From Curtobacterium flaccumfaciens pv. betae (lineage in GTDB: Bacteria > Actinomycetota > Actinomycetes > Actinomycetales > Microbacteriaceae), in assembly GCF_026241855.1 (NCBI RefSeq), contig NZ_JAPJDC010000001.1, positions 2,294,001-2,358,000 on the forward strand: a stretch of 64,000 bases of DNA, in the 5' to 3' direction. The position numbers and the translations under genes were made by a program. Under the pieces are notes generated by a model. That model did no database searches. It saw nothing but the letters and a program-made list of their open reading frames with translations, and had not been told where the DNA came from. This document shows positions 1-64,000 of the stretch, piece by piece. Position 1 is the stretch's first letter, and every line of letters begins with the position of its first letter.

Positions 1-1
1 C

Positions 2-565
2 CCCGACGGCTCGGTGCAGAAGCACTTCGCCGTGTACGGCATCGGCGGCTACGGTGCCGGCGCGAACTGGGCGGTTCGACGGTCGGCGTTCGACGCCGTC
101 GGCGGGTTCGACCCCGTGCTCGGTGCCGGTGTGCCCGCCCGCGGTGGCGAGGACCTGGCGATCTTCATCGACATCCTGTGGAGCGGTGGCCGGATCGGCT
201 TCGAACCCCGCGCGGTCGTGCACCACCGGCACCGGCAGGACCTCGCCGGGCTGCACGGGCAGCTCCACTCGAACGGCGTCGGGTTCACGGCGCTGATGTG
301 CGAGCTCATCGCGAAGGACCGCCGGCACGCGATCGTGCTCGCGCGGCTGATGCCCCGCGCCGGCAAGATCAAGCTGAAGCAGCTCGTGTCACGACTGGCC
401 GGCCGGCGTGACGCCGCGGCCGAGAGCATCACCGAGGCCTCCACGACCCGGATCCCGCGCTCGCTGGCCTACCACGAGTTCCGCGGCTTCCCGGCGGGCC
501 CGGCTGCGTACTTCCGCAGCCGTCGGTTCTGGCGCGAGGTCGAGGAGGGCCGCTTCCGCCCGTAG
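2..565 (+). CDS. Glycosyltransferase family 2, C-terminal part (cut by window edge)
   Basis: The reading frame is open through the left edge, so the start and the nucleotide-sugar binding half lie outside the window. The visible part resembles two other GT2 proteins here (711-2024 and the N-terminus of 9064-12636). It shows YGAGANWAVRR, then GGFD, then a GEDLAIF acidic acceptor-site motif and an HHRHRQD motif, the usual second half of this GT-A subfamily. It probably transfers a sugar from a nucleotide donor at the cytoplasmic face of the membrane during surface-glycan assembly. It converges on the next gene, with a long hairpin between them. The family call is firm; the substrate is unknown. 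Confidence 0.85.
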   Translation, partial: PDGSVQKHFAVYGIGGYGAGANWAVRRSAFDAVGGFDPVLGAGVPARGGEDLAIFIDILWSGGRIGFEPRAVVHHRHRQDLAGLHGQLHSNGVGFTALMCELIAKDRRHAIVLARLMPRAGKIKLKQLVSRLAGRRDAAAESITEASTTRIPRSLAYHEFRGFPAGPAAYFRSRRFWREVEEGRFRP

Positions 566-588
566 GCGGAGCAGCAGACGTCCGCACC

Positions 589-640
589 GGAACGGACGGG
601 AGGCCCGTGGCAGCGTCGCCACGGGCCTCCCGTCCGTTCC
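589..640. terminator. Long perfect hairpin between convergent genes
   Basis: Two perfect 23-bp arms (589-611 and 618-640) flank a 6-nt loop. It lies between the stop of the plus-strand GT2 (565) and the stop of the minus-strand GT2 (711), so it can serve both. There is no T tract on either side. It carries the GGACGGGAGGC core found in several other hairpins of this window. Confidence 0.8.
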
Positions 641-710
641 GATGCGTGCGGTGGAGAGCAGTGCACGCGGTGCGTGCCGTGCACGCGGAGCGCGGCCACC
701 CGCGCCGCGG

Positions 711-2024
711 TCACCCGCGCCGCGACCGCCCGACGACGTACCGCCACGGTCCGCCCAGCGCCGCCACGAGCTCGACGCGCTTGAGGCCGGCCGTCGCCTC
801 GCGGAACGCGTCGTCGACGGGCCACCCGCCGACGGCGTCCACCGCGGCGGACACCTGGTCCGCATCCGCGCCGGTGCCCTGTCCGAGCGCCCCGAGCTGC
901 CGCAGCGCCCCGACCGCCCGACGGAGCACGGCCAGTGCGGTGCGCGGTCGCAGCATGAGCTTCGCGACCCACGCACCGAGACCGGTGCCGTAGCCGAGCG
1001 CCTGCGAGCGCAGCGCCGCACGGTCCGGCCGGTGCTTGTGCCAGACGACCGCCGAGGGCTCCACCGCGAGCGCACCGCCGGAGACCAGCACCCGGGTGAA
1101 CAGGTCGGGGTCCTCGCCGGCGCGGGCCAGGGTGCCCGGGCCGAGTGCGACGTCGAACCCGCCCAGGGCGAGCGCGGCCGAACGGCGGAGCGACATGTTG
1201 GCACCGGTGCCGAACGCGCCGACCGAGAACGGGAACAGCGGCAGGTCCGCCGGCGGCGCCGACGTGCGGAACACCCGGCGGTCGGTGTTGCGCGCCCAGG
1301 TCACGCGCTCGTCGAAGTACCGCTGCGTGGGGGTCCGGAGTTCGCCGCTGGGCACGAGGCCGGTCACGCAGACGACGTCCGCGTCGCGGGCGTACGCGTC
1401 GGCGAGCGCTGCGAGCCAGTGCCGGTCGACGACCACGTCGTCGTCGACGAAGGCGACCACGGCCCCGGACGCGAGGGCGAGTCCGGCGTTCCGTGCGCGC
1501 GAGACGCCGGGTCGGGCCTCCAGGACGTACCGCAGGCGCGGATCCGCGAGCGACGTGACCACGTCGCGGGTGGCGGTGGTGGTGGGCGCGTTGTCGACGA
1601 CCAGCACCTCGAAGTCGTCGTGCTCGGACGCGAGCACCGAGCGCACGCAGCGGCGCAGGTCCTCGGGCCGGTCACGGGTCCCGATGACGACGGAGACGCG
1701 TCCGACCGGCGTCCCCGCGGGGGCGGCCGGGAGGCCCGTGGTGCGCAGGGCGCGCAGGGCCGGTCCCAGCTCGGCCGGGTCCACGCCGCCGTCCGCGTCG
1801 ACGCTGACGTCGACGAACCCGGCGATCTCGCGTCCGTCACGGACGAGCAGGCGGGCGCGGCGGAAGCCGGTGGCGCCGGCGAGTCCGACGGCGGACGCGG
1901 CGAGCGCCTCCTGTCGGTCGACGGCGCCGACCCAGGCTGCGCCGGCCCAGGCGGGCACGTCCGGGGACGGCATCGCGGGGGTGAGCGTGAGCACGCGGGT
2001 GGTGGTGGCCTGCTGGTCGGTCAT
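711..2024 (-). CDS. Glycosyltransferase family 2 with N-terminal extension
   Basis: 437 aa from ATG at 2024, with CCGGAG about 9 nt upstream. An upstream extension of the frame has arginine- and proline-rich noise and is not used. Residues 1-105 are a lineage-specific N-terminal domain. The GT-A fold starts near 108 (VSVVIGTRDRPEDLRRCV), followed by the metal-binding DDD at 194-196 in FVDDDVVVD, the GEDPDLF acidic motif near 303-309 and WHKHRPD near 328-334. It should move a sugar from a nucleotide-sugar donor onto a glycan or lipid-linked acceptor in the cytoplasm. No membrane segment is evident. It is monocistronic, and divergent from the small Cys/His protein. It is paralogous to 2-565 and to the N-terminus of 9064-12636. 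Confidence 0.88.
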   Translation of the reverse strand: MTDQQATTTRVLTLTPAMPSPDVPAWAGAAWVGAVDRQEALAASAVGLAGATGFRRARLLVRDGREIAGFVDVSVDADGGVDPAELGPALRALRTTGLPAAPAGTPVGRVSVVIGTRDRPEDLRRCVRSVLASEHDDFEVLVVDNAPTTTATRDVVTSLADPRLRYVLEARPGVSRARNAGLALASGAVVAFVDDDVVVDRHWLAALADAYARDADVVCVTGLVPSGELRTPTQRYFDERVTWARNTDRRVFRTSAPPADLPLFPFSVGAFGTGANMSLRRSAALALGGFDVALGPGTLARAGEDPDLFTRVLVSGGALAVEPSAVVWHKHRPDRAALRSQALGYGTGLGAWVAKLMLRPRTALAVLRRAVGALRQLGALGQGTGADADQVSAAVDAVGGWPVDDAFREATAGLKRVELVAALGGPWRYVVGRSRRG

Positions 2025-2130
2025 GGTCCGATGCTCCGGTGGGGCTGCTGCAGGGTCAACGGCAGCCGCCCGCGGTTGCGGCGACGGTCGTCCGACTTGC
2101 GGTTTGCCGCCAGCACACGCCCCCGGACGG

Positions 2131-2136
2131 TAGGAT
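2131..2136 (+). promoter_or_regulatory. -10 box (TAGGAT) of the small Cys/His protein gene
   Basis: TAGGAT fits the actinobacterial TANNNT -10. It would place transcription start near 2143 and leave a leader of about 38 nt that contains the strong GAGGAGG ribosome binding site. A convincing -35 is not visible. Confidence 0.45.
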
Positions 2137-2181
2137 CGTGAGGACGACTCGGCGGCAGCACGCCGGGCACGAGGAGGACGC

Positions 2182-2355
2182 ATGTCGATGGGCCCCACCG
2201 ACGAGCTCGGCGCCGTGCTCCCCTCGGAACAGAGCGTCTTCGTGGTCGACTCCGTGACCTGCGTCTGCGGCCACGTGCAGGACGCCCACGAGCACTACCG
2301 TCCGGGCACGGACTGCGCCCTCTGCGACTGCCAGAAGTTCCGCAAGAAGCGCTGA
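2182..2355 (+). CDS. Small Cys/His-rich putative zinc-binding protein
   Basis: 57 aa, with ATG preceded by GAGGAGG at good spacing. The first half is acidic and hydrophobic. The second half is a compact metal-binding pattern: CVCGHVQDAHEHY at about 27-39, then CALCDC and a basic KFRKKR tail, giving five cysteines and three histidines. Similar short CxCGH...HxHY...CxxCxC proteins occur in other actinobacteria but have no known function. The ribosome binding site, the -10 box and the clean cysteine pattern make it a credible gene. It is transcribed divergently from the GT2 gene at 711-2024. Zinc binding is inferred from the pattern alone. Confidence 0.75.
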   Translation: MSMGPTDELGAVLPSEQSVFVVDSVTCVCGHVQDAHEHYRPGTDCALCDCQKFRKKR

Positions 2356-2455
2356 TCAGGCCTTCCGGGCACTGATCGATCAGGGGCGGTGCGGGAAACC
2401 GCCGCTTCCCCGCAGACGGGCACGGGTCGCCTTGTCGGCCCCGGAACGGCGCGGT

Positions 2456-2461
2456 TAGCGT
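2456..2461 (+). promoter_or_regulatory. -10 box (TAGCGT) for a leaderless GT14 transcript
   Basis: TAGCGT ends 7 nt before the ATG at 2469 and no Shine-Dalgarno is present, which predicts transcription starting at or next to the start codon. Confidence 0.5.
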
Positions 2462-2468
2462 CGCGTCC

Positions 2469-3407
2469 ATGGCCATCTCCCCCGCGGTCCCCGCGTGCAT
2501 CGTCCTCGCCCACGAGGACCCGGCACACGTGCGCCGACTCGTCGAGGCGCTCGACCCGTTCCCGGTGTTCCTGCACTGCGACGCGCGCACCCCCGAGACG
2601 GTGTTCCGCGCCATGACCGACGGGCTGCCGGATCGTGTCCGACTGCTCCCCCGGATCCGGACCGGCTGGGCGCGCTGGGAGAACGTCGCCGCCGAGGTGT
2701 CCGGCTACCGGGCTGCCCTGGCCGAGACCGACGCCTCGCACGTGGCCGTGCTGACCGGCAGCGACTACCCGCTCGCGAACCCCGCCGAGATCACGGCCTT
2801 GCTCGAGACGCACCGCGAGGAGTCGTTCATCTCGGTCAACCCGCTGCCGTTCGCACCGTGGGGCCGTGACGGCGGCATCTCCCGCATCCGGTTCCGGCAC
2901 TGGGCGTGGCGGAAGCACATGCTCCGGCTGCCGGTCCCCCGCCGCGTGCCGGCGAACGTCTCCTTCGCCGGGGGCTCACAGCTCAAGGTCCTCGCCCGCC
3001 GGCACGCCGCCGCCGTCGTGGACACCGTCGACCAGCGCCCCGACCTGGTCCGGTTCTGGCAGCGCACCTGGGTCGCCGACGAGACCTTCGTGCCGTCGGT
3101 GCTCAACTCGCCGTCGCTGACGCCGGGGTTCGCCGACGAGCACGTCCCCCAGCCGCTCTGGTGGATCGGGTGGGACGGCACCGCGCGGAAGAGCCCGCCG
3201 TGGTTGACCGTCGCCGACGCGGGGCAGCTGCTCGAGCGTCGGACGGACGCGGACGTCGAGGTGCAGCACCTGTTCGCACGGAAGTTCTCGACCGACCGGA
3301 GCGGTGACCTGCTCGACGTCGTGGACGCAGCCTTCGGGCTGCGCGCGGGCGCGGCGACGGCGTCGGCGTCGGAACGTCAGGACGCGGCAGCGGTGGTCGC
3401 ACCGTGA
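2469..3407 (+). CDS. Core-2/I-branching type (GT14-like) glycosyltransferase
   Basis: 312 aa. The N-terminus (ACIVLAHEDPAHVRRLVEAL, then VFLHCD) and the central SDYPLANPAEI and FAGGSQLKVL segments match the Branch/GT14 family, whose eukaryotic members add beta-1,6-GlcNAc branches. Bacterial members act in capsule and exopolysaccharide pathways. The later WVADETFVPSVLNS stretch carries the conserved Asp-Glu pair of the family. No signal peptide or membrane segment is seen, so it should act in the cytoplasm. It is the first gene of a three-gene unit and overlaps the flippase start by 4 nt (GTGA). There is no ribosome binding site; a TANNNT box 7 nt upstream suggests a leaderless message. The donor and acceptor are not predictable. 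Confidence 0.82.
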   Translation: MAISPAVPACIVLAHEDPAHVRRLVEALDPFPVFLHCDARTPETVFRAMTDGLPDRVRLLPRIRTGWARWENVAAEVSGYRAALAETDASHVAVLTGSDYPLANPAEITALLETHREESFISVNPLPFAPWGRDGGISRIRFRHWAWRKHMLRLPVPRRVPANVSFAGGSQLKVLARRHAAAVVDTVDQRPDLVRFWQRTWVADETFVPSVLNSPSLTPGFADEHVPQPLWWIGWDGTARKSPPWLTVADAGQLLERRTDADVEVQHLFARKFSTDRSGDLLDVVDAAFGLRAGAATASASERQDAAAVVAP

Positions 3408-4945
3408 GCTTCCCCCCGCAGACCCGCCGCGAGGCCCGCGCAGCGCGCGAGGCCGAGGCTCCCACGCCCATCGCCCGGGAGCCCATCGCCCCGGAAGCCA
3501 CCGCACCCGTGCCCGAGTCGCTCGACACCGGATCGGTCGCCGTGCGGAAGGGCGCCTCCGTCCTGTTCGGCCGCGGCCTGCTGTACGTCGTCGTCTGGTC
3601 GATGCAGCTCGTCGTCTCGTCGCTCATCTCCCCGGTGCTCGCACACCTCATGCCGCCGGCCGAGTTCGGCGTCCTCGCCTCGGCCATCGCCCTGTACCAG
3701 GCGCTCGTCGTGCTGGCCGTCCTCGGCATCGACCAGGCGTCGGTGCTGCAGCGGGCCGAGGACGGCGACGACCGCCGGGCGCGCGGCCTGCTCGCCGTCG
3801 GCATGGTCACCGCGATCGTCGTCACCGTCGCGGCGCTCACCACGATCCCGGTCTGGGCGGACGCCGCCGGCTTCGTCGGCAACCACCCGCTGCTCCTCGT
3901 CGCGGTGCTCTGGACCGGCCCCGCCGCCATCGTGCAAATCTCGCTGGCGCTGCTCGTCGCCCAGGACCGCATCCGGGTCTTCGCGGTCACGAGTCTGCTG
4001 TCCTCGATCGGCGGCTCGGTCATCGGCCTCGGGCTCCTCACCTGGGTGCAGGCCGACGCGACCACCTACGCGTGGGGCGGCGTCGTCGCCCAGGGCGTGG
4101 CGATGGTCATCGGCATCGCGGCGACCCGTCCGCGTCTCGCCGGCCTGTTCGACCGCAAGACCACGGCCCGGGCGTTCCGCCTCGGCGTGCCGATCGCCCT
4201 CGGCAACCTGTCGTACTTCGTGCTGAACGCCGGCGACCGGATCGTCGTCCAGCGACTGCTCGGCCCGGACGAGGTGGCCCGCTACCAGATCGCCTACGTC
4301 GTCGGCTCGGCCGTCATCCTGCTCCTGACCTTCACCAACCAGGCGTGGGCGCCGCACTTCGCCGCCCTCCGCGACCCGGTCGCCCGCCGGCAGCTCGCGA
4401 TGCACTCCCGCGACGAGCTGTACCGGATGCTCGGACCGGTCCTGCTCGCCGTGACCCTGGTGTCACCGGTCGCGCTGCCGATCCTCGCCCCGGCGTCGTA
4501 CCGCGTGCAGGAGCTCTCGGTCGTCGTCTTCGTCGTCGCGATCACCGCGTTCCCCGTCGTCGCCAGCGGTGCGACCGGACGCCTGCTCCTGGTCGAACGC
4601 CGCGGTGTCGCCGTCGGGGTGATCGCCGCGATCGCCGGCGCCGTGAACATCGGCGCGAACCTCGTGCTCGTGCCCGTGCTCGGCATCGCCGGCGCGGGCC
4701 TGGCCACCGTCGTCGCCTACGCGATCCTGGCCGCCATGCAGCTGCTGGCCCTGCCCGACCGCCGTGAGTGGCGCGGACCGGGTGCCCGGATCGTCCTGAC
4801 GACCCTCGCCGCGCTCGTCGTGGCCGCCGCGTCCCTGCTCCTGCCGCAGGACGTCCTCTGGAACTGGGTCCGCATCGCCGGGGTGGTCGCCTGCCTCCCC
4901 TGGTTCCTCCGCCGACTGAAGACCGCAAGGGGTGGTGTCTCGTGA
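3404..4945 (+). CDS. Polysaccharide flippase (Wzx/MOP-superfamily membrane protein)
   Basis: 513 aa from GTG, overlapping the upstream stop as GTGA. After a roughly 45-residue cytoplasmic N-tail rich in Ala, Pro and Glu, about 12-14 hydrophobic segments follow, as in lipopolysaccharide/teichoic-acid translocases and Wzx flippases. MPPAEFGVLASAIALYQ in the first loop and GNLSYFVLNAGDRIVVQRLLG in the middle are typical of the family. It would flip lipid-linked oligosaccharide units across the plasma membrane, linking the cytoplasmic transferases here to outside assembly. It also overlaps the GT4 gene downstream by 4 nt, so the three are translationally coupled. No Wzy polymerase is identifiable in the window. 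Confidence 0.85.
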   Translation: MSFPPQTRREARAAREAEAPTPIAREPIAPEATAPVPESLDTGSVAVRKGASVLFGRGLLYVVVWSMQLVVSSLISPVLAHLMPPAEFGVLASAIALYQALVVLAVLGIDQASVLQRAEDGDDRRARGLLAVGMVTAIVVTVAALTTIPVWADAAGFVGNHPLLLVAVLWTGPAAIVQISLALLVAQDRIRVFAVTSLLSSIGGSVIGLGLLTWVQADATTYAWGGVVAQGVAMVIGIAATRPRLAGLFDRKTTARAFRLGVPIALGNLSYFVLNAGDRIVVQRLLGPDEVARYQIAYVVGSAVILLLTFTNQAWAPHFAALRDPVARRQLAMHSRDELYRMLGPVLLAVTLVSPVALPILAPASYRVQELSVVVFVVAITAFPVVASGATGRLLLVERRGVAVGVIAAIAGAVNIGANLVLVPVLGIAGAGLATVVAYAILAAMQLLALPDRREWRGPGARIVLTTLAALVVAAASLLLPQDVLWNWVRIAGVVACLPWFLRRLKTARGGVS

Positions 4946-6153
4946 GACCGCGACAGACTGCACACGACGGCACCCGCCGACTCCGCGTCGGCGTCCTGGT
5001 GACCGGACTCGCCATCACCGGCGGACTCGAACGCTGTGTGCTCGAGGACACCCGCGAGCTCGTCGCCGCCGGCCACGAGGTCGAGGTCTGGCACCGGAAC
5101 GCCCAGTCGCCGCGCGCCGCCGAGGGCCCACCGCCCTACGAGGCGATGGGCGTGGAGCTGGTGGAGGCCACCGACTACCGGTTCGGGATCACGACCGCGC
5201 TCCGCGACGCCTGGCGGTTCGCCCGCGAGGGGCTGCGGATCCGACGGTCGCACCTCGACGTCCTCTGGTTGAACCGGCCCGAGTACCTGCCGTTCGGCCG
5301 GGTCGCGTCGCTCGTCTCCGGCGTCCCGCTCGCGGTGCACCTGCACCACGCGCCGAACTACCGGCGGCTCGGCCCGATCGCCGGCGGCCGCACCCGCTAC
5401 TTCGCCGTCTCGCACGCGATGGCGCGCGCCTGGGCGGAGTCCGGCGTGCCGACGGACCGCATCACGATCGTGCCGAACGGTGTCGACACCGACGCGTTCC
5501 CGGCCGCCACCCCGGCATCGGTGCACGACGCCCGCGCGGCACTCGGCATCCCCGAGGACACCCCGACGGTGCTGTACTACGGTCGGCTCACCCGGTCGAA
5601 GGGCGTGCTCGCCCTCCTGGAGGCATGGGGTCGCGTCCGCACGGCCGCTGCGGCACGCGTGCTGGTCACCACTCCCCCCGTGGCCGGTCACGCGGCGCCC
5701 GCGCCGCTCCTCGTGCTGGCCGGTGCGCTCTACCCGGAAGAGGCCGACGCCGTGCACGCCGCGATCGACGCGCTCCCCGCCGGTTCCGTGCTCGTGCTCC
5801 CCGAGCGGGACGACGTCGTCCCGCTCCTGCACGCCGCCGACGTCGTGGTGGCGCCGTCCATCGAGCCCGAGGGCTTCGGGCGGGTCGTGGTCGAGGCGAT
5901 GTCCGCCGGCCGTCCCGTCGTCGCCGCCGCATCGGGCGGCACCGGGGAGATCCTGTCGGGCGACTGGGCGCGGTACACCGTCGACCCGGCCGACCCCGAC
6001 GCACTGGCGGAGAAGCTGCTCGACACCCTCGACGACGCCGAGCTCGACCCGTCCGTCGCCGCACGGTGCCGCGCGTGGGTCCGTGACCGCTACGGGCGCG
6101 AGCCGCACGTGCGAGCGCTGCTGCTGGCGCTGCTGGCACACGCCCGGCGCTGA
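4942..6153 (+). CDS. Glycosyltransferase family 4 (GT-B)
   Basis: 403 aa from a GTG that overlaps the flippase stop (GTGAG); a longer upstream frame is arginine-rich noise. The N-terminal Rossmann half holds GVLVTGLAITGGLE. The C-terminal half holds VLYYGRLTRSKGVLALLEAW and the donor-binding EPEGFGRVVVEAMSAGRPVV stretch, with the conserved E-x7-E pair and a VAASGGTGEI phosphate loop. It is a retaining GT4 enzyme acting in the cytoplasm or at the inner membrane face, and is the last gene of the plus-strand unit. Its stop is only 21 nt from the stop of the minus-strand GH16 gene. Confidence 0.88.
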   Translation: MRPRQTAHDGTRRLRVGVLVTGLAITGGLERCVLEDTRELVAAGHEVEVWHRNAQSPRAAEGPPPYEAMGVELVEATDYRFGITTALRDAWRFAREGLRIRRSHLDVLWLNRPEYLPFGRVASLVSGVPLAVHLHHAPNYRRLGPIAGGRTRYFAVSHAMARAWAESGVPTDRITIVPNGVDTDAFPAATPASVHDARAALGIPEDTPTVLYYGRLTRSKGVLALLEAWGRVRTAAAARVLVTTPPVAGHAAPAPLLVLAGALYPEEADAVHAAIDALPAGSVLVLPERDDVVPLLHAADVVVAPSIEPEGFGRVVVEAMSAGRPVVAAASGGTGEILSGDWARYTVDPADPDALAEKLLDTLDDAELDPSVAARCRAWVRDRYGREPHVRALLLALLAHARR

Positions 6154-6174
6154 CCGGGGCCGGACCCGGCGCCG

Positions 6175-7127
6175 TCAGCCGGCGGCGGGTCCCGTGGACG
6201 GCAGCGTGGCCCGGGGGCTCTCGCCGTCGGCAGGCACGTCGATCGTCATCCAGTCGACCAGCAACGACCCGGCGGCGTCCCGGGGCGGCAGGCCCTCGAG
6301 GGATCCCGTCTGCACGACCAGGTGCATGCGTTCCACGGGGATGTCCTGCGTGGTGCTCCCGACGACCTCGTCGTCGACCAGGAACGACATCCGCGAGGGC
6401 GTCCACTCGATCGTGTACGTGTGCCAGTCGGCCAGCGACGCGTCGGTCTCGTGGTGGACGCACTTCTCGGCCGGGTCGACCAGGCAGTGCACGTTCAGCC
6501 AGGCGGGCGCACCGAGCGCGCCCTCGGGGAAGTCGATCTCGCCGTGCGCCCAGACGTTCTCGTCGCTCCAGAGCAGCACCGCCACCCCGTACCCGTCGAC
6601 CTCGTCGCTCTTCATCCGGATGCTGTAGCGCCCGGAGGTCTGACCACCCCATCGTCCGTCGACGAGCGGGACGACCCCGCCGGCGAGCGGGGTGCCCGCC
6701 TTCGTCGTGCGCAGGTGCATGTCGAGCATCCCGTCGTGGGCGCTCAGCGTGGACGCCTGGTACCGACCGGTCCCCGCGGTGTCCGCGAAGCCGTGGTAGA
6801 CGGTGAACCGGTCGTCGTAGGCCGCCTCGAACCCGCCCGACGAGGTGGTGTCGTCGAAGTCCTCCGAGAACACCCGCTTCCAGCCGTCACCGTCGCCGGT
6901 CGGCATCGCGACCCCGCTGGGTCCGGGGCCGACGGACGTCGTGCCGGTGGTCGCCGCGGCGACGGCACCGACCGCGACCATCAGGGCCGCGGCCACGATC
7001 GCGACCCGTCGTCCTCGTGTCCGGAGCGGGGTGCGGTGGCGGGAGGCGCCGAGGCCGTGCGCCGGTGCGGCACCGTGCGCGGCGGCCGACTGCTCGGCGA
7101 CGGGGCGGGGGCCGTCCTCGTCCGGGG

Positions 7128-7131
<4 letters not shown>
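6175..7131 (-). CDS. GH16-family glycoside hydrolase, membrane-anchored or secreted
   Basis: 318 aa. The ATG overlaps the stop of the PIG-L gene (ATGA), so the two are coupled. A roughly 40-residue basic cytoplasmic tail (RTRGRRVAIVAAALMVAVGAVAAATT, about 38-63) precedes one membrane segment or uncleaved signal. The catalytic domain spans about 85-310 and carries the GH16 signature GEIDFPE with nucleophile E198, D200 and acid/base E203. GH16 enzymes cut or transglycosylate beta-1,3/1,4-glucans and galactans. At the end of a glycan operon it could trim, release or remodel the polymer. Several flanking substrate-cleft aromatics (WGGQTSGRY, VLLWSDENVW) are kept, so activity is plausible. Confidence 0.85.
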
Positions 7132-9063
<1,932 letters not shown>

Positions 9064-9077
<14 letters not shown>

Positions 9078-12000
9078 GGCGCAGGCCCTCCGTCGTCAGT
9101 TCGTACATCGCGGTCGTCCCCGACGACCAGACCCGCTTCCAGTAGGGCGAGGACGCCATGGCGGCGGCGAGCTCCTGGTAGTCGGCGTCACTCTGGTAGC
9201 CGTACCGCTCGTCGTAGGCGCCGAAGGGCTCCGCGACCAGGGCGTAGTAGCCGGTGGCCGACCAGTTCACGACCAGTTCCCGCGTCACGTTCGACAGGTC
9301 GGCCTCGGCGTCGTAGCCGCCGGTCGGGTCCGGGTACGGGCCGAGTGCTTCGCGGGACAGGTAGCCCACGTCGAAGTACCGTGCGCCGGTGTTGCTCGGG
9401 ACGGCGTTGGCCGAACCGGTGAGCAGCATCACGGAGCCCGCGGGTGCCGTGCGGTCGTAGTACTGCGTCGCCGCGGACTGGCTCCGGGTCATGACGCGGT
9501 TCCAGTCGAGCGAAGTCTGCCCGAACGCACCGATCGCGACGAGCGCCGCCACCGCTGCTCCGGCGACCGCGAACCGCACGGCGGACGGGCGCATCCCCCG
9601 CTGCAGGACCGCCCCGACCGGGGCGAACCGACCGGCGGGCATCGGGAGCGCCGCCGCCAGGATCGCGATCCACGGCGTCGCGAAGAGCACGACGCGGAAG
9701 ACGCCTTCCTGGCCGTAGTTCGTGGCGACGAGCAGCGAGATCGGGCTCGCGGCGGTGGCGAGCAGCGCCCAGTGCGTCCGGTCGCGCCGCATCAGCACGG
9801 TCACCAGGGCGATGAGCCCGAGCACCACGAGCGCGGCTGCCGGGATGTCGAACGCCAGGCGCGTGACGAGCGGCTTCGGCAGGACGGTCATGTCGTGCGC
9901 GGGCGGCTGCACGTTGTCGAGCACGCGTCCGACCGCCGCGAGCGAAAGGAACCGTCCGAGGATGTCACCGTTCAGCGCGGCGAAGACCACCGCCGGCACG
10001 AGCACGACGACGGGCAGCCACCAGGGGCGGAGCATCCGGAAGACGATGAGCGTGACGAGTGCGGCGACCGTCAGGTACGGCGAGATCTGGTGCGTCACGG
10101 CGAGCACGATGCCGATGAGGGTGATCGCGATGATCCGCGAGAGCCCCACCCGCCGTGCCCGCGGCTTGGCGGCGACCGAGCCGTCGGCGGTGGTGACGGC
10201 GGCGTCGCGCAGCGGTCCGGTGGCGAGCACGAGGATCACGATCGACATCAGGATGCCGGTCGACTGCGGCGAGAAGTACGTGGTGTTGAGCGAACCGGTC
10301 ATCGCGGTCAGCAGCGCTGCGATCCACGGCCGACGGGCGCCGGGCAGCCAGTGCGCCGCCAGGACCCCGACCGCGATGGTCGTGCTGAACGCGAGCAGGA
10401 CCGGCACCCAGGCGGCGATGAGGATCGTGTTGACGATGCCCCCGACGTCGGCGACCCAGGCAGCGCCCGCGAACAGGCCGGACCAGGTCTGGAAGATGTC
10501 GGCCGACGGGTTGGTCCCACCGAACTGGCGGATGTACTCGACGACACCGATGTGCCGGGCCGCGGCGGTCACGGTCGGCACGCCGTACGTGATCGCCTGG
10601 GCGAGCTGCACGACACCGCCGAGCACGACGACCGGCACGGCGAGCCCGCGACCGCGCACCGGGGCGATGACCGCGGCGGCGACGACGAGCACGAGGCCGA
10701 CGACCAGGCCCGGGCCGAGCGAGCCGAACAGGCCGGCGGGCACCGGGTCGCCCATGTGGGTGAGCGCGGCGACGACCACGACGACGAGCCCGCCGAGCGA
10801 GAGCGCCGTCACGGTGGCGGTCGTGCTCCACCGGGGCCGAGCGGTCGCACGGTGCACGAGTCCGGCGCGACGGAGCTCCGCCACGTCACGGGGTACCGAG
10901 ACGGCGAGCGCCGCCGCGGTGAGCACGACGACACCGACGAAGGGGACCGTCGGCGCCCAGATGTGGAAGGTCGCCATGGTGTACCCGATGGCGATCGTGC
11001 CGACGAGCGACCCGGTGACGGCGAGGACGGCGAACCGTGCGAGGGACATCGGACGGACGAGCAGCATCGGGGCGACTCCGAGCAGGGCGAACAGGAAGAC
11101 CGCGACGGCGCTCGCCCGCAGCGTGGGCAGCTCGACGACGCTGCCGACGGCGGCCAGCACGAGCGTCAGCACGACGATCGCGGCGGCACCGAGTCGCGCC
11201 GCCGGCCCCATCGCGCCACCGGGGGTCGGTCGTGCCGGCCCCGCGGTGTCGAGGCCGCGCTGCAGCTCGTGGCGGCCGTGCGCCGTGCGGTCGATCGTTC
11301 CCGCGCCGCCCATGCGTTCCCGGAGCGCCAGGACCGGAGCGGTGAGCACGGAGCGCCGCTCGACGCGACGCAACCGACGCTTCGTCGCCGCGAACTCCGC
11401 GTCGACGGCGTCGACGGCGTCGACGGTGTCCGCGTCGCGTGCGGTGCCCGTCCCGTGGCCGTTCGCCGGAGCAGCGTCGTCAGCGTCGTCGCCCTGCTCG
11501 AGGCCGAGGCGCGCGAAGGCGCTGATGGCCTCCGGTGCCGCGTCCACCGAGGCGGTCAGCGTGTCGCGGTCGAGTGCGTTCTTGGTCATCCAGGCTCCGA
11601 GTCCGTGGCCGTGCGCGGCAGCGGCGGCGCGGAGCGACGCGACGTCGTCCGCCGATCGCTGCCACGCGATCGCGGCCGGTTCGACGGCGATCGCGGATCC
11701 GGCGAACAGCAGTCGTGTGAAGAGGTCGAGGTCGTCGCCGCCGCCGACGCGGGTGCCGGGGCCGAAGGCGGTGTCGAACCCACCGATCCGGAGCGCGGTC
11801 GCGCGGTGCACGGCGAGGTTCGCGCCGGTGCCGTAGGCCGAGGCGGCGAAGGGGTGCAGCGGGAGGTCGTCGACCGGGTCGTCGAGCCGGAACACCCGGC
11901 GGCGGACGGTCCGCCCACCGGGGGTGCGGTCGTCGTGCCAGCGCTGCGCCGGCGTCCGGAGCTCGGCACTCGGCACGAGCCCGGTGACGCAGGCCACGTC

Positions 12001-12636
12001 CGGGTCGGCCGCGAAGGCACGGGCGATCGCGGCGATCCAGCTGCCGTCGACGACGGCGCCCTCGTCCACGAACGCGACGACGTCGCCGGTCGCGACGAGC
12101 AGGCCGGCGTTCCGCGCGGCGGCGAGGCCGCCGTCGGGCGCGGCGATGGTGGTGACGCGGCGTCCGCCGATGTCGACGGTCGCCACACCGCCGTCGTCGG
12201 CGCCGTGCGAGACGACGACGACGTCGAAGTCGGGGTGTCCGTTCGCGAGCACCGACCGCATGGTCGTGCCGGCGGCACCGTCCGTGCAGAGCACCACGGT
12301 GACGGACGGCAGCACCAGACCTGCTGCCGGCCGACGCTCGGGTGCCGGCATGGGCCGGATCGCGCGCTGCAGCGCACGGACGTCGATGGTGCCGCCGATG
12401 CGGCGGCGTTCGGTGATCTCGGCCTCGACGAAGCCGAGCGGCTCGCCGTGGTCGCGGACGAGCAGGCGTGCACGCCCGTACCCGGTCGATCCCTGCAGGG
12501 CGATGACGTCCCGGTGGCTCGACGCGTGCACGTCGGCACGGTCGACCTCGCCGACCCAGAGCGCGCCGTCCCAGGTAGGGACGAGCGGCCCGGTCACGAC
12601 CGGCGAGAGGACCATCGCCAGGGTCGCGCGGGTCAC
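9064..12636 (-). CDS. GT2-like domain fused to a large polytopic membrane domain
   Basis: 1190 aa from GTG (GTGA overlap with the upstream GT2 stop). Residues 1-400 are homologous to the GT2 protein at 711-2024, including its N-terminal extension, but key positions differ: DEG at 191-193 instead of DDD, and WQRSADD instead of WHKHRPD. GDDLDLF is kept. After an Asp/Ala linker (about 390-470) come roughly 12-14 membrane segments (about 480-1040), then a soluble C-terminal domain with YFDVGYLSREALGPYPD. The membrane half resembles GT-C transferases or polymerase-like proteins in layout, but I recognise no family motif. It could be a polymerase or membrane transferase with an acceptor-binding or pseudo-enzyme GT2 head. 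Confidence 0.8.
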
Positions 12637-13598
12637 GGTGTGCCCACCGGCTGCGGGAGCGGGGCGGGTGCGGGCGGGGTCCGCACGACGACGGTGCCGA
12701 GGACCCGGCCGACGGCGTAGCCGGCGACCGTCGAGACGACGGAGAGCGCGATGGCGTACGCCCGCAGGCCTCCGCCACGACCGACGTGACGCAGTTCGCG
12801 CAGCACGGCGCCCGGGATCACCCGGGTCAGGTAGGTCGACTCGCTGGCGAGCGAGTCACCGGTGCCGACCCGACGGCTCAGCACGGCCTTCGAGATCCCC
12901 TCGTAGTAGCTGCGGCGGCGCAGGTAGCGCATCGTCACACGGTCCGGGGAGACCCGGTGCGAGACGTTCGAGCGCGGTTCGTGCCGGATCCGCGCGCCGG
13001 GACGGGCCTGGGCGATGCGGATGCAGAGTTCGGTCTCCTCGCAGCCGAGCGGCTGGTTGCCGACGCGGCCGATGCCGGAGCGGAAACCGCCGGCGAGCAG
13101 GATCGCGTCGCGGCGGAACGCCATGCTCGACCCGATGACGTTGCGGACGTCGCCCGGGGTCTCGGGCAGCCCGCGGTACGAGCACCCGACGATCCAGAGC
13201 AGTTCGTCGGCGTACGGGCCGGGGCCGGTCGCGGTCGGCCAGGACGGCGTGGCACGACCGCCGACACCGACGACGTCGGGGTCCTCGAGCGCGGTGAGCA
13301 TGTGCCCGAGCCAGTCGGGGTCCGCGGTGGCGTCGTCGTCCAGGAACGCGACGACGTCGGCGTCGGTCAGGGCGACACCGGTGTTGCGGGCCCCGGAGAG
13401 TCCGCGGTCCTCGGTGTTCGGGACGACCCGGAGTTCCGGCCAGCGCGCGGCGGCGCGGGCCAGGAGCTCGGGCTCGTGGTCGATGACGACGACGACCTCG
13501 GGGCCCTCGGGCTGGCGCTTGGCCGACTCGACGCTGTCCTGCAGGTCACCCCAGCGCTGCTGGGTGTAGGCGCAGATGACGACCGCGACGGTCGTCAC
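12633..13598 (-). CDS. Glycosyltransferase family 2 with a C-terminal hydrophobic segment
   Basis: 321 aa from a GTG that overlaps the upstream stop (GTGA), with GAGGAGG just upstream. The GT-A fold is complete: VAVVICAYTQQRW, DRGLSGARNTG, the metal site FLDDDATADPDW, and an acceptor/base motif CEETELCIRI, as in many rhamnosyl- and other GT2 transferases. A hydrophobic stretch near 275-300 (AIALSVVSTVAGYAVGRVLG) may tether it to the membrane. It is the second gene of the five-gene minus-strand chain. All catalytic residues are present, unlike the neighbouring fusion protein. Confidence 0.88.
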   Translation of the reverse strand: MTTVAVVICAYTQQRWGDLQDSVESAKRQPEGPEVVVVIDHEPELLARAAARWPELRVVPNTEDRGLSGARNTGVALTDADVVAFLDDDATADPDWLGHMLTALEDPDVVGVGGRATPSWPTATGPGPYADELLWIVGCSYRGLPETPGDVRNVIGSSMAFRRDAILLAGGFRSGIGRVGNQPLGCEETELCIRIAQARPGARIRHEPRSNVSHRVSPDRVTMRYLRRRSYYEGISKAVLSRRVGTGDSLASESTYLTRVIPGAVLRELRHVGRGGGLRAYAIALSVVSTVAGYAVGRVLGTVVVRTPPAPAPLPQPVGTP

Positions 13599-14557
13599 GC
13601 GACGTCCTCCTCGAGGGCGACGACGGACGCGACGACGGACGCCCCGGCGACGACGGACGCCCCGGCGACGGCGGACGCGGCGACGGGGGTCGCGACGGAC
13701 GCAGCGACCGGCGACGCAGCGGCGGGCGCAGCAGCGACAGGAGGAGCAGCCGGCGCGGCGAGCTGCTCGGCCGGCGGGACGACGCTCATCGCCGCGCGAC
13801 GGACCTCGGCACGGCCGATGGCGGCGCGACGACGCTCGTGCATGATCGACTTCAGCACGCGGATGCCGTCGGTCACGGCGTTGAGGTTGCTGGAACCGTG
13901 CACCCGGAGCTTCTCGTGGCTCGGCACCTCGGTGATCGCGAGTTCGGCGGCCGACCAGCGGCAGGTCAGGACGGTCTCGATCTCGAACCCGTCGCCCCAC
14001 AGCATCGAACCGTCGGCCGGCTTCGGCAGCTCGGACGACAGCAGACCGATCTCCGGCAGGACGTCCGCCCAGAAGGCGTTGTAGCCGTAGCAGAGGTCGC
14101 TGTAGCGGGTGCCGAGGATGATGTTGCAGAGCATGTTCAGGCCGCGGTTGCCCATGTTCCGGACGATCGTGATGTCGTCGCTGCCACCGCCGAGCGAGTA
14201 CCGGGTGCCCTTCGCGACGTCGGCGCCGTCGATGAGTGCCTGGACGAACCGCGGGATCTCGTCGGGGTCCGCGGAGCAGTCGGCGTCGAACATGACGACG
14301 ATGTCGCCGGTGACGGCCTCGAAGCCGCAGGCCAGGGCGTTGCCCTTGCCCTTGCGGGTCTGGTGCACGACGCGGATGTCGGGCATCACGCGCTGGGCGG
14401 CGGCGATGGTGTCGTCGACGGAGTTGCCGTCGACCAGGATCACCTCGTACACGGGCGGGAGCTTCGGGAGGATGATCTCGAGGTTGCGGGCCTCGTTCCG
14501 TGCCGGGATGACGACGGAGACCCTCGGGTCTGCAGGGCGAACGGTACGTGCGGGCAT
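13595..14557 (-). CDS. DPM1-like glycosyltransferase family 2 with Ala/Val-rich tail
   Basis: 320 aa from ATG, with AGGA about 8 nt upstream; a longer frame upstream is possible but lacks conserved sequence. Residues 12-240 match polyprenyl-phosphate sugar transferases: VSVVIPARNEARNLEIIL, VILVDGNSVDDT, the TRKGKGNAL segment and the metal site MFDADCSADP. No C-terminal membrane domain is present, so it would load a sugar on polyprenyl phosphate from the cytoplasm. The last 60 residues are a low-complexity Ala/Pro/Val tail built partly from repeated AGASVV units. It is the first gene of the five-gene operon and overlaps the next gene by GTGA. Confidence 0.87.
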   Translation of the reverse strand: MPARTVRPADPRVSVVIPARNEARNLEIILPKLPPVYEVILVDGNSVDDTIAAAQRVMPDIRVVHQTRKGKGNALACGFEAVTGDIVVMFDADCSADPDEIPRFVQALIDGADVAKGTRYSLGGGSDDITIVRNMGNRGLNMLCNIILGTRYSDLCYGYNAFWADVLPEIGLLSSELPKPADGSMLWGDGFEIETVLTCRWSAAELAITEVPSHEKLRVHGSSNLNAVTDGIRVLKSIMHERRRAAIGRAEVRRAAMSVVPPAEQLAAPAAPPVAAAPAAASPVAASVATPVAASAVAGASVVAGASVVASVVALEEDVA

Positions 14558-14862
14558 GGCGCGGTCCTGTCGGGTCAGGGTTGCTGTCGGGTGGTGGCTC
14601 GTCGAGACGAGCGGCGCGTCCTCGGATGACGCATCGACGACGGTGACCGTCGTCGGTCGAGCAGCGGGACGCGGGTACGACGCCGCCTGCTTGCCGCGGG
14701 TGAGTGGGTACTCTCCCCCGCGGTTCCAACCATCGCCGTGGCCAGCGGGAGGGTCAATGCGCGGTGCGGTCCCTTGCGGACACCCGGGTGCGGATACGGA
14801 AACCCGCAACCCTCGTGCAGGTTGGCCCTCCGGCGCGGCGGCCGGCGGGTGGTGGACGCAGG
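14558..14862. other. Upstream region of the five-gene glycan operon
   Basis: No credible gene. It holds a GC-rich hairpin at 14694-14723 (outer arms CCGCGGG/CCCGCGG, inner arms GAGT/ACTC) in the probable leader of the operon, and at 14787-14810 a sequence related to motifs found upstream of the GT14 and A-T-TE genes. No clear promoter could be fixed by eye. Confidence 0.5.
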
Positions 14863-14916
14863 ACGAGCGGACGGGAGGCGCGGTGCCAGCCGGCACCGCG
14901 CCTCCCGTCCGCTCGT
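14863..14916 (-). terminator. Perfect 25-bp hairpin after the A-T-TE gene
   Basis: Arms 14863-14887 and 14892-14916 are perfect complements around an AGCC loop, 9 nt beyond the stop of the minus-strand gene. It belongs to the GGACGGGAGGC hairpin family and has no T tract. Confidence 0.82.
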
Positions 14917-14925
14917 GGGCCGGTC

Positions 14926-17709
14926 TCAGACCTGCGGCACGTCCGCCGTCTCGAAGGCGGCCCGCAGCGCGACCGCCAGCTCGGCGACGTGCGGTTCCCG
15001 CAGCAGCGACGTGTGCTCGCTCGCGATCCGCACCATCTCGGTGGGCCCGCGCAGCAGGGCGGACCACCCGGCGGCGTCGGGGTTGGCGTCGGCGAGGACG
15101 TAGGTGGCCCTCCCGTGGAACGGCGTCGGGTGGTGGCGTCTGGTGACGATCTCGGCCTGGTCGAAGAACGCGTCGAAGTCCTTCTGCCCACCGTGTCGCA
15201 GCACGCCGGCCGTGTACGCACGGAGCCGCTTGGCGAACAGCGCTCCGTACGGCACACCCGCGGGCAGCACCCGCCTGACGGCGCGGTCGAGCCCCCGCTG
15301 CACGGCCCGGACGGCGGTGTTCGGCTGGTCGCGCGGCTCCATCCGGCCGAAGTGCAGGCGGGCCTGTTCGGACTTCGTGCGGGGCAGGTAGGTGTCGAGC
15401 AGGACGACGTGCTCGACCTGCTCGCCGCTCTCGGTGAGGAGCCGGGCGATCTCGAGCGCGACGAGTCCGCCGAGCGAGTGCCCGACGAGCAGGTACGGGC
15501 CGCGGGGCTGCACGATGCGCATCAGGGCGAGGTAGCGGCGGGCGCTCCGCTCGATGTTCCAGTCCGGCATCCCACGGCGCTCGAGGGCGTGCTGCTGGAA
15601 CGCGTACAGGTCGTGCGCGGGCAGGTGCCGCGAGAGCGGCAGGAACGTCAGCGCCAGGGCACCGCCACCGGCGAAGCAGAACACCGGCGGACGGCCGCCC
15701 TCGCGCGCCTCGGACACCTTCACGACGTCGGGGTGGCTCGGCAGCGCGCTCGTCCCGCTCCGCACCCGTCGGGCGAAGGCGCGGAGCGTCGGGTGCTCGA
15801 GCACGTCCGAGGAGCGCAGGTCGACCCCGAGCCGGTCCTGCACGACGGCGAGCATCTCCTCGGCGGACAGCGAGTCGCCGCCGAGCGCGGAGAAGTCCTC
15901 GTCCAGGTGCACGCCCCGGAGCCCGAGCACCTCGGCCCAGATCTGCCCGACGACGAGCTCCCACTGGTCGTACTCGCCCTCGACCATCTCGGTCTCGACG
16001 CTCGGCGCCCCGGGGAGTTCGGCCCGGTCGACCTTGCCGCGCTCGTTCCGCGGCAGTTCGGTCATCGGCACGATCGACGCCGGCACCATGTACTCGGGCA
16101 GCCGCTCACGGAGCGCCCGGCGGAGCGCGCCCGGTGCCGGGGTGCGGTGCCCCGGGCGACCGACCACGTAGGCGACGAGCCGGGTGACGGAACCGGGGTC
16201 GACCTGTGCCGTCACGACCGCGTCGTGCACCTCGGGGACCGCGCGGAGGGCCGCCTCGACCTCACTCGGCTCGACCAGGTAGCCGCGGACCTTCACGGCG
16301 TCGTCGGATCGGCCGAGCAGCACGAGCCGCCCGTCGGGGTCGACGCGTGCCAGGTCGCCCTGCCGCCAGCTCGGGGTCCCGACGGGGATGCCGGCGACGG
16401 CCTCGGCTTCGCCGGTGTGTCCGGCCCGTTCGGCGGTCTTCTCCGGCGCGCCCCAGTAGCCCGCGGTCAGGGCGTCGGAGACCACGACGAGCTCGCCGGT
16501 CTCCCCCGGGTCGGCAGGGCTGCCATCCTCACGGAGCACGAGGACCGTCTTGCCGGGCAACGGCCACCCGGCGGGCACGACGCCCTCGGGCACCGGCTCG
16601 CCCGGGGGCACCGGGCAGTAGGCGACGCACGCGGTCTCGCTCGAGCCGAAGGCGTTCAGGAGCAGCGTGTCCGGGTCCAGGTGGGGTCGGGCCGCGGCGA
16701 GGTCGGCGCCGGTGACGGACTCGCCCGTGGTCATCAGGAAGCGCAGCCCGCCGAGCACCGGTGCGGTTCCGGCTGCGGTCCCGTGCGACCCGGGGGCGCT
16801 CTGCGACCCGATGATCGAGCGCAGCAGGTGCGGGGTGCAGACGAGCACGTTCACGTCGTCGTCCCGGAACCGCCCGAGCAGCCGCTCGACACCGAGTTCA
16901 CGCGGCTCGAGCAGCACGATGGTGCCGCCGCAGAGCAACGTGTCGAACGAGAACAGGAGCCCGGCGGCGAAAGACAGCGGCAGGACGACACCGAGCCGGT
17001 CGCCGGGGCCGAGTCCGAGCGCGACCGCGTCCTGTTCGGCATCGGCGATCTGCTGCCGGTGCGTCAGGACGACGCCCTTCGGCATGCCGGTCGAGCCGGA
17101 GGTGAAGACGATGGCGAAGGGGTCCCGCCCGCCGGGGCGCACGCCGACGGTGTCCGCCGACGGGGCCGCGCCGGGACCGCCCGCGTCCAGCGGTTCGCCC
17201 GCGTCCAGCAGTTCGCCGAGTGCGTGCACCCGGCCGTCCCGCTCCGCGACGACGGCAGCGGCCAGCGCCGCACGCTCGGTGTCGGCCACGATCTCGTCGA
17301 CGCCGGCGAGCCGGGCCACGTGCGCCAGGCGTGCTGCGGGCAGGTGGTCGTCGAGCACCACCACGGTCCGTCCGGCACGCACCAGCGCGAGGATGCCGAT
17401 CACGGCCTCGGTCGACTGCCCCGCCATCAGCCCGACCGGCTTCGACGCCCCGCCCGGGGTGTCGCCGACTCCGGCGCCGCTGTGGTCGTCGGGTCGGAGC
17501 GTCACGGCCAGGGCTGCGGCCAGCGCGCGCGAGGCCCGGTCCGCTTCGGCGTAGGTGTACGGGCGGCCGTCGCCCGCGAGCGCGGCGGCGTCGCCCCGGA
17601 GTGCCACCACGCGGTCCCAGCGGTCCAGCACGGAGTGGTCGGCCGCCGCGGGCACGGCTGCGGGGTGGTTCCAGGGATCGACGGTCGTCAGCGGGTCGAC
17701 GGAGGTCAC
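14926..17709 (-). CDS. Stand-alone NRPS-like synthetase, A-T-TE domains
   Basis: 927 aa from GTG with GAGGTG about 5 nt upstream. The adenylation domain (about 25-565) has FTSGSTGMPKG at 202-212, FGSSE at 354-358, GYWG, GRSDDAVKVRGYLVEP and the catalytic Lys559 in RNERGKVDR. The carrier domain (about 580-655) has the phosphopantetheine site GGDSL with Ser613. The thioesterase (about 675-925) has GHSLG with Ser745. There is no condensation, ketosynthase or reductase domain. In the A4 motif, SFAAG replaces the usual SFDAS, so the Asp that binds an alpha-amino group is Ala. It should activate a carboxylic acid, load it on its own carrier and release or transfer it. Position beside the glycan genes suggests modification of the polymer, but this is inference. 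Confidence 0.88.
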   Translation of the reverse strand: MTSVDPLTTVDPWNHPAAVPAAADHSVLDRWDRVVALRGDAAALAGDGRPYTYAEADRASRALAAALAVTLRPDDHSGAGVGDTPGGASKPVGLMAGQSTEAVIGILALVRAGRTVVVLDDHLPAARLAHVARLAGVDEIVADTERAALAAAVVAERDGRVHALGELLDAGEPLDAGGPGAAPSADTVGVRPGGRDPFAIVFTSGSTGMPKGVVLTHRQQIADAEQDAVALGLGPGDRLGVVLPLSFAAGLLFSFDTLLCGGTIVLLEPRELGVERLLGRFRDDDVNVLVCTPHLLRSIIGSQSAPGSHGTAAGTAPVLGGLRFLMTTGESVTGADLAAARPHLDPDTLLLNAFGSSETACVAYCPVPPGEPVPEGVVPAGWPLPGKTVLVLREDGSPADPGETGELVVVSDALTAGYWGAPEKTAERAGHTGEAEAVAGIPVGTPSWRQGDLARVDPDGRLVLLGRSDDAVKVRGYLVEPSEVEAALRAVPEVHDAVVTAQVDPGSVTRLVAYVVGRPGHRTPAPGALRRALRERLPEYMVPASIVPMTELPRNERGKVDRAELPGAPSVETEMVEGEYDQWELVVGQIWAEVLGLRGVHLDEDFSALGGDSLSAEEMLAVVQDRLGVDLRSSDVLEHPTLRAFARRVRSGTSALPSHPDVVKVSEAREGGRPPVFCFAGGGALALTFLPLSRHLPAHDLYAFQQHALERRGMPDWNIERSARRYLALMRIVQPRGPYLLVGHSLGGLVALEIARLLTESGEQVEHVVLLDTYLPRTKSEQARLHFGRMEPRDQPNTAVRAVQRGLDRAVRRVLPAGVPYGALFAKRLRAYTAGVLRHGGQKDFDAFFDQAEIVTRRHHPTPFHGRATYVLADANPDAAGWSALLRGPTEMVRIASEHTSLLREPHVAELAVALRAAFETADVPQV

Positions 17710-18034
17710 GATGACACCTCGGGTGCTCAGCAGCGGACCGCCACGACTCCCGCGACGGTCTTCCGACCGTAGGTCCGCGCTCCCCCCGCCCGCGAGCAGT
17801 CGAGAGCCCGGTGCGGGGAACCGCAACCGGCCTGGAGGCGCGGCCTGCGCCCGCCACGGACGGTACGACTCCGGAACGACCGGACCACCGCCGTGGGCGC
17901 CTTCCGCACGGCGGCTCGCCCGGCTCGGGGATCGTGCGGTTCCGCGCAACCTCCGGATCAGCCGTGGCGTGACCGTGGATGAGCCGTGCATCCCCGATGA
18001 GGACGCTCGGAACCAGCGCGGCCGCGAACGAGAT
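17710..18034. other. Non-coding region between the synthetase and tRNA-Gln
   Basis: No gene is supported here. It must hold the synthetase promoter (minus strand). A 15-nt segment at 17810-17824 differs by one base from one at 2388-2402 upstream of the GT14 gene. Confidence 0.5.
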
Positions 18035-18073
18035 CAGCCCGGTACGAGAACAGCCCGGAACGAGAACAGCCCC
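18035..18073. repeat. 16-bp tandem repeat, about 2.4 copies
   Basis: Units at 18035-18050 and 18051-18066 differ by one base (CAGCCCGG(T/A)ACGAGAA), with a partial third copy running into the tRNA-Gln terminator stem. It looks like local duplication of the terminator arm. Confidence 0.7.
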
Positions 18074-18095
18074 CGGGAGATCCCGGGGGCTGTTC
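18064..18095 (-). terminator. Hairpin downstream of tRNA-Gln
   Basis: Perfect 15-bp arms (18064-18078, 18081-18095), 8 nt past the tRNA 3' end, with no T tract. Confidence 0.75.
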
Positions 18096-18103
18096 ATCGA
18101 GTG

Positions 18104-18175
18104 CTGGGGTACCTGGACTCGAACCAAGAACGACGGTACCAGAAACCGCTGTGTTGCCAATTACACCATACCCCA
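18104..18175 (-). tRNA. tRNA-Gln (CUG anticodon)
   Basis: The reverse strand folds into a full cloverleaf: acceptor TGGGGTA/TACCCCA, a D arm with AATTGG, anticodon loop TTCTGGT giving CUG, and a T arm with GGTTCGAGTCC. The discriminator base is G, as expected for glutamine. The 3' CCA is not encoded. Confidence 0.93.
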
Positions 18176-18220
18176 AAAGGCCTGTCGGCCTTCTGGCCCG
18201 GTCACCCGGGGCACGATCAA

Positions 18221-19252
18221 CTACTGTACAGCATCCCGGAGGTCCGCAAGACCACCCACCAGGTCTCGGTGCACGGCGGCGGCGGTCGCGGCTCCGTGTC
18301 CGGCGGCGACGATGAGCTGCTCCGGCCCGGGAGGCGTGACGTCTCCCACGGCGTAGAGCCCCGGGACGGACGTCCGGCCCACCCGGTCGACCACGAGGAG
18401 TCCCTGCGTGTCGCGCTGGAGCCCCTCGAGCGCTCCGGGCGTGTCGCTGTTCGCGGCCGTGTTCCCGCTCGTGGCGCTCGTACTCGTGGTGGCGCTGGTG
18501 CGCAGCCAGTCGAGGTCGGCGTGCCACACCGGTCGGACGAACCCACCGGTCCGCGGCTCGACGTGGCCGTCGGCGAGCCGGACGCCGGTCATCCCGGAGC
18601 GATCGCCCTCGAGGTCCTCGACGACCCGCTCGTCCACGACGACCCCCGCCGACGCCAGCCGAGCGCGGCCCGCGTCGTCGAGCGGCGCCACCCCGTTCGT
18701 GTAGACGATCAGGTCGTCGGTCCAGGAGGCGATGAGCAGCGCCCGGTCGACCACGTCGTCGGTCTCGCAGATGAACGCGAGCGGCTGCCCGGCCTTGTCG
18801 TACGCATCACACTCGACGCAGCTGTGCACCGCGGTGCCGTAGAACGCGCGGAGCATCGGCAGCGCCGGGAACTCCTCACGCAACCCCGTCGCCACGACGA
18901 CCGTCCGGGCTCGAGCCTCGAGCTCGGTGCCGCGCCACGAGCCGTGCACCCGCCAGGTGTCCGTGTCGGCGTCCGGGGCCACATGGTCGACGACGGACTG
19001 CACGACCGTCGCCTCCGGGTACCCCTCGACCTCGGTCCGCCCGAGCTTCCGGAGCTCGAGCGGCGAGATGCCATCGCGCGTCAGGAACCCGTGCGACCGG
19101 AGCGTCGCGGCGTTCCGGGGGCGGTTCGCGTCGACGAGCAGCACGGTGCGCTTCGCACGGACCAGGTTGAGCGCAGCGCTCAGCCCGGCCGGACCAGCGC
19201 CGATGATCGCCACGTCGTGCACGACCGGGACGGTGTGCGCCGTGCTGCTCAC
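18221..19252 (-). CDS. FAD/NAD(P)-dependent oxidoreductase, thioredoxin-reductase-like
   Basis: 343 aa. FAD site GAGPAG at 18-23 (VAIIGAGPAGLSAAL), an ATG-type motif (VVVATGLREE), the redox pair CVEC near 139-142 in HSCVECDAYD, and the C-terminal FAD motif GLYAVGDVTPPGPEQLIVAAGHG. The layout is that of low-molecular-weight thioredoxin-reductase relatives. However, CVECDAYD replaces the typical CATCDG, and no thioredoxin gene is nearby, so its disulfide partner is uncertain. A short Ser/Thr-rich insert (SATTSTSATSGN) lies before the last third. It lies 6 nt downstream of gltX on the same strand, so it is probably co-transcribed. Confidence 0.82.
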   Translation of the reverse strand: MSSTAHTVPVVHDVAIIGAGPAGLSAALNLVRAKRTVLLVDANRPRNAATLRSHGFLTRDGISPLELRKLGRTEVEGYPEATVVQSVVDHVAPDADTDTWRVHGSWRGTELEARARTVVVATGLREEFPALPMLRAFYGTAVHSCVECDAYDKAGQPLAFICETDDVVDRALLIASWTDDLIVYTNGVAPLDDAGRARLASAGVVVDERVVEDLEGDRSGMTGVRLADGHVEPRTGGFVRPVWHADLDWLRTSATTSTSATSGNTAANSDTPGALEGLQRDTQGLLVVDRVGRTSVPGLYAVGDVTPPGPEQLIVAAGHGAATAAAVHRDLVGGLADLRDAVQ

Positions 19253-19258
19253 GGTCGG

Positions 19259-20746
19259 TCAGCGCGCCGCGAGGGCGCGGAGCCGGATCAGGGTGGACTC
19301 CTTGCCCAGGATCTCCATCGACTCGAACAGCGGCGGACTGATCCGACGTCCGGACACCGCCACGCGCAGCGGGCCGAAGGCGACGCGGGGCTTCAGGCCG
19401 AGCTCGTCGATGAGGGCTGCACGGAGCGCGCCCTCGACGGCCTCGGTGGTCCAGTCCTGGACGCCCTCGAGTGCCGCGGTGCTCGCCGCCAGGACCGTCG
19501 CCGTGTCGCCCTTGAGCGAGGCCAGTGCGTCGTCCTCGACGACCAGGTCGGCGTCGGAGGTGAACAGGAACCCGAGCATCGCCGGTGCCTCGCCGAGCAG
19601 CTGCATGCGCTCCTGCACGAGCGGAGCCGCCTTGGTCAGGACCTCGAGCTGCTCCGGGGTCGCCGGGTCGCTGATGAACTCCGACAGGTACGGCAGCAGG
19701 CGCGACCGGAAGTCCTCCGGCGCCAGCAGACGGATGTGGTCCCCGTTGATCGCTTCGGCCTTCTTGTGGTCGAAGCGGGCCGGGTTCGGGTTCACGTCGG
19801 TGACGTCGAACGCCGCGACCATCTCGTCGATCGAGAACACGTCGCGGTCGGGGCCGATCGACCAGCCGAGCAGCGCCAGGTAGTTGACGAGCCCCTCCGG
19901 GATCATGCCGGCGGCACGGTGGTGGAACAGGTTGGACTCGGGGTCACGCTTCGAGAGCTTCTTGTTGCCCTCCCCCATCACGTACGGCAGGTGCCCGAAC
20001 ACGGGGATGGAGGGCGCGAGACCGATCTCGTACAGGGCCTCGTACAGGGCGATCTGCCGCGGCGTCGACGACAGCAGGTCCTCACCCCGGAGCACGTGGG
20101 TGATGCCCATCAGGGCGTCGTCCACCGGGTTCGTGAACGTGTACAGCGGCTTGCCGTTCGGGCGGACCACCACGAAGTCGGGGAACGTGCCCTGCTTGAA
20201 GGTGATCTCACCGCGCACCAGGTCGTCGAAGCTCAGGTCACGGTCGGGGACCCGCAGCCGGAGTGCCGGCTCGCGGCCCTCGTCGCGGAAGGCCTGGCGC
20301 TCGGCATCGGTCAGGTCACGCTCGTGGTTGTCGTACCCCTGCTTGGGGTCACGACCGGCGGCCTTGTTGCGGGCTTCCATCTCGTCCGGCGTGACGAAGG
20401 ACTCGTAGATGTGGCCGGATTCCTTGAGCTTCGCGATCACGTCGTCGTAGATCGCGGTTCGCTCGGACTGCCGGTACGGTCCGTGCTCGCCGCCGGCGTC
20501 CACCCCTTCGTCCCAGTCGAGCCGGAGCCAGCGGAGCGCGTCGAGGATCTGCGCGTACGACTCCTCGCTGTCGCGGGCGGCGTCGGTGTCCTCGATGCGG
20601 AACACGAGCTTGCCGCCGGTGTGGCGGGCGTACGCCCAGTTGAAGAGCGCCGTACGGATGAGCCCCACGTGCGGGGTCCCCGTCGGGCTCGGGCAGAAGC
20701 GGACGCGGATGTCGGAGCCGGAGGCGGTGGTGAATGGCGCAGTCAT
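19259..20746 (-). CDS. gltX: Glutamyl-tRNA synthetase
   Basis: 495 aa, the normal length. It charges tRNA-Glu with glutamate in the cytoplasm and, in organisms with GatCAB, also mischarges tRNA-Gln. The class I HIGH signature appears as [10 protein letters not shown] at 19-28, followed by RIEDTD in the activation site, and the KMSKS equivalent is KLSKR near 266. An all-helical anticodon-binding domain fills the C-terminal third. A TAGGGT box ends 9 nt upstream of the ATG and there is no ribosome binding site, so the message may be nearly leaderless. The ATG is only about 70 nt from the terminator of the upstream rRNA operon. Confidence 0.97.
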
Positions 20747-20755
20747 GACCCGTCA

Positions 20756-20761
20756 ACCCTA
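20756..20761 (-). promoter_or_regulatory. -10 box (TAGGGT) of gltX
   Basis: TAGGGT on the minus strand lies 9 nt before the gltX ATG, between it and the rRNA terminator. Confidence 0.45.
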
Positions 20762-20814
20762 CCGCGGCACCTGTCCCTCCCACCGGCCCTGTGGATGGGT
20801 CGCAGAACGCAGAA

Positions 20815-20842
20815 AACCCCTGACCACTAATGGTCAGGGGTT
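20815..20842 (-). terminator. Intrinsic terminator of the rRNA operon
   Basis: Perfect 12-bp stem (AACCCCTGACCA / TGGTCAGGGGTT) with a 4-nt loop, followed in the direction of transcription by TTTTCTG. It is the only hairpin I marked as a terminator in this window that has a classical T tract. Confidence 0.93.
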
Positions 20843-20862
20843 CCCTGGTTCTTCTACGTTAA

Positions 20863-20979
20863 GTCCGGCGGCGTCCTACTCTCCCACAAGGTCCCCCTTG
20901 CAGTACCATCGGCGCTGAGAGGCTTAGCTTCCGGGTTCGGAATGTGACCGGGCGTTTCCCTCTCGCTATGACCACCGGA
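20863..20979 (-). rRNA. rrf: 5S ribosomal RNA
   Basis: The reverse strand reads TCCGGTGGTCATAGCGAGAG at the 5' end and has the conserved CCGAACCCGGAAGCTAAGC loop. Ends are estimated to within a few bases. It follows 23S by about 157 nt. Confidence 0.95.
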
Positions 20980-21136
20980 ACACTCTCGACCAGATCATGC
21001 ATTTGGTCTCAAAGCTGTCCCAGCTACTGTCTTCCGTGAAGAAGACAGAGCGGTGTATTCAGTTTCGATTCCCGATCGTCTGTCGGGAACCACAAAGTGG
21101 ACGCGAGCCCGTGCAACAAGTGCACGGAAATCAGTG

Positions 21137-26211
<5,075 letters not shown>

Positions 26212-26367
26212 AAAAAATACAGACCCAACACCCGAAGGCATCAGACCGAGTTGATTCTGACTGTTGACTGTCTACTGACAATCTTCAATCCAAAAGGAAT
26301 TGCTTCATGACCCAGTCAGCAAGCCGACCAGGCACGAGGTCAATCAATAAATTGGCATTGACAATGT

Positions 26368-26390
26368 GCACGCTGTTGAGTTCTCAAGGA
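26368..26390 (-). promoter_or_regulatory. rRNA leader antitermination box
   Basis: The minus strand reads TCCTTGAGAACTCAACAGCG, the highly conserved actinobacterial rRNA leader element. It sits about 160 nt upstream of 16S. Confidence 0.65.
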
Positions 26391-26592
26391 CCAGACGCAC
26401 TCCCCGCTCGACCCATCACAGGTTCCGCAGAGAGGCATTCGTCTTGTACAACATCCTGGGCGCACAACCAGAGGTCGTGGTTCCGAGGAGTTGGTTGCCT
26501 GAGTGGGACCCCGTCCGGACTGCATCTCCAGGTGTTCAACCCGGTGATCGTCTCGGCCGTTCCGTTCTCCGCCTCAGCGGCAACGAGTGATT

Positions 26593-26622
26593 ACTTTACG
26601 CAGAGGTGAACGGCAGCGCCAA
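26593..26622 (-). promoter_or_regulatory. Candidate rRNA operon promoter
   Basis: On the minus strand TTGGCG (26617-26622) is separated by 18 nt from TAAAGT (26593-26598). This would start transcription near 26585 and give a leader of about 375 nt. The rest of 26212-26684 contains no gene. Confidence 0.5.
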
Positions 26623-26684
26623 GCCGGGCCACATCCCGGGCGTGTCGCCATCTGCGCCGCGGCTGGGCACTGCCCCGAGAACGA

Positions 26685-26723
26685 CGAACGGCCCGCTCCC
26701 CACCTGGGGGAACGGGCCGTTCG
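26685..26723 (-). terminator. Hairpin after the FAH-family gene
   Basis: 17-bp arms with one mismatch (26685-26701, 26707-26723), 9 nt past the stop codon, without a T tract. Confidence 0.75.
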
Positions 26724-26732
26724 GCAGCGCTG

Positions 26733-27503
26733 TCAGTGCCGGGCGATGACGGGGTTCTTGAGCGAACCGATGCCGGAGATGGTGACCTCGACGATCTCGC
26801 CGTCGCGGATCTGTCCGACACCCGCCGGGGTCCCGGTCAGGATGACGTCACCGGGCAACAGGGTCCAGATCGAGGACACGAACTCGACGAGCGACGGGAT
26901 GTCGTGCACCATCTCGTTCGTCGAAGCCGCCTGCCGGAGGTCACCGTCGACGCGGGTCTCGATGCGGATGTCCGACGGGTCGATCTCGGTCTCGATCACG
27001 GGGCCGAGCGGGCAGAAGGTGTCGAACCCCTTCGCCCGGGTCCACTGACCGTCGCGCGCCTGCAGGTCACGGGCGGTCACGTCGTTGGCGATCGTGTAGC
27101 CGAGGATGACGCTCGCGAAGTCCTCACGCCGGACGTTCTTCGCGAGCGAGCCGATCACGATGGCGAGTTCGCCCTCGTGGTCGACGCGTCCGATGTCGGC
27201 GGGGAGGCGGATGGGTTCGTCCGGACCGATCACCGAGGTGTTCGGCTTGAGGAACACCACCGGGTCGTCGCCGGCGCGCTCGTCCATCTCCGAAGCGTGC
27301 TCCGAGTAGTTGAGCCCGACGCCGATGACCTTCGAGCGCGGGATGACGGGCGCGAGGAGCTTGGCGTCGGCGAGTGCCACGCGCTCCCCCGTGGTCTCGA
27401 ACCCCTGGTACATCGGGTCTCCCGCGAGCACCACCAGAGCGCGCTCGTCGAGGATGCCGTACCGGGGGTCTTCACCCTTGCTGCTGAACCGTGCGATCTT
27501 CAC
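26733..27503 (-). CDS. Fumarylacetoacetate hydrolase (FAH) family protein
   Basis: 256 aa from GTG. The FAH fold signature is clear: VIGVGLNYSEHASEM, FLKPNTSVIGP, the metal-binding VDHEGELAIVIG with its catalytic Glu pair, DVTARDLQ, and TGTPAGVG near the C-terminus. Members include hydrolases, isomerases and decarboxylases of aromatic catabolism and acylpyruvases, and the substrate cannot be read from sequence. It lies downstream of ilvE by 30 nt but has its own TAGGGT box 6 nt before the GTG, so it is probably also made from a leaderless message. The order serA-leuB-ilvE-FAH-gltX is, as I recall, common in this family, here interrupted by the rRNA operon. Confidence 0.87.
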   Translation of the reverse strand: MKIARFSSKGEDPRYGILDERALVVLAGDPMYQGFETTGERVALADAKLLAPVIPRSKVIGVGLNYSEHASEMDERAGDDPVVFLKPNTSVIGPDEPIRLPADIGRVDHEGELAIVIGSLAKNVRREDFASVILGYTIANDVTARDLQARDGQWTRAKGFDTFCPLGPVIETEIDPSDIRIETRVDGDLRQAASTNEMVHDIPSLVEFVSSIWTLLPGDVILTGTPAGVGQIRDGEIVEVTISGIGSLKNPVIARH

Positions 27504-27509
27504 CGTTCG

Positions 27510-27515
27510 ACCCTA
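27510..27515 (-). promoter_or_regulatory. -10 box (TAGGGT) for a leaderless FAH-family transcript
   Basis: TAGGGT, six nt, then the GTG start codon; no ribosome binding site. Confidence 0.55.
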
Positions 27516-27533
27516 CCCACGCCCGCCGGTCGA

Positions 27534-28643
27534 TCAGGACGCGTCGGTCAGCTTGGTCATCCACCCGTGCGGGTCGGGACGACGGCCGTACTGGATGTCG
27601 GTGAGCTCGTCGCGCAGGGACATCGTGAGCTCCCCCGCCCCGACGGTCGGCGAACCGATCGTGAAGCCGTCGCCCCGGAGTTCGGCGATCGGGGTCACCA
27701 CGGCGGCGGTGCCGCATGCGAAGGCCTCGGTGATCGAGCCGTCGGCGACGCCGTCACGCCACTCGTCGAGGGTCACCCGGCGCTTCTCGACGGTCAGGCC
27801 GCGGTCCTCGGCCAGCTGCAGGATCGAGTCACGCGTGATCCCTTCGAGGATCGAGTCGGAGTCGGGCGTGACGAGGGTGCCGTCGGACGTGACCAGGACG
27901 ACGTTCATGCCGCCGAGCTCTTCGAGGTACTTGCCCTCCACCGAGTCGAGGAACATCACCTGCTGGCAGCCGTGCTCGTAGGCCTCTTGCTGGGGCAACA
28001 GCGACGAGGCGTAGTTGCCACCGGTCTTCGCCGCGCCGGTCCCGCCCTTGCCGGCACGGGCGTACTGCGTCGACAGCCAGATCGACACCGGCTTCGGGCC
28101 CGAGGTGAAGTACGCTCCGGCCGGGCTCGCGATGCAGTGGTACGCGACGGCCTGTGCCGCCCGGACCCCGAGGAACGACTCCGTCGCGATCATGAACGGC
28201 CGCAGGTACAGGCTGGTCTCGGGCGCCGAGGGAACCCAGTCGACGTCGGTCTGCACGAGCTGCCGGATCGACTCGACGAACGCCTCGACCGGGAGCTCCG
28301 GGAGCGCGAGCCGTCGGGCGGACCGCTGGAACCGCCGGGCGTTGGCGTCCGGTCGGAACGACCACACCGAGCCGTCCGCGTGCCGGTAGGCCTTGAGCCC
28401 CTCGAAGATCTCCTGGGCGTAGTGCAGGACACTCGCGCTCGGGTCCAGGGACAGCGGCCCGTACGGGTGGATCGACGCGCTGTGCCAGCCGTCGTCGAGC
28501 GTCCACTCGACCGTCGCCATGTGGTCGGTGAAGTGCTTGCCGAAGCCCGGGTCGGCCAGGATCTGCTCGCGCTCGGCGGCCGCGCGACGGTCGGCGGACG
28601 GGGTGCTGGCGAACTCGAGTCCGAAGGCGTTGTCGGTGCTCAT
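27534..28643 (-). CDS. ilvE: Branched-chain amino acid aminotransferase
   Basis: 369 aa, the length of class IV PLP aminotransferases of the actinobacterial ilvE type. It carries out the last step of valine, leucine and isoleucine synthesis, transferring the amino group from glutamate. Visible marks are HYAQEIFEGLKAYRHADGSV near the N-terminus, the PLP lysine in GAAKTGGNYASSLLPQ, and the cofactor-phosphate region ITRDSILQLAEDRG. The ATG has AAGGAG 8 nt upstream. It lies 15 nt after leuB on the same strand and should be co-transcribed with serA and leuB. Confidence 0.96.
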   Translation of the reverse strand: MSTDNAFGLEFASTPSADRRAAAEREQILADPGFGKHFTDHMATVEWTLDDGWHSASIHPYGPLSLDPSASVLHYAQEIFEGLKAYRHADGSVWSFRPDANARRFQRSARRLALPELPVEAFVESIRQLVQTDVDWVPSAPETSLYLRPFMIATESFLGVRAAQAVAYHCIASPAGAYFTSGPKPVSIWLSTQYARAGKGGTGAAKTGGNYASSLLPQQEAYEHGCQQVMFLDSVEGKYLEELGGMNVVLVTSDGTLVTPDSDSILEGITRDSILQLAEDRGLTVEKRRVTLDEWRDGVADGSITEAFACGTAAVVTPIAELRGDGFTIGSPTVGAGELTMSLRDELTDIQYGRRPDPHGWMTKLTDAS

Positions 28644-28658
28644 GGGGAGGACTCCTTC

Positions 28659-29741
28659 TCAGGCGGTGGTGGTGCGTGCCGTGGCCGCGGCGGCGATCGC
28701 GTCGCCGATCTCGGCCGTGCGACGCGGCGTGGTGCCCCGGTCGGCGAGGTCGGACTCCACCGCAGCCGTCACCGCGGCCGCCAGGTCACCGCGACCGATG
28801 TGGTCGAGCAACAGGGCGACGGAACGGATCGCGGCGGTGGGGTCGGCCAGCTGCTGACCTGCGATGTCCGGCGCGGAACCGTGGACCGGCTCGAACATGC
28901 TGGGGAAGGTGCCGTCCGGGTTGATGTTGCCCGAGGCCGCCAGACCGATGCCGCCGCTGATCGCGCCGGCCAGGTCGGTGATGATGTCGCCGAACAGGTT
29001 GTCGGTGACGATGACGTCGAACCGTGCGGGGTCGCGCACCATGTGGATGGTGACCGCGTCCACGTGCTGGTAGTCGACCGTGACGTCCGGGTACTCGGCG
29101 CCGACGGCCGCGACGGTGCGCTGCCAGAGGGCCCCGGCGTGCACCAGGACGTTGCTCTTGTGCACGAGGGTCAGGTGGCGACGCGGGCGTCGGTCCGCCA
29201 GCGCGAAGGCGTACCGCACGACCCGCTCGACACCGAAGGCGGTGTTCAACGAGACCTCGGTCGCGATCTCGTGCGGGGTACCGGTCCGGATGGCACCGCC
29301 GTTGCCGACGTAGGGCCCTTCGGTGCCTTCGCGCACGACCACGAAGTCGACATCGCCGGGTTCGGCGAGCGGCGTCGGGACGGCCGGGTGCACCGTCGTC
29401 GGCCGGAGGTTCACGTAGTGGTCGAACGCGAAGCGGAGCTTGAGGAGCAGCCCGCGCTCGATGATGCCCCCGGCGAGCCGCGGGTCACGCGGGTCACCGC
29501 CGACCGCTCCGAGCAGGATCGCGTCGTGCTGCGCGATCGCTGCCATGTCGTCGTCGGTCAGGATGTCGCCGGTCTCCAGGTACCGTGCGGCGCCGAGGGA
29601 GAACGGGGTCTCCTGCACCACGAGGTCGTCCGGCAGGACCGCGTGCAGGACCTTCAGGGCCTCGTCGACGACCTCGGGGCCGATGCCGTCACCACGGATG
29701 ACCGCGAGTCGGATCGTCTGCGCGCTGCTCATGTCCGCCAC
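28659..29741 (-). CDS. leuB: 3-isopropylmalate dehydrogenase
   Basis: 360 aa. It oxidises and decarboxylates 3-isopropylmalate in leucine synthesis using NAD. The start [36 protein letters not shown] for substrate arginines, [16 protein letters not shown], and the metal aspartates in [17 protein letters not shown] are all typical, as is [13 protein letters not shown]. The ATG has GGGGAG 9 nt upstream. It lies 4 nt from serA and 15 nt from ilvE. Confidence 0.96.
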
Positions 29742-29745
29742 TCCC

Positions 29746-31335
29746 CTAGAGCGTGATGTCGATCTCGCGGAGCGAGGACGCGTCGATCGCCGAGCGGACG
29801 TGCTCGAGGATCTCGGCCGGCACGGGCGAGTCGACCGTCAGGACGCTCAGCGCCTGGCCACCGGCGGCTTCGCGCGAGATCTGCATCGCGGCGATGTTGA
29901 TGCCGGCCTGGCCGAACTCCTTGCCGTAGACCGCGACGATGCCCGGTCGGTCGGTGTACTCCATGACGACGTGGTGCCGGTCGAGCGGCACCTCGACGTC
30001 GTGCCCGTTGATCTCGACGAGCTTCTCGACCTGCTTCGGGCCGGTGAGCGTGCCGGACACGCTGATCGCCGGGCCGTCGGACTGGGCACCGCGGATCGTC
30101 AGCACGTTGCGGTACTCGGGGCTGTCGGTCTCGGTGATGAGGCGGACGGTGACCCCGCGCTGCTCGGCGATGAGCGGGGCGTTGACGTACGAGACCTGGT
30201 CGCTCACGACGTCGGTGAAGACGCCCTTGAGCGCCGCGAGCTTCAGCACGCTGACGTCGTACTCGGCGAGCTCGCCGTGCACCTCGACGTCGATGCTCGT
30301 GACCGGCGAGGTCGCCAGGGCGGTGAAGACCTGGCCGAGCTTCTCGACGAGCGGGATGCCGGGGCGCACGTACGGGTCGATGACCCCGCCGGCGACGTTC
30401 ACCGCGTCGGGCACGAGCTCGCCGCCGAGGGCGAGACGGACCGACTTGGCGACCGAGACGCCTGCTTTCTCCTGCGCTTCGTCGGTGGAGGCACCGAGGT
30501 GCGGCGTCACGACGACGTTCGGGAGCGCCAGGAGCGGCGAGTCCTTCGGGGGCTCGGCGACGAAGACGTCGAGGCCGGCGCCGGCGATGGTGTTCGCCGT
30601 GAGTGCACGGTGCAGGGCGTCCTCGTCGATCAGGCCGCCGCGGGCCACGTTCACGACGAACGCGGTCGGCTTCATCAGGGCGAACTGGGCGTCCGAGATC
30701 ATGCCGAGGGTCTCCGGCGTCCTCGGCATGTGGATCGTGGTGAAGTCCGCTCGGCGCAGCAGGTCGTCGAGGGAGACGAGCTCGACCCCGAGCTGCTGCG
30801 CACGTGCCGTGGTGACGTACGGGTCGTACGCGATGACCGTCACGCCGAAGGCCTGCAGCCGCTGGGTGATGAGCGCGCCGATGCGGCCGAGGCCGATGAT
30901 GCCGACGGTCTTCTCGTAGAGCTCCACACCGGTGTACGACGAGCGCTTCCACGCACCGGCGGCCAGCGAGGCGTGGGCGGCCGGGATGTGCCGCGCGAGC
31001 GACAGGATGTGCCCGACCGTGAGCTCCGCCGCCGAGATGATGTTCGAGGTCGGGGCGTTCACCACCATCACGCCGGCGGTCGTCGCGGCCTTGATGTCGA
31101 CGTTGTCGAGGCCGACGCCGGCACGGGCGACGACCTTGAGGCTCGGTGCCGCGGCGATCGCCTCGGCGTCGATCTTGGTGGCGGACCGCACGAGGACGGC
31201 GTGCGCGTCGGACAGCGCCGCCAGGAGCGCCGGACGGTCGGTGCCGTCCACGTTCCGGATCTCGAAGTCGGGCCCGAGGGCGTCGACCGTTGCGGGCGAG
31301 AGTTCTTCGGCGATCAGGACGACCGGCTTCGACAC
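29746..31335 (-). CDS. serA: D-3-phosphoglycerate dehydrogenase
   Basis: 529 aa, the long form typical of actinobacteria, with substrate-binding, NAD-binding, allosteric-substrate-binding and C-terminal ACT domains. It makes the first committed step of serine synthesis. Landmarks are [17 protein letters not shown] for NAD, the catalytic Arg-Glu-His triad region ([28 protein letters not shown]), and an ACT domain (about 455-525) that can bind serine. The start is GTG with GAGGAA about 9 nt upstream. A possible TAGCAT -10 box lies at 31375-31380. It is first in a serA-leuB-ilvE transcript. Confidence 0.96.
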
Positions 31336-31434
31336 AGCAGCTGTTTCCTCACTCGAGACGGTTGGTATCCCACCATGCTATCGACGCGGGCCGGTGGTTA
31401 CGACCGCGGGAGCGGTCCTGTGGAGAACCACACG

Positions 31435-31480
31435 ACGGCCGGGAGGCGCGGGGCGGGGCCGCACCGTGCCTCCTGGCCGT
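31435..31480 (-). terminator. Imperfect hairpin after the small membrane protein pair
   Basis: Arms 31435-31454 and 31461-31480 pair with about three mismatches. It is a diverged member of the GGGAGGC/GCCTCC hairpin family, 12 nt past the stop at 31493. Confidence 0.6.
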
Positions 31481-31492
31481 GGGCGGGTCGCG

Positions 31493-31876
31493 TCAGAAGT
31501 CCAGCAGCGTCGGGACGAACAGCTGGAGGTCGAGCCAGAGGGCGCCGGCACCCGCGAACGCGACCACGAACACCGCGATCGTGACGGGCAGGCTCGCGCG
31601 CCGGGTGATGACGATCGCCGCGACGAACGCGACCGGCGCGATGAGGATGTCGAGCACGAGCCACAGCCACGGGGTGCTGGTCTGCAGCGAGTCGCCACCC
31701 GAGGTCGTCTGGAGGAACGCGTTGAAGGCGTCCACCCGCTGGTTGATCTGCGTCAGGTTGCCGACGGCCTGCACCGTCATGTAGGCGAACAGCGCCGCGA
31801 ACACGACCCAGACCACGATCTTCGCGACCACGGGGGCACTGTTCCGGCGGGTCGTCGCCGGCACTGCCCCGGTCAC
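31493..31876 (-). CDS. Small membrane protein of unknown function
   Basis: 127 aa from a GTG overlapping the upstream stop (GTGA). Three hydrophobic segments are visible: about 18-40 (VAKIVVWVVFAALFAYMTVQAV), about 70-88 and about 94-118. A Gln/Asn-rich loop (NLTQINQRVDAFNAFLQTTSGG) lies between the first two. I recognise no family. Tight coupling to the next gene upstream suggests the two work together, perhaps as a small membrane complex. Confidence 0.75.
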   Translation of the reverse strand: MTGAVPATTRRNSAPVVAKIVVWVVFAALFAYMTVQAVGNLTQINQRVDAFNAFLQTTSGGDSLQTSTPWLWLVLDILIAPVAFVAAIVITRRASLPVTIAVFVVAFAGAGALWLDLQLFVPTLLDF

Positions 31877-32337
31877 CCGAAGCTCCGCGTCAGGAGGAAC
31901 GGCCAGGGGAAGAGCACGACGGCGCCGAGGAGCATCCAGAGCAGGCGGGTCCGGGTGCGGCTGCTGCGCGCTGCCCAGAGCACCACCGTGAACCAGAGTG
32001 CCGGCGCGAGGATCGCGAGGAAGCGGAGCACCTCGACGAAGAGCGTGAGGACGGTGTCGACGCCGGAGACGTACGCGGTCGAGGCGGTCAGGAGCCAGGC
32101 CACCGTGTAGAGCAGGTAGAGGCCCCCGAAGACGCCGAACCCGACGAGCGCGCCGGAGGTCTCGGGTGCTTCGGGGTCACGGGCTCCGCGGTCGCGCACC
32201 GCCACCGGGTTGTGCGCCGCGTCGACGTGGGTGGCGTCGTCCGCGTCACCCCAGCTGAGGGCGGCGTCGTCGGTGTCGACGGCGTTCGGCACGTCCGGGT
32301 CGATCGACCCGTCTGGTGGGGATGCTGCCGTGGTCAT
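31873..32337 (-). CDS. Membrane protein of unknown function with acidic N-tail
   Basis: 154 aa. Residues 1-60 are acidic and Ala/Asp-rich (DTDDAALSWGDADDATHVDA), followed by about three membrane segments (about 62-85, 93-118, 128-148). No family is recognised. The start is well supported: a near-consensus TAGAAT lies 6 nt before the ATG, so the message should be leaderless. It heads a two-gene unit with 31493-31876, transcribed away from mtlD. Confidence 0.75.
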   Translation of the reverse strand: MTTAASPPDGSIDPDVPNAVDTDDAALSWGDADDATHVDAAHNPVAVRDRGARDPEAPETSGALVGFGVFGGLYLLYTVAWLLTASTAYVSGVDTVLTLFVEVLRFLAILAPALWFTVVLWAARSSRTRTRLLWMLLGAVVLFPWPFLLTRSFG

Positions 32338-32343
32338 GCCCCG

Positions 32344-32349
32344 ATTCTA
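32344..32349 (-). promoter_or_regulatory. -10 box (TAGAAT) for a leaderless transcript
   Basis: TAGAAT on the minus strand, 6 nt from the ATG at 32337. Confidence 0.6.
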
Positions 32350-32396
32350 CGAGGGACACGAACCCGGGGAGACCAGCGGCGGCCGGGAGGTCGACG

Positions 32397-33587
32397 TCAG
32401 ACGTCGGCCGGCTGCGTCGCGAGGACCTCGGCGACGACGTCACGGACGGCCGGGAAGAGCGGGTGGCTCTCCATCAGGCCCGTGAGGATCTCGGTGAGCG
32501 CGTGCGCGGTCGCCCCGGAGCGCAGGAGTGCGTGCAGCTCGATCGACTCCGGGTCGTTCTCGTCGTCGAACGCGAGCGCCGCGCGGACCGCACCGAGCAG
32601 GTGTTCGACGGGCAGGCCGCGCTCGGCGAGCTGTGACGCCGGGCCGACGAAGCGTTCACGACGGCCGAGCTTGCGGAGCGGGTTGCGGCCGACGCGTGCC
32701 GTGGAGTCCGGCAGGTGCGGGTTCGCGATGCGGGAGAGGTTCGCGGCGACGTAGCGCGCGTGGTCCTCGGGGTCGAAGCCGTGCTTCGCGATCAGCAGTG
32801 CGGTGGTCTCGGCGAGCACCCCGTCGACCTCGGCGCGGACGGCGTCGTCCTCGAGTGCTTCGCGGATGAGCCGGATGCCCCGCACGTAGCCGTGGTAGGC
32901 GGCGGTGGCGTGCGCCGTGTTGACCGTGTAGAGCTTGCGCTCGACGAACGGCTGCAGGTCGTCGACCCAGGTGACGCCCTCGATCGTCGGCGGTTCGGCG
33001 TCGGAGCCGAGGAACGGGGTGCGCTCGATGACCCACTCGTAGAACGGTTCGAGCACGACGTCGAGGCCGCCGGACTGCCCGAGCACACCGGACTGGTCCG
33101 GGACGATGCGGTCGATCGCGCAGTTCGCGAAGACGGCGGCGATGTCGCGGTCTTCGAGGATGGGGGCGCGGCGGATGCTGGCGTGCAGGGAGTCGGTCGC
33201 GTTGAACGCGTTCTCGCAGGCCACGATCGTGACGTCACCGCGCTCGAGCGGACGTGCCGCGAGCCCTTCGGCGATGAGCGGCGCGACGAGCGGGAGCGTG
33301 CGTGCGCCCACGGCGGTGGTCACCACGTCGGCCTCGGCGATGGCCTGCACCACACGCTCGCGGTCGGTCTTGCTGCTGAGCGCACGGAACCCGTAGACGA
33401 GGTGCTCGACCGGCATCTCGCCGACCTCGTGCACCACGAACCGGCCGGCTTCGTTCAGGGCCGAGACCACGCGTTCGTCGACGTCGACGAAGGTGAGCTC
33501 GTAGCCGCTCGCCACGAGGAACTGGCCCACGAACCCACGCCCGATCTTGCCGGCGCCGATGTGGACCGCTCGCTTCGTCACCGCCAT
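32397..33587 (-). CDS. mtlD: Mannitol-1-phosphate 5-dehydrogenase
   Basis: 396 aa, matching the long-chain polyol dehydrogenase family. It interconverts mannitol 1-phosphate and fructose 6-phosphate with NAD. The NAD site AVHIGAGKIGRGFVGQFL is at the N-terminus, and the catalytic segment KLYTVNTAHATAAYHGY carries the conserved Lys, Asn and His. The central VACENAFNATDSL region is also typical. No mannitol PTS genes are adjacent in this window, so it may serve mannitol use or accumulation elsewhere in the genome. Confidence 0.92.
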   Translation of the reverse strand: MAVTKRAVHIGAGKIGRGFVGQFLVASGYELTFVDVDERVVSALNEAGRFVVHEVGEMPVEHLVYGFRALSSKTDRERVVQAIAEADVVTTAVGARTLPLVAPLIAEGLAARPLERGDVTIVACENAFNATDSLHASIRRAPILEDRDIAAVFANCAIDRIVPDQSGVLGQSGGLDVVLEPFYEWVIERTPFLGSDAEPPTIEGVTWVDDLQPFVERKLYTVNTAHATAAYHGYVRGIRLIREALEDDAVRAEVDGVLAETTALLIAKHGFDPEDHARYVAANLSRIANPHLPDSTARVGRNPLRKLGRRERFVGPASQLAERGLPVEHLLGAVRAALAFDDENDPESIELHALLRSGATAHALTEILTGLMESHPLFPAVRDVVAEVLATQPADV

Positions 33588-33742
33588 CGAACGATCATCC
33601 CATGCTGGTCGGGGCGGTCCTGACCGCGGGTGCGCAGCACGGCCGACGGGTGTCGGGAATCGTCCGCGCGCACGGCGGAGGGACGCCGGTCCGCGGCGTC
33701 GGGGCTGGAGAAGAGCTGCTGCATAACGTTCGGGTCACATCG

Positions 33743-33774
33743 CGAGGCGGCGGTGCAGGTGCACCGCCGCCTCG
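33743..33774 (-). terminator. Perfect 15-bp hairpin after ilvC
   Basis: Arms CGAGGCGGCGGTGCA and its complement around a 2-nt centre, 22 nt past the ilvC stop, closing the ilv operon. Confidence 0.8.
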
Positions 33775-33796
33775 TCGTCGAGTGGTTCTCGGAAGA

Positions 33797-34822
33797 CTAC
33801 CGCGCGGCCGAGCCGTCCACGTAGTCGCCGTCGTTCTGCTTCCACGCGAAGAGCGCGCGGAGCTCACGGCCGGTGGCCTCGATCGGGTGGCCCTCGCCCT
33901 TGGCACGGAGCGCCTTGAACTCCGGAGCGCCGGCGTCCTGGTCCTCGATGAAGCGCTTCGCGAAGGCACCGTTCTGGATGTCCGCGAGCACCGCCTTCAT
34001 GTTCTCCTTGACGTCCGGCGAGATCACGCGCGGGCCGGAGACGTAGTCACCGAACTCGGCGGTGTCGGAGATCGACCAGCGCTGCTTGGTGAGGCCGCCC
34101 TCCCAGATGAGGTCGACGATGAGCTTGAGCTCGTGCAGGACCTCGAAGTAGGCGATCTGCGGCTGGTAGCCCGCCTCGACCAGGGTCTCGAAGCCGTACT
34201 GGATGAGCTGCGAGGTGCCACCGCAGAGGACGGCCTGCTCGCCGAACAGGTCGGTCTCGGTCTCCTCGGTGAAGGTCGTCTTGATGCCGCCGGAGCGGAG
34301 GCCACCGATGGCCTTGGAGTACGACCACGCGAGGTCCCAGGCGGAACCGGACGCGTCGACCTCGACGGCGACGATCACGGGGACGCCACGGCCGGCCTCG
34401 TACTCGCGGCGGACGGTGTGCCCCGGGCCCTTCGGCGCGACGAGCGACACGTCGACGCCCTCGGGCGCCTCGATGTAGCCGAAGCGGATGTTGAAGCCGT
34501 GGCCGAAGACGAGCGTCGCGCCCGGCTTGAGGTTCGGTCGGATGTCCTCGGCGTAGACGATGCGCTGGACCTGGTCCGGCGCGAGGATGACGACGACGTC
34601 GGCCCAGGCGGTGGCGTCGCCCGGGGTGTGGACCTCGAAGCCCGCCTCTTCGGCCTTCTGCCGGCTCTTCGAGCCCTCCTGCAGGCCGATCTTCACCTCG
34701 ACACCCGAGTCACGGAGGTTGAGGGCGTGGGCGTGGCCCTGCGAGCCGTAGCCGATGACGGCGACCTTCTTGCCCTGGATGAGCGTCAGGTCGGCGTCGG
34801 CGTCGTACACGATGTCAGTCAC
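33797..34822 (-). CDS. ilvC: Ketol-acid reductoisomerase
   Basis: 341 aa, the short class I form. It isomerises and reduces acetolactate or acetohydroxybutyrate with NADPH and magnesium, the second step of valine and isoleucine synthesis. The NADP loop is [23 protein letters not shown]. The metal and substrate residues lie in [17 protein letters not shown] and [23 protein letters not shown] start with AAGGAG 9 nt upstream. It is the last gene of ilvD-ilvB-ilvN-ilvC, 71 nt after ilvN. Confidence 0.97.
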
Positions 34823-34893
34823 GAGGGTGTGTCTCCTTGGTTCTGTGGTCTGTGCCGGGCACCATCGGCGCCCGGGAAGGGTGTGACGGGCGC

Positions 34894-35394
34894 TCAGCGC
34901 ACCCGGTCGGTGATGCTCTTCGGTCCGCGGCCCACGCCGAGGAGGCCCGCGCGGGCGAGCTCCTTGACGCCGTACGGCTCGAGCACGCGGAGGATCGCCT
35001 GGATCTTGCCGGGGTCGCCGGTCACCTCGACGATCAGGGAGTCGGTCGCCACGTCGACGACCTGGGCACGGAACAGGTTCACTGCTTCGAGCACCGCCGA
35101 GCGCGTCTGGTTGTCGACGCGCACCTTCACGAGCATGTGCTCGCGCTGGACCGACTGCGAGAAGTCCAGTTCGACGATCTTGATGACGTTCACCAGCTTG
35201 TTGAGCTGCTTCGTCACCTGTTCCAGCGGGAGGTCCTCGACGTCGACGACGACCGTGATCCGGCTGAGGCCGTCCACCTCGGTGTTGCCGACGGCGAGCG
35301 ACTCGATGTTGAACCCGCGCCGGGCGAAGAGTCCGGCGACACGGGTCAGCAGACCGGGCTTGTCCTCCACGAGGAGGGAGAGGACGTGGCTCAT
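34894..35394 (-). CDS. ilvN: Acetolactate synthase small (regulatory) subunit
   Basis: 166 aa with an N-terminal ACT domain ([27 protein letters not shown]) and a second ACT-like half. It stimulates the large subunit and gives valine feedback control. The ATG overlaps the ilvB stop (ATGA), so the two subunits are translationally coupled. Confidence 0.96.
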
Positions 35395-37214
35395 GCGGTT
35401 TCTCCCGTCATGTCGGCGTCCTCGTCGTCCCAGGTGGGCGCGAGTGCCTGGGCGTACTCGATGGAGGAGTTGCTGACGCCCTGCGGGACCATCGGCCAGA
35501 CCATCGAGTCACGGCTCACGACGAAGTCGATCACCACCGGGCGGTCGTTGGTCGCCAGGGCGAGCTCGATCGCGGCGTCGACCTCGTCGGCCTTCTCGAC
35601 GCGGATGCCGAGGGCACCGTAGGCGTCGGCCAGCTTCACGAAGTCCGGGACGCGGCGCGAGGCGTGCCCCGTCTCGAGGTCGGTGAAGGAGTGCCGGCCG
35701 TCGTAGAACAGCGTCTGCCACTGCCGGACCATGCCGAGCGACGAGTTGTTGATGATCGCGACCTTGATCGGGATGTCGTTGATGACGCAGGTCGCGAGTT
35801 CCTGGTTCGTCATCTGGAAGCAGCCGTCGCCGTCGATCGCCCAGACCACGCGGTCCGGCTGCGCGACCTTCGCACCCATCGCCGCGGGGACCGAGTAGCC
35901 CATCGTGCCGGCTCCACCGGAGTTGAGCCAGGCGTTGGGCCGCTCGTACTTGATGAACTGCGCGGACCACATCTGGTGCTGGCCGACACCGGAGGCGTAG
36001 ACGGCCTCGGGACCGGAGAGCTCACCGATGCGCTTGATGATGCCCTGCGGCGCGAGGAGTCCGTCGGTCGGCTCGGCGTACCCGAGCGGGAAGTCGGTCT
36101 TGAGCTGGTGGAGCTTCGCCCACCACTCGTCGGTCGACGCGCGGTCCTCGACGGCGATGCCGCCCCAGGCGTCGAGCAGGTCGACCAGGACCTCGCGGGC
36201 GTCACCGACGATCGGGACGTCGGCGAAGCGGATCTTCGAGATCTCGGCCGGGTCGATGTCGACGTGCACGACCTTGGCGTCCGGGGCGAACTCGTCGGCC
36301 TTGCCGGTCACGCGGTCGTCGAAGCGGGCACCGAGGGCGACGATGAGGTCGCTGTCCTGCAGGCCGAGCACCGCGGGCACCGTGCCGTGCATGCCGGGCA
36401 TGCCGAGGTGCTGCGGGTGCGAGTCCGGGAACGCGCCGCGCGCCATCAGGGTCGTGACGACCGGCGCACCGGTCGCCTCGGCGAAGCGGAGCAGCTCGGC
36501 GGTCGCGCGGGAGCGGATGACCCCGCCGCCGACGTAGAGCACCGGGCGCTTCGACTCGGACAGCAGCTGCGCGGCCGCGGTGATCTGCTTGCCGTGCGCC
36601 TTGGTCACCGGGCGGTAACCGGGCAGGTCGATCTTGGGCGGCCACACGTACGGCGCCGACTTCTGCTGGGCGTCCTTCGTGATGTCCACCAGCACGGGAC
36701 CGGGCCGACCGGTCGTCGCGATGAGGTGCGCCGCGGCGAGGGTCGCCGGCACGTCGGCCGGGTCGGTCACCAGGAACGAGTGCTTCGTGATGGGCATCGT
36801 GATGCCGACGATGTCGGCTTCCTGGAACGCGTCGGTGCCCATCAGTGTCGAGAACACCTGACCGGTGATCGCGATGAACGGCACCGAGTCCATGTAGGCG
36901 TCGGCGATGGCCGTGACGAGGTTCGTCGCACCGGGGCCGGACGTCGCGATGGCGACCCCGACCTTGCCGGACGACGAGGCGTAGCCCTCGGCGGCGTGGC
37001 CGGCGCCCTGCTCGTGACGGACGAGGATGTGGCGGATCGTGGTCGACGCCATCAGCTCGTCGTAGAACGGGATGATCGCGCCGCCCGGCAGGCCGAAGAC
37101 GTCGGTGATCCCGAGGTGCTCGAGCGTCCGGAGGACGGCTCCCGAGCCGGTCAGGATCTCCGGCGACCGGCGTGCACCGGCGGCCGCGGACAACGGAGTT
37201 GCTTCCGTGGGCAT
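35391..37214 (-). CDS. ilvB: Acetolactate synthase large (catalytic) subunit
   Basis: 607 aa. It condenses two pyruvates, or pyruvate with 2-oxobutyrate, using thiamine diphosphate, FAD and magnesium. The catalytic Glu lies in [17 protein letters not shown], and the thiamine-diphosphate motif [20 protein letters not shown] ends with the Asn-Asn pair. ATG with AAGGA 8 nt upstream. It follows ilvD by 45 nt in the same transcript. Confidence 0.97.
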
Positions 37215-37259
37215 GAGTGGTCCTTGCCTGAGTGGTGGCGGTGGTGCGGGTGTCGGACG

Positions 37260-38954
37260 CTAGCCCGTGACCGCGCCCTGGGCGGCGGACTTGACGAGCT
37301 TGGCGTACTTCGCGAGGACTCCGCGGGTGTAGCGCGGGGGCAGCGGGGCCCAGCCGTCACGGCGGGCCTCCAGCTCGGCCGGGTCGACCAGTAGGTCGAG
37401 CGAGCGAGCCGCGATGTCGACACGGATGCGGTCGCCATCACGAACGAAAGCGACTGGACCTGCGTCCACTGCTTCCGGTGCGATGTGGCCGATGCACAGG
37501 CCGGTTGTGCCGCCTGAGAATCGACCGTCGGTCAAGAGTAGTACATCCTTGCCGAGGCCCGCGCCCTTGATGGCCGCGGTGATGGCGAGCATCTCGCGCA
37601 TGCCCGGGCCGCCCTTGGGGCCCTCGTAGCGGATGACGACGACGTCGCCCTTCTCGATCCTGCCCTCGGTCAGGGCGTCCATCGCCGCACGTTCGCGGTC
37701 GAACACGCGGGCGGGGCCCTCGAAGACGGAGGCGTCGAAGCCCGCGGTCTTCACCACGGCGCCCTCGGGGGCGAAGGAGCCCTGCAGGACGGTCAGGCCA
37801 CCGGTGGCGTGGATCGGGTTGTCGAGCGTGCGGAAGACCTCGCCGTCGAGTGCCGGCGGGTCGATCTCGGCCAGGTTCTCGGCGACGGTCTTGCCCGTCA
37901 CGGTCATGCACTCGCCGTGCAGCAGGCCCGCGTCGAGCAGCGCCTTCATGATCACGGGGATGCCGCCGTTGCGGTCGACGTCGACCATGACGTACTTGCC
38001 GAAGGGCTTCATGTCGGCCAGGTGCGGGACCTTCGAACCGATGCGGTTGAAGTCGTCCAGCGACAGCTCGACCTCGGCCTCGTAGGCGATCGCGAGCAGG
38101 TGCAGGATGACGTTCGTCGAGCCGCCGAGGGCCATCGCGACGGCGATCGCGTTCTCGAAGGCTTCCTTGGTGAGGATCTGGCGGGCGGTGATGCCGTGCC
38201 GGAGCATGTTCACCACGGCCTCGCCCGAGCGGTGCGCGTAGTAGTCGCGGCGACGGTCGGCGCTCGGCGGGGCGGCGGAGCCCGGCAGCGACATGCCGAG
38301 TGCCTCGGCCACGCTCGCCATCGTGTTGGCGGTGTACATGCCACCGCAGGCGCCTTCACCCGGGACGATGGCGCACTCGATCTTCTTGAGCTCTTCCTCG
38401 CTCATGGTGCCGGCCTTGCAGGCACCGACGCCCTCGAAGGAGTCGATGATGGTGACTTCCCTCATCGTGCCGTCGGCCTGCTTCACGTAGCCCGGCATGA
38501 CCGAACCCGCGTAGAGGAACACGCTCGCCAGGTCGAGTCGCGCGGCGGCCATCAGCATGCCGGGCAGCGACTTGTCGCAGCCGGCGAGCAGGACGGTGCC
38601 GTCGAGGCGTTCGGCGTTGACGACGGTCTCGACGCTGTCCGCGATGACCTCACGCGAGACGAGGGAGAAGTGCATGCCCTCGTGGCCCATCGAGATGCCG
38701 TCCGAGACGGAGATGGTGCCGAACTGGAGCGGGTAGCCGCCACCGGAGTGCACGCCCTCCTTCGCACCCTGCGCGAGGCGGTCGAGCGAGAGGTTGCACG
38801 GCGTGATCTCGTTCCACGAGGACGCGATGCCGATCTGCGGCTTCTCCCAGTCCTCGTCTCCCATACCGACGGCCCGCAGCATGCCACGCGAGGTGGTTGC
38901 TTCGATCCCGTCGGTGACGACCCGGCTGCGCGGCTTGACGTCGATATCAGGCAT
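37260..38954 (-). CDS. ilvD: Dihydroxy-acid dehydratase
   Basis: 564 aa. This iron-sulfur enzyme dehydrates dihydroxy acids to 2-oxo acids in valine and isoleucine synthesis. Cluster cysteines sit in [30 protein letters not shown] and [14 protein letters not shown]; the catalytic serine is in [15 protein letters not shown]. The ATG has no ribosome binding site but a TAGACT box 6 nt upstream, so the operon's message should be leaderless. A patch near the 3' end (about 37389-37547), covering the catalytic-serine motif, uses rare codons such as GTA, CTA, TCA, ACA and GCA, unlike the rest. Confidence 0.96.
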
Positions 38955-38960
38955 GGGATG

Positions 38961-38966
38961 AGTCTA
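38961..38966 (-). promoter_or_regulatory. -10 box (TAGACT) of the ilv operon
   Basis: TAGACT on the minus strand with 6 nt to the ilvD ATG predicts a leaderless transcript. No attenuator or T-box is possible in such a short leader. The same hexamer and spacing occur before pdtaS. Confidence 0.6.
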
Positions 38967-39024
38967 GGACGCTTTGGGATACCAGCCGTGCACCCCCGTG
39001 CATTCTCATGCTCCGGGCCCGCGA

Positions 39025-39807
39025 TCAGCGGGTGGCGCGGAGCCTCGCCAGCTGCTTCAGGACCCCGGTCAGGGCCGCGGGGTCGGCGATGCGGTACCCG
39101 GCCCGGGTCTGGCCCGGCCCGACCTTCACCCCGACGTCGCCGTCGCCGAGCACGCGGAAGGCGTCCTCGTCGGTGACGTCGTCGCCGGCGAAGAACACCG
39201 CGTCGGCGCCGTGCAACTCGCGGAGCCGGGCGATCGCGTCGCCCTTCGTGACGTGGCGCACCGCGAACTCGACGATGTCCTTGCCACCGCGCTCGAGCAC
39301 CTCGGGGTCGGCCTCGTGCGCCGCACGGCTCGCCGCCGCGTTCGCCTCGGCAGCGACCTCGGCGGAGACGCGGCGCGTGTGCACCCCGTGCCCCGCGGGC
39401 TTGTGCTCGATGACGACGCCCGGGAACCGTTCGCCGACCGCGTCGAGCGCGGCGCCGATCCGTGCCACACGACCGACCTCGTCATCGGACAGCGCGGCCT
39501 CGTCGTGGCCGTCCACGCGCCACTCGACACCGTGCGAGCCGACGAGCGCCATGTCCTCGGGTGCGTGGGTCACCGCGGCCAGGCTGCCGAGCGGACGCCC
39601 GGACACGAGCACCACCTCGGTGTCCTTCGCACGGTGCAGGGTCAGGACCGCGGCCCACGAGCCGGGCAGCGCGCCGACCTGCGAGGGGTCGTCGGCGAAG
39701 GGGGCCAGCGTGCCGTCGAAGTCGAGGGCGACGATCAGTCGCGGCGCAGCCGCGAGCGTCTCGAGGGCCGCGTCGATGGCGGTCTGGTCGGTGGTGGTCT
39801 CAGTCAT
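39025..39807 (-). CDS. otsB: Trehalose-6-phosphate phosphatase
   Basis: 260 aa, HAD superfamily. It removes phosphate from trehalose 6-phosphate. Motif I is LDFDGTLAPFADDP with the nucleophile Asp, followed by VSGRPLGSL (motif II), a cap domain, and GDDVTDEDAF (motif IV) near the C-terminus. The chosen ATG (MTETTTDQ) overlaps the otsA stop by 8 nt; a longer frame upstream only reads otsA out of frame. It makes the compatible solute trehalose together with otsA. Confidence 0.94.
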   Translation of the reverse strand: MTETTTDQTAIDAALETLAAAPRLIVALDFDGTLAPFADDPSQVGALPGSWAAVLTLHRAKDTEVVLVSGRPLGSLAAVTHAPEDMALVGSHGVEWRVDGHDEAALSDDEVGRVARIGAALDAVGERFPGVVIEHKPAGHGVHTRRVSAEVAAEANAAASRAAHEADPEVLERGGKDIVEFAVRHVTKGDAIARLRELHGADAVFFAGDDVTDEDAFRVLGDGDVGVKVGPGQTRAGYRIADPAALTGVLKQLARLRATR

Positions 39808-41392
39808 CACGTGCCTCCCGGGTGTCCTCGGCAGCCCTGGCGGACTGGGCGTCCTGGTCGAAGATCGACATGTTGTCGGTCTGCGCCTCACGGTGCTGCT
39901 CACGCGGGTCGGCTGCGGACGGGTCGATCTGGGCGTTCCGCGGCGCGTGTCGGTCGAGCGCCTCGAGGAACGAGCGCGACCAGCGCGCCACGTCGTTGTC
40001 ACGGACGCGCTTGCGGAGCGCCCGCATGCGCGTCGACCGCTCGCGACGCGGCATCTGGATGGCGCGCTCGATCGAGTCCTTGAGCGCCCCGATGTCGTGC
40101 GGGTTCACGATCACGGCCTGCTTGAGCTCGTCGGCGGCACCGGCGAACTCGGACAGGATGAGCACCCCGTCGTTGTCGAAGCGGGCGGCGACGTACTCCT
40201 TCGCGACCAGGTTCATGCCGTCGCGCAGTGCGGTGACGAGCATGATGTCGGCGGCCAGGTACAGCGCCACCATCTCCTCGCGCGGGTAGCCGTGGTGCAG
40301 GTACGAGATCGGCTGGTGGCCGATGACGCCGAGGTCGCCGTTGATGCGGCCGACGCTCAGCTCGATCTCGTCGCGGAGCGCCGCGTACGAGTCGACACGC
40401 TCGCGACTCGGGCTCGCGACCTGGATGAGGGTGGCGTCCTCGACGGCGATCCGGCCGTCCTCCACCAGCTCGCCGAAGGCCTTGATGCGGTGGCGGATGC
40501 CCTTGGTGTAGTCGAGCCGGTCGACACCGAGCAGCACCGTCTTCGGGTTGCCGAGGCTCTCGCGGATCTCGCTTGCACGCTCCTGCACCTCGGGCTTGCG
40601 GGCGATCGCCTCGAAGCTCTCGGCGTCGATGGAGATCGGGAAGTGCCTGGCCTCCACGTGCCGGACCGTGATGCCCTTGCGGCTGCGCGGGGCTGCCGGG
40701 TCGTCCACCGGGACGTCGATCGTGGTGCCCTTGGTCGTGTAGCCCTTGATGTGCCGCACCGCACGCAGGAAGTCGCTGGCGTCGTCGTGGCGCTGGAAGC
40801 CGATGACGTCGGCGCCGAGCAGCCCGTCGAGGATCTGCGCACGCCACGGCAGCTGCGCGTAGATGCCGACCGGCGGGAACGGGATGTGGTTGAAGAAGCC
40901 GATCGTCAGGTCGGGACGCTTCGCACGGAGCAGGGCCGGCACGAGCTGCAGCTGGTAGTCCTGCACCCAGACGATGCCGTCCTGCTCGACGATCTCGGCG
41001 ATCTGCGTGGCGAAGCGCTCGTTCACCCGCTTGTACGCGTTCCACCAGTCGCGGTGGTAGCTCGGGTGCTCGATGACGTCGTGGTACAGCGGCCAGAGCG
41101 TGTCGTTGCTGAAGCCCTCGTAGTACTCCTCGACGTCGTCGTCGGAGAGCGGGACGGGGACGATGTGGATGCCCTCGTTGTCGAACGGTGCGACCTCGAC
41201 CTCGGCCTGCCCCACCCAGCCGACCCAGGCTCCGTCGTTCGCGCGCATCACGGGTTCGAGGGCGGTGACGAGGCCGCCCGGCGAGTGCCGCCAGCCCTCG
41301 TTGCCGTCCTGGTCGACGACGCGGTCCACCGGGAGTCGGTTGGAGGCGACGACGAACGAGTAGCGGGTCTGTTCGGTGCGGTCTGCAGGCAT
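39800..41392 (-). CDS. otsA: Trehalose-6-phosphate synthase
   Basis: 530 aa, GT20. It joins a nucleotide-activated glucose and glucose 6-phosphate. SNRLPVDRV and GWVGW near the N-terminus bind glucose 6-phosphate; QDYQLQLVPALLR, FNHIPFPP, GVDRLDYTKGI and the donor-site LRDGMNLVAKEYVAAR are all in place. A roughly 40-residue polar C-tail (DPSAADPREQHREAQTDN) extends past the usual end. It heads the otsA-otsB pair and is divergent from the large membrane protein gene. Confidence 0.95.
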   Translation of the reverse strand: MPADRTEQTRYSFVVASNRLPVDRVVDQDGNEGWRHSPGGLVTALEPVMRANDGAWVGWVGQAEVEVAPFDNEGIHIVPVPLSDDDVEEYYEGFSNDTLWPLYHDVIEHPSYHRDWWNAYKRVNERFATQIAEIVEQDGIVWVQDYQLQLVPALLRAKRPDLTIGFFNHIPFPPVGIYAQLPWRAQILDGLLGADVIGFQRHDDASDFLRAVRHIKGYTTKGTTIDVPVDDPAAPRSRKGITVRHVEARHFPISIDAESFEAIARKPEVQERASEIRESLGNPKTVLLGVDRLDYTKGIRHRIKAFGELVEDGRIAVEDATLIQVASPSRERVDSYAALRDEIELSVGRINGDLGVIGHQPISYLHHGYPREEMVALYLAADIMLVTALRDGMNLVAKEYVAARFDNDGVLILSEFAGAADELKQAVIVNPHDIGALKDSIERAIQMPRRERSTRMRALRKRVRDNDVARWSRSFLEALDRHAPRNAQIDPSAADPREQHREAQTDNMSIFDQDAQSARAAEDTREARDD

Positions 41393-41516
41393 GGGGTGGT
41401 GTGATCTCCGTTCCGCCCGGCCGGGGCCGGGTGCGTCGGTGCGTCGTGCGTCGGGTGCGACGGCCGGCGTGGTGCGCCGGGCGCGCTGCCGAAGTTACCA
41501 GCGTGGGGACAGCGCA

Positions 41517-41546
41517 TTCACGGCGGATCGGCGGTTCCGCTACGCT
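41517..41546 (+). promoter_or_regulatory. Candidate promoter of the 917-aa membrane protein gene
   Basis: TTCACG and TACGCT separated by 18 nt. The predicted leader of about 66 nt holds a small GTGTC/GACAC hairpin (41554-41570) and GGAGAGGA before the GTG. Confidence 0.45.
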
Positions 41547-41618
41547 GCAGGCACGTGTCGGGGGGACACGGGTGCTGGAGTGCGGCGCCGGCCTCCCGGT
41601 CGGAGAGGACCCCCAGCC

Positions 41619-44372
41619 GTGAGCGAGAACCCGCCCAACCAGCCCGTCCCGCCGTCGCAGCGTGGTCCCGGCCAGCCAGGTCCCGGCCAGTTCGGATCCG
41701 GCCAGTCCGGTCCCGGCCAGTCCGCCGGGAACGGCCAGCCCGCCTGGCAGCAGCAGCCTGGAGGCCCGCAGCAGTGGTCGGGTCAGCCCGCCCCCGCCGC
41801 GCAGCCGTCCGATGCGTTCGGTCGCTTCTTGCGCTCCGTGTCCGGTCGCGACTGGCTGGCGGCCGTGCTCGCCGCCGTCGGCGGCTGGGTCGCGGCGTAC
41901 GTCGTCGCCGGGCTCTCACTGCTCATCACCGTGGGCCTGCTCGCATCCGGCGGCAGCGGTTCGGCCGCTCCGTCCACCGGGTCCGGCACCGACCTCGGCG
42001 CGGGCTCGGCCCCCGACGTGGAGTCCCTACTCTCCGGCGTGAGCGTCCTGCTCGGTGCGCCGGCGCAGCTCGTGGCCCTCGCCGACCTCGGCCGTCTGCA
42101 CCTGTCCGGGTCCATCGGGTTCCTCGGTTCCGGTTCGGGCTCGCTCGCCGTGGTGCCCGCGCTGGTGCTCGCCGCGCAGGTCGTCCTGGCCGTCGTGCTC
42201 ACCCGCCGGATCCGCACGCGTGGCCTCGGTCGCACGCAGGTGCTCGTCACCGCGGTGGTCTCCGGCCTCGTCACGACCGTGCTCACGAACGTCGCGGCCG
42301 CCCTGTTCGCGATCCGGTTCCCGTCGATGTCCGGCGCGGTCATCGAGCCGGTGCACGCCGTCGGTGTCGGGAGCATCCTCGGCGCGTTCGTCATCGGTGC
42401 CCTGGCCGCGCTCCTCGCCCGGCCCTCCGTCCTCGCTGGTGGCAACGTCTTCGCCGCCCGTCTGCTCGGCACACTGCGTGTCGCCGCGTCGCAGCTCACG
42501 GTCCTCGTCGTGCTGGTCGCCCTCGTCGTCCTCGTCGTCGCCGTCATCGCCCAGCCGTCCTTCGGCTCCGCGTTACCGCTGCTGCTCGGCAACGTCGCGG
42601 TCGGGCTGACCGCGCTCGGGTTCTTCGGTGGTGTGGGGACCTCCGGCTTCGGGTCCGCCAGCGACACCGCCTCGGTGTTCGGCGGGGCCGGCGGCTGGAC
42701 CTGGCTGGTCGTGCTGTTCGTCGTCGTCACCTCGGTCGTGGCCGGGCTCGCACTCGCCGTCCGCCGCAACGACCGGATCCGCACCACCCTCGACTGGGTC
42801 GTCACGCCGCTGGTGTGGTTCGCACTCGGTCTGCTCTTCTTCGTCCTCGGCACCGGCGTCGCCTCGTACCAGGTGAGCAGCACGAGCTCCGTGGACGCAT
42901 CGGGGTCGATCGGCGTCGCGCCGTGGACGCCGATCGTCTTCGCCCTGTGGGGCGGCGTGATCGAGGTCGTCGCCCGGTACCTCGCTCCGGTGCTCCTGCC
43001 CCGCCTCGGTGGTGCCGCGGTGCTCCGGACGTCGCGTCTGGTCGGGGCGGACCCCCGCCCCGTCGTGCCGCAGGCGTTCCCGGCCGGGCCCGTCGCCGGT
43101 CCAGGCGCCCCCGTGGCACCCACCGCCTCCGCCGACCCGGCCGCTCCCGGTGCTCCCGCTGCGCCCGGCGCGCCTGTCGCCGCCGATGCTCCGGCCGCCG
43201 CCGCGTGGAACACTCCCCCGGCCGCCGGCCAGCAGGCCCCGTACCCGCCGGCCGGGTCCGGTCAGGAGCCCGCGGACGGCCAGCAGTCGATCTCCGGCGC
43301 GCAGCCGTCGTACGGGTCGCAGCCGCCCTACGGCACGCAGGCCCCGTACGGCGCACCACCCGCCTACGGGTCGCAGCCGTTCATCGGCGGTGGTGCCCCC
43401 GCTCCGGCACCGATGTCCCCGCGGTCCAAGAAGATCCTGGTCCGTTCGCTCATCGCCGGCGGCGCCGTGATCGTCGTCGTCATCGCCGGCGCGGTCACGA
43501 CGAGCGTCCTCCGCGCCAACGTGTGGGGTCCGGCACCGACCGTCAAGTCCTACGTGCAGGCCATCGCCAGCGGTGACGCCGACACCGCCGCCGACCTGAG
43601 CGAGGTCCCCGACGACGCCGCGATGCTCGACTCGAAGGTGCTCCGGAGCGCGAAGGACCGCCCGTCGGACATCCGCGTCGGCCGGGTGGCCCGGACCGGT
43701 GACACCGCGATCGCCACCCTGAGCTACACGCAGGACGGCAAGAACCGCTCCGGCCAGGTGTCGTTGCGGCGCACGGGCACCTCGTTCCTGGTGAAGGACG
43801 AGTGGCGTGTCACGCAGCCCCTCGCCCAGCAGGTCACCCTGACGGCCTCCGACGTGCTCGAGGGTGCACCCGTGACCGTCGGCGGCAAGGAGATCGGGAA
43901 GATCAGCGAGGGCAAGTTCACGTCCCTCGCCTACCCCGGCACCTACCAGGTCTCGGTCGGCGGGACGAAGTACTTCACCGGCGGCACCGAGGAGGTCGCC
44001 GTGGGCACGGCCGCGTCCGGCTACGTCGACTTCGCGCCGAAGGCGACCAAGGCACTCGAGCAGGACGCCGAGCAGTACGTGACCGACCTGATCGACGACT
44101 GCGCCGAGAAGACCGAGCTCCGGGCCCTGAGCGGTTGCCCCTGGTACGGGCCCTACGACGCCGACGGCGGCGTGCAGTACGACGTCACGTCGAAGCCCGA
44201 GCTGCAGGTCGAGGCGTCCCGCGCCGGCACCGTGATGGTGACGAGCACGAAGGACGGGAGCGTCTCGTACAGCTACACCTCGTACCTCGGTGACGAGAAG
44301 CGCGGCGAGGATTCCTTCGATGTGAACCAGTACCTGAAGGTGGAGGACGGCAAGCTCGTCTCCGCCTACTGA
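41619..44372 (+). CDS. Large multi-domain membrane protein of unknown function
   Basis: 917 aa from GTG with GGAGAGGA upstream. Parts in order: a Gly/Pro/Gln-rich cytoplasmic tail (about 1-65); a first membrane block with about 9-10 segments (about 75-450); a Pro/Ala/Gln/Tyr-rich linker with YGSQPPYGTQAPYGAPPAYG-type repeats (about 480-600); one further membrane segment (about 612-635); and an extracellular C-terminal half with two small beta or DUF4878-like domains (for example VKSYVQAIASGDADTAADL and VTVGGKEIGKISEGKFTSL). Similar disordered tails occur in actinobacterial cell-envelope proteins. I do not recognise the function. Anchoring plus a folded outer half suggests an envelope or stress role. 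Confidence 0.75.
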   Translation: MSENPPNQPVPPSQRGPGQPGPGQFGSGQSGPGQSAGNGQPAWQQQPGGPQQWSGQPAPAAQPSDAFGRFLRSVSGRDWLAAVLAAVGGWVAAYVVAGLSLLITVGLLASGGSGSAAPSTGSGTDLGAGSAPDVESLLSGVSVLLGAPAQLVALADLGRLHLSGSIGFLGSGSGSLAVVPALVLAAQVVLAVVLTRRIRTRGLGRTQVLVTAVVSGLVTTVLTNVAAALFAIRFPSMSGAVIEPVHAVGVGSILGAFVIGALAALLARPSVLAGGNVFAARLLGTLRVAASQLTVLVVLVALVVLVVAVIAQPSFGSALPLLLGNVAVGLTALGFFGGVGTSGFGSASDTASVFGGAGGWTWLVVLFVVVTSVVAGLALAVRRNDRIRTTLDWVVTPLVWFALGLLFFVLGTGVASYQVSSTSSVDASGSIGVAPWTPIVFALWGGVIEVVARYLAPVLLPRLGGAAVLRTSRLVGADPRPVVPQAFPAGPVAGPGAPVAPTASADPAAPGAPAAPGAPVAADAPAAAAWNTPPAAGQQAPYPPAGSGQEPADGQQSISGAQPSYGSQPPYGTQAPYGAPPAYGSQPFIGGGAPAPAPMSPRSKKILVRSLIAGGAVIVVVIAGAVTTSVLRANVWGPAPTVKSYVQAIASGDADTAADLSEVPDDAAMLDSKVLRSAKDRPSDIRVGRVARTGDTAIATLSYTQDGKNRSGQVSLRRTGTSFLVKDEWRVTQPLAQQVTLTASDVLEGAPVTVGGKEIGKISEGKFTSLAYPGTYQVSVGGTKYFTGGTEEVAVGTAASGYVDFAPKATKALEQDAEQYVTDLIDDCAEKTELRALSGCPWYGPYDADGGVQYDVTSKPELQVEASRAGTVMVTSTKDGSVSYSYTSYLGDEKRGEDSFDVNQYLKVEDGKLVSAY

Positions 44373-44404
44373 GCAGGAGCCGACTGAGCAGGAGCCGACT
44401 GAGC
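44368..44404 (+). repeat. 15-bp tandem repeat restating the stop codon
   Basis: Two full units (44368-44382, 44383-44397) and a partial third of ACTGAGCAGGAGCCG. Each contains TGA in the same frame, so the membrane protein gene has three in-frame stops in a row. Confidence 0.85.
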
Positions 44405-44420
44405 GGCTCCGCAGCACCGC

Positions 44421-44454
44421 GACGGCCGACCCGGGATCTCCCGGGTCGGCCGTC
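44421..44454 (+). terminator. Perfect 15-bp hairpin after the large membrane protein gene
   Basis: Arms GACGGCCGACCCGGG and complement around ATCT, just before the corA -10 box. Confidence 0.8.
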
Positions 44455-44458
44455 TCAG

Positions 44459-44464
44459 TAGGCT
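44459..44464 (+). promoter_or_regulatory. -10 box (TAGGCT) for a leaderless corA transcript
   Basis: TAGGCT lies 7 nt before the corA ATG. It is 4 nt past the upstream terminator. Confidence 0.5.
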
Positions 44465-44471
44465 GACGAGC

Positions 44472-45443
44472 ATGGTCAGGACACGGGCGTGGTGCAAGGG
44501 CGACACGGTCGAGCGGGACTTCCCCGTCGACCGGATCTCCGACCTCGTCGCCGATCCGGACACGTTCGTCTGGATCGACTACACCGACCCGACGTCGGCT
44601 GACCTCGAGCAGATCGAGGAGGAGCTCGGCATCCACGCGCTCGCGGTCGAGGACGCCGTCGAGCACGGACAGCGGCCGAAGCTCGACCGGTACCGGGACA
44701 GTCTGTTCCTGGTCGTCTACGACGTGGGCGGCACGGACGACGAGGGCGACCTGATCACGCACGAGGTCAAGGCCTTCGTCACCGAACGGGCGCTCGTCAC
44801 GATCCACGGGTCCGACGTCGACACCACCCCGATGGAACACCGGCTCACGGCGAACTCCGACATCGCCGAACACGGCGTGCCCTGGCTCGTCTGGGCGCTG
44901 CTCGACGCCGTCGTCGACCGGGCCACCGACACCGTCGAGGACCTGGAGCGGCAGATCGACGCGCTCGAGGACGACCTGTTCGAGCCGGGCGACCCCCGTG
45001 AGCAGCAGATCCAGCGGCGGTCGTTCCGGCTCCGCAAGACCCTCGGGGTGCTCCGGCGGCTGGTCGTCCCGACGCGGGACAGCGTCGCCTCGTTGCTGCA
45101 CGGTGACGCGGAGACGATCTCGAACGGCATCCGGCCGTACTTCCGCGACGTCGAGGACCACCTGGTCTCGATCGCCGACTCGGTCGAACAGCTGCGCGAC
45201 GCGGTGTCGAGCGTGCTCGACACGACCCTGAACCTGGCGTCGAACCGGCAGAACACCGTCATGAAGAAGGTCACGAGCTGGGCGGCGATCATCGCGATCC
45301 CGACGGGGGTGACGAGCTTCTTCGGGCAGAACGTCGAGTTCCCGGGCGAGGGAGCCTGGAGCGGGCTCTGGGCGTCGCTCGCGATCATCACCGCGTCGTC
45401 GCTCGTGCTCTACCGCGTCTTCAAGACCCGCGACTGGCTCTGA
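44472..45443 (+). CDS. corA: CorA-family magnesium/divalent cation channel
   Basis: 323 aa. A cytoplasmic alpha/beta domain (1-180) and long helix (EDLERQIDALEDDLFEPGDP, then NRQNTVMKKVTSWAAI) lead to two C-terminal membrane segments, the CorA layout. The pore-mouth signature, usually GMN, reads FFGQNVEFPG here. GxN variants are known in the family and may alter selectivity, so magnesium is likely but not certain. The C-terminus ends KTRDWL with basic residues. It has no visible ribosome binding site and a TANNNT box 7 nt upstream. Confidence 0.9.
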   Translation: MVRTRAWCKGDTVERDFPVDRISDLVADPDTFVWIDYTDPTSADLEQIEEELGIHALAVEDAVEHGQRPKLDRYRDSLFLVVYDVGGTDDEGDLITHEVKAFVTERALVTIHGSDVDTTPMEHRLTANSDIAEHGVPWLVWALLDAVVDRATDTVEDLERQIDALEDDLFEPGDPREQQIQRRSFRLRKTLGVLRRLVVPTRDSVASLLHGDAETISNGIRPYFRDVEDHLVSIADSVEQLRDAVSSVLDTTLNLASNRQNTVMKKVTSWAAIIAIPTGVTSFFGQNVEFPGEGAWSGLWASLAIITASSLVLYRVFKTRDWL

Positions 45444-45488
45444 GCGCGCAGGGCTCCGGCACCCGAACGGTCCGAGGCCCCGCCGACG

Positions 45489-46640
45489 TCAGAGCGCGAG
45501 CGCCAGGACCCCGGCGACGACGGTGAGCGGCGCGACGATGCACCCGAGCGCCATGTACCGGCCCCACGACAGGTGCACGCCCTCGGCCGACAGCCGCGCG
45601 TGCCACAGGAGCGTCGCGAGTGAGGCCCACGGGGTGATGAGACAGCCGGCGTTCACGCCGATGAGCAGGGCCGCGTACCGCACGGCCTCGTGCCCGGCGG
45701 CAGGTTCGAGCACCAGGTACGCCGGCAGGTTGTCGATGCCGTTCGCCGCCACCGCGCCCGCACCGCCGAGCAGCAGCAGCGGGCCGGTCCCGGTGCCGCC
45801 CTGCAGCGCGTGCACGATCGGGTCGGTGATGCCCGTCGTGTGCAGCGCCTCGACCACCACGAAGAGCCCGGCGGCGAACAGCAGGGTCGACCACGGCACG
45901 CGGGACACCCGGAGTTCGGACGGCGACCGGAACGCCGCGACCACGACGAGCACCACGGCGGCCAGGACCGCAGCGATCCACACGGTCACCCCGGCCGTCA
46001 GGGCGACGACGAGCGCGACGAGCACGGCGGAGGCGGCCCAGAAGAACACGGGGTCGCTCGGCGTGCGGACGGACACCGGCGAGTAGCGGCCGAACAGCTT
46101 GCCCCGGAACACCACGAGCAGGACGACGCACGGCACGACCACCCCGGCGACCGCGGGCCAGGCCATCAGCCCGGCGAACGGCAGCGGGCCGCCGAGCCCC
46201 ATCCGGTCGACGGCGAGCAGGTTCGTCAGGTTCGACACCGGCAGCAGCAGCGAGGCGGTGTTCGCGAGCCAGACCGTGGTGAGGGCGAACGGCATCGGGG
46301 GCAGTCCCACACGCCGTGCGAGCGAGATGACGATGGGGGTGAGGAGCACCGCGGTGGTGTCGATCGACAGGAAGACGGTGCAGAGCACGGCGAGCACGAC
46401 GACCGCACCCCAGAGCCCGATGGTGCGTCCGCCACCGACCCGGGCGGCGACGTCGGCGAGGCGGTCGAACACTCCGGCGTCCGCGGCCAGCTCGGCGACG
46501 ATGGTCAGTCCGAGCACGAACCCGAGGACCGGCAGGACCCGGTCGGCGAGCACGGCGAGGTCGTCGAGGGGCAGCAGCCCGAACACGACGCAGACCGCGC
46601 CGACCACGAGCAGGGCCGCTCCGATGACCGCTTGACGCAC
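45489..46640 (-). CDS. ArsB/NhaD-type ion transporter (IT superfamily)
   Basis: 383 aa from the GTG that follows GGAGGAG by 5 nt; a start 7 codons earlier lacks a ribosome binding site. About 11 membrane segments. The two repeated half-site motifs of the IT superfamily are visible: FLSIDTTAVLLTPIVISLARR with NTASLLLPVSNLTNL in the first half, and AANGIDNLPAYLVLEP with GVNAGCLITPWASLATLLW in the second. These are typical of ArsB and NhaD/CitM relatives, so it may export arsenite or exchange sodium and protons. No arsR, arsC or arsA lies nearby, which weakens the arsenic reading. Confidence 0.8.
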   Translation of the reverse strand: MRQAVIGAALLVVGAVCVVFGLLPLDDLAVLADRVLPVLGFVLGLTIVAELAADAGVFDRLADVAARVGGGRTIGLWGAVVVLAVLCTVFLSIDTTAVLLTPIVISLARRVGLPPMPFALTTVWLANTASLLLPVSNLTNLLAVDRMGLGGPLPFAGLMAWPAVAGVVVPCVVLLVVFRGKLFGRYSPVSVRTPSDPVFFWAASAVLVALVVALTAGVTVWIAAVLAAVVLVVVAAFRSPSELRVSRVPWSTLLFAAGLFVVVEALHTTGITDPIVHALQGGTGTGPLLLLGGAGAVAANGIDNLPAYLVLEPAAGHEAVRYAALLIGVNAGCLITPWASLATLLWHARLSAEGVHLSWGRYMALGCIVAPLTVVAGVLALAL

Positions 46641-46733
46641 GAACACTCCTCCGGCAGACACCGCGGCAGGGTGACCGGCGGCGCTCCAATGTACGGGCCG
46701 GTAGCGTTGTCAGCACGACGACAGGAGGCCTCT

Positions 46734-46922
46734 GTGCGCAAGTTCATGTTCAACGGTGCGGTGTGGAGTTCGCTCATCAGCGGCTACAGCGTGCTGCAGA
46801 CCACCCGCCAGGGACCGCGCGACTGGCGGCTCGCGCTGACCTGGGTCGCGTGGCTCGCCACGACGATCGTGGCGATCGGCACGGTCGTCGAGGACGACCG
46901 CGCGGTCAAGGCGCGCCAGTAG
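46734..46922 (+). CDS. Small one- or two-segment membrane protein
   Basis: 62 aa from GTG with AGGAGG 5 nt upstream, an excellent ribosome binding site. A hydrophobic stretch LALTWVAWLATTIVAIGTVV (about 33-52) is flanked by arginines (TTRQGPRDWR and a basic C-terminus), so one membrane helix is likely. A second, weaker one may lie at the N-terminus (MFNGAVWSSLISGY). No family is known to me. It is followed directly by a strong hairpin, so it is its own transcription unit. Confidence 0.7.
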   Translation: MRKFMFNGAVWSSLISGYSVLQTTRQGPRDWRLALTWVAWLATTIVAIGTVVEDDRAVKARQ

Positions 46923-46960
46923 GACCAGACGCGGCAGGCGGTCGCAGACGCGACCGGCCT

Positions 46961-47008
46961 GACGGACGGGAGGCACGGTGCCAGCTGGCGCCGTGCCTCC
47001 CGTCCGTC
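46961..47008. terminator. 22-bp hairpin between convergent genes
   Basis: Arms 46961-46982 and 46987-47008 with one mismatch and an AGCT loop. It belongs to the GGACGGGAGGC hairpin family and separates the small membrane protein from the convergent mscS-like gene. Confidence 0.8.
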
Positions 47009-47046
47009 GTCCTGGCCGTCCAGGGCACGCCGATCCCGTCACCGGG

Positions 47047-48210
47047 TCAGCGCTCGGACTCCGGGATGCCGGAGGTCTGGATCGGTCCGGTGAAGAGCGC
47101 ACCGCGCTCGTCGTCGCCGAACAGCTGCGAGTCCCCCTCTGCCGGGCGTCCGCGTCGGCGCGGCGCCGTCGCGCTCGGCTCGGTGAGCTGCACCCGCTGC
47201 ACCGGCAGGGCGTCCGGATGGGTGCGCTGGATCCACTCGACCATCTCCTCGCGGACGTAGCAGCGGAGGTCGAACAGGCCACCGGCATCGGGTGCGGTCA
47301 CGAGGATGCGGACCCGGACGAGTCCTCCGACGGCGTCCGTGACCTGGAGCACCTTGACCCGGCGGTCCCAGATCGTCGAGGTGTCGAGGATCCGGTCGAG
47401 CTCCGCCCGCATGTCGGCCGGGCTCACCCGCCAGTCGAGGTCGAACTCCACGGCGCCGAGCAGTTCGCTGCCGGTCCGCGTCCAGTTCTCGAACGGCGTG
47501 CTCGTGAAGTACGTCGACGGCAGCACGAACCGACGGTCGTCCCACAGGTGCACGACGACGTAGGTCAGGGTGATCTCCTCGATCCGACCCCACTGCTGCT
47601 CGACCACGACGACGTCGTCCACCCGGATCGACCCGGAGAACGCCAGCTGCATGCCGGCGAACACGTTGCCGAGCGTGGACTGCGCGGCGAGGCCCGCGAC
47701 CACGGAGATGAGGCCGGCGCTGGCGAGCACGCTCGCACCGGCCGCTTCGACCCCGTCGAAGGTCAGCAGGATCGCGCCGACCGCGATGATGACGAGCACG
47801 GCGACGGTGAGTCGCCGGATGATGAGCACCTGGGTGCGGATGCGACGCGCCTGCCGGTTGTCGGGCACGTCGATGCGGAAGCGGTGCAGCCCCAGGTCCT
47901 CGAGGAAGATCGCGACCTGGCACGCCAGCCAGCACCCGGTCGCGATCGTGACGATGAGGAAGGCGTGCGCGACCTCGTCGCGCCACGGGTAGGCGTCGGC
48001 GTTCCGCGGGATGCTCGACGTGAACGCGATCCAGAGCAGGACCACCAGCAGCACGGTGCGGAACGGGTGCTTCGTCCGTGGCGAGAGCACGCCGGCCCAG
48101 CGTTCCCGGCGCGCGATCGCCCGGAGGACCAGGTGCAGGACGAGGGCGACGACGGCGGTGACGAGCAGGGCGAACCCGATCGCGACGAGGAGTCGGAGGA
48201 GGATGTCCAT
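47047..48210 (-). CDS. MscS-family mechanosensitive channel
   Basis: 387 aa if the ATG at 48210 is used; a TTG 4 codons earlier is possible, and GGAGGG touches the ATG, so the start is uncertain. Four membrane segments lead to the MscS pore and upper beta domain: [29 protein letters not shown], then [41 protein letters not shown]. The latter is the conserved beta domain of the family. It opens under membrane tension to release solutes on hypo-osmotic shock. The C-terminal 40 residues are polar and not conserved. It is divergent from the ansP-like gene. Confidence 0.9.
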
Positions 48211-48334
48211 CCCTCCATGCAAGCAACGGACGACGGTCGTCGTTCAGGATCGGGCCACCGTCGGCTGTGCGGACGTTCAGCAGCTGCGGTTCGACCGAAC
48301 CGGGGTTTGCGTGACGGCCCGGTCCGGTGCGCAT

Positions 48335-48340
48335 GTAGGT
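48335..48340 (+). promoter_or_regulatory. -10 box (TAGGTT) of the ansP-like gene
   Basis: TAGGTT with 8 nt to the ATG; TGACGG 17 nt upstream can act as -35. The message would have almost no leader. Confidence 0.5.
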
Positions 48341-48348
48341 TCTCTCGC

Positions 48349-49881
48349 ATGACAGCGCAGAACGACACGGGTGGCAACCGAGCGCCGGCGAACGACTTCT
48401 CGCACGAGCAGGAGGGCTACCAGCACGGTCTGAAGCCCCGGCAACTGCAGATGATCGCGATCGGCGGCGCGATCGGCACCGGCCTCTTCCTCGGTGCCGG
48501 TGGACGCCTGCACACCGCGGGCCCCGCGCTCGCGCTGACCTACCTGGTCGCCGGGATCTTCGCCTTCTTCATCCTGCGGGCCCTGGGCGAGCTGGTGCTG
48601 CACCGCCCGTCCTCGGGGTCGTTCATCTCGTACGCCCGCGAGTTCTACGGCGAGAAGTTCGCGTACGCCGCGGGCTGGATGTACTTCCTGAACTGGGCGA
48701 TGACCTCGATCGTCGACACCACCGCGGTCGCGATCTACCTGCAGTACTGGTCGGCCTTCACCGCCGCACCGCAGTGGCTGCTGGCGCTGATCGCCCTGGT
48801 CGTCGTCCTCGCGGCGAACATGGTCGCCGTGAAGGTGTTCGGTGAGCTCGAGTTCTGGTTCGCCCTGATCAAGGTCGCCGCACTGGTGACGTTCCTCGTC
48901 GTCGCGATCATCTGGCTCGTCTTCGCGTTCCCGGTCGAGGCCGGTGGCGAGGCCGTCCGGACCGGCTTCTCGATCTGGGGTGACAACGGCGGGCTGTTCC
49001 CGAACGGGCTGCTCCCCGCGGTCATCGTGATCCAGGGTGTCGTCTTCGCCTACGCCGCGATCGAACTCGTCGGCACCGCGTCGGGTGAGACGCAGAACGC
49101 CGAGAAGGTCATCCCGCGCGCGATCAACTCCGTGGTCTTCCGCATCGCGGTCTTCTACGTCGGGTCGATCGTCCTGCTCTCCCTGCTGCTGCCGTACACG
49201 GCCTACAAGGAGGGCGAGAGCCCCTTCGTGACGTTCTTCTCGTCGCTCGGCAACCCGCACGTCGGCGCGATCGTCGGCGGCATCATGAACTTCGTCGTGC
49301 TCACCGCGGCCCTGTCGTCCCTGAACGCCGGCCTGTACTCCACCGGACGTGCGCTCCACTCGATGGGGATGAACGGTTCGGCGCCGAAGTGGACCACGAA
49401 GATGTCGAAGGGCGGTGTCCCCTACGCCGGCATCCTGCTCACCGCGGCGTTGACCGTCGCGGGCGTCGTGCTGAACTACTTCGTGCCGAGCCAGGCGTTC
49501 GAGATCGCCCTGAACATCGCCAGCCTCGGCATCATCACCGCGTGGGGCACGATCATCCTGTGCCAGATGCGGCTGCGCCAGTGGGCCAAGCAGGGGCTCG
49601 CGAAGGAACCCTCGTTCAAGCTCCCCGGGGCACCGGTCACCGCCTGGCTGACCCTGGCGTTCCTCGCCTCGGTCATCGTCCTGATGGCGATCGACTACCC
49701 CGTCGGCACGTACACGATCGCGTCGCTCGTCATCATCATCCCGCTGCTCGTCGTCGGCTGGTTCCTGCAGCGTGACCGCATCCTGCGCATCGCCGCCCTG
49801 CGCGAGGGCGTCACGGGTCCCTACCCGATCGGTGTCCGCAACCCCGCCGCCTCGGTGCGACGCGACGACGACGGGAGCTAG
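48349..49881 (+). CDS. ansP: Amino acid permease, L-asparagine permease type
   Basis: 510 aa, APC superfamily, 12 membrane segments. The N-terminal region [33 protein letters not shown] and [25 protein letters not shown] is very close to what I remember of enterobacterial AnsP, including [20 protein letters not shown]. The middle [25 protein letters not shown] is the family substrate-site region. It should import asparagine or a related amino acid with protons. It stands alone with a near-leaderless promoter. Substrate assignment is by resemblance only. Confidence 0.87.
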
Positions 49882-49925
49882 CGCTCCGCTTGTCCCCGGA
49901 ACGCAAGGCCCCCAGCGCCGAACAC

Positions 49926-49972
49926 GAGCGGTCCGGCACCCGTCGCTACCATCAGCGGGTGCCGGACCGCTC
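49926..49972. promoter_or_regulatory. Perfect 17-bp inverted repeat spanning a promoter and start codon
   Basis: Arms 49926-49942 and 49956-49972 are exact complements. The 13-nt spacer holds the TACCAT -10 box (49947-49952) and the right arm holds the GTG start codon at 49959. It may be an operator, the ansP terminator (the T-rich TCTGTTTCTC follows), or both. Confidence 0.7.
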
Positions 49973-50258
49973 TGTTTCTCCCACCCTCGACCTGCAGCTC
50001 AGCTGGCGAGGTGCCTACGGACGCCTCCGGGTGTTCGCGGATCGTCTCGAGGCCGAGACCGACTACCAGCGCGAGACGCGGACGACGGTGCCGATGGACG
50101 CGGTGCAGGGGTGGCGCCTCGGACCGTGCGACGAGGACGCCGTCTGCGTCGAGTTCCTCGCCGGGCAGGACACCTACCGGGTGCTGCTCGACACCCCGGA
50201 CGAGCAGCTCGCTGCGCTGGCGATCCGGAAGGTGCTCGGCCCGCCGCTGGAGTCCTGA
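49959..50258 (+). CDS. Small acidic protein of unknown function
   Basis: 99 aa from GTG 6 nt after TACCAT, with no ribosome binding site; an earlier TTG at 49890 is less likely. The protein appears to be a small beta-rich domain (LDLQLSWRGAYGRLRVFADRLEAETDY, then VQGWRLGPCDEDAVCVEFLAGQDTYRVLLD) without a signal peptide or membrane segment. No family recognised. The start region lies in a perfect inverted repeat, which suggests special expression control. Confidence 0.65.
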   Translation: MPDRSVSPTLDLQLSWRGAYGRLRVFADRLEAETDYQRETRTTVPMDAVQGWRLGPCDEDAVCVEFLAGQDTYRVLLDTPDEQLAALAIRKVLGPPLES

Positions 50259-50289
50259 GGACGCCGGTGCCGGGCCGCGGGAGGCCGCG

Positions 50290-50319
50290 GCGCGGTTGCC
50301 CGGTTGCGCGGTTGCCCGG
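50290..50319. repeat. 14-bp direct repeat before the G-tract array
   Basis: GCGCGGTTGCCCGG occurs at 50290-50303 and 50306-50319. Confidence 0.8.
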
Positions 50320-50345
50320 GGGCCGGGGGCCGGGGGCCGGGGGCC
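50318..50345. repeat. (GGGGGCC)4 array, G-quadruplex motif
   Basis: Four runs of five G (50318-50322, 50325-50329, 50332-50336, 50339-50343) separated by CC. It lies in the 90-nt gap between two convergent genes, 3 nt from the stop of the minus-strand lipoprotein gene. Confidence 0.9.
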
Positions 50346-50348
50346 AGG

Positions 50349-51005
50349 TCAGTCGTCGCTGTCGACGCGGTCGGTGACGACGTCACCGGAGCCGGCGTCG
50401 ATGCGCACGCTGTGCTTGGTGCCGGACGAGTCGAGCACGTCGCCCTCCCAGACCACCGCGCCGACGTGGTCGTCGAGTCCGAGTTCGGTCACGGTCCCCG
50501 CGTGCAGGTCCTGGAAGGCGTCGACGGCCTGCTTGACGCTCAGGTCGGCGGCGGCGACGAAGCGCTCGTGCTCGGCTTTGTCGTCCGCGTCGGCGGCCTC
50601 GGTCTGCGGGGTGCCGGCGACCGAGGTGCCGTCGGCGTTCGTGTGCACCTCGTGCTCGGTGCCGTCCTTCGTCACGACCAGGACCTCGTAGGCGGAGGCG
50701 CCCTGCTCCTGCTCGACCGAGATGACGGTACCCGACCCGACCTCGCCGCGTGCGGTGGCGACCGCCGCGAGCAGGGCCGTGTTCGAGCCGGTGGACGCGG
50801 CGCCGGACGCACCGGACGACGACGAACCGGAGCCCGACGAGTCCGTCGACGACGAGCCGACCGAGCCGGAGCCGGCCGAGCCGGTGTCGTCGTCGGAGTC
50901 GTCGCTGGCGCAACCGGTGAGTGCGAGCGCCGCGACGATCGGCAGGGCGGCGAACGCGGCGATGCGGCGGACGGAGGGCTTCTGGTGCTGGGTGCGGAAG
51001 TTCAT
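50349..51005 (-). CDS. PepSY-domain lipoprotein
   Basis: 218 aa from the ATG at 51005; an ATG 4 codons earlier is possible, but the promoter layout shared with the regulator gene favours 51005. Signal peptide with a twin-Arg basic start and lipobox ALTGC (Cys32), so it is anchored outside the membrane. A Ser/Gly/Asp-rich spacer (about 33-72) precedes two PepSY-like units (about 75-135: ISVEQEQGASAYEVLVVTKDGTEHEV, and about 150-218: AVVWEGDVLDSSGTKHSVRIDAGSGDV). PepSY domains bind or inhibit peptidases or sense envelope state. It follows the histidine kinase gene with its own operator copy, so it may be both effector and feedback sensor of that system. Confidence 0.85.
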   Translation of the reverse strand: MNFRTQHQKPSVRRIAAFAALPIVAALALTGCASDDSDDDTGSAGSGSVGSSSTDSSGSGSSSSGASGAASTGSNTALLAAVATARGEVGSGTVISVEQEQGASAYEVLVVTKDGTEHEVHTNADGTSVAGTPQTEAADADDKAEHERFVAAADLSVKQAVDAFQDLHAGTVTELGLDDHVGAVVWEGDVLDSSGTKHSVRIDAGSGDVVTDRVDSDD

Positions 51006-51029
51006 GTGGACGAGCATCGCGTCGGGGTG

Positions 51030-51046
51030 CTGAAGCAGCCCTGAAG
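51030..51046 (-). promoter_or_regulatory. Direct-repeat operator before the PepSY lipoprotein gene
   Basis: On the minus strand CTTCAG-GGCTG-CTTCAG, 11-bp period, ending 24 nt before the ATG at 51005. The same arrangement occurs before the response regulator gene. Confidence 0.65.
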
Positions 51047-51054
51047 CCACCTGT

Positions 51055-52455
51055 TCAGCCGCCGAGTGCGATGCGGACGACGAACCGCGCGCCACCGAGC
51101 GGGGACGTGACCACGGACGTGTCGCCGCCGTGCGCCCGCACGGCGTCGCGGACGATGGCAAGGCCGAGCCCCGCGCCACCGGCATCCCGGCTGCGGGCCT
51201 CGTCGAGACGGACGAACCGCTCGAAGACGCGCTCGCGCTCGTCCTCGGGGACGCCGGTGCCGTCGTCGTCGACCGTGAGCACCGCGGACCCGTCGTGCTC
51301 GGTGAGCGACACGGCGACGCGTGTGCTCGCGTGCCGGACGGCGTTGTCGACGAGGTTGCGGACCACCCCTGCCAGCACGCGCTCGTCGCCGAGGACCCGC
51401 GCTGCCGAGATCGCCGAGCCGTCCACCCGGACCGCGGGGGCGTCGCCGTCCCGCGCGGGCGCGTCACCGGCCGTCGACCGCGCTCGCGCGCGGGCCACCG
51501 CGTCCAACGCCAGGTCGTCGAGGTCGACGGGGCGCCGCGTGCGGATCCCGCCCTCGTCGAGGCGGGAGAGCTCGAGCAGCCCGGTGACCAGGTCCTGCAG
51601 GCGCACCGCCTCGGACCGGACGACGTCGGCGAGGTCGGCCACCTCGGTCCGCCCCGGGTGCGCGACGGCGACCTCGGCGTGCTGCCGGATCGACGCGATC
51701 GGCGACCGGAGTTCGTGGGAGGCGTCGGACACGAAGCGCCGCTGGCTCTCGGCGGAGAGTTCGAGGCGGTCGAGCATGGCGTTCATGGTGCTCGCGAGCC
51801 GGGCGACCTCGTCACCGGTGTCCGGCACCTCGACCCGGGCGTCGGGACGGGCCGCTCGGATCGTCTCGACCTCGGTGCGCATCTGCTCCACGGGCCGCAG
51901 CGAGCGACCGGTGACGGCCCAGGTGACCGCGACCAGCACGAGCACCAGCACGGGCACCCCGACGGCGAGGAGCACGACGGCGGTGCGGACCGCGGTGTCG
52001 GCCTGGTCGAGCGTGCTGCCGTAGACGAGCGTCGCCTCACCGCCGCCGGGCAGGTCCACGTCGTCCGCCACGAGCAGCCAGCGTTCGCCGTCGTGGGTCC
52101 ACCGGGACTCGTCGGCGGTGGGCAGGGCGGCGCCGTCGGCGTCCTCGCCGTGCGCCAGGACCGCCCCGCCGTCGCCGATCACCTGCACCAGGACGTCCTC
52201 GTAGCCGGTCACCGCGGCCGCACCGTCCGTCTCGACCCGCGAGGACACCTGCTCGAGACCGGCCTCGGCCGAGGTCCGCACGCCGTCGAGCAGCACGAGC
52301 CGCAGCACGACGACGAACGCGACGGCGCCGATGACCAGGGCCGCGAGGACGACGACCCCGGCGCCGAGGGTGGTGCGGGCACGGACCGACCGTGGGCGCC
52401 GTGGCCTGCTCCGTGCGGGCCCGCTCGCACGGGGGTTGACCGGCCGCTCAGCCAC
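51055..52455 (-). CDS. Sensor histidine kinase (EnvZ/CpxA-like architecture)
   Basis: 466 aa from the GTG that overlaps the regulator stop by 8 nt. A basic N-tail leads to membrane segment one (about 30-55), an extracellular sensor of about 110 residues without clear motif, and segment two (about 165-188). Next come HAMP, HisKA with the phospho-acceptor in SDASHELRSPIASI, and HATPase with VRNLVDNAVRHAS (N box), DDDGTGVPEDERERVFERF (G1/F box) and GGAGLGLAIV (G2 box). All are intact. It should phosphorylate the regulator encoded just upstream. The adjacent PepSY lipoprotein could touch its extracellular part. Confidence 0.92.
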   Translation of the reverse strand: MAERPVNPRASGPARSRPRRPRSVRARTTLGAGVVVLAALVIGAVAFVVVLRLVLLDGVRTSAEAGLEQVSSRVETDGAAAVTGYEDVLVQVIGDGGAVLAHGEDADGAALPTADESRWTHDGERWLLVADDVDLPGGGEATLVYGSTLDQADTAVRTAVVLLAVGVPVLVLVLVAVTWAVTGRSLRPVEQMRTEVETIRAARPDARVEVPDTGDEVARLASTMNAMLDRLELSAESQRRFVSDASHELRSPIASIRQHAEVAVAHPGRTEVADLADVVRSEAVRLQDLVTGLLELSRLDEGGIRTRRPVDLDDLALDAVARARARSTAGDAPARDGDAPAVRVDGSAISAARVLGDERVLAGVVRNLVDNAVRHASTRVAVSLTEHDGSAVLTVDDDGTGVPEDERERVFERFVRLDEARSRDAGGAGLGLAIVRDAVRAHGGDTSVVTSPLGGARFVVRIALGG

Positions 52456-53125
52456 CGTCGGCCGCCAAGCGGTACCCGGCGCCACGGACCGTCTCGATCG
52501 CGGCACGCCCGAACGGCCGGTCGAGTTTCCGGCGGAGGTGTCCGACGTACACCTCGACGATGTTCGGGTCGCCCTCGAAGTCGACGTCCCAGACGTTCTC
52601 GATGACGTCGCGCTTCGACCGGACTTGTCCCGGGTGCCGTGCGAGGTACTCGAGCACGGCGAACTCGCGGCTGGTCAGCTCGACGGGGGTCTCGCCCCGA
52701 GCCACGGTGCGCGCCGCGGGGTCGACGACCAGGTCGCCGAGGGTCAGCACGGTGGGGCGCTCGCGGGCACCCCGTCGGACGAGCGCCCGGAGCCGTGCGA
52801 CGAGCACCGGGTGCGAGAACGGCTTGGTGACGTAGTCGTCGGCCCCCGCGTCGAGCGCCTCGACCTGGTCCCACTCGCCGTCCTTGGCGGTCAGCATGAG
52901 CACGGGGGTCCAGTCGCCGTCGGCGCGGAGCTGCGCGCACACGGCCCAGCCGCTCAGGCCCGGCATCATCAGGTCGAGCACGATCGCGTCGTAGCGGAAC
53001 TCACGCGCGTGCCACAGACCGTCCACGCCGTCGTTCGCGACGTCGACCGCCCACCCCTCGGCCTCGAGGCCGCGGCGTACGCCGTCGGCGAGCCGGACCT
53101 CGTCGTCGACCACCAGCACCCGCAT
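52448..53125 (-). CDS. OmpR/PhoB-family response regulator
   Basis: 225 aa. The receiver (1-115) has acidic pocket DD at 7-8, phospho-acceptor Asp51 in AIVLDLMMPGLSG, Thr79 and Lys101 in YVTKPF. The winged-helix output domain (about 128-222) has LTSREFAVLEYLARHPGQVRSK and VEVYVGHLRRKLD. This family binds 10-11-bp direct repeats as a dimer, and exactly such a repeat lies 23 nt before its own ATG and 24 nt before the lipoprotein ATG. It is translationally coupled to the kinase. Confidence 0.94.
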   Translation of the reverse strand: MRVLVVDDEVRLADGVRRGLEAEGWAVDVANDGVDGLWHAREFRYDAIVLDLMMPGLSGWAVCAQLRADGDWTPVLMLTAKDGEWDQVEALDAGADDYVTKPFSHPVLVARLRALVRRGARERPTVLTLGDLVVDPAARTVARGETPVELTSREFAVLEYLARHPGQVRSKRDVIENVWDVDFEGDPNIVEVYVGHLRRKLDRPFGRAAIETVRGAGYRLAADGG

Positions 53126-53148
53126 GGGGTCGATCCTGCCGTGCCCCG

Positions 53149-53165
53149 CTGAAGCAGGGCTGAAG
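53149..53165 (-). promoter_or_regulatory. Direct-repeat operator before the response regulator gene
   Basis: On the minus strand CTTCAG-CCCTG-CTTCAG, followed after 10 nt by CAGGAT and 7 nt later by the ATG. It occupies the -35 place, as expected for activation by an OmpR-type protein. Confidence 0.65.
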
Positions 53166-53173
53166 CGGCCGGC

Positions 53174-53386
53174 TCAGACCAGCAGCAGGATCCCTGCGAT
53201 CACCGACGCGACGGCGATCGCGAGCGCGATGAGCAGGAGCACGAGGTGCACCGTGTAGAAGGTCGTCGGCTTGCCGGCGGCGTCGCGGGCACGAGAGTCC
53301 TTCGCGACGCGCTGGAAGAAGCGCGGCCAGGTGACGACGTTGAAGACGGCGCCGATGAACAGGACGACTGCGGCGAAGACGAGCAC
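53174..53386 (-). CDS. SCO4848-family small membrane protein
   Basis: 70 aa from GTG. Two membrane helices (about 1-20 and 45-69) flank a conserved loop with WPRFFQRVAKDSRARDAAGKPTTFYTVH, the mark of this actinobacterial family as I remember it. Function is unknown. A TAGGAT box 6 nt before the GTG supports this start and a leaderless message. It lies 48 nt upstream of the two-component genes on the same strand, so read-through is possible. Confidence 0.75.
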   Translation of the reverse strand: MLVFAAVVLFIGAVFNVVTWPRFFQRVAKDSRARDAAGKPTTFYTVHLVLLLIALAIAVASVIAGILLLV

Positions 53387-53392
53387 GGGACG

Positions 53393-53398
53393 ATCCTA
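53393..53398 (-). promoter_or_regulatory. -10 box (TAGGAT), leaderless
   Basis: TAGGAT, 6 nt, then GTG of the SCO4848-family gene. Confidence 0.55.
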
Positions 53399-53404
53399 CT
53401 GAAC

Positions 53405-53449
53405 GCCGGGCGGGTGGTGCTGGTCCGGCGATGCCGGGCGGGTGGTGCT
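53405..53449. repeat. 17-bp direct repeat pair
   Basis: GCCGGGCGGGTGGTGCT at 53405-53421 and 53433-53449, period 28 bp, upstream of the SCO4848-family promoter. Confidence 0.8.
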
Positions 53450-53495
53450 CGGCCGCCCCCAACGCGGCCGAGTCCCGACCCGGCAGGCCACAGGA

Positions 53496-53515
53496 TCTGT
53501 AGCACCTGCTACAGA
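53496..53515. promoter_or_regulatory. Palindrome TCTGTAGCA-CC-TGCTACAGA
   Basis: 9-bp perfect arms, a typical dimer-binding size, about 100 nt upstream of the SCO4848-family promoter and just after the stop of the MAB_1171c-type gene. It could be an operator or a weak terminator. AT content is higher than around it. Confidence 0.45.
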
Positions 53516-53547
53516 CTCTACACGGCCTGTCCGGCAGCGTCGAGGGA

Positions 53548-54474
53548 CTACGCGGTCTCGAGCGCGGCCTCGGCGTCGGCGAGGGCGGCACGCTCGGCGT
53601 CGGACAGTGACGCCCGTGCGCCCCGGACGCCGTCGTTGATCTCGACGATGCGGCGGCTGAGCCGGGTCGCGGGGTCGTCGGTCGGCGGGTAGGCGTTGTC
53701 CACCCCGATCCGTTCGTGCAGCGGCGCCAGGCGGCGCAGCGCATCGTCCACGCGGCGGGCCCGGCGCCGGCGGGAGATCCGGTGTCCGACGACGAGCAGC
53801 AGCATGCCGGACGCCACGCACAGCACGGCTCCCGGCGTGGTGACGTCGTAGGGCAGCGAGAGCGCGTGCGTGACGTCGAGGTCACCGGCGACGTGGGCGA
53901 CGTCCATCACGACGACCACGACCATGCGGACGACCCCGAGCACCCCACCGAGGACCAGGACCCACAGCCCCACCAGGTCGGTGGTCGTCCGGGCTTCGCG
54001 GAGCCGGAGCACGCAGATGAACCCCGTCGCGCCGAGAGCGACTCCGAGGTAGACGGTCTGCGCGATCGAGTAGACGGTGGCCGCCGGGTGGGAGCCGGCG
54101 TCGAGCATGAAGGTCGTCGTGGTCGCGGGCTTGTCGAGCACGGTGAACGCGACGACGACCACCACGACGACCACGACGAAGGACACCACGACCGCGTTCC
54201 GGAGCCAGGGCCGCGCAGCACCGACCGCCTTCGCCACGCCCCACAGCAGCGTGCTCGTGCCGGCCACCATGAGGCAGTCGCTGACGACGGTCACGACGTT
54301 GTACCCGCCGAGCAGCGGGTCGAGCCACCGGTACAGCGGGTCGACGTTCGTCACGATGGTGGCGGCGAAGAGCAGGAACGTGAACGCCAGCGTGCGGTCC
54401 TGCCCGCGTTGCAGGACCAGCAGCACGATCGTCCCGACGATGAGCAGCACCGCCTGGACGACGGCGATGATCAC
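53548..54474 (-). CDS. MAB_1171c-family putative membrane transporter/sensor (DUF6545-like)
   Basis: 308 aa from GTG (GTGA overlap with the protease gene). About seven membrane segments fill residues 1-225 (for example VIIAVVQAVLLIVGTIVLLVL and AVVVSFVVVVVVVVVAFTVL), followed by a cytoplasmic tail (about 235-308) with RRVDDALRRLAPLHERIG and RRIVEINDGVRGARASLSD. That tail looks like the DUF6545 domain of MAB_1171c proteins. The 7-segment plus cytoplasmic-domain layout is as compatible with a receptor as with a transporter. It is the third gene of a coupled regulator-protease-membrane trio. Confidence 0.78.
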   Translation of the reverse strand: MIIAVVQAVLLIVGTIVLLVLQRGQDRTLAFTFLLFAATIVTNVDPLYRWLDPLLGGYNVVTVVSDCLMVAGTSTLLWGVAKAVGAARPWLRNAVVVSFVVVVVVVVVAFTVLDKPATTTTFMLDAGSHPAATVYSIAQTVYLGVALGATGFICVLRLREARTTTDLVGLWVLVLGGVLGVVRMVVVVVMDVAHVAGDLDVTHALSLPYDVTTPGAVLCVASGMLLLVVGHRISRRRRARRVDDALRRLAPLHERIGVDNAYPPTDDPATRLSRRIVEINDGVRGARASLSDAERAALADAEAALETA

Positions 54475-54932
54475 CCGAAGACCCCTCGGAAGGCGCTCGG
54501 GCGGCCGCGGTGCTGGCGGATCACCGTGGCCAGGCGGTCGGCGAAGACCTCGGCCTCGTGCTCGTAGGTGTTCGAGAACATGCCCCGGGCCAGCGCACGC
54601 TCGACCTTGTACTCGGGCAGGTCGGGGACGACGTCGCGGATGTACGCGCTCTGCGGGGCGTGCTCCTGGTGCCGGTGCAGGACGTGCCCGAGCTCGTGGC
54701 CGATGACGAACGACCGGAACGTCGGCGAGGCCGTCGGCGAGATCATCACGAGGTGCGCGTGCTCGAGCGTGGCCACGAAGCCGCACACGGGCTCGGCGGC
54801 CAGGAACGACTCCTCGCGCACCACGATCGGCTTGCCGACGACGTCAGCGGCGGCGGCGACGGCCTGGTCGACGTCCGACCACCCCTCGGCGGCACCACGA
54901 GCCCAGAACGCCTCGACGAGGGCGTCGGTCAT
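54471..54932 (-). CDS. ImmA/IrrE-type metallopeptidase
   Basis: 153 aa, coupled to the gene before (ATGA) and after (GTGA). The zinc site is HELGH at 79-83 (SFVIGHELGHVLHRH), with downstream acidic residues in YEHEAEVFADRLATVI (about 123-138) giving the third ligand, as in this family. Relatives cut DNA-binding repressors: ImmA cleaves ImmR of ICEBs1, and IrrE/PprI cleaves DdrO in Deinococcus. The neighbouring XRE-type regulator is therefore the natural substrate candidate. No signal peptide, so it acts in the cytoplasm. Confidence 0.88.
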   Translation of the reverse strand: MTDALVEAFWARGAAEGWSDVDQAVAAAADVVGKPIVVREESFLAAEPVCGFVATLEHAHLVMISPTASPTFRSFVIGHELGHVLHRHQEHAPQSAYIRDVVPDLPEYKVERALARGMFSNTYEHEAEVFADRLATVIRQHRGRPSAFRGVFG

Positions 54933-55369
54933 GCGACACTCCCCCGCTGCGATTCCTCCTCGAGCACCTCGGCGATGCGCCGCAGCGCGTCGGGTGAGAG
55001 TTCACCGGGGAAGGTCCGGGCCGCGAAGCCGCTCACGCGGGCGGAGCGCAGGGACCGGACGAGGGCGAGCTGGGCACCGATCCGTTCCGGTACCTCGCTG
55101 TCCTCGAGCAGGAAGCGTTCGTCGACCTCGAAGTACCCGGCCAGCAGGCGCAGGAGCTCGGTGTCGCGGTTGCGGCGGCCGTCGCCGGAGAGCATGTACG
55201 TCCACTTCGCCCGGGACAGCGACCCACCGTGGGCCGCGACGTACTCCTCGATCGAGGAGAACGGCACCGGGGCGCCACGCTGGGACTCCTCGAAGTCGAG
55301 GAGCAGGTTGAGGCGGCGCGCGAGCTCGGCGGCGTCGAGCGCCCCGCCCTTCAGATCACCCGTGTCCAT
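54929..55369 (-). CDS. XRE-family, EspR-like transcriptional regulator
   Basis: 146 aa from ATG with GGAGGAG 7 nt upstream. An N-terminal helix (AELARRLNLLLDFE) leads to a helix-turn-helix (about 40-85: SIEEYVAAHGGSLSRAKWTYMLSGDGRRNRDTELLRLLAGYF) and a C-terminal helical dimer domain (PERIGAQLALVRSLRSARV, LSPDALRRIAEVLEEE). The arrangement is like mycobacterial EspR. It is the first gene of the trio and divergent from the IMPACT-family gene. Its own -10 may be TAGCAT (55426-55431 on the minus strand). Confidence 0.85.
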   Translation of the reverse strand: MDTGDLKGGALDAAELARRLNLLLDFEESQRGAPVPFSSIEEYVAAHGGSLSRAKWTYMLSGDGRRNRDTELLRLLAGYFEVDERFLLEDSEVPERIGAQLALVRSLRSARVSGFAARTFPGELSPDALRRIAEVLEEESQRGSVA

Positions 55370-55457
55370 GTCGGACTCCTCCCCAGCCGTGTCCGCGCGA
55401 GGTGTGGGTCCGGCGCGTGGACGCCATGCTAGCGCGGGCGCCCGCCACGCGCGCCGC

Positions 55458-55463
55458 TACCCT
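55458..55463 (+). promoter_or_regulatory. -10 box (TACCCT), leaderless
   Basis: TACCCT with 7 nt to the ATG of the IMPACT-family gene. Confidence 0.45.
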
Positions 55464-55470
55464 CGTGGGC

Positions 55471-56121
55471 ATGCCCCGCCGCTTCCCCGCCACCGTCGCG
55501 GCACCGGTCGAGCACGAGATCGTCATCACGAAGTCGCGCTTCATCACCACCGTCGCGCCGGTCTCCGGCGTCGAGGACGCCGACCGCGTGATCGCCGAGG
55601 TCCGCCGGCGGTACTGGGACGCCCGGCACAACTGCACGGCGATGGTCACCGGCGTGCTCGGGGACCAGGCCCGTTCCTCGGACGACGGGGAACCCTCCGG
55701 CACCGCGGGCGTCCCGATGCTCGAGGTCCTGCGACGCCGCGGCCTGACCGACGTCGTCGCGGTCGTCACGCGGTACTTCGGCGGGGTGAAGCTCGGTGCC
55801 GGCGGACTGGTCCGGGCCTACTCGACCTCGGTGTCCGAGGCGCTCGACACGGCGGTCCTCGTCCGCCGCGAGGCCCTGACGCAGGTGCGCTTCGACGTCG
55901 ACCACGCCGACGCCGGTCGGCTCGACAACGTGCTGCGCGACTGGGTCCGGCACCACCACGCGACGCTCGGTCCGACCGAGTACGGGCAGGCGGCGACCTT
56001 CAAGGTGTGGGTCCCCCACGAGTCGCTCGGCGCCCTGACGGCCGACCTCGCCGCCGCGTCGGCCGGTTCGCTCGAACCCGTCATCGGCGAGGAGCGGATC
56101 GTCGACGTCCCCGCCGACTGA
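55471..56121 (+). CDS. IMPACT/YigZ-family protein
   Basis: 216 aa. The UPF0029 N-terminal domain (about 10-120) has ITKSRFITTVAPVSGVEDA, DARHNCTAMVTG, DDGEPSGTAGVPML and VTRYFGGVKLGAGGLVRAYS, all hallmarks of the family. A C-terminal DUF1949-like domain (about 140-210) follows. Relatives are linked to translation control (mammalian IMPACT) and nucleic-acid binding; the bacterial role is not settled. The chosen ATG is supported by a TANNNT box 7 nt upstream; an earlier start would add 23 residues of low quality. Confidence 0.9.
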   Translation: MPRRFPATVAAPVEHEIVITKSRFITTVAPVSGVEDADRVIAEVRRRYWDARHNCTAMVTGVLGDQARSSDDGEPSGTAGVPMLEVLRRRGLTDVVAVVTRYFGGVKLGAGGLVRAYSTSVSEALDTAVLVRREALTQVRFDVDHADAGRLDNVLRDWVRHHHATLGPTEYGQAATFKVWVPHESLGALTADLAAASAGSLEPVIGEERIVDVPAD

Positions 56122-56226
56122 ATCCGCGGTTCCTGCACACCTCGGGCGTGTCTCCGCTTCGGCGTGGAAACCTGCCCGGAACGCACGAACGCCCCGACTC
56201 GATGAGCCGGGGCGTTCGTCCTGCGG

Positions 56227-56299
<73 letters not shown>

Positions 56300-56350
56300 A
56301 TGTTCCGGCTTCCGTGCCGCAACGGGAATCAACAATAGCATGGGTTTCGC

Positions 56351-56374
56351 GCGCCCACGACCACTCGTGGGCGC
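56351..56374. promoter_or_regulatory. Perfect inverted repeat upstream of bcp
   Basis: GCGCCCACGA-N4-TCGTGGGCGC, between the tRNA-Lys promoter region and the bcp ribosome binding site (20 nt before the ATG). It may be a 5'-UTR hairpin or an operator. Confidence 0.45.
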
Positions 56375-56394
56375 ACGACGCGAACAGGAGCACC

Positions 56395-56865
56395 ATGACC
56401 GACCGTCTCGTCCCCGGCGACACCGCCCCCGACTTCACGCTGCCCGACCAGGACGGTGTGGAGCACTCCCTCGCTGCCCTTCGTGGCAAGAAGGTCATCG
56501 TGTACTTCTACCCGGCGGCCTCCACCCCGGGCTGCACCACCGAGGCCTGCGACTTCCGCGACAACATGTCCTCGCTGCAGGCCGCCGGCTACGAGGTCCT
56601 CGGCGTCTCGAAGGACGAGCAGGCGAAGCTCAAGACGTTCCAGCACGAGCAGGCGCTGACCTTCCCGCTGCTGAGCGACCCCGACCTCGCCGTGCACAAG
56701 GCCTACGCGGCCTGGGGCGAGAAGAACAACTACGGCAAGATCGTCACCGGCACGATCCGGTCCACGATCGTGGTCGACGAGGACGGCACCGTGCAGCTGC
56801 CGCTCTACAACGTCAAGGCGACCGGTCACGTGGCGAGCCTGCGGAAGAAGCTCGGCCTGGTCTGA
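56395..56865 (+). CDS. bcp: Thioredoxin-dependent thiol peroxidase (Bcp/PrxQ)
   Basis: 156 aa with GGAG 5 nt before the ATG. It reduces hydrogen peroxide and organic peroxides using thioredoxin. Peroxidatic Cys47 and resolving Cys52 lie in PAASTPGCTTEACDFRD, the Bcp pattern with a 4-residue gap, and LPDQDGVEHSLAALRGKKVIVYFYP is the usual AhpC/TSA start. It is a single gene ended by a strong hairpin. Confidence 0.95.
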   Translation: MTDRLVPGDTAPDFTLPDQDGVEHSLAALRGKKVIVYFYPAASTPGCTTEACDFRDNMSSLQAAGYEVLGVSKDEQAKLKTFQHEQALTFPLLSDPDLAVHKAYAAWGEKNNYGKIVTGTIRSTIVVDEDGTVQLPLYNVKATGHVASLRKKLGLV

Positions 56866-56878
56866 GGACCGGCCACGC

Positions 56879-56925
56879 ACCGGAGGCCCGGTGCCGGTTC
56901 TCGGAACCGGCACCGGGCCTCCGGT
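56879..56925. terminator. 22-bp hairpin between bcp and a convergent gene
   Basis: Perfect arms 56879-56900 and 56904-56925 with TCG loop; related in its GGAGGCCCG core to the other family members. Confidence 0.8.
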
Positions 56926-56944
56926 GTGTGGCGGACCAGACCGT

Positions 56945-57376
56945 CTACTCGGCCGGACGCGCGAGCGCGGCCGTCACCGACCGGGACAGCACCAGCGTGA
57001 TGCCGAGCAGGGCCGGGACGAGCAGCAGCCAGCCGACCGCGGCGACCCGGAAGACGCCCTGGAACGCTCCGATCGCGATGGCGCCCTGCAGGACCTGCCA
57101 GACGATGATGCCGGAACGCACCCAGGCCCGGCCCTGCCACAGGCCGTTCAGCAGCGCACCGAGCCAGAGCGCGGCGATGGCGACGAGGACCGTGAGGGCG
57201 ATGCCGGAGGCGATGCTCGTGGCCGGGGCGACGAGCAGTTCGACCACCAGGACGACCGTCACCACCACCAGCGCGAGGAACTCGAGGCCGACCACGGCGA
57301 GCAACCCCAGCATCGCCGGCGACCGGCGCGCGACGGGTGCGGAGGGATCGGTGTCGTTCGGGGTGTCGTCGTGCAC
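56945..57376 (-). CDS. Four-segment membrane protein of unknown function
   Basis: 143 aa from GTG with GGAGG 6 nt upstream. A 17-residue acidic, polar N-tail (HDDTPNDTDPSAPVARR) is followed by four membrane segments (about 20-46, 52-75, 84-104, 110-133). No family recognised. It is convergent with bcp and divergent from whiB1. Confidence 0.75.
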   Translation of the reverse strand: MHDDTPNDTDPSAPVARRSPAMLGLLAVVGLEFLALVVVTVVLVVELLVAPATSIASGIALTVLVAIAALWLGALLNGLWQGRAWVRSGIIVWQVLQGAIAIGAFQGVFRVAAVGWLLLVPALLGITLVLSRSVTAALARPAE

Positions 57377-57637
57377 AGTGATCCTCCAGCATCGGAACCC
57401 TTGATTTGGCCCTACCAGTATGGAACGATATTGGAGGTCGTTTGGACGGCACGATGTGGTGTGCGTCTCCCGTGGTTCATCGCTCCTCCCCCGAGCGTCT
57501 CGCGGGCGTCAGACACGCTTCCTGCGGACTCCTCCCCACAGTTGTCCCCTCCATGCCGCATGCATGGTCAGCGTTCCGATCCCCCGAACCACGGCCCCGG
57601 CCTGCCGTTCGAGCATCGACATCAAGGAGCACCACAC
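57377..57637 (+). other. Long 5' region of whiB1
   Basis: 261 nt with no supported gene. An imperfect inverted repeat (CCAGTA...TATTGG) lies at about 57415-57434. whiB1 is known to have complex upstream regulation in mycobacteria, but I see no clear CRP-type site here. Confidence 0.45.
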
Positions 57638-57886
57638 ATGGACTGGCGTGACAAGGCTGCCTGCCTCACCGCAGACCCCGAGCTCTTCTTCCCCGTCGGG
57701 AACACCGGGCCCGCCGTCGACCAGATCGAGAAGGCCAAGTCGGTCTGTGCGCGTTGCACGGTCACCGAGATGTGCCTGCAGTACGCACTCGAGAACAACC
57801 AGGACTCGGGTGTCTGGGGTGGTCTCAGCGAGGACGAGCGTCGTGCCCTGAAGCGCCGCGCCGCCCGCGCTCGCCGCGCGTCCTGA
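57638..57886 (+). CDS. whiB1: WhiB-family iron-sulfur regulator, WhiB1 type
   Basis: 82 aa with AAGGAG 8 nt before the ATG. Cluster cysteines are Cys9, Cys37, Cys40 and Cys46 (CxxC in VCARC), followed by GVWGG and a basic SEDERRALKRRAARARR tail that contacts DNA or sigma factor. Sequence DWRDKAACLTADPELFFPVGN is close to mycobacterial WhiB1, a 4Fe-4S nitric-oxide-sensitive partner of the primary sigma factor and essential there. It is a single gene with a long upstream region. Confidence 0.93.
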   Translation: MDWRDKAACLTADPELFFPVGNTGPAVDQIEKAKSVCARCTVTEMCLQYALENNQDSGVWGGLSEDERRALKRRAARARRAS

Positions 57887-57904
57887 CCCCGGTCGTCTGA
57901 CACC

Positions 57905-57942
57905 ACGACGCCCGTCGTCCCCTCGGGGGCGGCGGGCGTCGT
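57905..57942. terminator. Hairpin between whiB1 and pdtaS
   Basis: Stem ACGACGCCCG / CGGGCGTCGT extended by further G-C and G-T pairs to a 2-nt centre. Serves whiB1 and possibly the convergent kinase gene. Confidence 0.75.
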
Positions 57943-57962
57943 CGTGCGTGCGGGCGGCTTCT

Positions 57963-58032
57963 GCAAGACACCGGTGTTCACGCATCGAACACCGGAATGC
58001 GGGTGTTCGACCGGCGAACACCGGTGTTTTGC
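57963..58032. repeat. Nested palindrome element built from ACACCGGTGT units
   Basis: Outer arms 57963-57979 and 58016-58032 (17 nt, one mismatch) each hold ACACCGGTGT, a palindrome itself. An inner hairpin at 57986-58009 reads CGAACACC...GGTGTTCG. It lies between the whiB1 terminator and the pdtaS stop at 58055. Confidence 0.75.
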
Positions 58033-58054
58033 GGACTCGAACCGCCGGGCGGCG

Positions 58055-59554
58055 TCAGGCGGGGGCGGTCAACCAGCGGAACGGGATGGTGATCGTCACC
58101 TCGGTGCCGCTGCCCGTCAGGGTGTGCCAGTCGATGGTGCCGCCGAGCTCGCCCTGGATGAGCGTTCGGACGATCTGCGTGCCGAGGCCCGAACCGACCT
58201 TGCCCTCGGGGAGCCCCACGCCGTTGTCGCGGACCTCGATCTCCAGGTGGTCGTCGAAGCGGCGGGCGACGATCTCGACCTCGCCGTCACGGCCGTCCAG
58301 CCCGTGCTCGACGGCGTTCGTCACGAGCTCGGTGAGGCCGAGGGCGAGCGGCGTCGCAGCCTCGGACGGCAGCACCCCGAACTCGCCGGTCTTCTTCGGG
58401 TGCACGGTGGTGTTGTGCGACGCGGCGACCTCGGTGACGAGCTTGAGCACCGAGTCGAACACCTCGTCGAAGTCCACCGTCTGGCTGAGGCCGCTCGACA
58501 GGGTGTCGTGCACGACGGCGATGGCGGCGACGCGCCGCATGGCGTTCTGCAGCGAGGTCCGCGCTTCGTCCGAGTGCGTGCGACGCGCCTGGATCCGGAG
58601 CAGGGACGCCACCGTCTGCAGGTTGTTCTTCACGCGGTGGTGGATCTCGCGGATCGTGGCGTCCTTGGTGATGAGCTCGCGCTCCTGGTGCCGCAGTTCG
58701 GACACGTCGCGGCAGAGCACGATGGCACCGATGCGCTCACCGTGGTCGCGGAGCGGGATCGAGCGGAGCGACACCGTGACGCCCTTCGACTCGATGTCCG
58801 CCCGCCACGGTGCGCGGCCGGTGACGACGAGCGGCAGGGACTCGTCGACGTCGAGCTGGGCACCGATGAGCTCGGTGGTGACCTCGGCGAGGGACTTCCG
58901 CTCGAGTTCCCCCTCGAAGCCCATGCGGTTGAACGCGCTCAGGCCGTTCGGGCTCGCGAACGTGACGATGCCGGCGGTGTCGAGGCGCAGCAGGCCGTCA
59001 CTGGCACGGGGCGCACCACGACGAGGGCCCGCCGGTGCACCGAGGTCGGGGAAGTCACCGGTGGCGATCATGCCGAACAGGTCGTTCGCGCTCGCGGTGA
59101 AGTTGAGCTCCTGGCGGCTCGGGGTCCGCATCTCGTCCTGGTTGGAGTGCCGGGTGACGACGGCGATCGGCCGCTCGGTGGTCTCGGCGCTCTTCGCGCT
59201 GAGGCGGCGGAGCACCGGGATCGCGCGGACGCGAGTCGGGGTGTCCTCGTACCAGTCCGGCTCGGCGGAGTCGACGACCCGTGACCCGGCGAAGCTCTCG
59301 GTCACCTGGCCGCGCCACTCCTCGCGGATCTCCTGCCCGACGATGTCCCGGTAGAACAGCGTCGCCGCGGAGCTCGGCCGGGCGTGTGCGACGGCCACGA
59401 ACGAGCCGTCCTCGGCGGTCGGCACCCAGAGCACCATGTCGGCGAACGACAGGTCGGCGAGGAGCTGCCAGTCCCCCACGAGCAGGTGGAGCCACTCCAC
59501 GTCTGCTTCCGAGGAACGGCCTTGCGCGAGGACGAGGTCACTGAGGGTCGACAC
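58055..59554 (-). CDS. pdtaS: PdtaS-type sensor histidine kinase (HisKA_2)
   Basis: 499 aa, soluble. An N-terminal GAF-like domain (about 8-150), a PAS domain (about 185-288) and a HisKA_2/HATPase core follow. The phospho-acceptor segment EIHHRVKNNLQTVASLLRIQ is at about 304-322, and ATP-binding motifs are NAVEHGLDG and DNGVGLPEGKVGSGLGTQIV. Relatives phosphorylate PdtaR, an ANTAR-domain antiterminator, in the cytoplasm; no pdtaR lies in this window. GTG start with TAGACT 6 nt upstream predicts a leaderless message. It is convergent with whiB1. Confidence 0.93.
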   Translation of the reverse strand: MSTLSDLVLAQGRSSEADVEWLHLLVGDWQLLADLSFADMVLWVPTAEDGSFVAVAHARPSSAATLFYRDIVGQEIREEWRGQVTESFAGSRVVDSAEPDWYEDTPTRVRAIPVLRRLSAKSAETTERPIAVVTRHSNQDEMRTPSRQELNFTASANDLFGMIATGDFPDLGAPAGPRRGAPRASDGLLRLDTAGIVTFASPNGLSAFNRMGFEGELERKSLAEVTTELIGAQLDVDESLPLVVTGRAPWRADIESKGVTVSLRSIPLRDHGERIGAIVLCRDVSELRHQERELITKDATIREIHHRVKNNLQTVASLLRIQARRTHSDEARTSLQNAMRRVAAIAVVHDTLSSGLSQTVDFDEVFDSVLKLVTEVAASHNTTVHPKKTGEFGVLPSEAATPLALGLTELVTNAVEHGLDGRDGEVEIVARRFDDHLEIEVRDNGVGLPEGKVGSGLGTQIVRTLIQGELGGTIDWHTLTGSGTEVTITIPFRWLTAPA

Positions 59555-59560
59555 CCAGCC

Positions 59561-59566
59561 AGTCTA
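59561..59566 (-). promoter_or_regulatory. -10 box (TAGACT) of pdtaS
   Basis: Same hexamer and same 6-nt spacing to the start codon as before ilvD. Confidence 0.55.
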
Positions 59567-59672
59567 GGTCCGACGCCTTGTGGAGAACGTCGCCCTCTCC
59601 ACAGCGTGGAACGGTTTGTATTTTGCATGTTGCACGCCCCATACGCTCGCTCCAACGACGGAAGGGGCAGGG

Positions 59673-60113
59673 GTGGCAGAGCAGGCACGCCGCATCGATC
59701 ACGAGACGACGACGACGCACCCACCGCCGTTGCGGATCGTCGAACCGCCGCCGGAGCCCGCCACGGCGACCGGTCCCCCGGACCCGGCGACGACGGCACG
59801 AGCGCTCGGGCTCTGCGTCGCCGAGGTGCTCACCGGCGCGCGGGAGGTCGACAGCATCGCCCGGTGGATCAGCGACGACGTGCAGCGGCACCTGCAGCAG
59901 CGGGCCGCGGTGGCAGCGCACGCCCGGGGCTCCGGTCGGCGGGCACGCGGGCGCCCGGTGCTCCGGGTCGGCAGCGTCCTGGTGTGCCGCCCCGCGGCGG
60001 GCGTCGCCGAGGCGACGGTGGTCGTGCACACGCGCAGTCACGCGCGAGCGGTCGCCATGCGGCTCGAAGAGCGACACGGACGGTGGCAGGCGACCGCGAT
60101 CGGGGTCCTGTAG
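59673..60113 (+). CDS. Rv3235-like (DUF6459) protein
   Basis: 146 aa from GTG with GAAGGGG upstream; a longer frame from 59580 is possible. The N-terminal 50 residues are Pro/Thr-rich and disordered. The C-terminal domain (about 60-146) has RALGLCVAEVLTGAREVDSIARWIS and the beta-strand end RVGSVLVCRPAAGVAEATVVV, RWQATAIGVL. This pattern matches Rv3235 and relatives, which sit near secA in many actinobacteria. Function unknown. It converges on secA with two large hairpins between. Confidence 0.78.
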   Translation: MAEQARRIDHETTTTHPPPLRIVEPPPEPATATGPPDPATTARALGLCVAEVLTGAREVDSIARWISDDVQRHLQQRAAVAAHARGSGRRARGRPVLRVGSVLVCRPAAGVAEATVVVHTRSHARAVAMRLEERHGRWQATAIGVL

Positions 60114-60123
60114 CCGGGTCGCG

Positions 60124-60171
60124 GACGGACTGGAGGCCCGTGGCGGCGCCGCCACGGGCCTCCCGTCCGTC
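60124..60171. terminator. 21-bp hairpin of the shared family
   Basis: Arms 60124-60144 and 60151-60171 with one mismatch. The core is GGACTGGAGGCCCGTGGC, close to the copy at 589-640. Confidence 0.8.
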
Positions 60172-60185
60172 GGCGGTCACGCTTG

Positions 60186-60236
60186 GTGAGCAGGAATGGT
60201 CGGGTCCCGACGTGGGACCCGACCATTCCTGCTCAC
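60186..60236. terminator. Perfect 23-bp hairpin beside secA
   Basis: Arms 60186-60208 and 60214-60236, 5-nt loop, 20 nt past the secA stop. A different sequence from the neighbouring hairpin, so the convergent pair has one each. Confidence 0.85.
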
Positions 60237-60256
60237 GATGCGCTCGCGCGCGGACG

Positions 60257-63037
<2,781 letters not shown>

Positions 63038-63148
63038 GTGAACTCCTTACGAGGTCGTCGCGCGCGACCTGCACGCCCGATCGACCAGTCATGCTAGCAA
63101 CCCGCGAACGCACGGCGCTGTGAGCGGCGCCGCTGCCCGCGGACACGG

Positions 63149-63180
63149 GTGTGCGCGGCCCGCGAACGGACCGCGCACAC
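63149..63180 (-). terminator. Hairpin after hpf
   Basis: GTGTGCGCGG / CCGCGCACAC arms with a 12-nt loop, 28 nt past the hpf stop. A smaller GGGACC/GGTCCC stem lies at 63186-63200. Confidence 0.65.
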
Positions 63181-63208
63181 GGTGCGGGACCGGTGGTCCC
63201 GAGTGGGA

Positions 63209-63925
63209 TCAGGCGATCGCGGCTGCGCGCTCCGCGTCGGCGTCCGCGTCGACCGCGGCCGGCGCCTGGCCGGCCGGCACCTCGTCGATGCCGATCACGC
63301 CGTAGTCCCAGCCCTTGCGTCGGTACACGACACTCGGACGGCGGGTCTCGGCGTCGAGGAACAGGTAGAAGTCGTGCCCGACGAGCTCCATGTAGTACAG
63401 GGCGTCGTCGACCGTCATCGGGGCGGCCTCGAAGACCTTGTGCCGGATGACGACCGGGCTGTAGACCTCGTTCTCGTCCTCGGCGGTCTCCTCGTCGACG
63501 ACCGGGACGGCACCGGTCGCGACGTCCTCGATGAGCTTGCCGTCGGCCGGGACGACACCCATGCCGTCGAAGCCGCTGCCGGCGGCCTCGGCGACCGAGG
63601 TGGGGCGGTGCCGGCCGTGGTGCACCTTGCGGCGGTCACGCGCCCGACGGAGGCGTTCCATGATCCGCGCGAAGGCGAGGTCGAAGGCGGCGTACTTGTC
63701 CGACGCCGCGGACTCGGCCCGTACGAGCGGCCCCGGTCCGATCAGCGTGAGCTCCACGCGGTCCTCGCCCTGGCTGCCGCTCGACTTCTCGTGGTGGCGG
63801 CTGATGCGCACCTCGAAGGCGAGGGCGCGGTCGGCGAGCACGTCGATCTTCTCGGACTTCTGTTCGACGTAGGTGCGGAAACGGTCGGTGACCCCGACGT
63901 TCCGGCCCGTGATCGTCACGTCCAT
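63209..63925 (-). CDS. hpf: Long-form ribosome hibernation promoting factor
   Basis: 238 aa with GGGAG about 8 nt before the ATG. The N-terminal S30AE domain (1-105: MDVTITGRNVGVTDRFRTYVEQK) binds the 30S subunit and blocks mRNA and tRNA sites. A variable acidic linker follows. The C-terminal domain (about 178-235: YSPVVIRHKVFEAAPMTVDDALYYMELVGHDFYLFLDAET) dimerises to join two ribosomes into 100S particles in stationary phase or stress. Both halves are complete. Confidence 0.95.
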   Translation of the reverse strand: MDVTITGRNVGVTDRFRTYVEQKSEKIDVLADRALAFEVRISRHHEKSSGSQGEDRVELTLIGPGPLVRAESAASDKYAAFDLAFARIMERLRRARDRRKVHHGRHRPTSVAEAAGSGFDGMGVVPADGKLIEDVATGAVPVVDEETAEDENEVYSPVVIRHKVFEAAPMTVDDALYYMELVGHDFYLFLDAETRRPSVVYRRKGWDYGVIGIDEVPAGQAPAAVDADADAERAAAIA

Positions 63926-64000
63926 GTGGCGGCTCCCATCCAGTGTCGGCGCGTCGCCTCCGTCCGGCGACCCGAACGCCTTGTCGCGAGGCTAGACCCG

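What the first reader, a model, noticed from the sequence alone, without database searches (positions are those of the whole stretch)
53548..55369. Coupled trio: EspR/XRE-like regulator, ImmA/IrrE protease, seven-segment MAB_1171c-type membrane protein
Three genes overlap by four bases at both junctions (ATGA, then GTGA), so they are likely made in fixed ratio. ImmA/IrrE proteases are known to cut XRE-type repressors (ImmR, DdrO). A polytopic protein with a cytoplasmic tail in the same unit would complete a signal path: membrane sensor, protease, repressor. The protease zinc motif HELGH and the regulator HTH are intact. I know of no experimental description of this trio; this is my best candidate for a new system.
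Basis: partly seen in the sequence, partly recalled or inferred. Interest (0 to 1): 0.75.

Follow-up and report, generated by a model that had tools for sequence, protein, structure and literature searches.

The report
Membrane receptor–protease–EspR-type regulator trio
This three-gene unit encodes a predicted seven-helix membrane protein, a predicted protein-cutting enzyme and a relative of the mycobacterial gene regulator EspR; the three recur side by side on chromosomes and plasmids of many actinobacteria, and they likely form one signal path in which the membrane protein would switch on cutting of the regulator.

Summary
Three minus-strand genes of a Curtobacterium-type chromosome overlap by four bases at both junctions: an EspR-type regulator, an M78 (ImmA/IrrE) metalloprotease and a seven-helix MAB_1171c-like membrane protein. 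A regulator profile without EspR finds EspR first in the PDB (E 1.2e-9). In 63 same-genus genomes, window-type protease and membrane genes are both present (54) or both absent (9); two genomes keep the regulator alone. A second, diverged trio sits in the same genome. Beyond the genus: of the 80 named EspR loci closest to a mycobacterial query (of 303), 79 have EspR convergent with the same membrane–protease pair; 11 of 12 plasmid loci read through the regulator hold all three. Against a universal trio: 16 of 32 distant loci, all from one genus of large genomes, show no recognised EspR-type regulator. The membrane model has a receptor-like seven-helix arrangement, but the fold match is weak. 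Best reading: a membrane sensor likely gates a protease that cuts the regulator, as IrrE cuts DdrO, with the sensor as a separate protein. Cleavage, ligand and targets are untested. Ten searches of an open library found no description of the trio.

The parts
54929..55369 (-). EspR-type regulator, 146 aa: helical HTH domain (residues 13-88) and a two-helix C-terminal domain (95-142)
   Evidence: EspR top PDB hit, E 1.2e-9; model, mean pLDDT 77.8, C-terminal part about 60-65; EspR chains hold ranks 1-11, none at E 0.001 or better
54998..55027 (-). conserved loop FAARTFPGEL of the regulator (residues 115-124) between its two C-terminal helices; predicted protease cut region (inferred)
   Evidence: A116, R118, G122 identical in all 25 aligned sequences incl. 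mycobacterial EspR; DdrO is cut in a C-terminal-domain loop (PMC10904395, passages)
54471..54932 (-). M78 (ImmA/IrrE-type) metalloprotease, 153 aa
   Evidence: Pfam M78 over cut-off; PADLOC capP E 7.5e-8; most source-named relatives are called ImmA/IrrE family metallo-endopeptidase, a few M48
54684..54698 (-). zinc motif HELGH (residues 79-83)
   Evidence: H79, E80, H83 in 132 of 132 aligned proteases (the model's seeds were chosen by HExxH, so this is partly circular)
54561..54563 (-). E124, candidate third zinc ligand
   Evidence: 132 of 132, not used to choose seeds
53548..54474 (-). seven-helix membrane protein related to MAB_1171c, 308 aa
   Evidence: 81.5 bits, under cut-off 100; model, mean pLDDT 82, pTM 0.73; charges: N outside, C inside
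54298..54348 (-). first outside loop (residues 43-59), the outside loop with most residues shared by the window's clade and mycobacteria; candidate signal site (inferred)
   Evidence: N43, P46, L47, D52, N59 shared; N at position 59 in 80% of 51 diverse members
53551..53778 (-). cytoplasmic tail (residues 233-308) with conserved R271 and D281; candidate contact to the protease (inferred)
   Evidence: R271 in 78%, D281 in 92% of 51
54929..54932 (-). ATGA stop/start overlap regulator-protease
   Evidence: 31 of 31 loci
54471..54474 (-). GTGA stop/start overlap protease-membrane gene
   Evidence: 27 of 31 loci
55428..55461 (.). conserved inverted pair (CGCTANC...GGTAGCG) in the promoter region shared with the divergent YigZ-type gene; may be the -10 boxes of two divergent promoters or an operator (undecided)
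   Evidence: conserved among 29 aligned upstream regions, of 33 tried, the window's own locus counted twice

Best explanation
The trio is likely a membrane-to-gene signal path: a seven-helix membrane protein with a predicted receptor-like fold would sense something outside the cell, switch on the neighbouring predicted M78 protease, and the protease would cut the EspR-type regulator in its C-terminal domain so that it lets go of its target promoters. Shown here: the gene identities, the conserved zinc ligands, the conserved gene coupling, joint presence and loss of protease and membrane gene within the genus, and EspR-type regulators as frequent partners. Inferred: sensing, gating, cleavage, the cut site in the conserved loop around residues 115-124, and release of repression. 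Unknown: the signal and the target genes. In 10 of 14 complete plasmid modules read, a gene for a small-molecule enzyme (alpha/beta hydrolase, MpaB-type oxygenase or FAD oxidoreductase) lies in or beside the unit, which fits a hydrophobic ligand made or destroyed by that enzyme; the window's own unit has none next to it.
Against: No cleavage, binding or signal was tested. The pair exists without a recognised EspR-type regulator: 16 of 32 distant loci have none, and of the 16 labels only 7 score over 90 bits, so the regulator may not be the general target. Seven of the 32 loci had no protease call. Of 21 distant loci read only at 1.5-kb flanks, 18 have a protease label and 11 a regulator label. 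Two same-genus genomes and one plasmid keep the regulator without protease and membrane gene, and EspR is in 196 of 198 mycobacterial genomes while the membrane protein is in 118, so the regulator works without cleavage. The receptor-like fold is weak evidence: Foldseek's best E is 0.028 and helical bundles often score high. The agreement of distances is partly shared ancestry of hosts and drops to 0.43-0.49 among distant pairs. The membrane protein misses the NCBIfam cut-off.
Confidence: 0.6

Rival explanations
1. It is a toxin-antitoxin pair of the XRE/COG2856 kind with a passenger membrane gene: the protease would be the toxin and the regulator the antitoxin.
For: XRE plus COG2856 was proposed as such (PMC2701414, passages). 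The module also occurs on plasmids, near ParA- or ParB-type genes in two of the loci read.
Against: Here it is chromosomal and present in most genomes of the genus, and protease and membrane gene come and go together, so the membrane gene is no passenger. Two genomes lost the protease and kept the regulator, and none of the 63 kept the window-type protease without the regulator; an addiction pair would allow that too, so it is not decisive. No phage record matched the membrane protein or the regulator (the protease was not searched there).
Confidence: 0.12
2. The membrane protein is a transporter, as its NCBIfam name says, and the regulator with its protease merely controls it.
For: NCBIfam calls the family 'putative transporter'. 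A knockout of M. abscessus MAB_1171c formed about half the biofilm and is listed among that paper's MIC mutants; its authors treat it as a transporter (PMC8707978, passages).
Against: No transporter family matched in Pfam; seven helices with N outside and receptor-like best fold matches. In the passages read the name rests on no transport assay.
Confidence: 0.13
3. The protease acts on the membrane protein or another target, and the regulator is only an autoregulator of the operon.
For: Protease-membrane pairs without a recognised EspR-type regulator are common in one genus of large genomes, and protease-membrane is the tightest link of distances (r 0.91-0.94).
Against: The characterised M78 systems named here (IrrE-DdrO, CapP-CapH, ImmA-ImmR; passages) act on an XRE-type partner, and an EspR-type gene recurs in rearranged orders. 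The missing regulators may be too diverged for my model.
Confidence: 0.15

Closest known systems
IrrE/PprI-DdrO of Deinococcus
   Same: M78 protease plus XRE-type repressor with a C-terminal dimer domain; DdrO is a lower-ranked fold match; cut in a C-terminal loop (PMC10904395, passages)
   Different: Activated by single-stranded DNA (passages) or, by an abstract seen in a listing, zinc/redox; no membrane partner in those passages; IrrE carries further domains (recalled), the window protease is 153 aa
CapP-CapH (CBASS)
   Same: PADLOC capP matches the protease (E 7.5e-8) and capH weakly the regulator (E 0.009); ssDNA-triggered cleavage (passages)
   Different: Controls a phage-defence operon; no membrane partner known to me (recalled); none of the three window proteins matched another PADLOC model strongly
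ImmA-ImmR of ICEBs1
   Same: M78 protease needed for inactivation of an XRE repressor (PMC2701414, passages)
   Different: Belongs to a mobile element; no dedicated membrane sensor known to me (recalled)
EspR (mycobacteria)
   Same: Full-length homologue of the window regulator; in 79 of the 80 closest of 303 EspR loci its gene is next to the same kind of protease-membrane pair
   Different: Known as an ESX-1-linked, nucleoid-associated regulator (PDB names); my searches listed no link of EspR to a protease
BlaR1-BlaI / MecR1-MecI (recalled, not compared here)
   Same: Membrane sensing leads to metalloprotease cleavage of a repressor
   Different: There one protein is both sensor and protease; here they would be separate genes

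Membership tests
M78 (ImmA/IrrE) peptidase | Pfam PF06114 over the gathering score | tested here: met
   25 bits against 22
M78 (ImmA/IrrE) peptidase | HExxH plus a downstream acidic ligand | tested here: met
   HELGH and E124, conserved in 132 of 132; that E124 binds zinc is inferred
M78 protease / XRE repressor switch | the protease cuts its partner repressor | not testable with these tools
   needs purified proteins
M78 protease / XRE repressor switch | repressor gene beside protease gene | tested here: met
   4-base overlap in 31 of 31 loci
EspR family | homology over HTH and C-terminal domain | tested here: met
   EspR-free profile, E 1.2e-9 over positions 8-141; fold ranks 1-11
EspR family | dimer-of-dimers DNA bridging (recalled feature) | not testable with these tools
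   needs biochemistry
NCBIfam MAB_1171c family (NF042915) | score over the curated cut-off of 100 bits | tested here: not met
   81.5 bits; filed as a relative, not as a member
GPCR-like seven-helix receptor | seven helices, N outside, C inside | tested here: met
   predicted model and charge rule
GPCR-like seven-helix receptor | significant fold match and ligand-driven signalling | tested here: inconclusive
Type II toxin-antitoxin (XRE/COG2856) | toxicity of one partner, neutralised by the other | not testable with these tools
   needs expression tests

The most novel reading that the evidence does not exclude
Actinobacteria carry a widespread three-part signalling class: a GPCR-like seven-helix receptor, a protease that it switches on, and an EspR-type regulator that the protease destroys, often with a fourth gene for an enzyme that makes or removes a hydrophobic ligand. 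Plasmids would use it as a contact or quorum switch, and EspR of mycobacteria would be the regulator arm of such a path, left without its receptor and protease in species that lost the pair.
Probability: 0.25. Interest if true: 0.92.

Novelty: new variant of a known kind. Interest (0 to 1): 0.75.

Why it matters
It would add a dedicated membrane partner to the protease/repressor switches of bacteria, whose best-studied activator, single-stranded DNA, is inside the cell (passages). It also gives EspR, a much-studied mycobacterial regulator, a conserved genomic partner pair in many mycobacteria (118 of 198 genomes sampled carry the membrane gene), so the question of what turns EspR off becomes a direct test. 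Plasmid copies next to small-molecule enzymes suggest a new class of signal.

Tried and rejected
Regulator against PDB as a single sequence gave only a chance hit (SNF2, E 0.57); the profile resolved it. The protease as a single sequence gave no PDB match. The ATP-synthase epsilon matches of the membrane protein (best E 0.005) were judged chance. Phage records: no match for membrane protein or regulator. PHROGs gave one weak metalloprotease match. I looked for a shared operator upstream of the regulator; the conserved inverted pair could equally be two -10 boxes, so no regulon was predicted. I looked for a cut-site change where the pair is lost: the two orphan regulators keep the loop unchanged, so no support. 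No known bacterial sensor family stood out among the fold rows, which is not evidence of absence.

Rows left out: the nine weakest hits were not read. Of 27 weaker rows, 11 were read at 4-kb flanks and 21 at 1.5-kb flanks. Of 61 plasmid records with the regulator I read 12, and 3 of 11 with the membrane gene. Of 80 mycobacterial genomes without a membrane match I read 20. The 80 named EspR loci are the best-scoring of 303, so they lean towards relatives of the query. Modules for one search were chosen by me; three plasmid loci lacking a label (L291, L293, L295) were dropped. That M. tuberculosis itself lacks the pair is recalled from its gene order, not tested. Genome names behind G handles are inferred (Streptomyces-like, mycobacterial), except where EspR or homologue names show them.

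Literature: MAB_1171c is in one paper, DUF6545 in none; EspR with metalloprotease, and EspR/IrrE/peptidase, gave listings without a visible link; the other searches listed no such trio. I saw passages of four papers (PMC8707978, PMC2701414, PMC10904395, PMC4255298, the last without anything relevant) and a term search without hits in a fifth (PMC11898584); the rest are listings.

Full report
WHAT IS THERE. The window is part of a 3.78-Mb genome; the closest named homologues of the membrane protein are from Curtobacterium (98% to a C. flaccumfaciens protein). The three genes lie on the minus strand and overlap by ATGA and GTGA. Upstream and divergent is a YigZ/IMPACT-type gene. Downstream is a 70-aa ORF and then what looks like a response regulator and a sensor kinase (read from the sequences; no family search).

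THE REGULATOR. It matches no Pfam or NCBIfam model. A profile of 13 sequences with no mycobacterial EspR in it (the window, Curtobacterium, one Arthrobacter and unnamed homologues) finds the four EspR sequences of the PDB first, E 1.2e-9 to 1.3e-8, the best over positions 8-141. The predicted model (mean pLDDT 77.8; the C-terminal part only about 60-65) has EspR chains at Foldseek ranks 1-11, although none reaches E 0.001; DdrO and the CapH N-terminal domain follow at ranks 21 and 22.

THE PROTEASE. M78 by Pfam, capP-like by PADLOC, mostly called ImmA/IrrE by sources that name relatives. Among 132 proteases labelled by my own model, the HExxH residues and E124 are invariant; the HExxH count is partly circular because seeds were picked by that motif.

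CONSERVATION IN THE GENUS. The membrane protein matches 58 of 149 relatives, all in the genus and none in the 61 other genera sampled; four of the 58 have only a diverged copy. Among the 63 genomes searched for both proteins, 54 have window-type protease and membrane gene and 9 have neither. The window-type regulator is in the 54 and also in G010 and G060, where flanking genes are in place but protease and membrane gene are gone. The overlaps hold in 31 of 31 and 27 of 31 loci. The same genome has a second trio at about 0.17 Mb of the same contig, 40% identical in the regulator and 26% in the membrane protein, in the same order, with a hydrolase-like gene (below Pfam's cut-off) overlapping its end, and a third protease followed by a 301-aa membrane protein without a recognised regulator.

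CONSERVATION BEYOND. The NCBIfam model rings in 27 of 296 genomes of the phylum (12 over the cut-off), up to six copies in one genome. Of the 32 loci read outside the genus (the nine weakest hits were not read), 25 have a protease of this kind, in 23 of these directly upstream of a membrane gene (gap 151 bases or less). Sixteen have a gene that my EspR-type model labels, seven of them over 90 bits, and two of the 16 lack a protease; 16 have no label. All 16 without a label come from one genus of 6-10-Mb genomes (g65), which I take for Streptomyces. There FAD oxidoreductase-like genes are often nearby (read, not counted; two checked by Pfam).

THE EspR LINK. In three loci of that survey the neighbouring gene is EspR itself (one tested: E 1e-68 to the PDB entries). 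A scan with it found 303 loci; of the 80 best, which are named, 79 have EspR convergent with the membrane-protease pair, the pair overlapping by exactly 4 bases in 79 of 79; the remaining locus ends 5 bases past the EspR match. In 198 genomes of that genus EspR matches 196 and the membrane protein 118. In 20 of the 80 genomes without the membrane protein, EspR is intact and no trace of the pair was found within 1.5 kb; one of these genomes carries a separate EspR-like/protease module with a membrane-protein match elsewhere. Of the weaker hits in the same family, 11 read at 4-kb flanks all have regulator, HExxH protease and, downstream of the protease, a labelled or five-to-seven-helix membrane gene; of 21 read at 1.5-kb flanks 18 have a protease label and 11 a regulator label.

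PLASMIDS. Eleven plasmid records hold a membrane relative and 61 a regulator relative, mostly Arthrobacter and kin and Curtobacterium. Of 15 loci read (3 membrane-centred, 12 regulator-centred), 14 have regulator, HExxH protease and a multi-helix gene; in two of these the multi-helix gene is not labelled by my model; one locus has the regulator alone. Annotators called partners ImmA/IrrE, EspR and MAB_1171c. Ten of the 14 have a small-molecule enzyme in or beside the unit by annotation or Pfam: alpha/beta hydrolase, MpaB/DUF2236 oxygenase or geranylgeranyl-reductase-like FAD enzyme, the last on the opposite strand; the DUF2236 one had no Pfam match in my own scan.

UNIT BEHAVIOUR. Distances of the three proteins across 37 modules that I chose correlate at 0.92-0.94, and at 0.79-0.91 within 16 Micrococcales modules, 0 of 2000 permutations reaching the observed value; among distant pairs only 0.43-0.49. 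Host ancestry explains part of this, and no unrelated gene pair was run as a control.

HOW IT LIKELY WORKS. Known M78 systems act on an XRE-type partner: IrrE/PprI cuts DdrO in a loop of the C-terminal domain, CapP cuts CapH, ImmA is needed to inactivate ImmR (PMC10904395 and PMC2701414, passages). The window regulator has its most conserved C-terminal stretch, with A116, R118 and G122, at the end of the first and in the loop before the second of its two C-terminal helices. I therefore infer that the protease cuts there and that the membrane protein, whose tail is inside, controls it. That regulators survive where the pair is lost fits a regulator that stays active when it is not cut, but it also shows that cleavage is not essential.

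LITERATURE. I found no description of the trio in ten searches of the open library; subscription papers and preprints were not covered. MAB_1171c appears in one paper, where its knockout formed about half the biofilm (PMC8707978, passages). A 2009 survey set aside membrane-protein/XRE pairs as not being toxin-antitoxin systems (PMC2701414, passages).

Noticed in passing
own genome G000:C1 about 173.3-177.1 kb (L004; L096 2910-5776): Second, diverged trio in the same order, with an alpha/beta-hydrolase-like gene (below Pfam cut-off) overlapping the membrane gene by 4 bases.
   Followed up: partly
own genome G000:C1 about 3061.4-3062.8 kb (L164 3079-4451): Third protease of this kind (HELGH, no Pfam match by itself) directly upstream of a 301-aa membrane protein; no EspR-type regulator called within about 4 kb.
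   Followed up: no
L176 3974-4435 and L177 3995-4435: Two same-genus genomes keep the regulator at the same site but have lost protease and membrane gene; one regulator has a longer C-terminus.
   Followed up: partly
L072, L081, L082: Loci of the large-genome genus g65 with two tandem membrane proteins behind one protease, and FAD oxidoreductase-like genes nearby in several such loci.
   Followed up: no
L293 2821-3414, L297 2821-3399: Plasmid modules with an extra small multi-helix protein (weak MauE match in L297) between membrane gene and regulator.
   Followed up: no
window 54130-54190: Run of GAC/CAC triplets on the + strand encoding a nearly pure valine helix in the membrane protein.
   Followed up: no
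L284 1468-2421: A mycobacterial genome without the pair at EspR has a separate module with an EspR-like gene directly followed by a protease of this kind, and a membrane-protein match downstream.
   Followed up: partly
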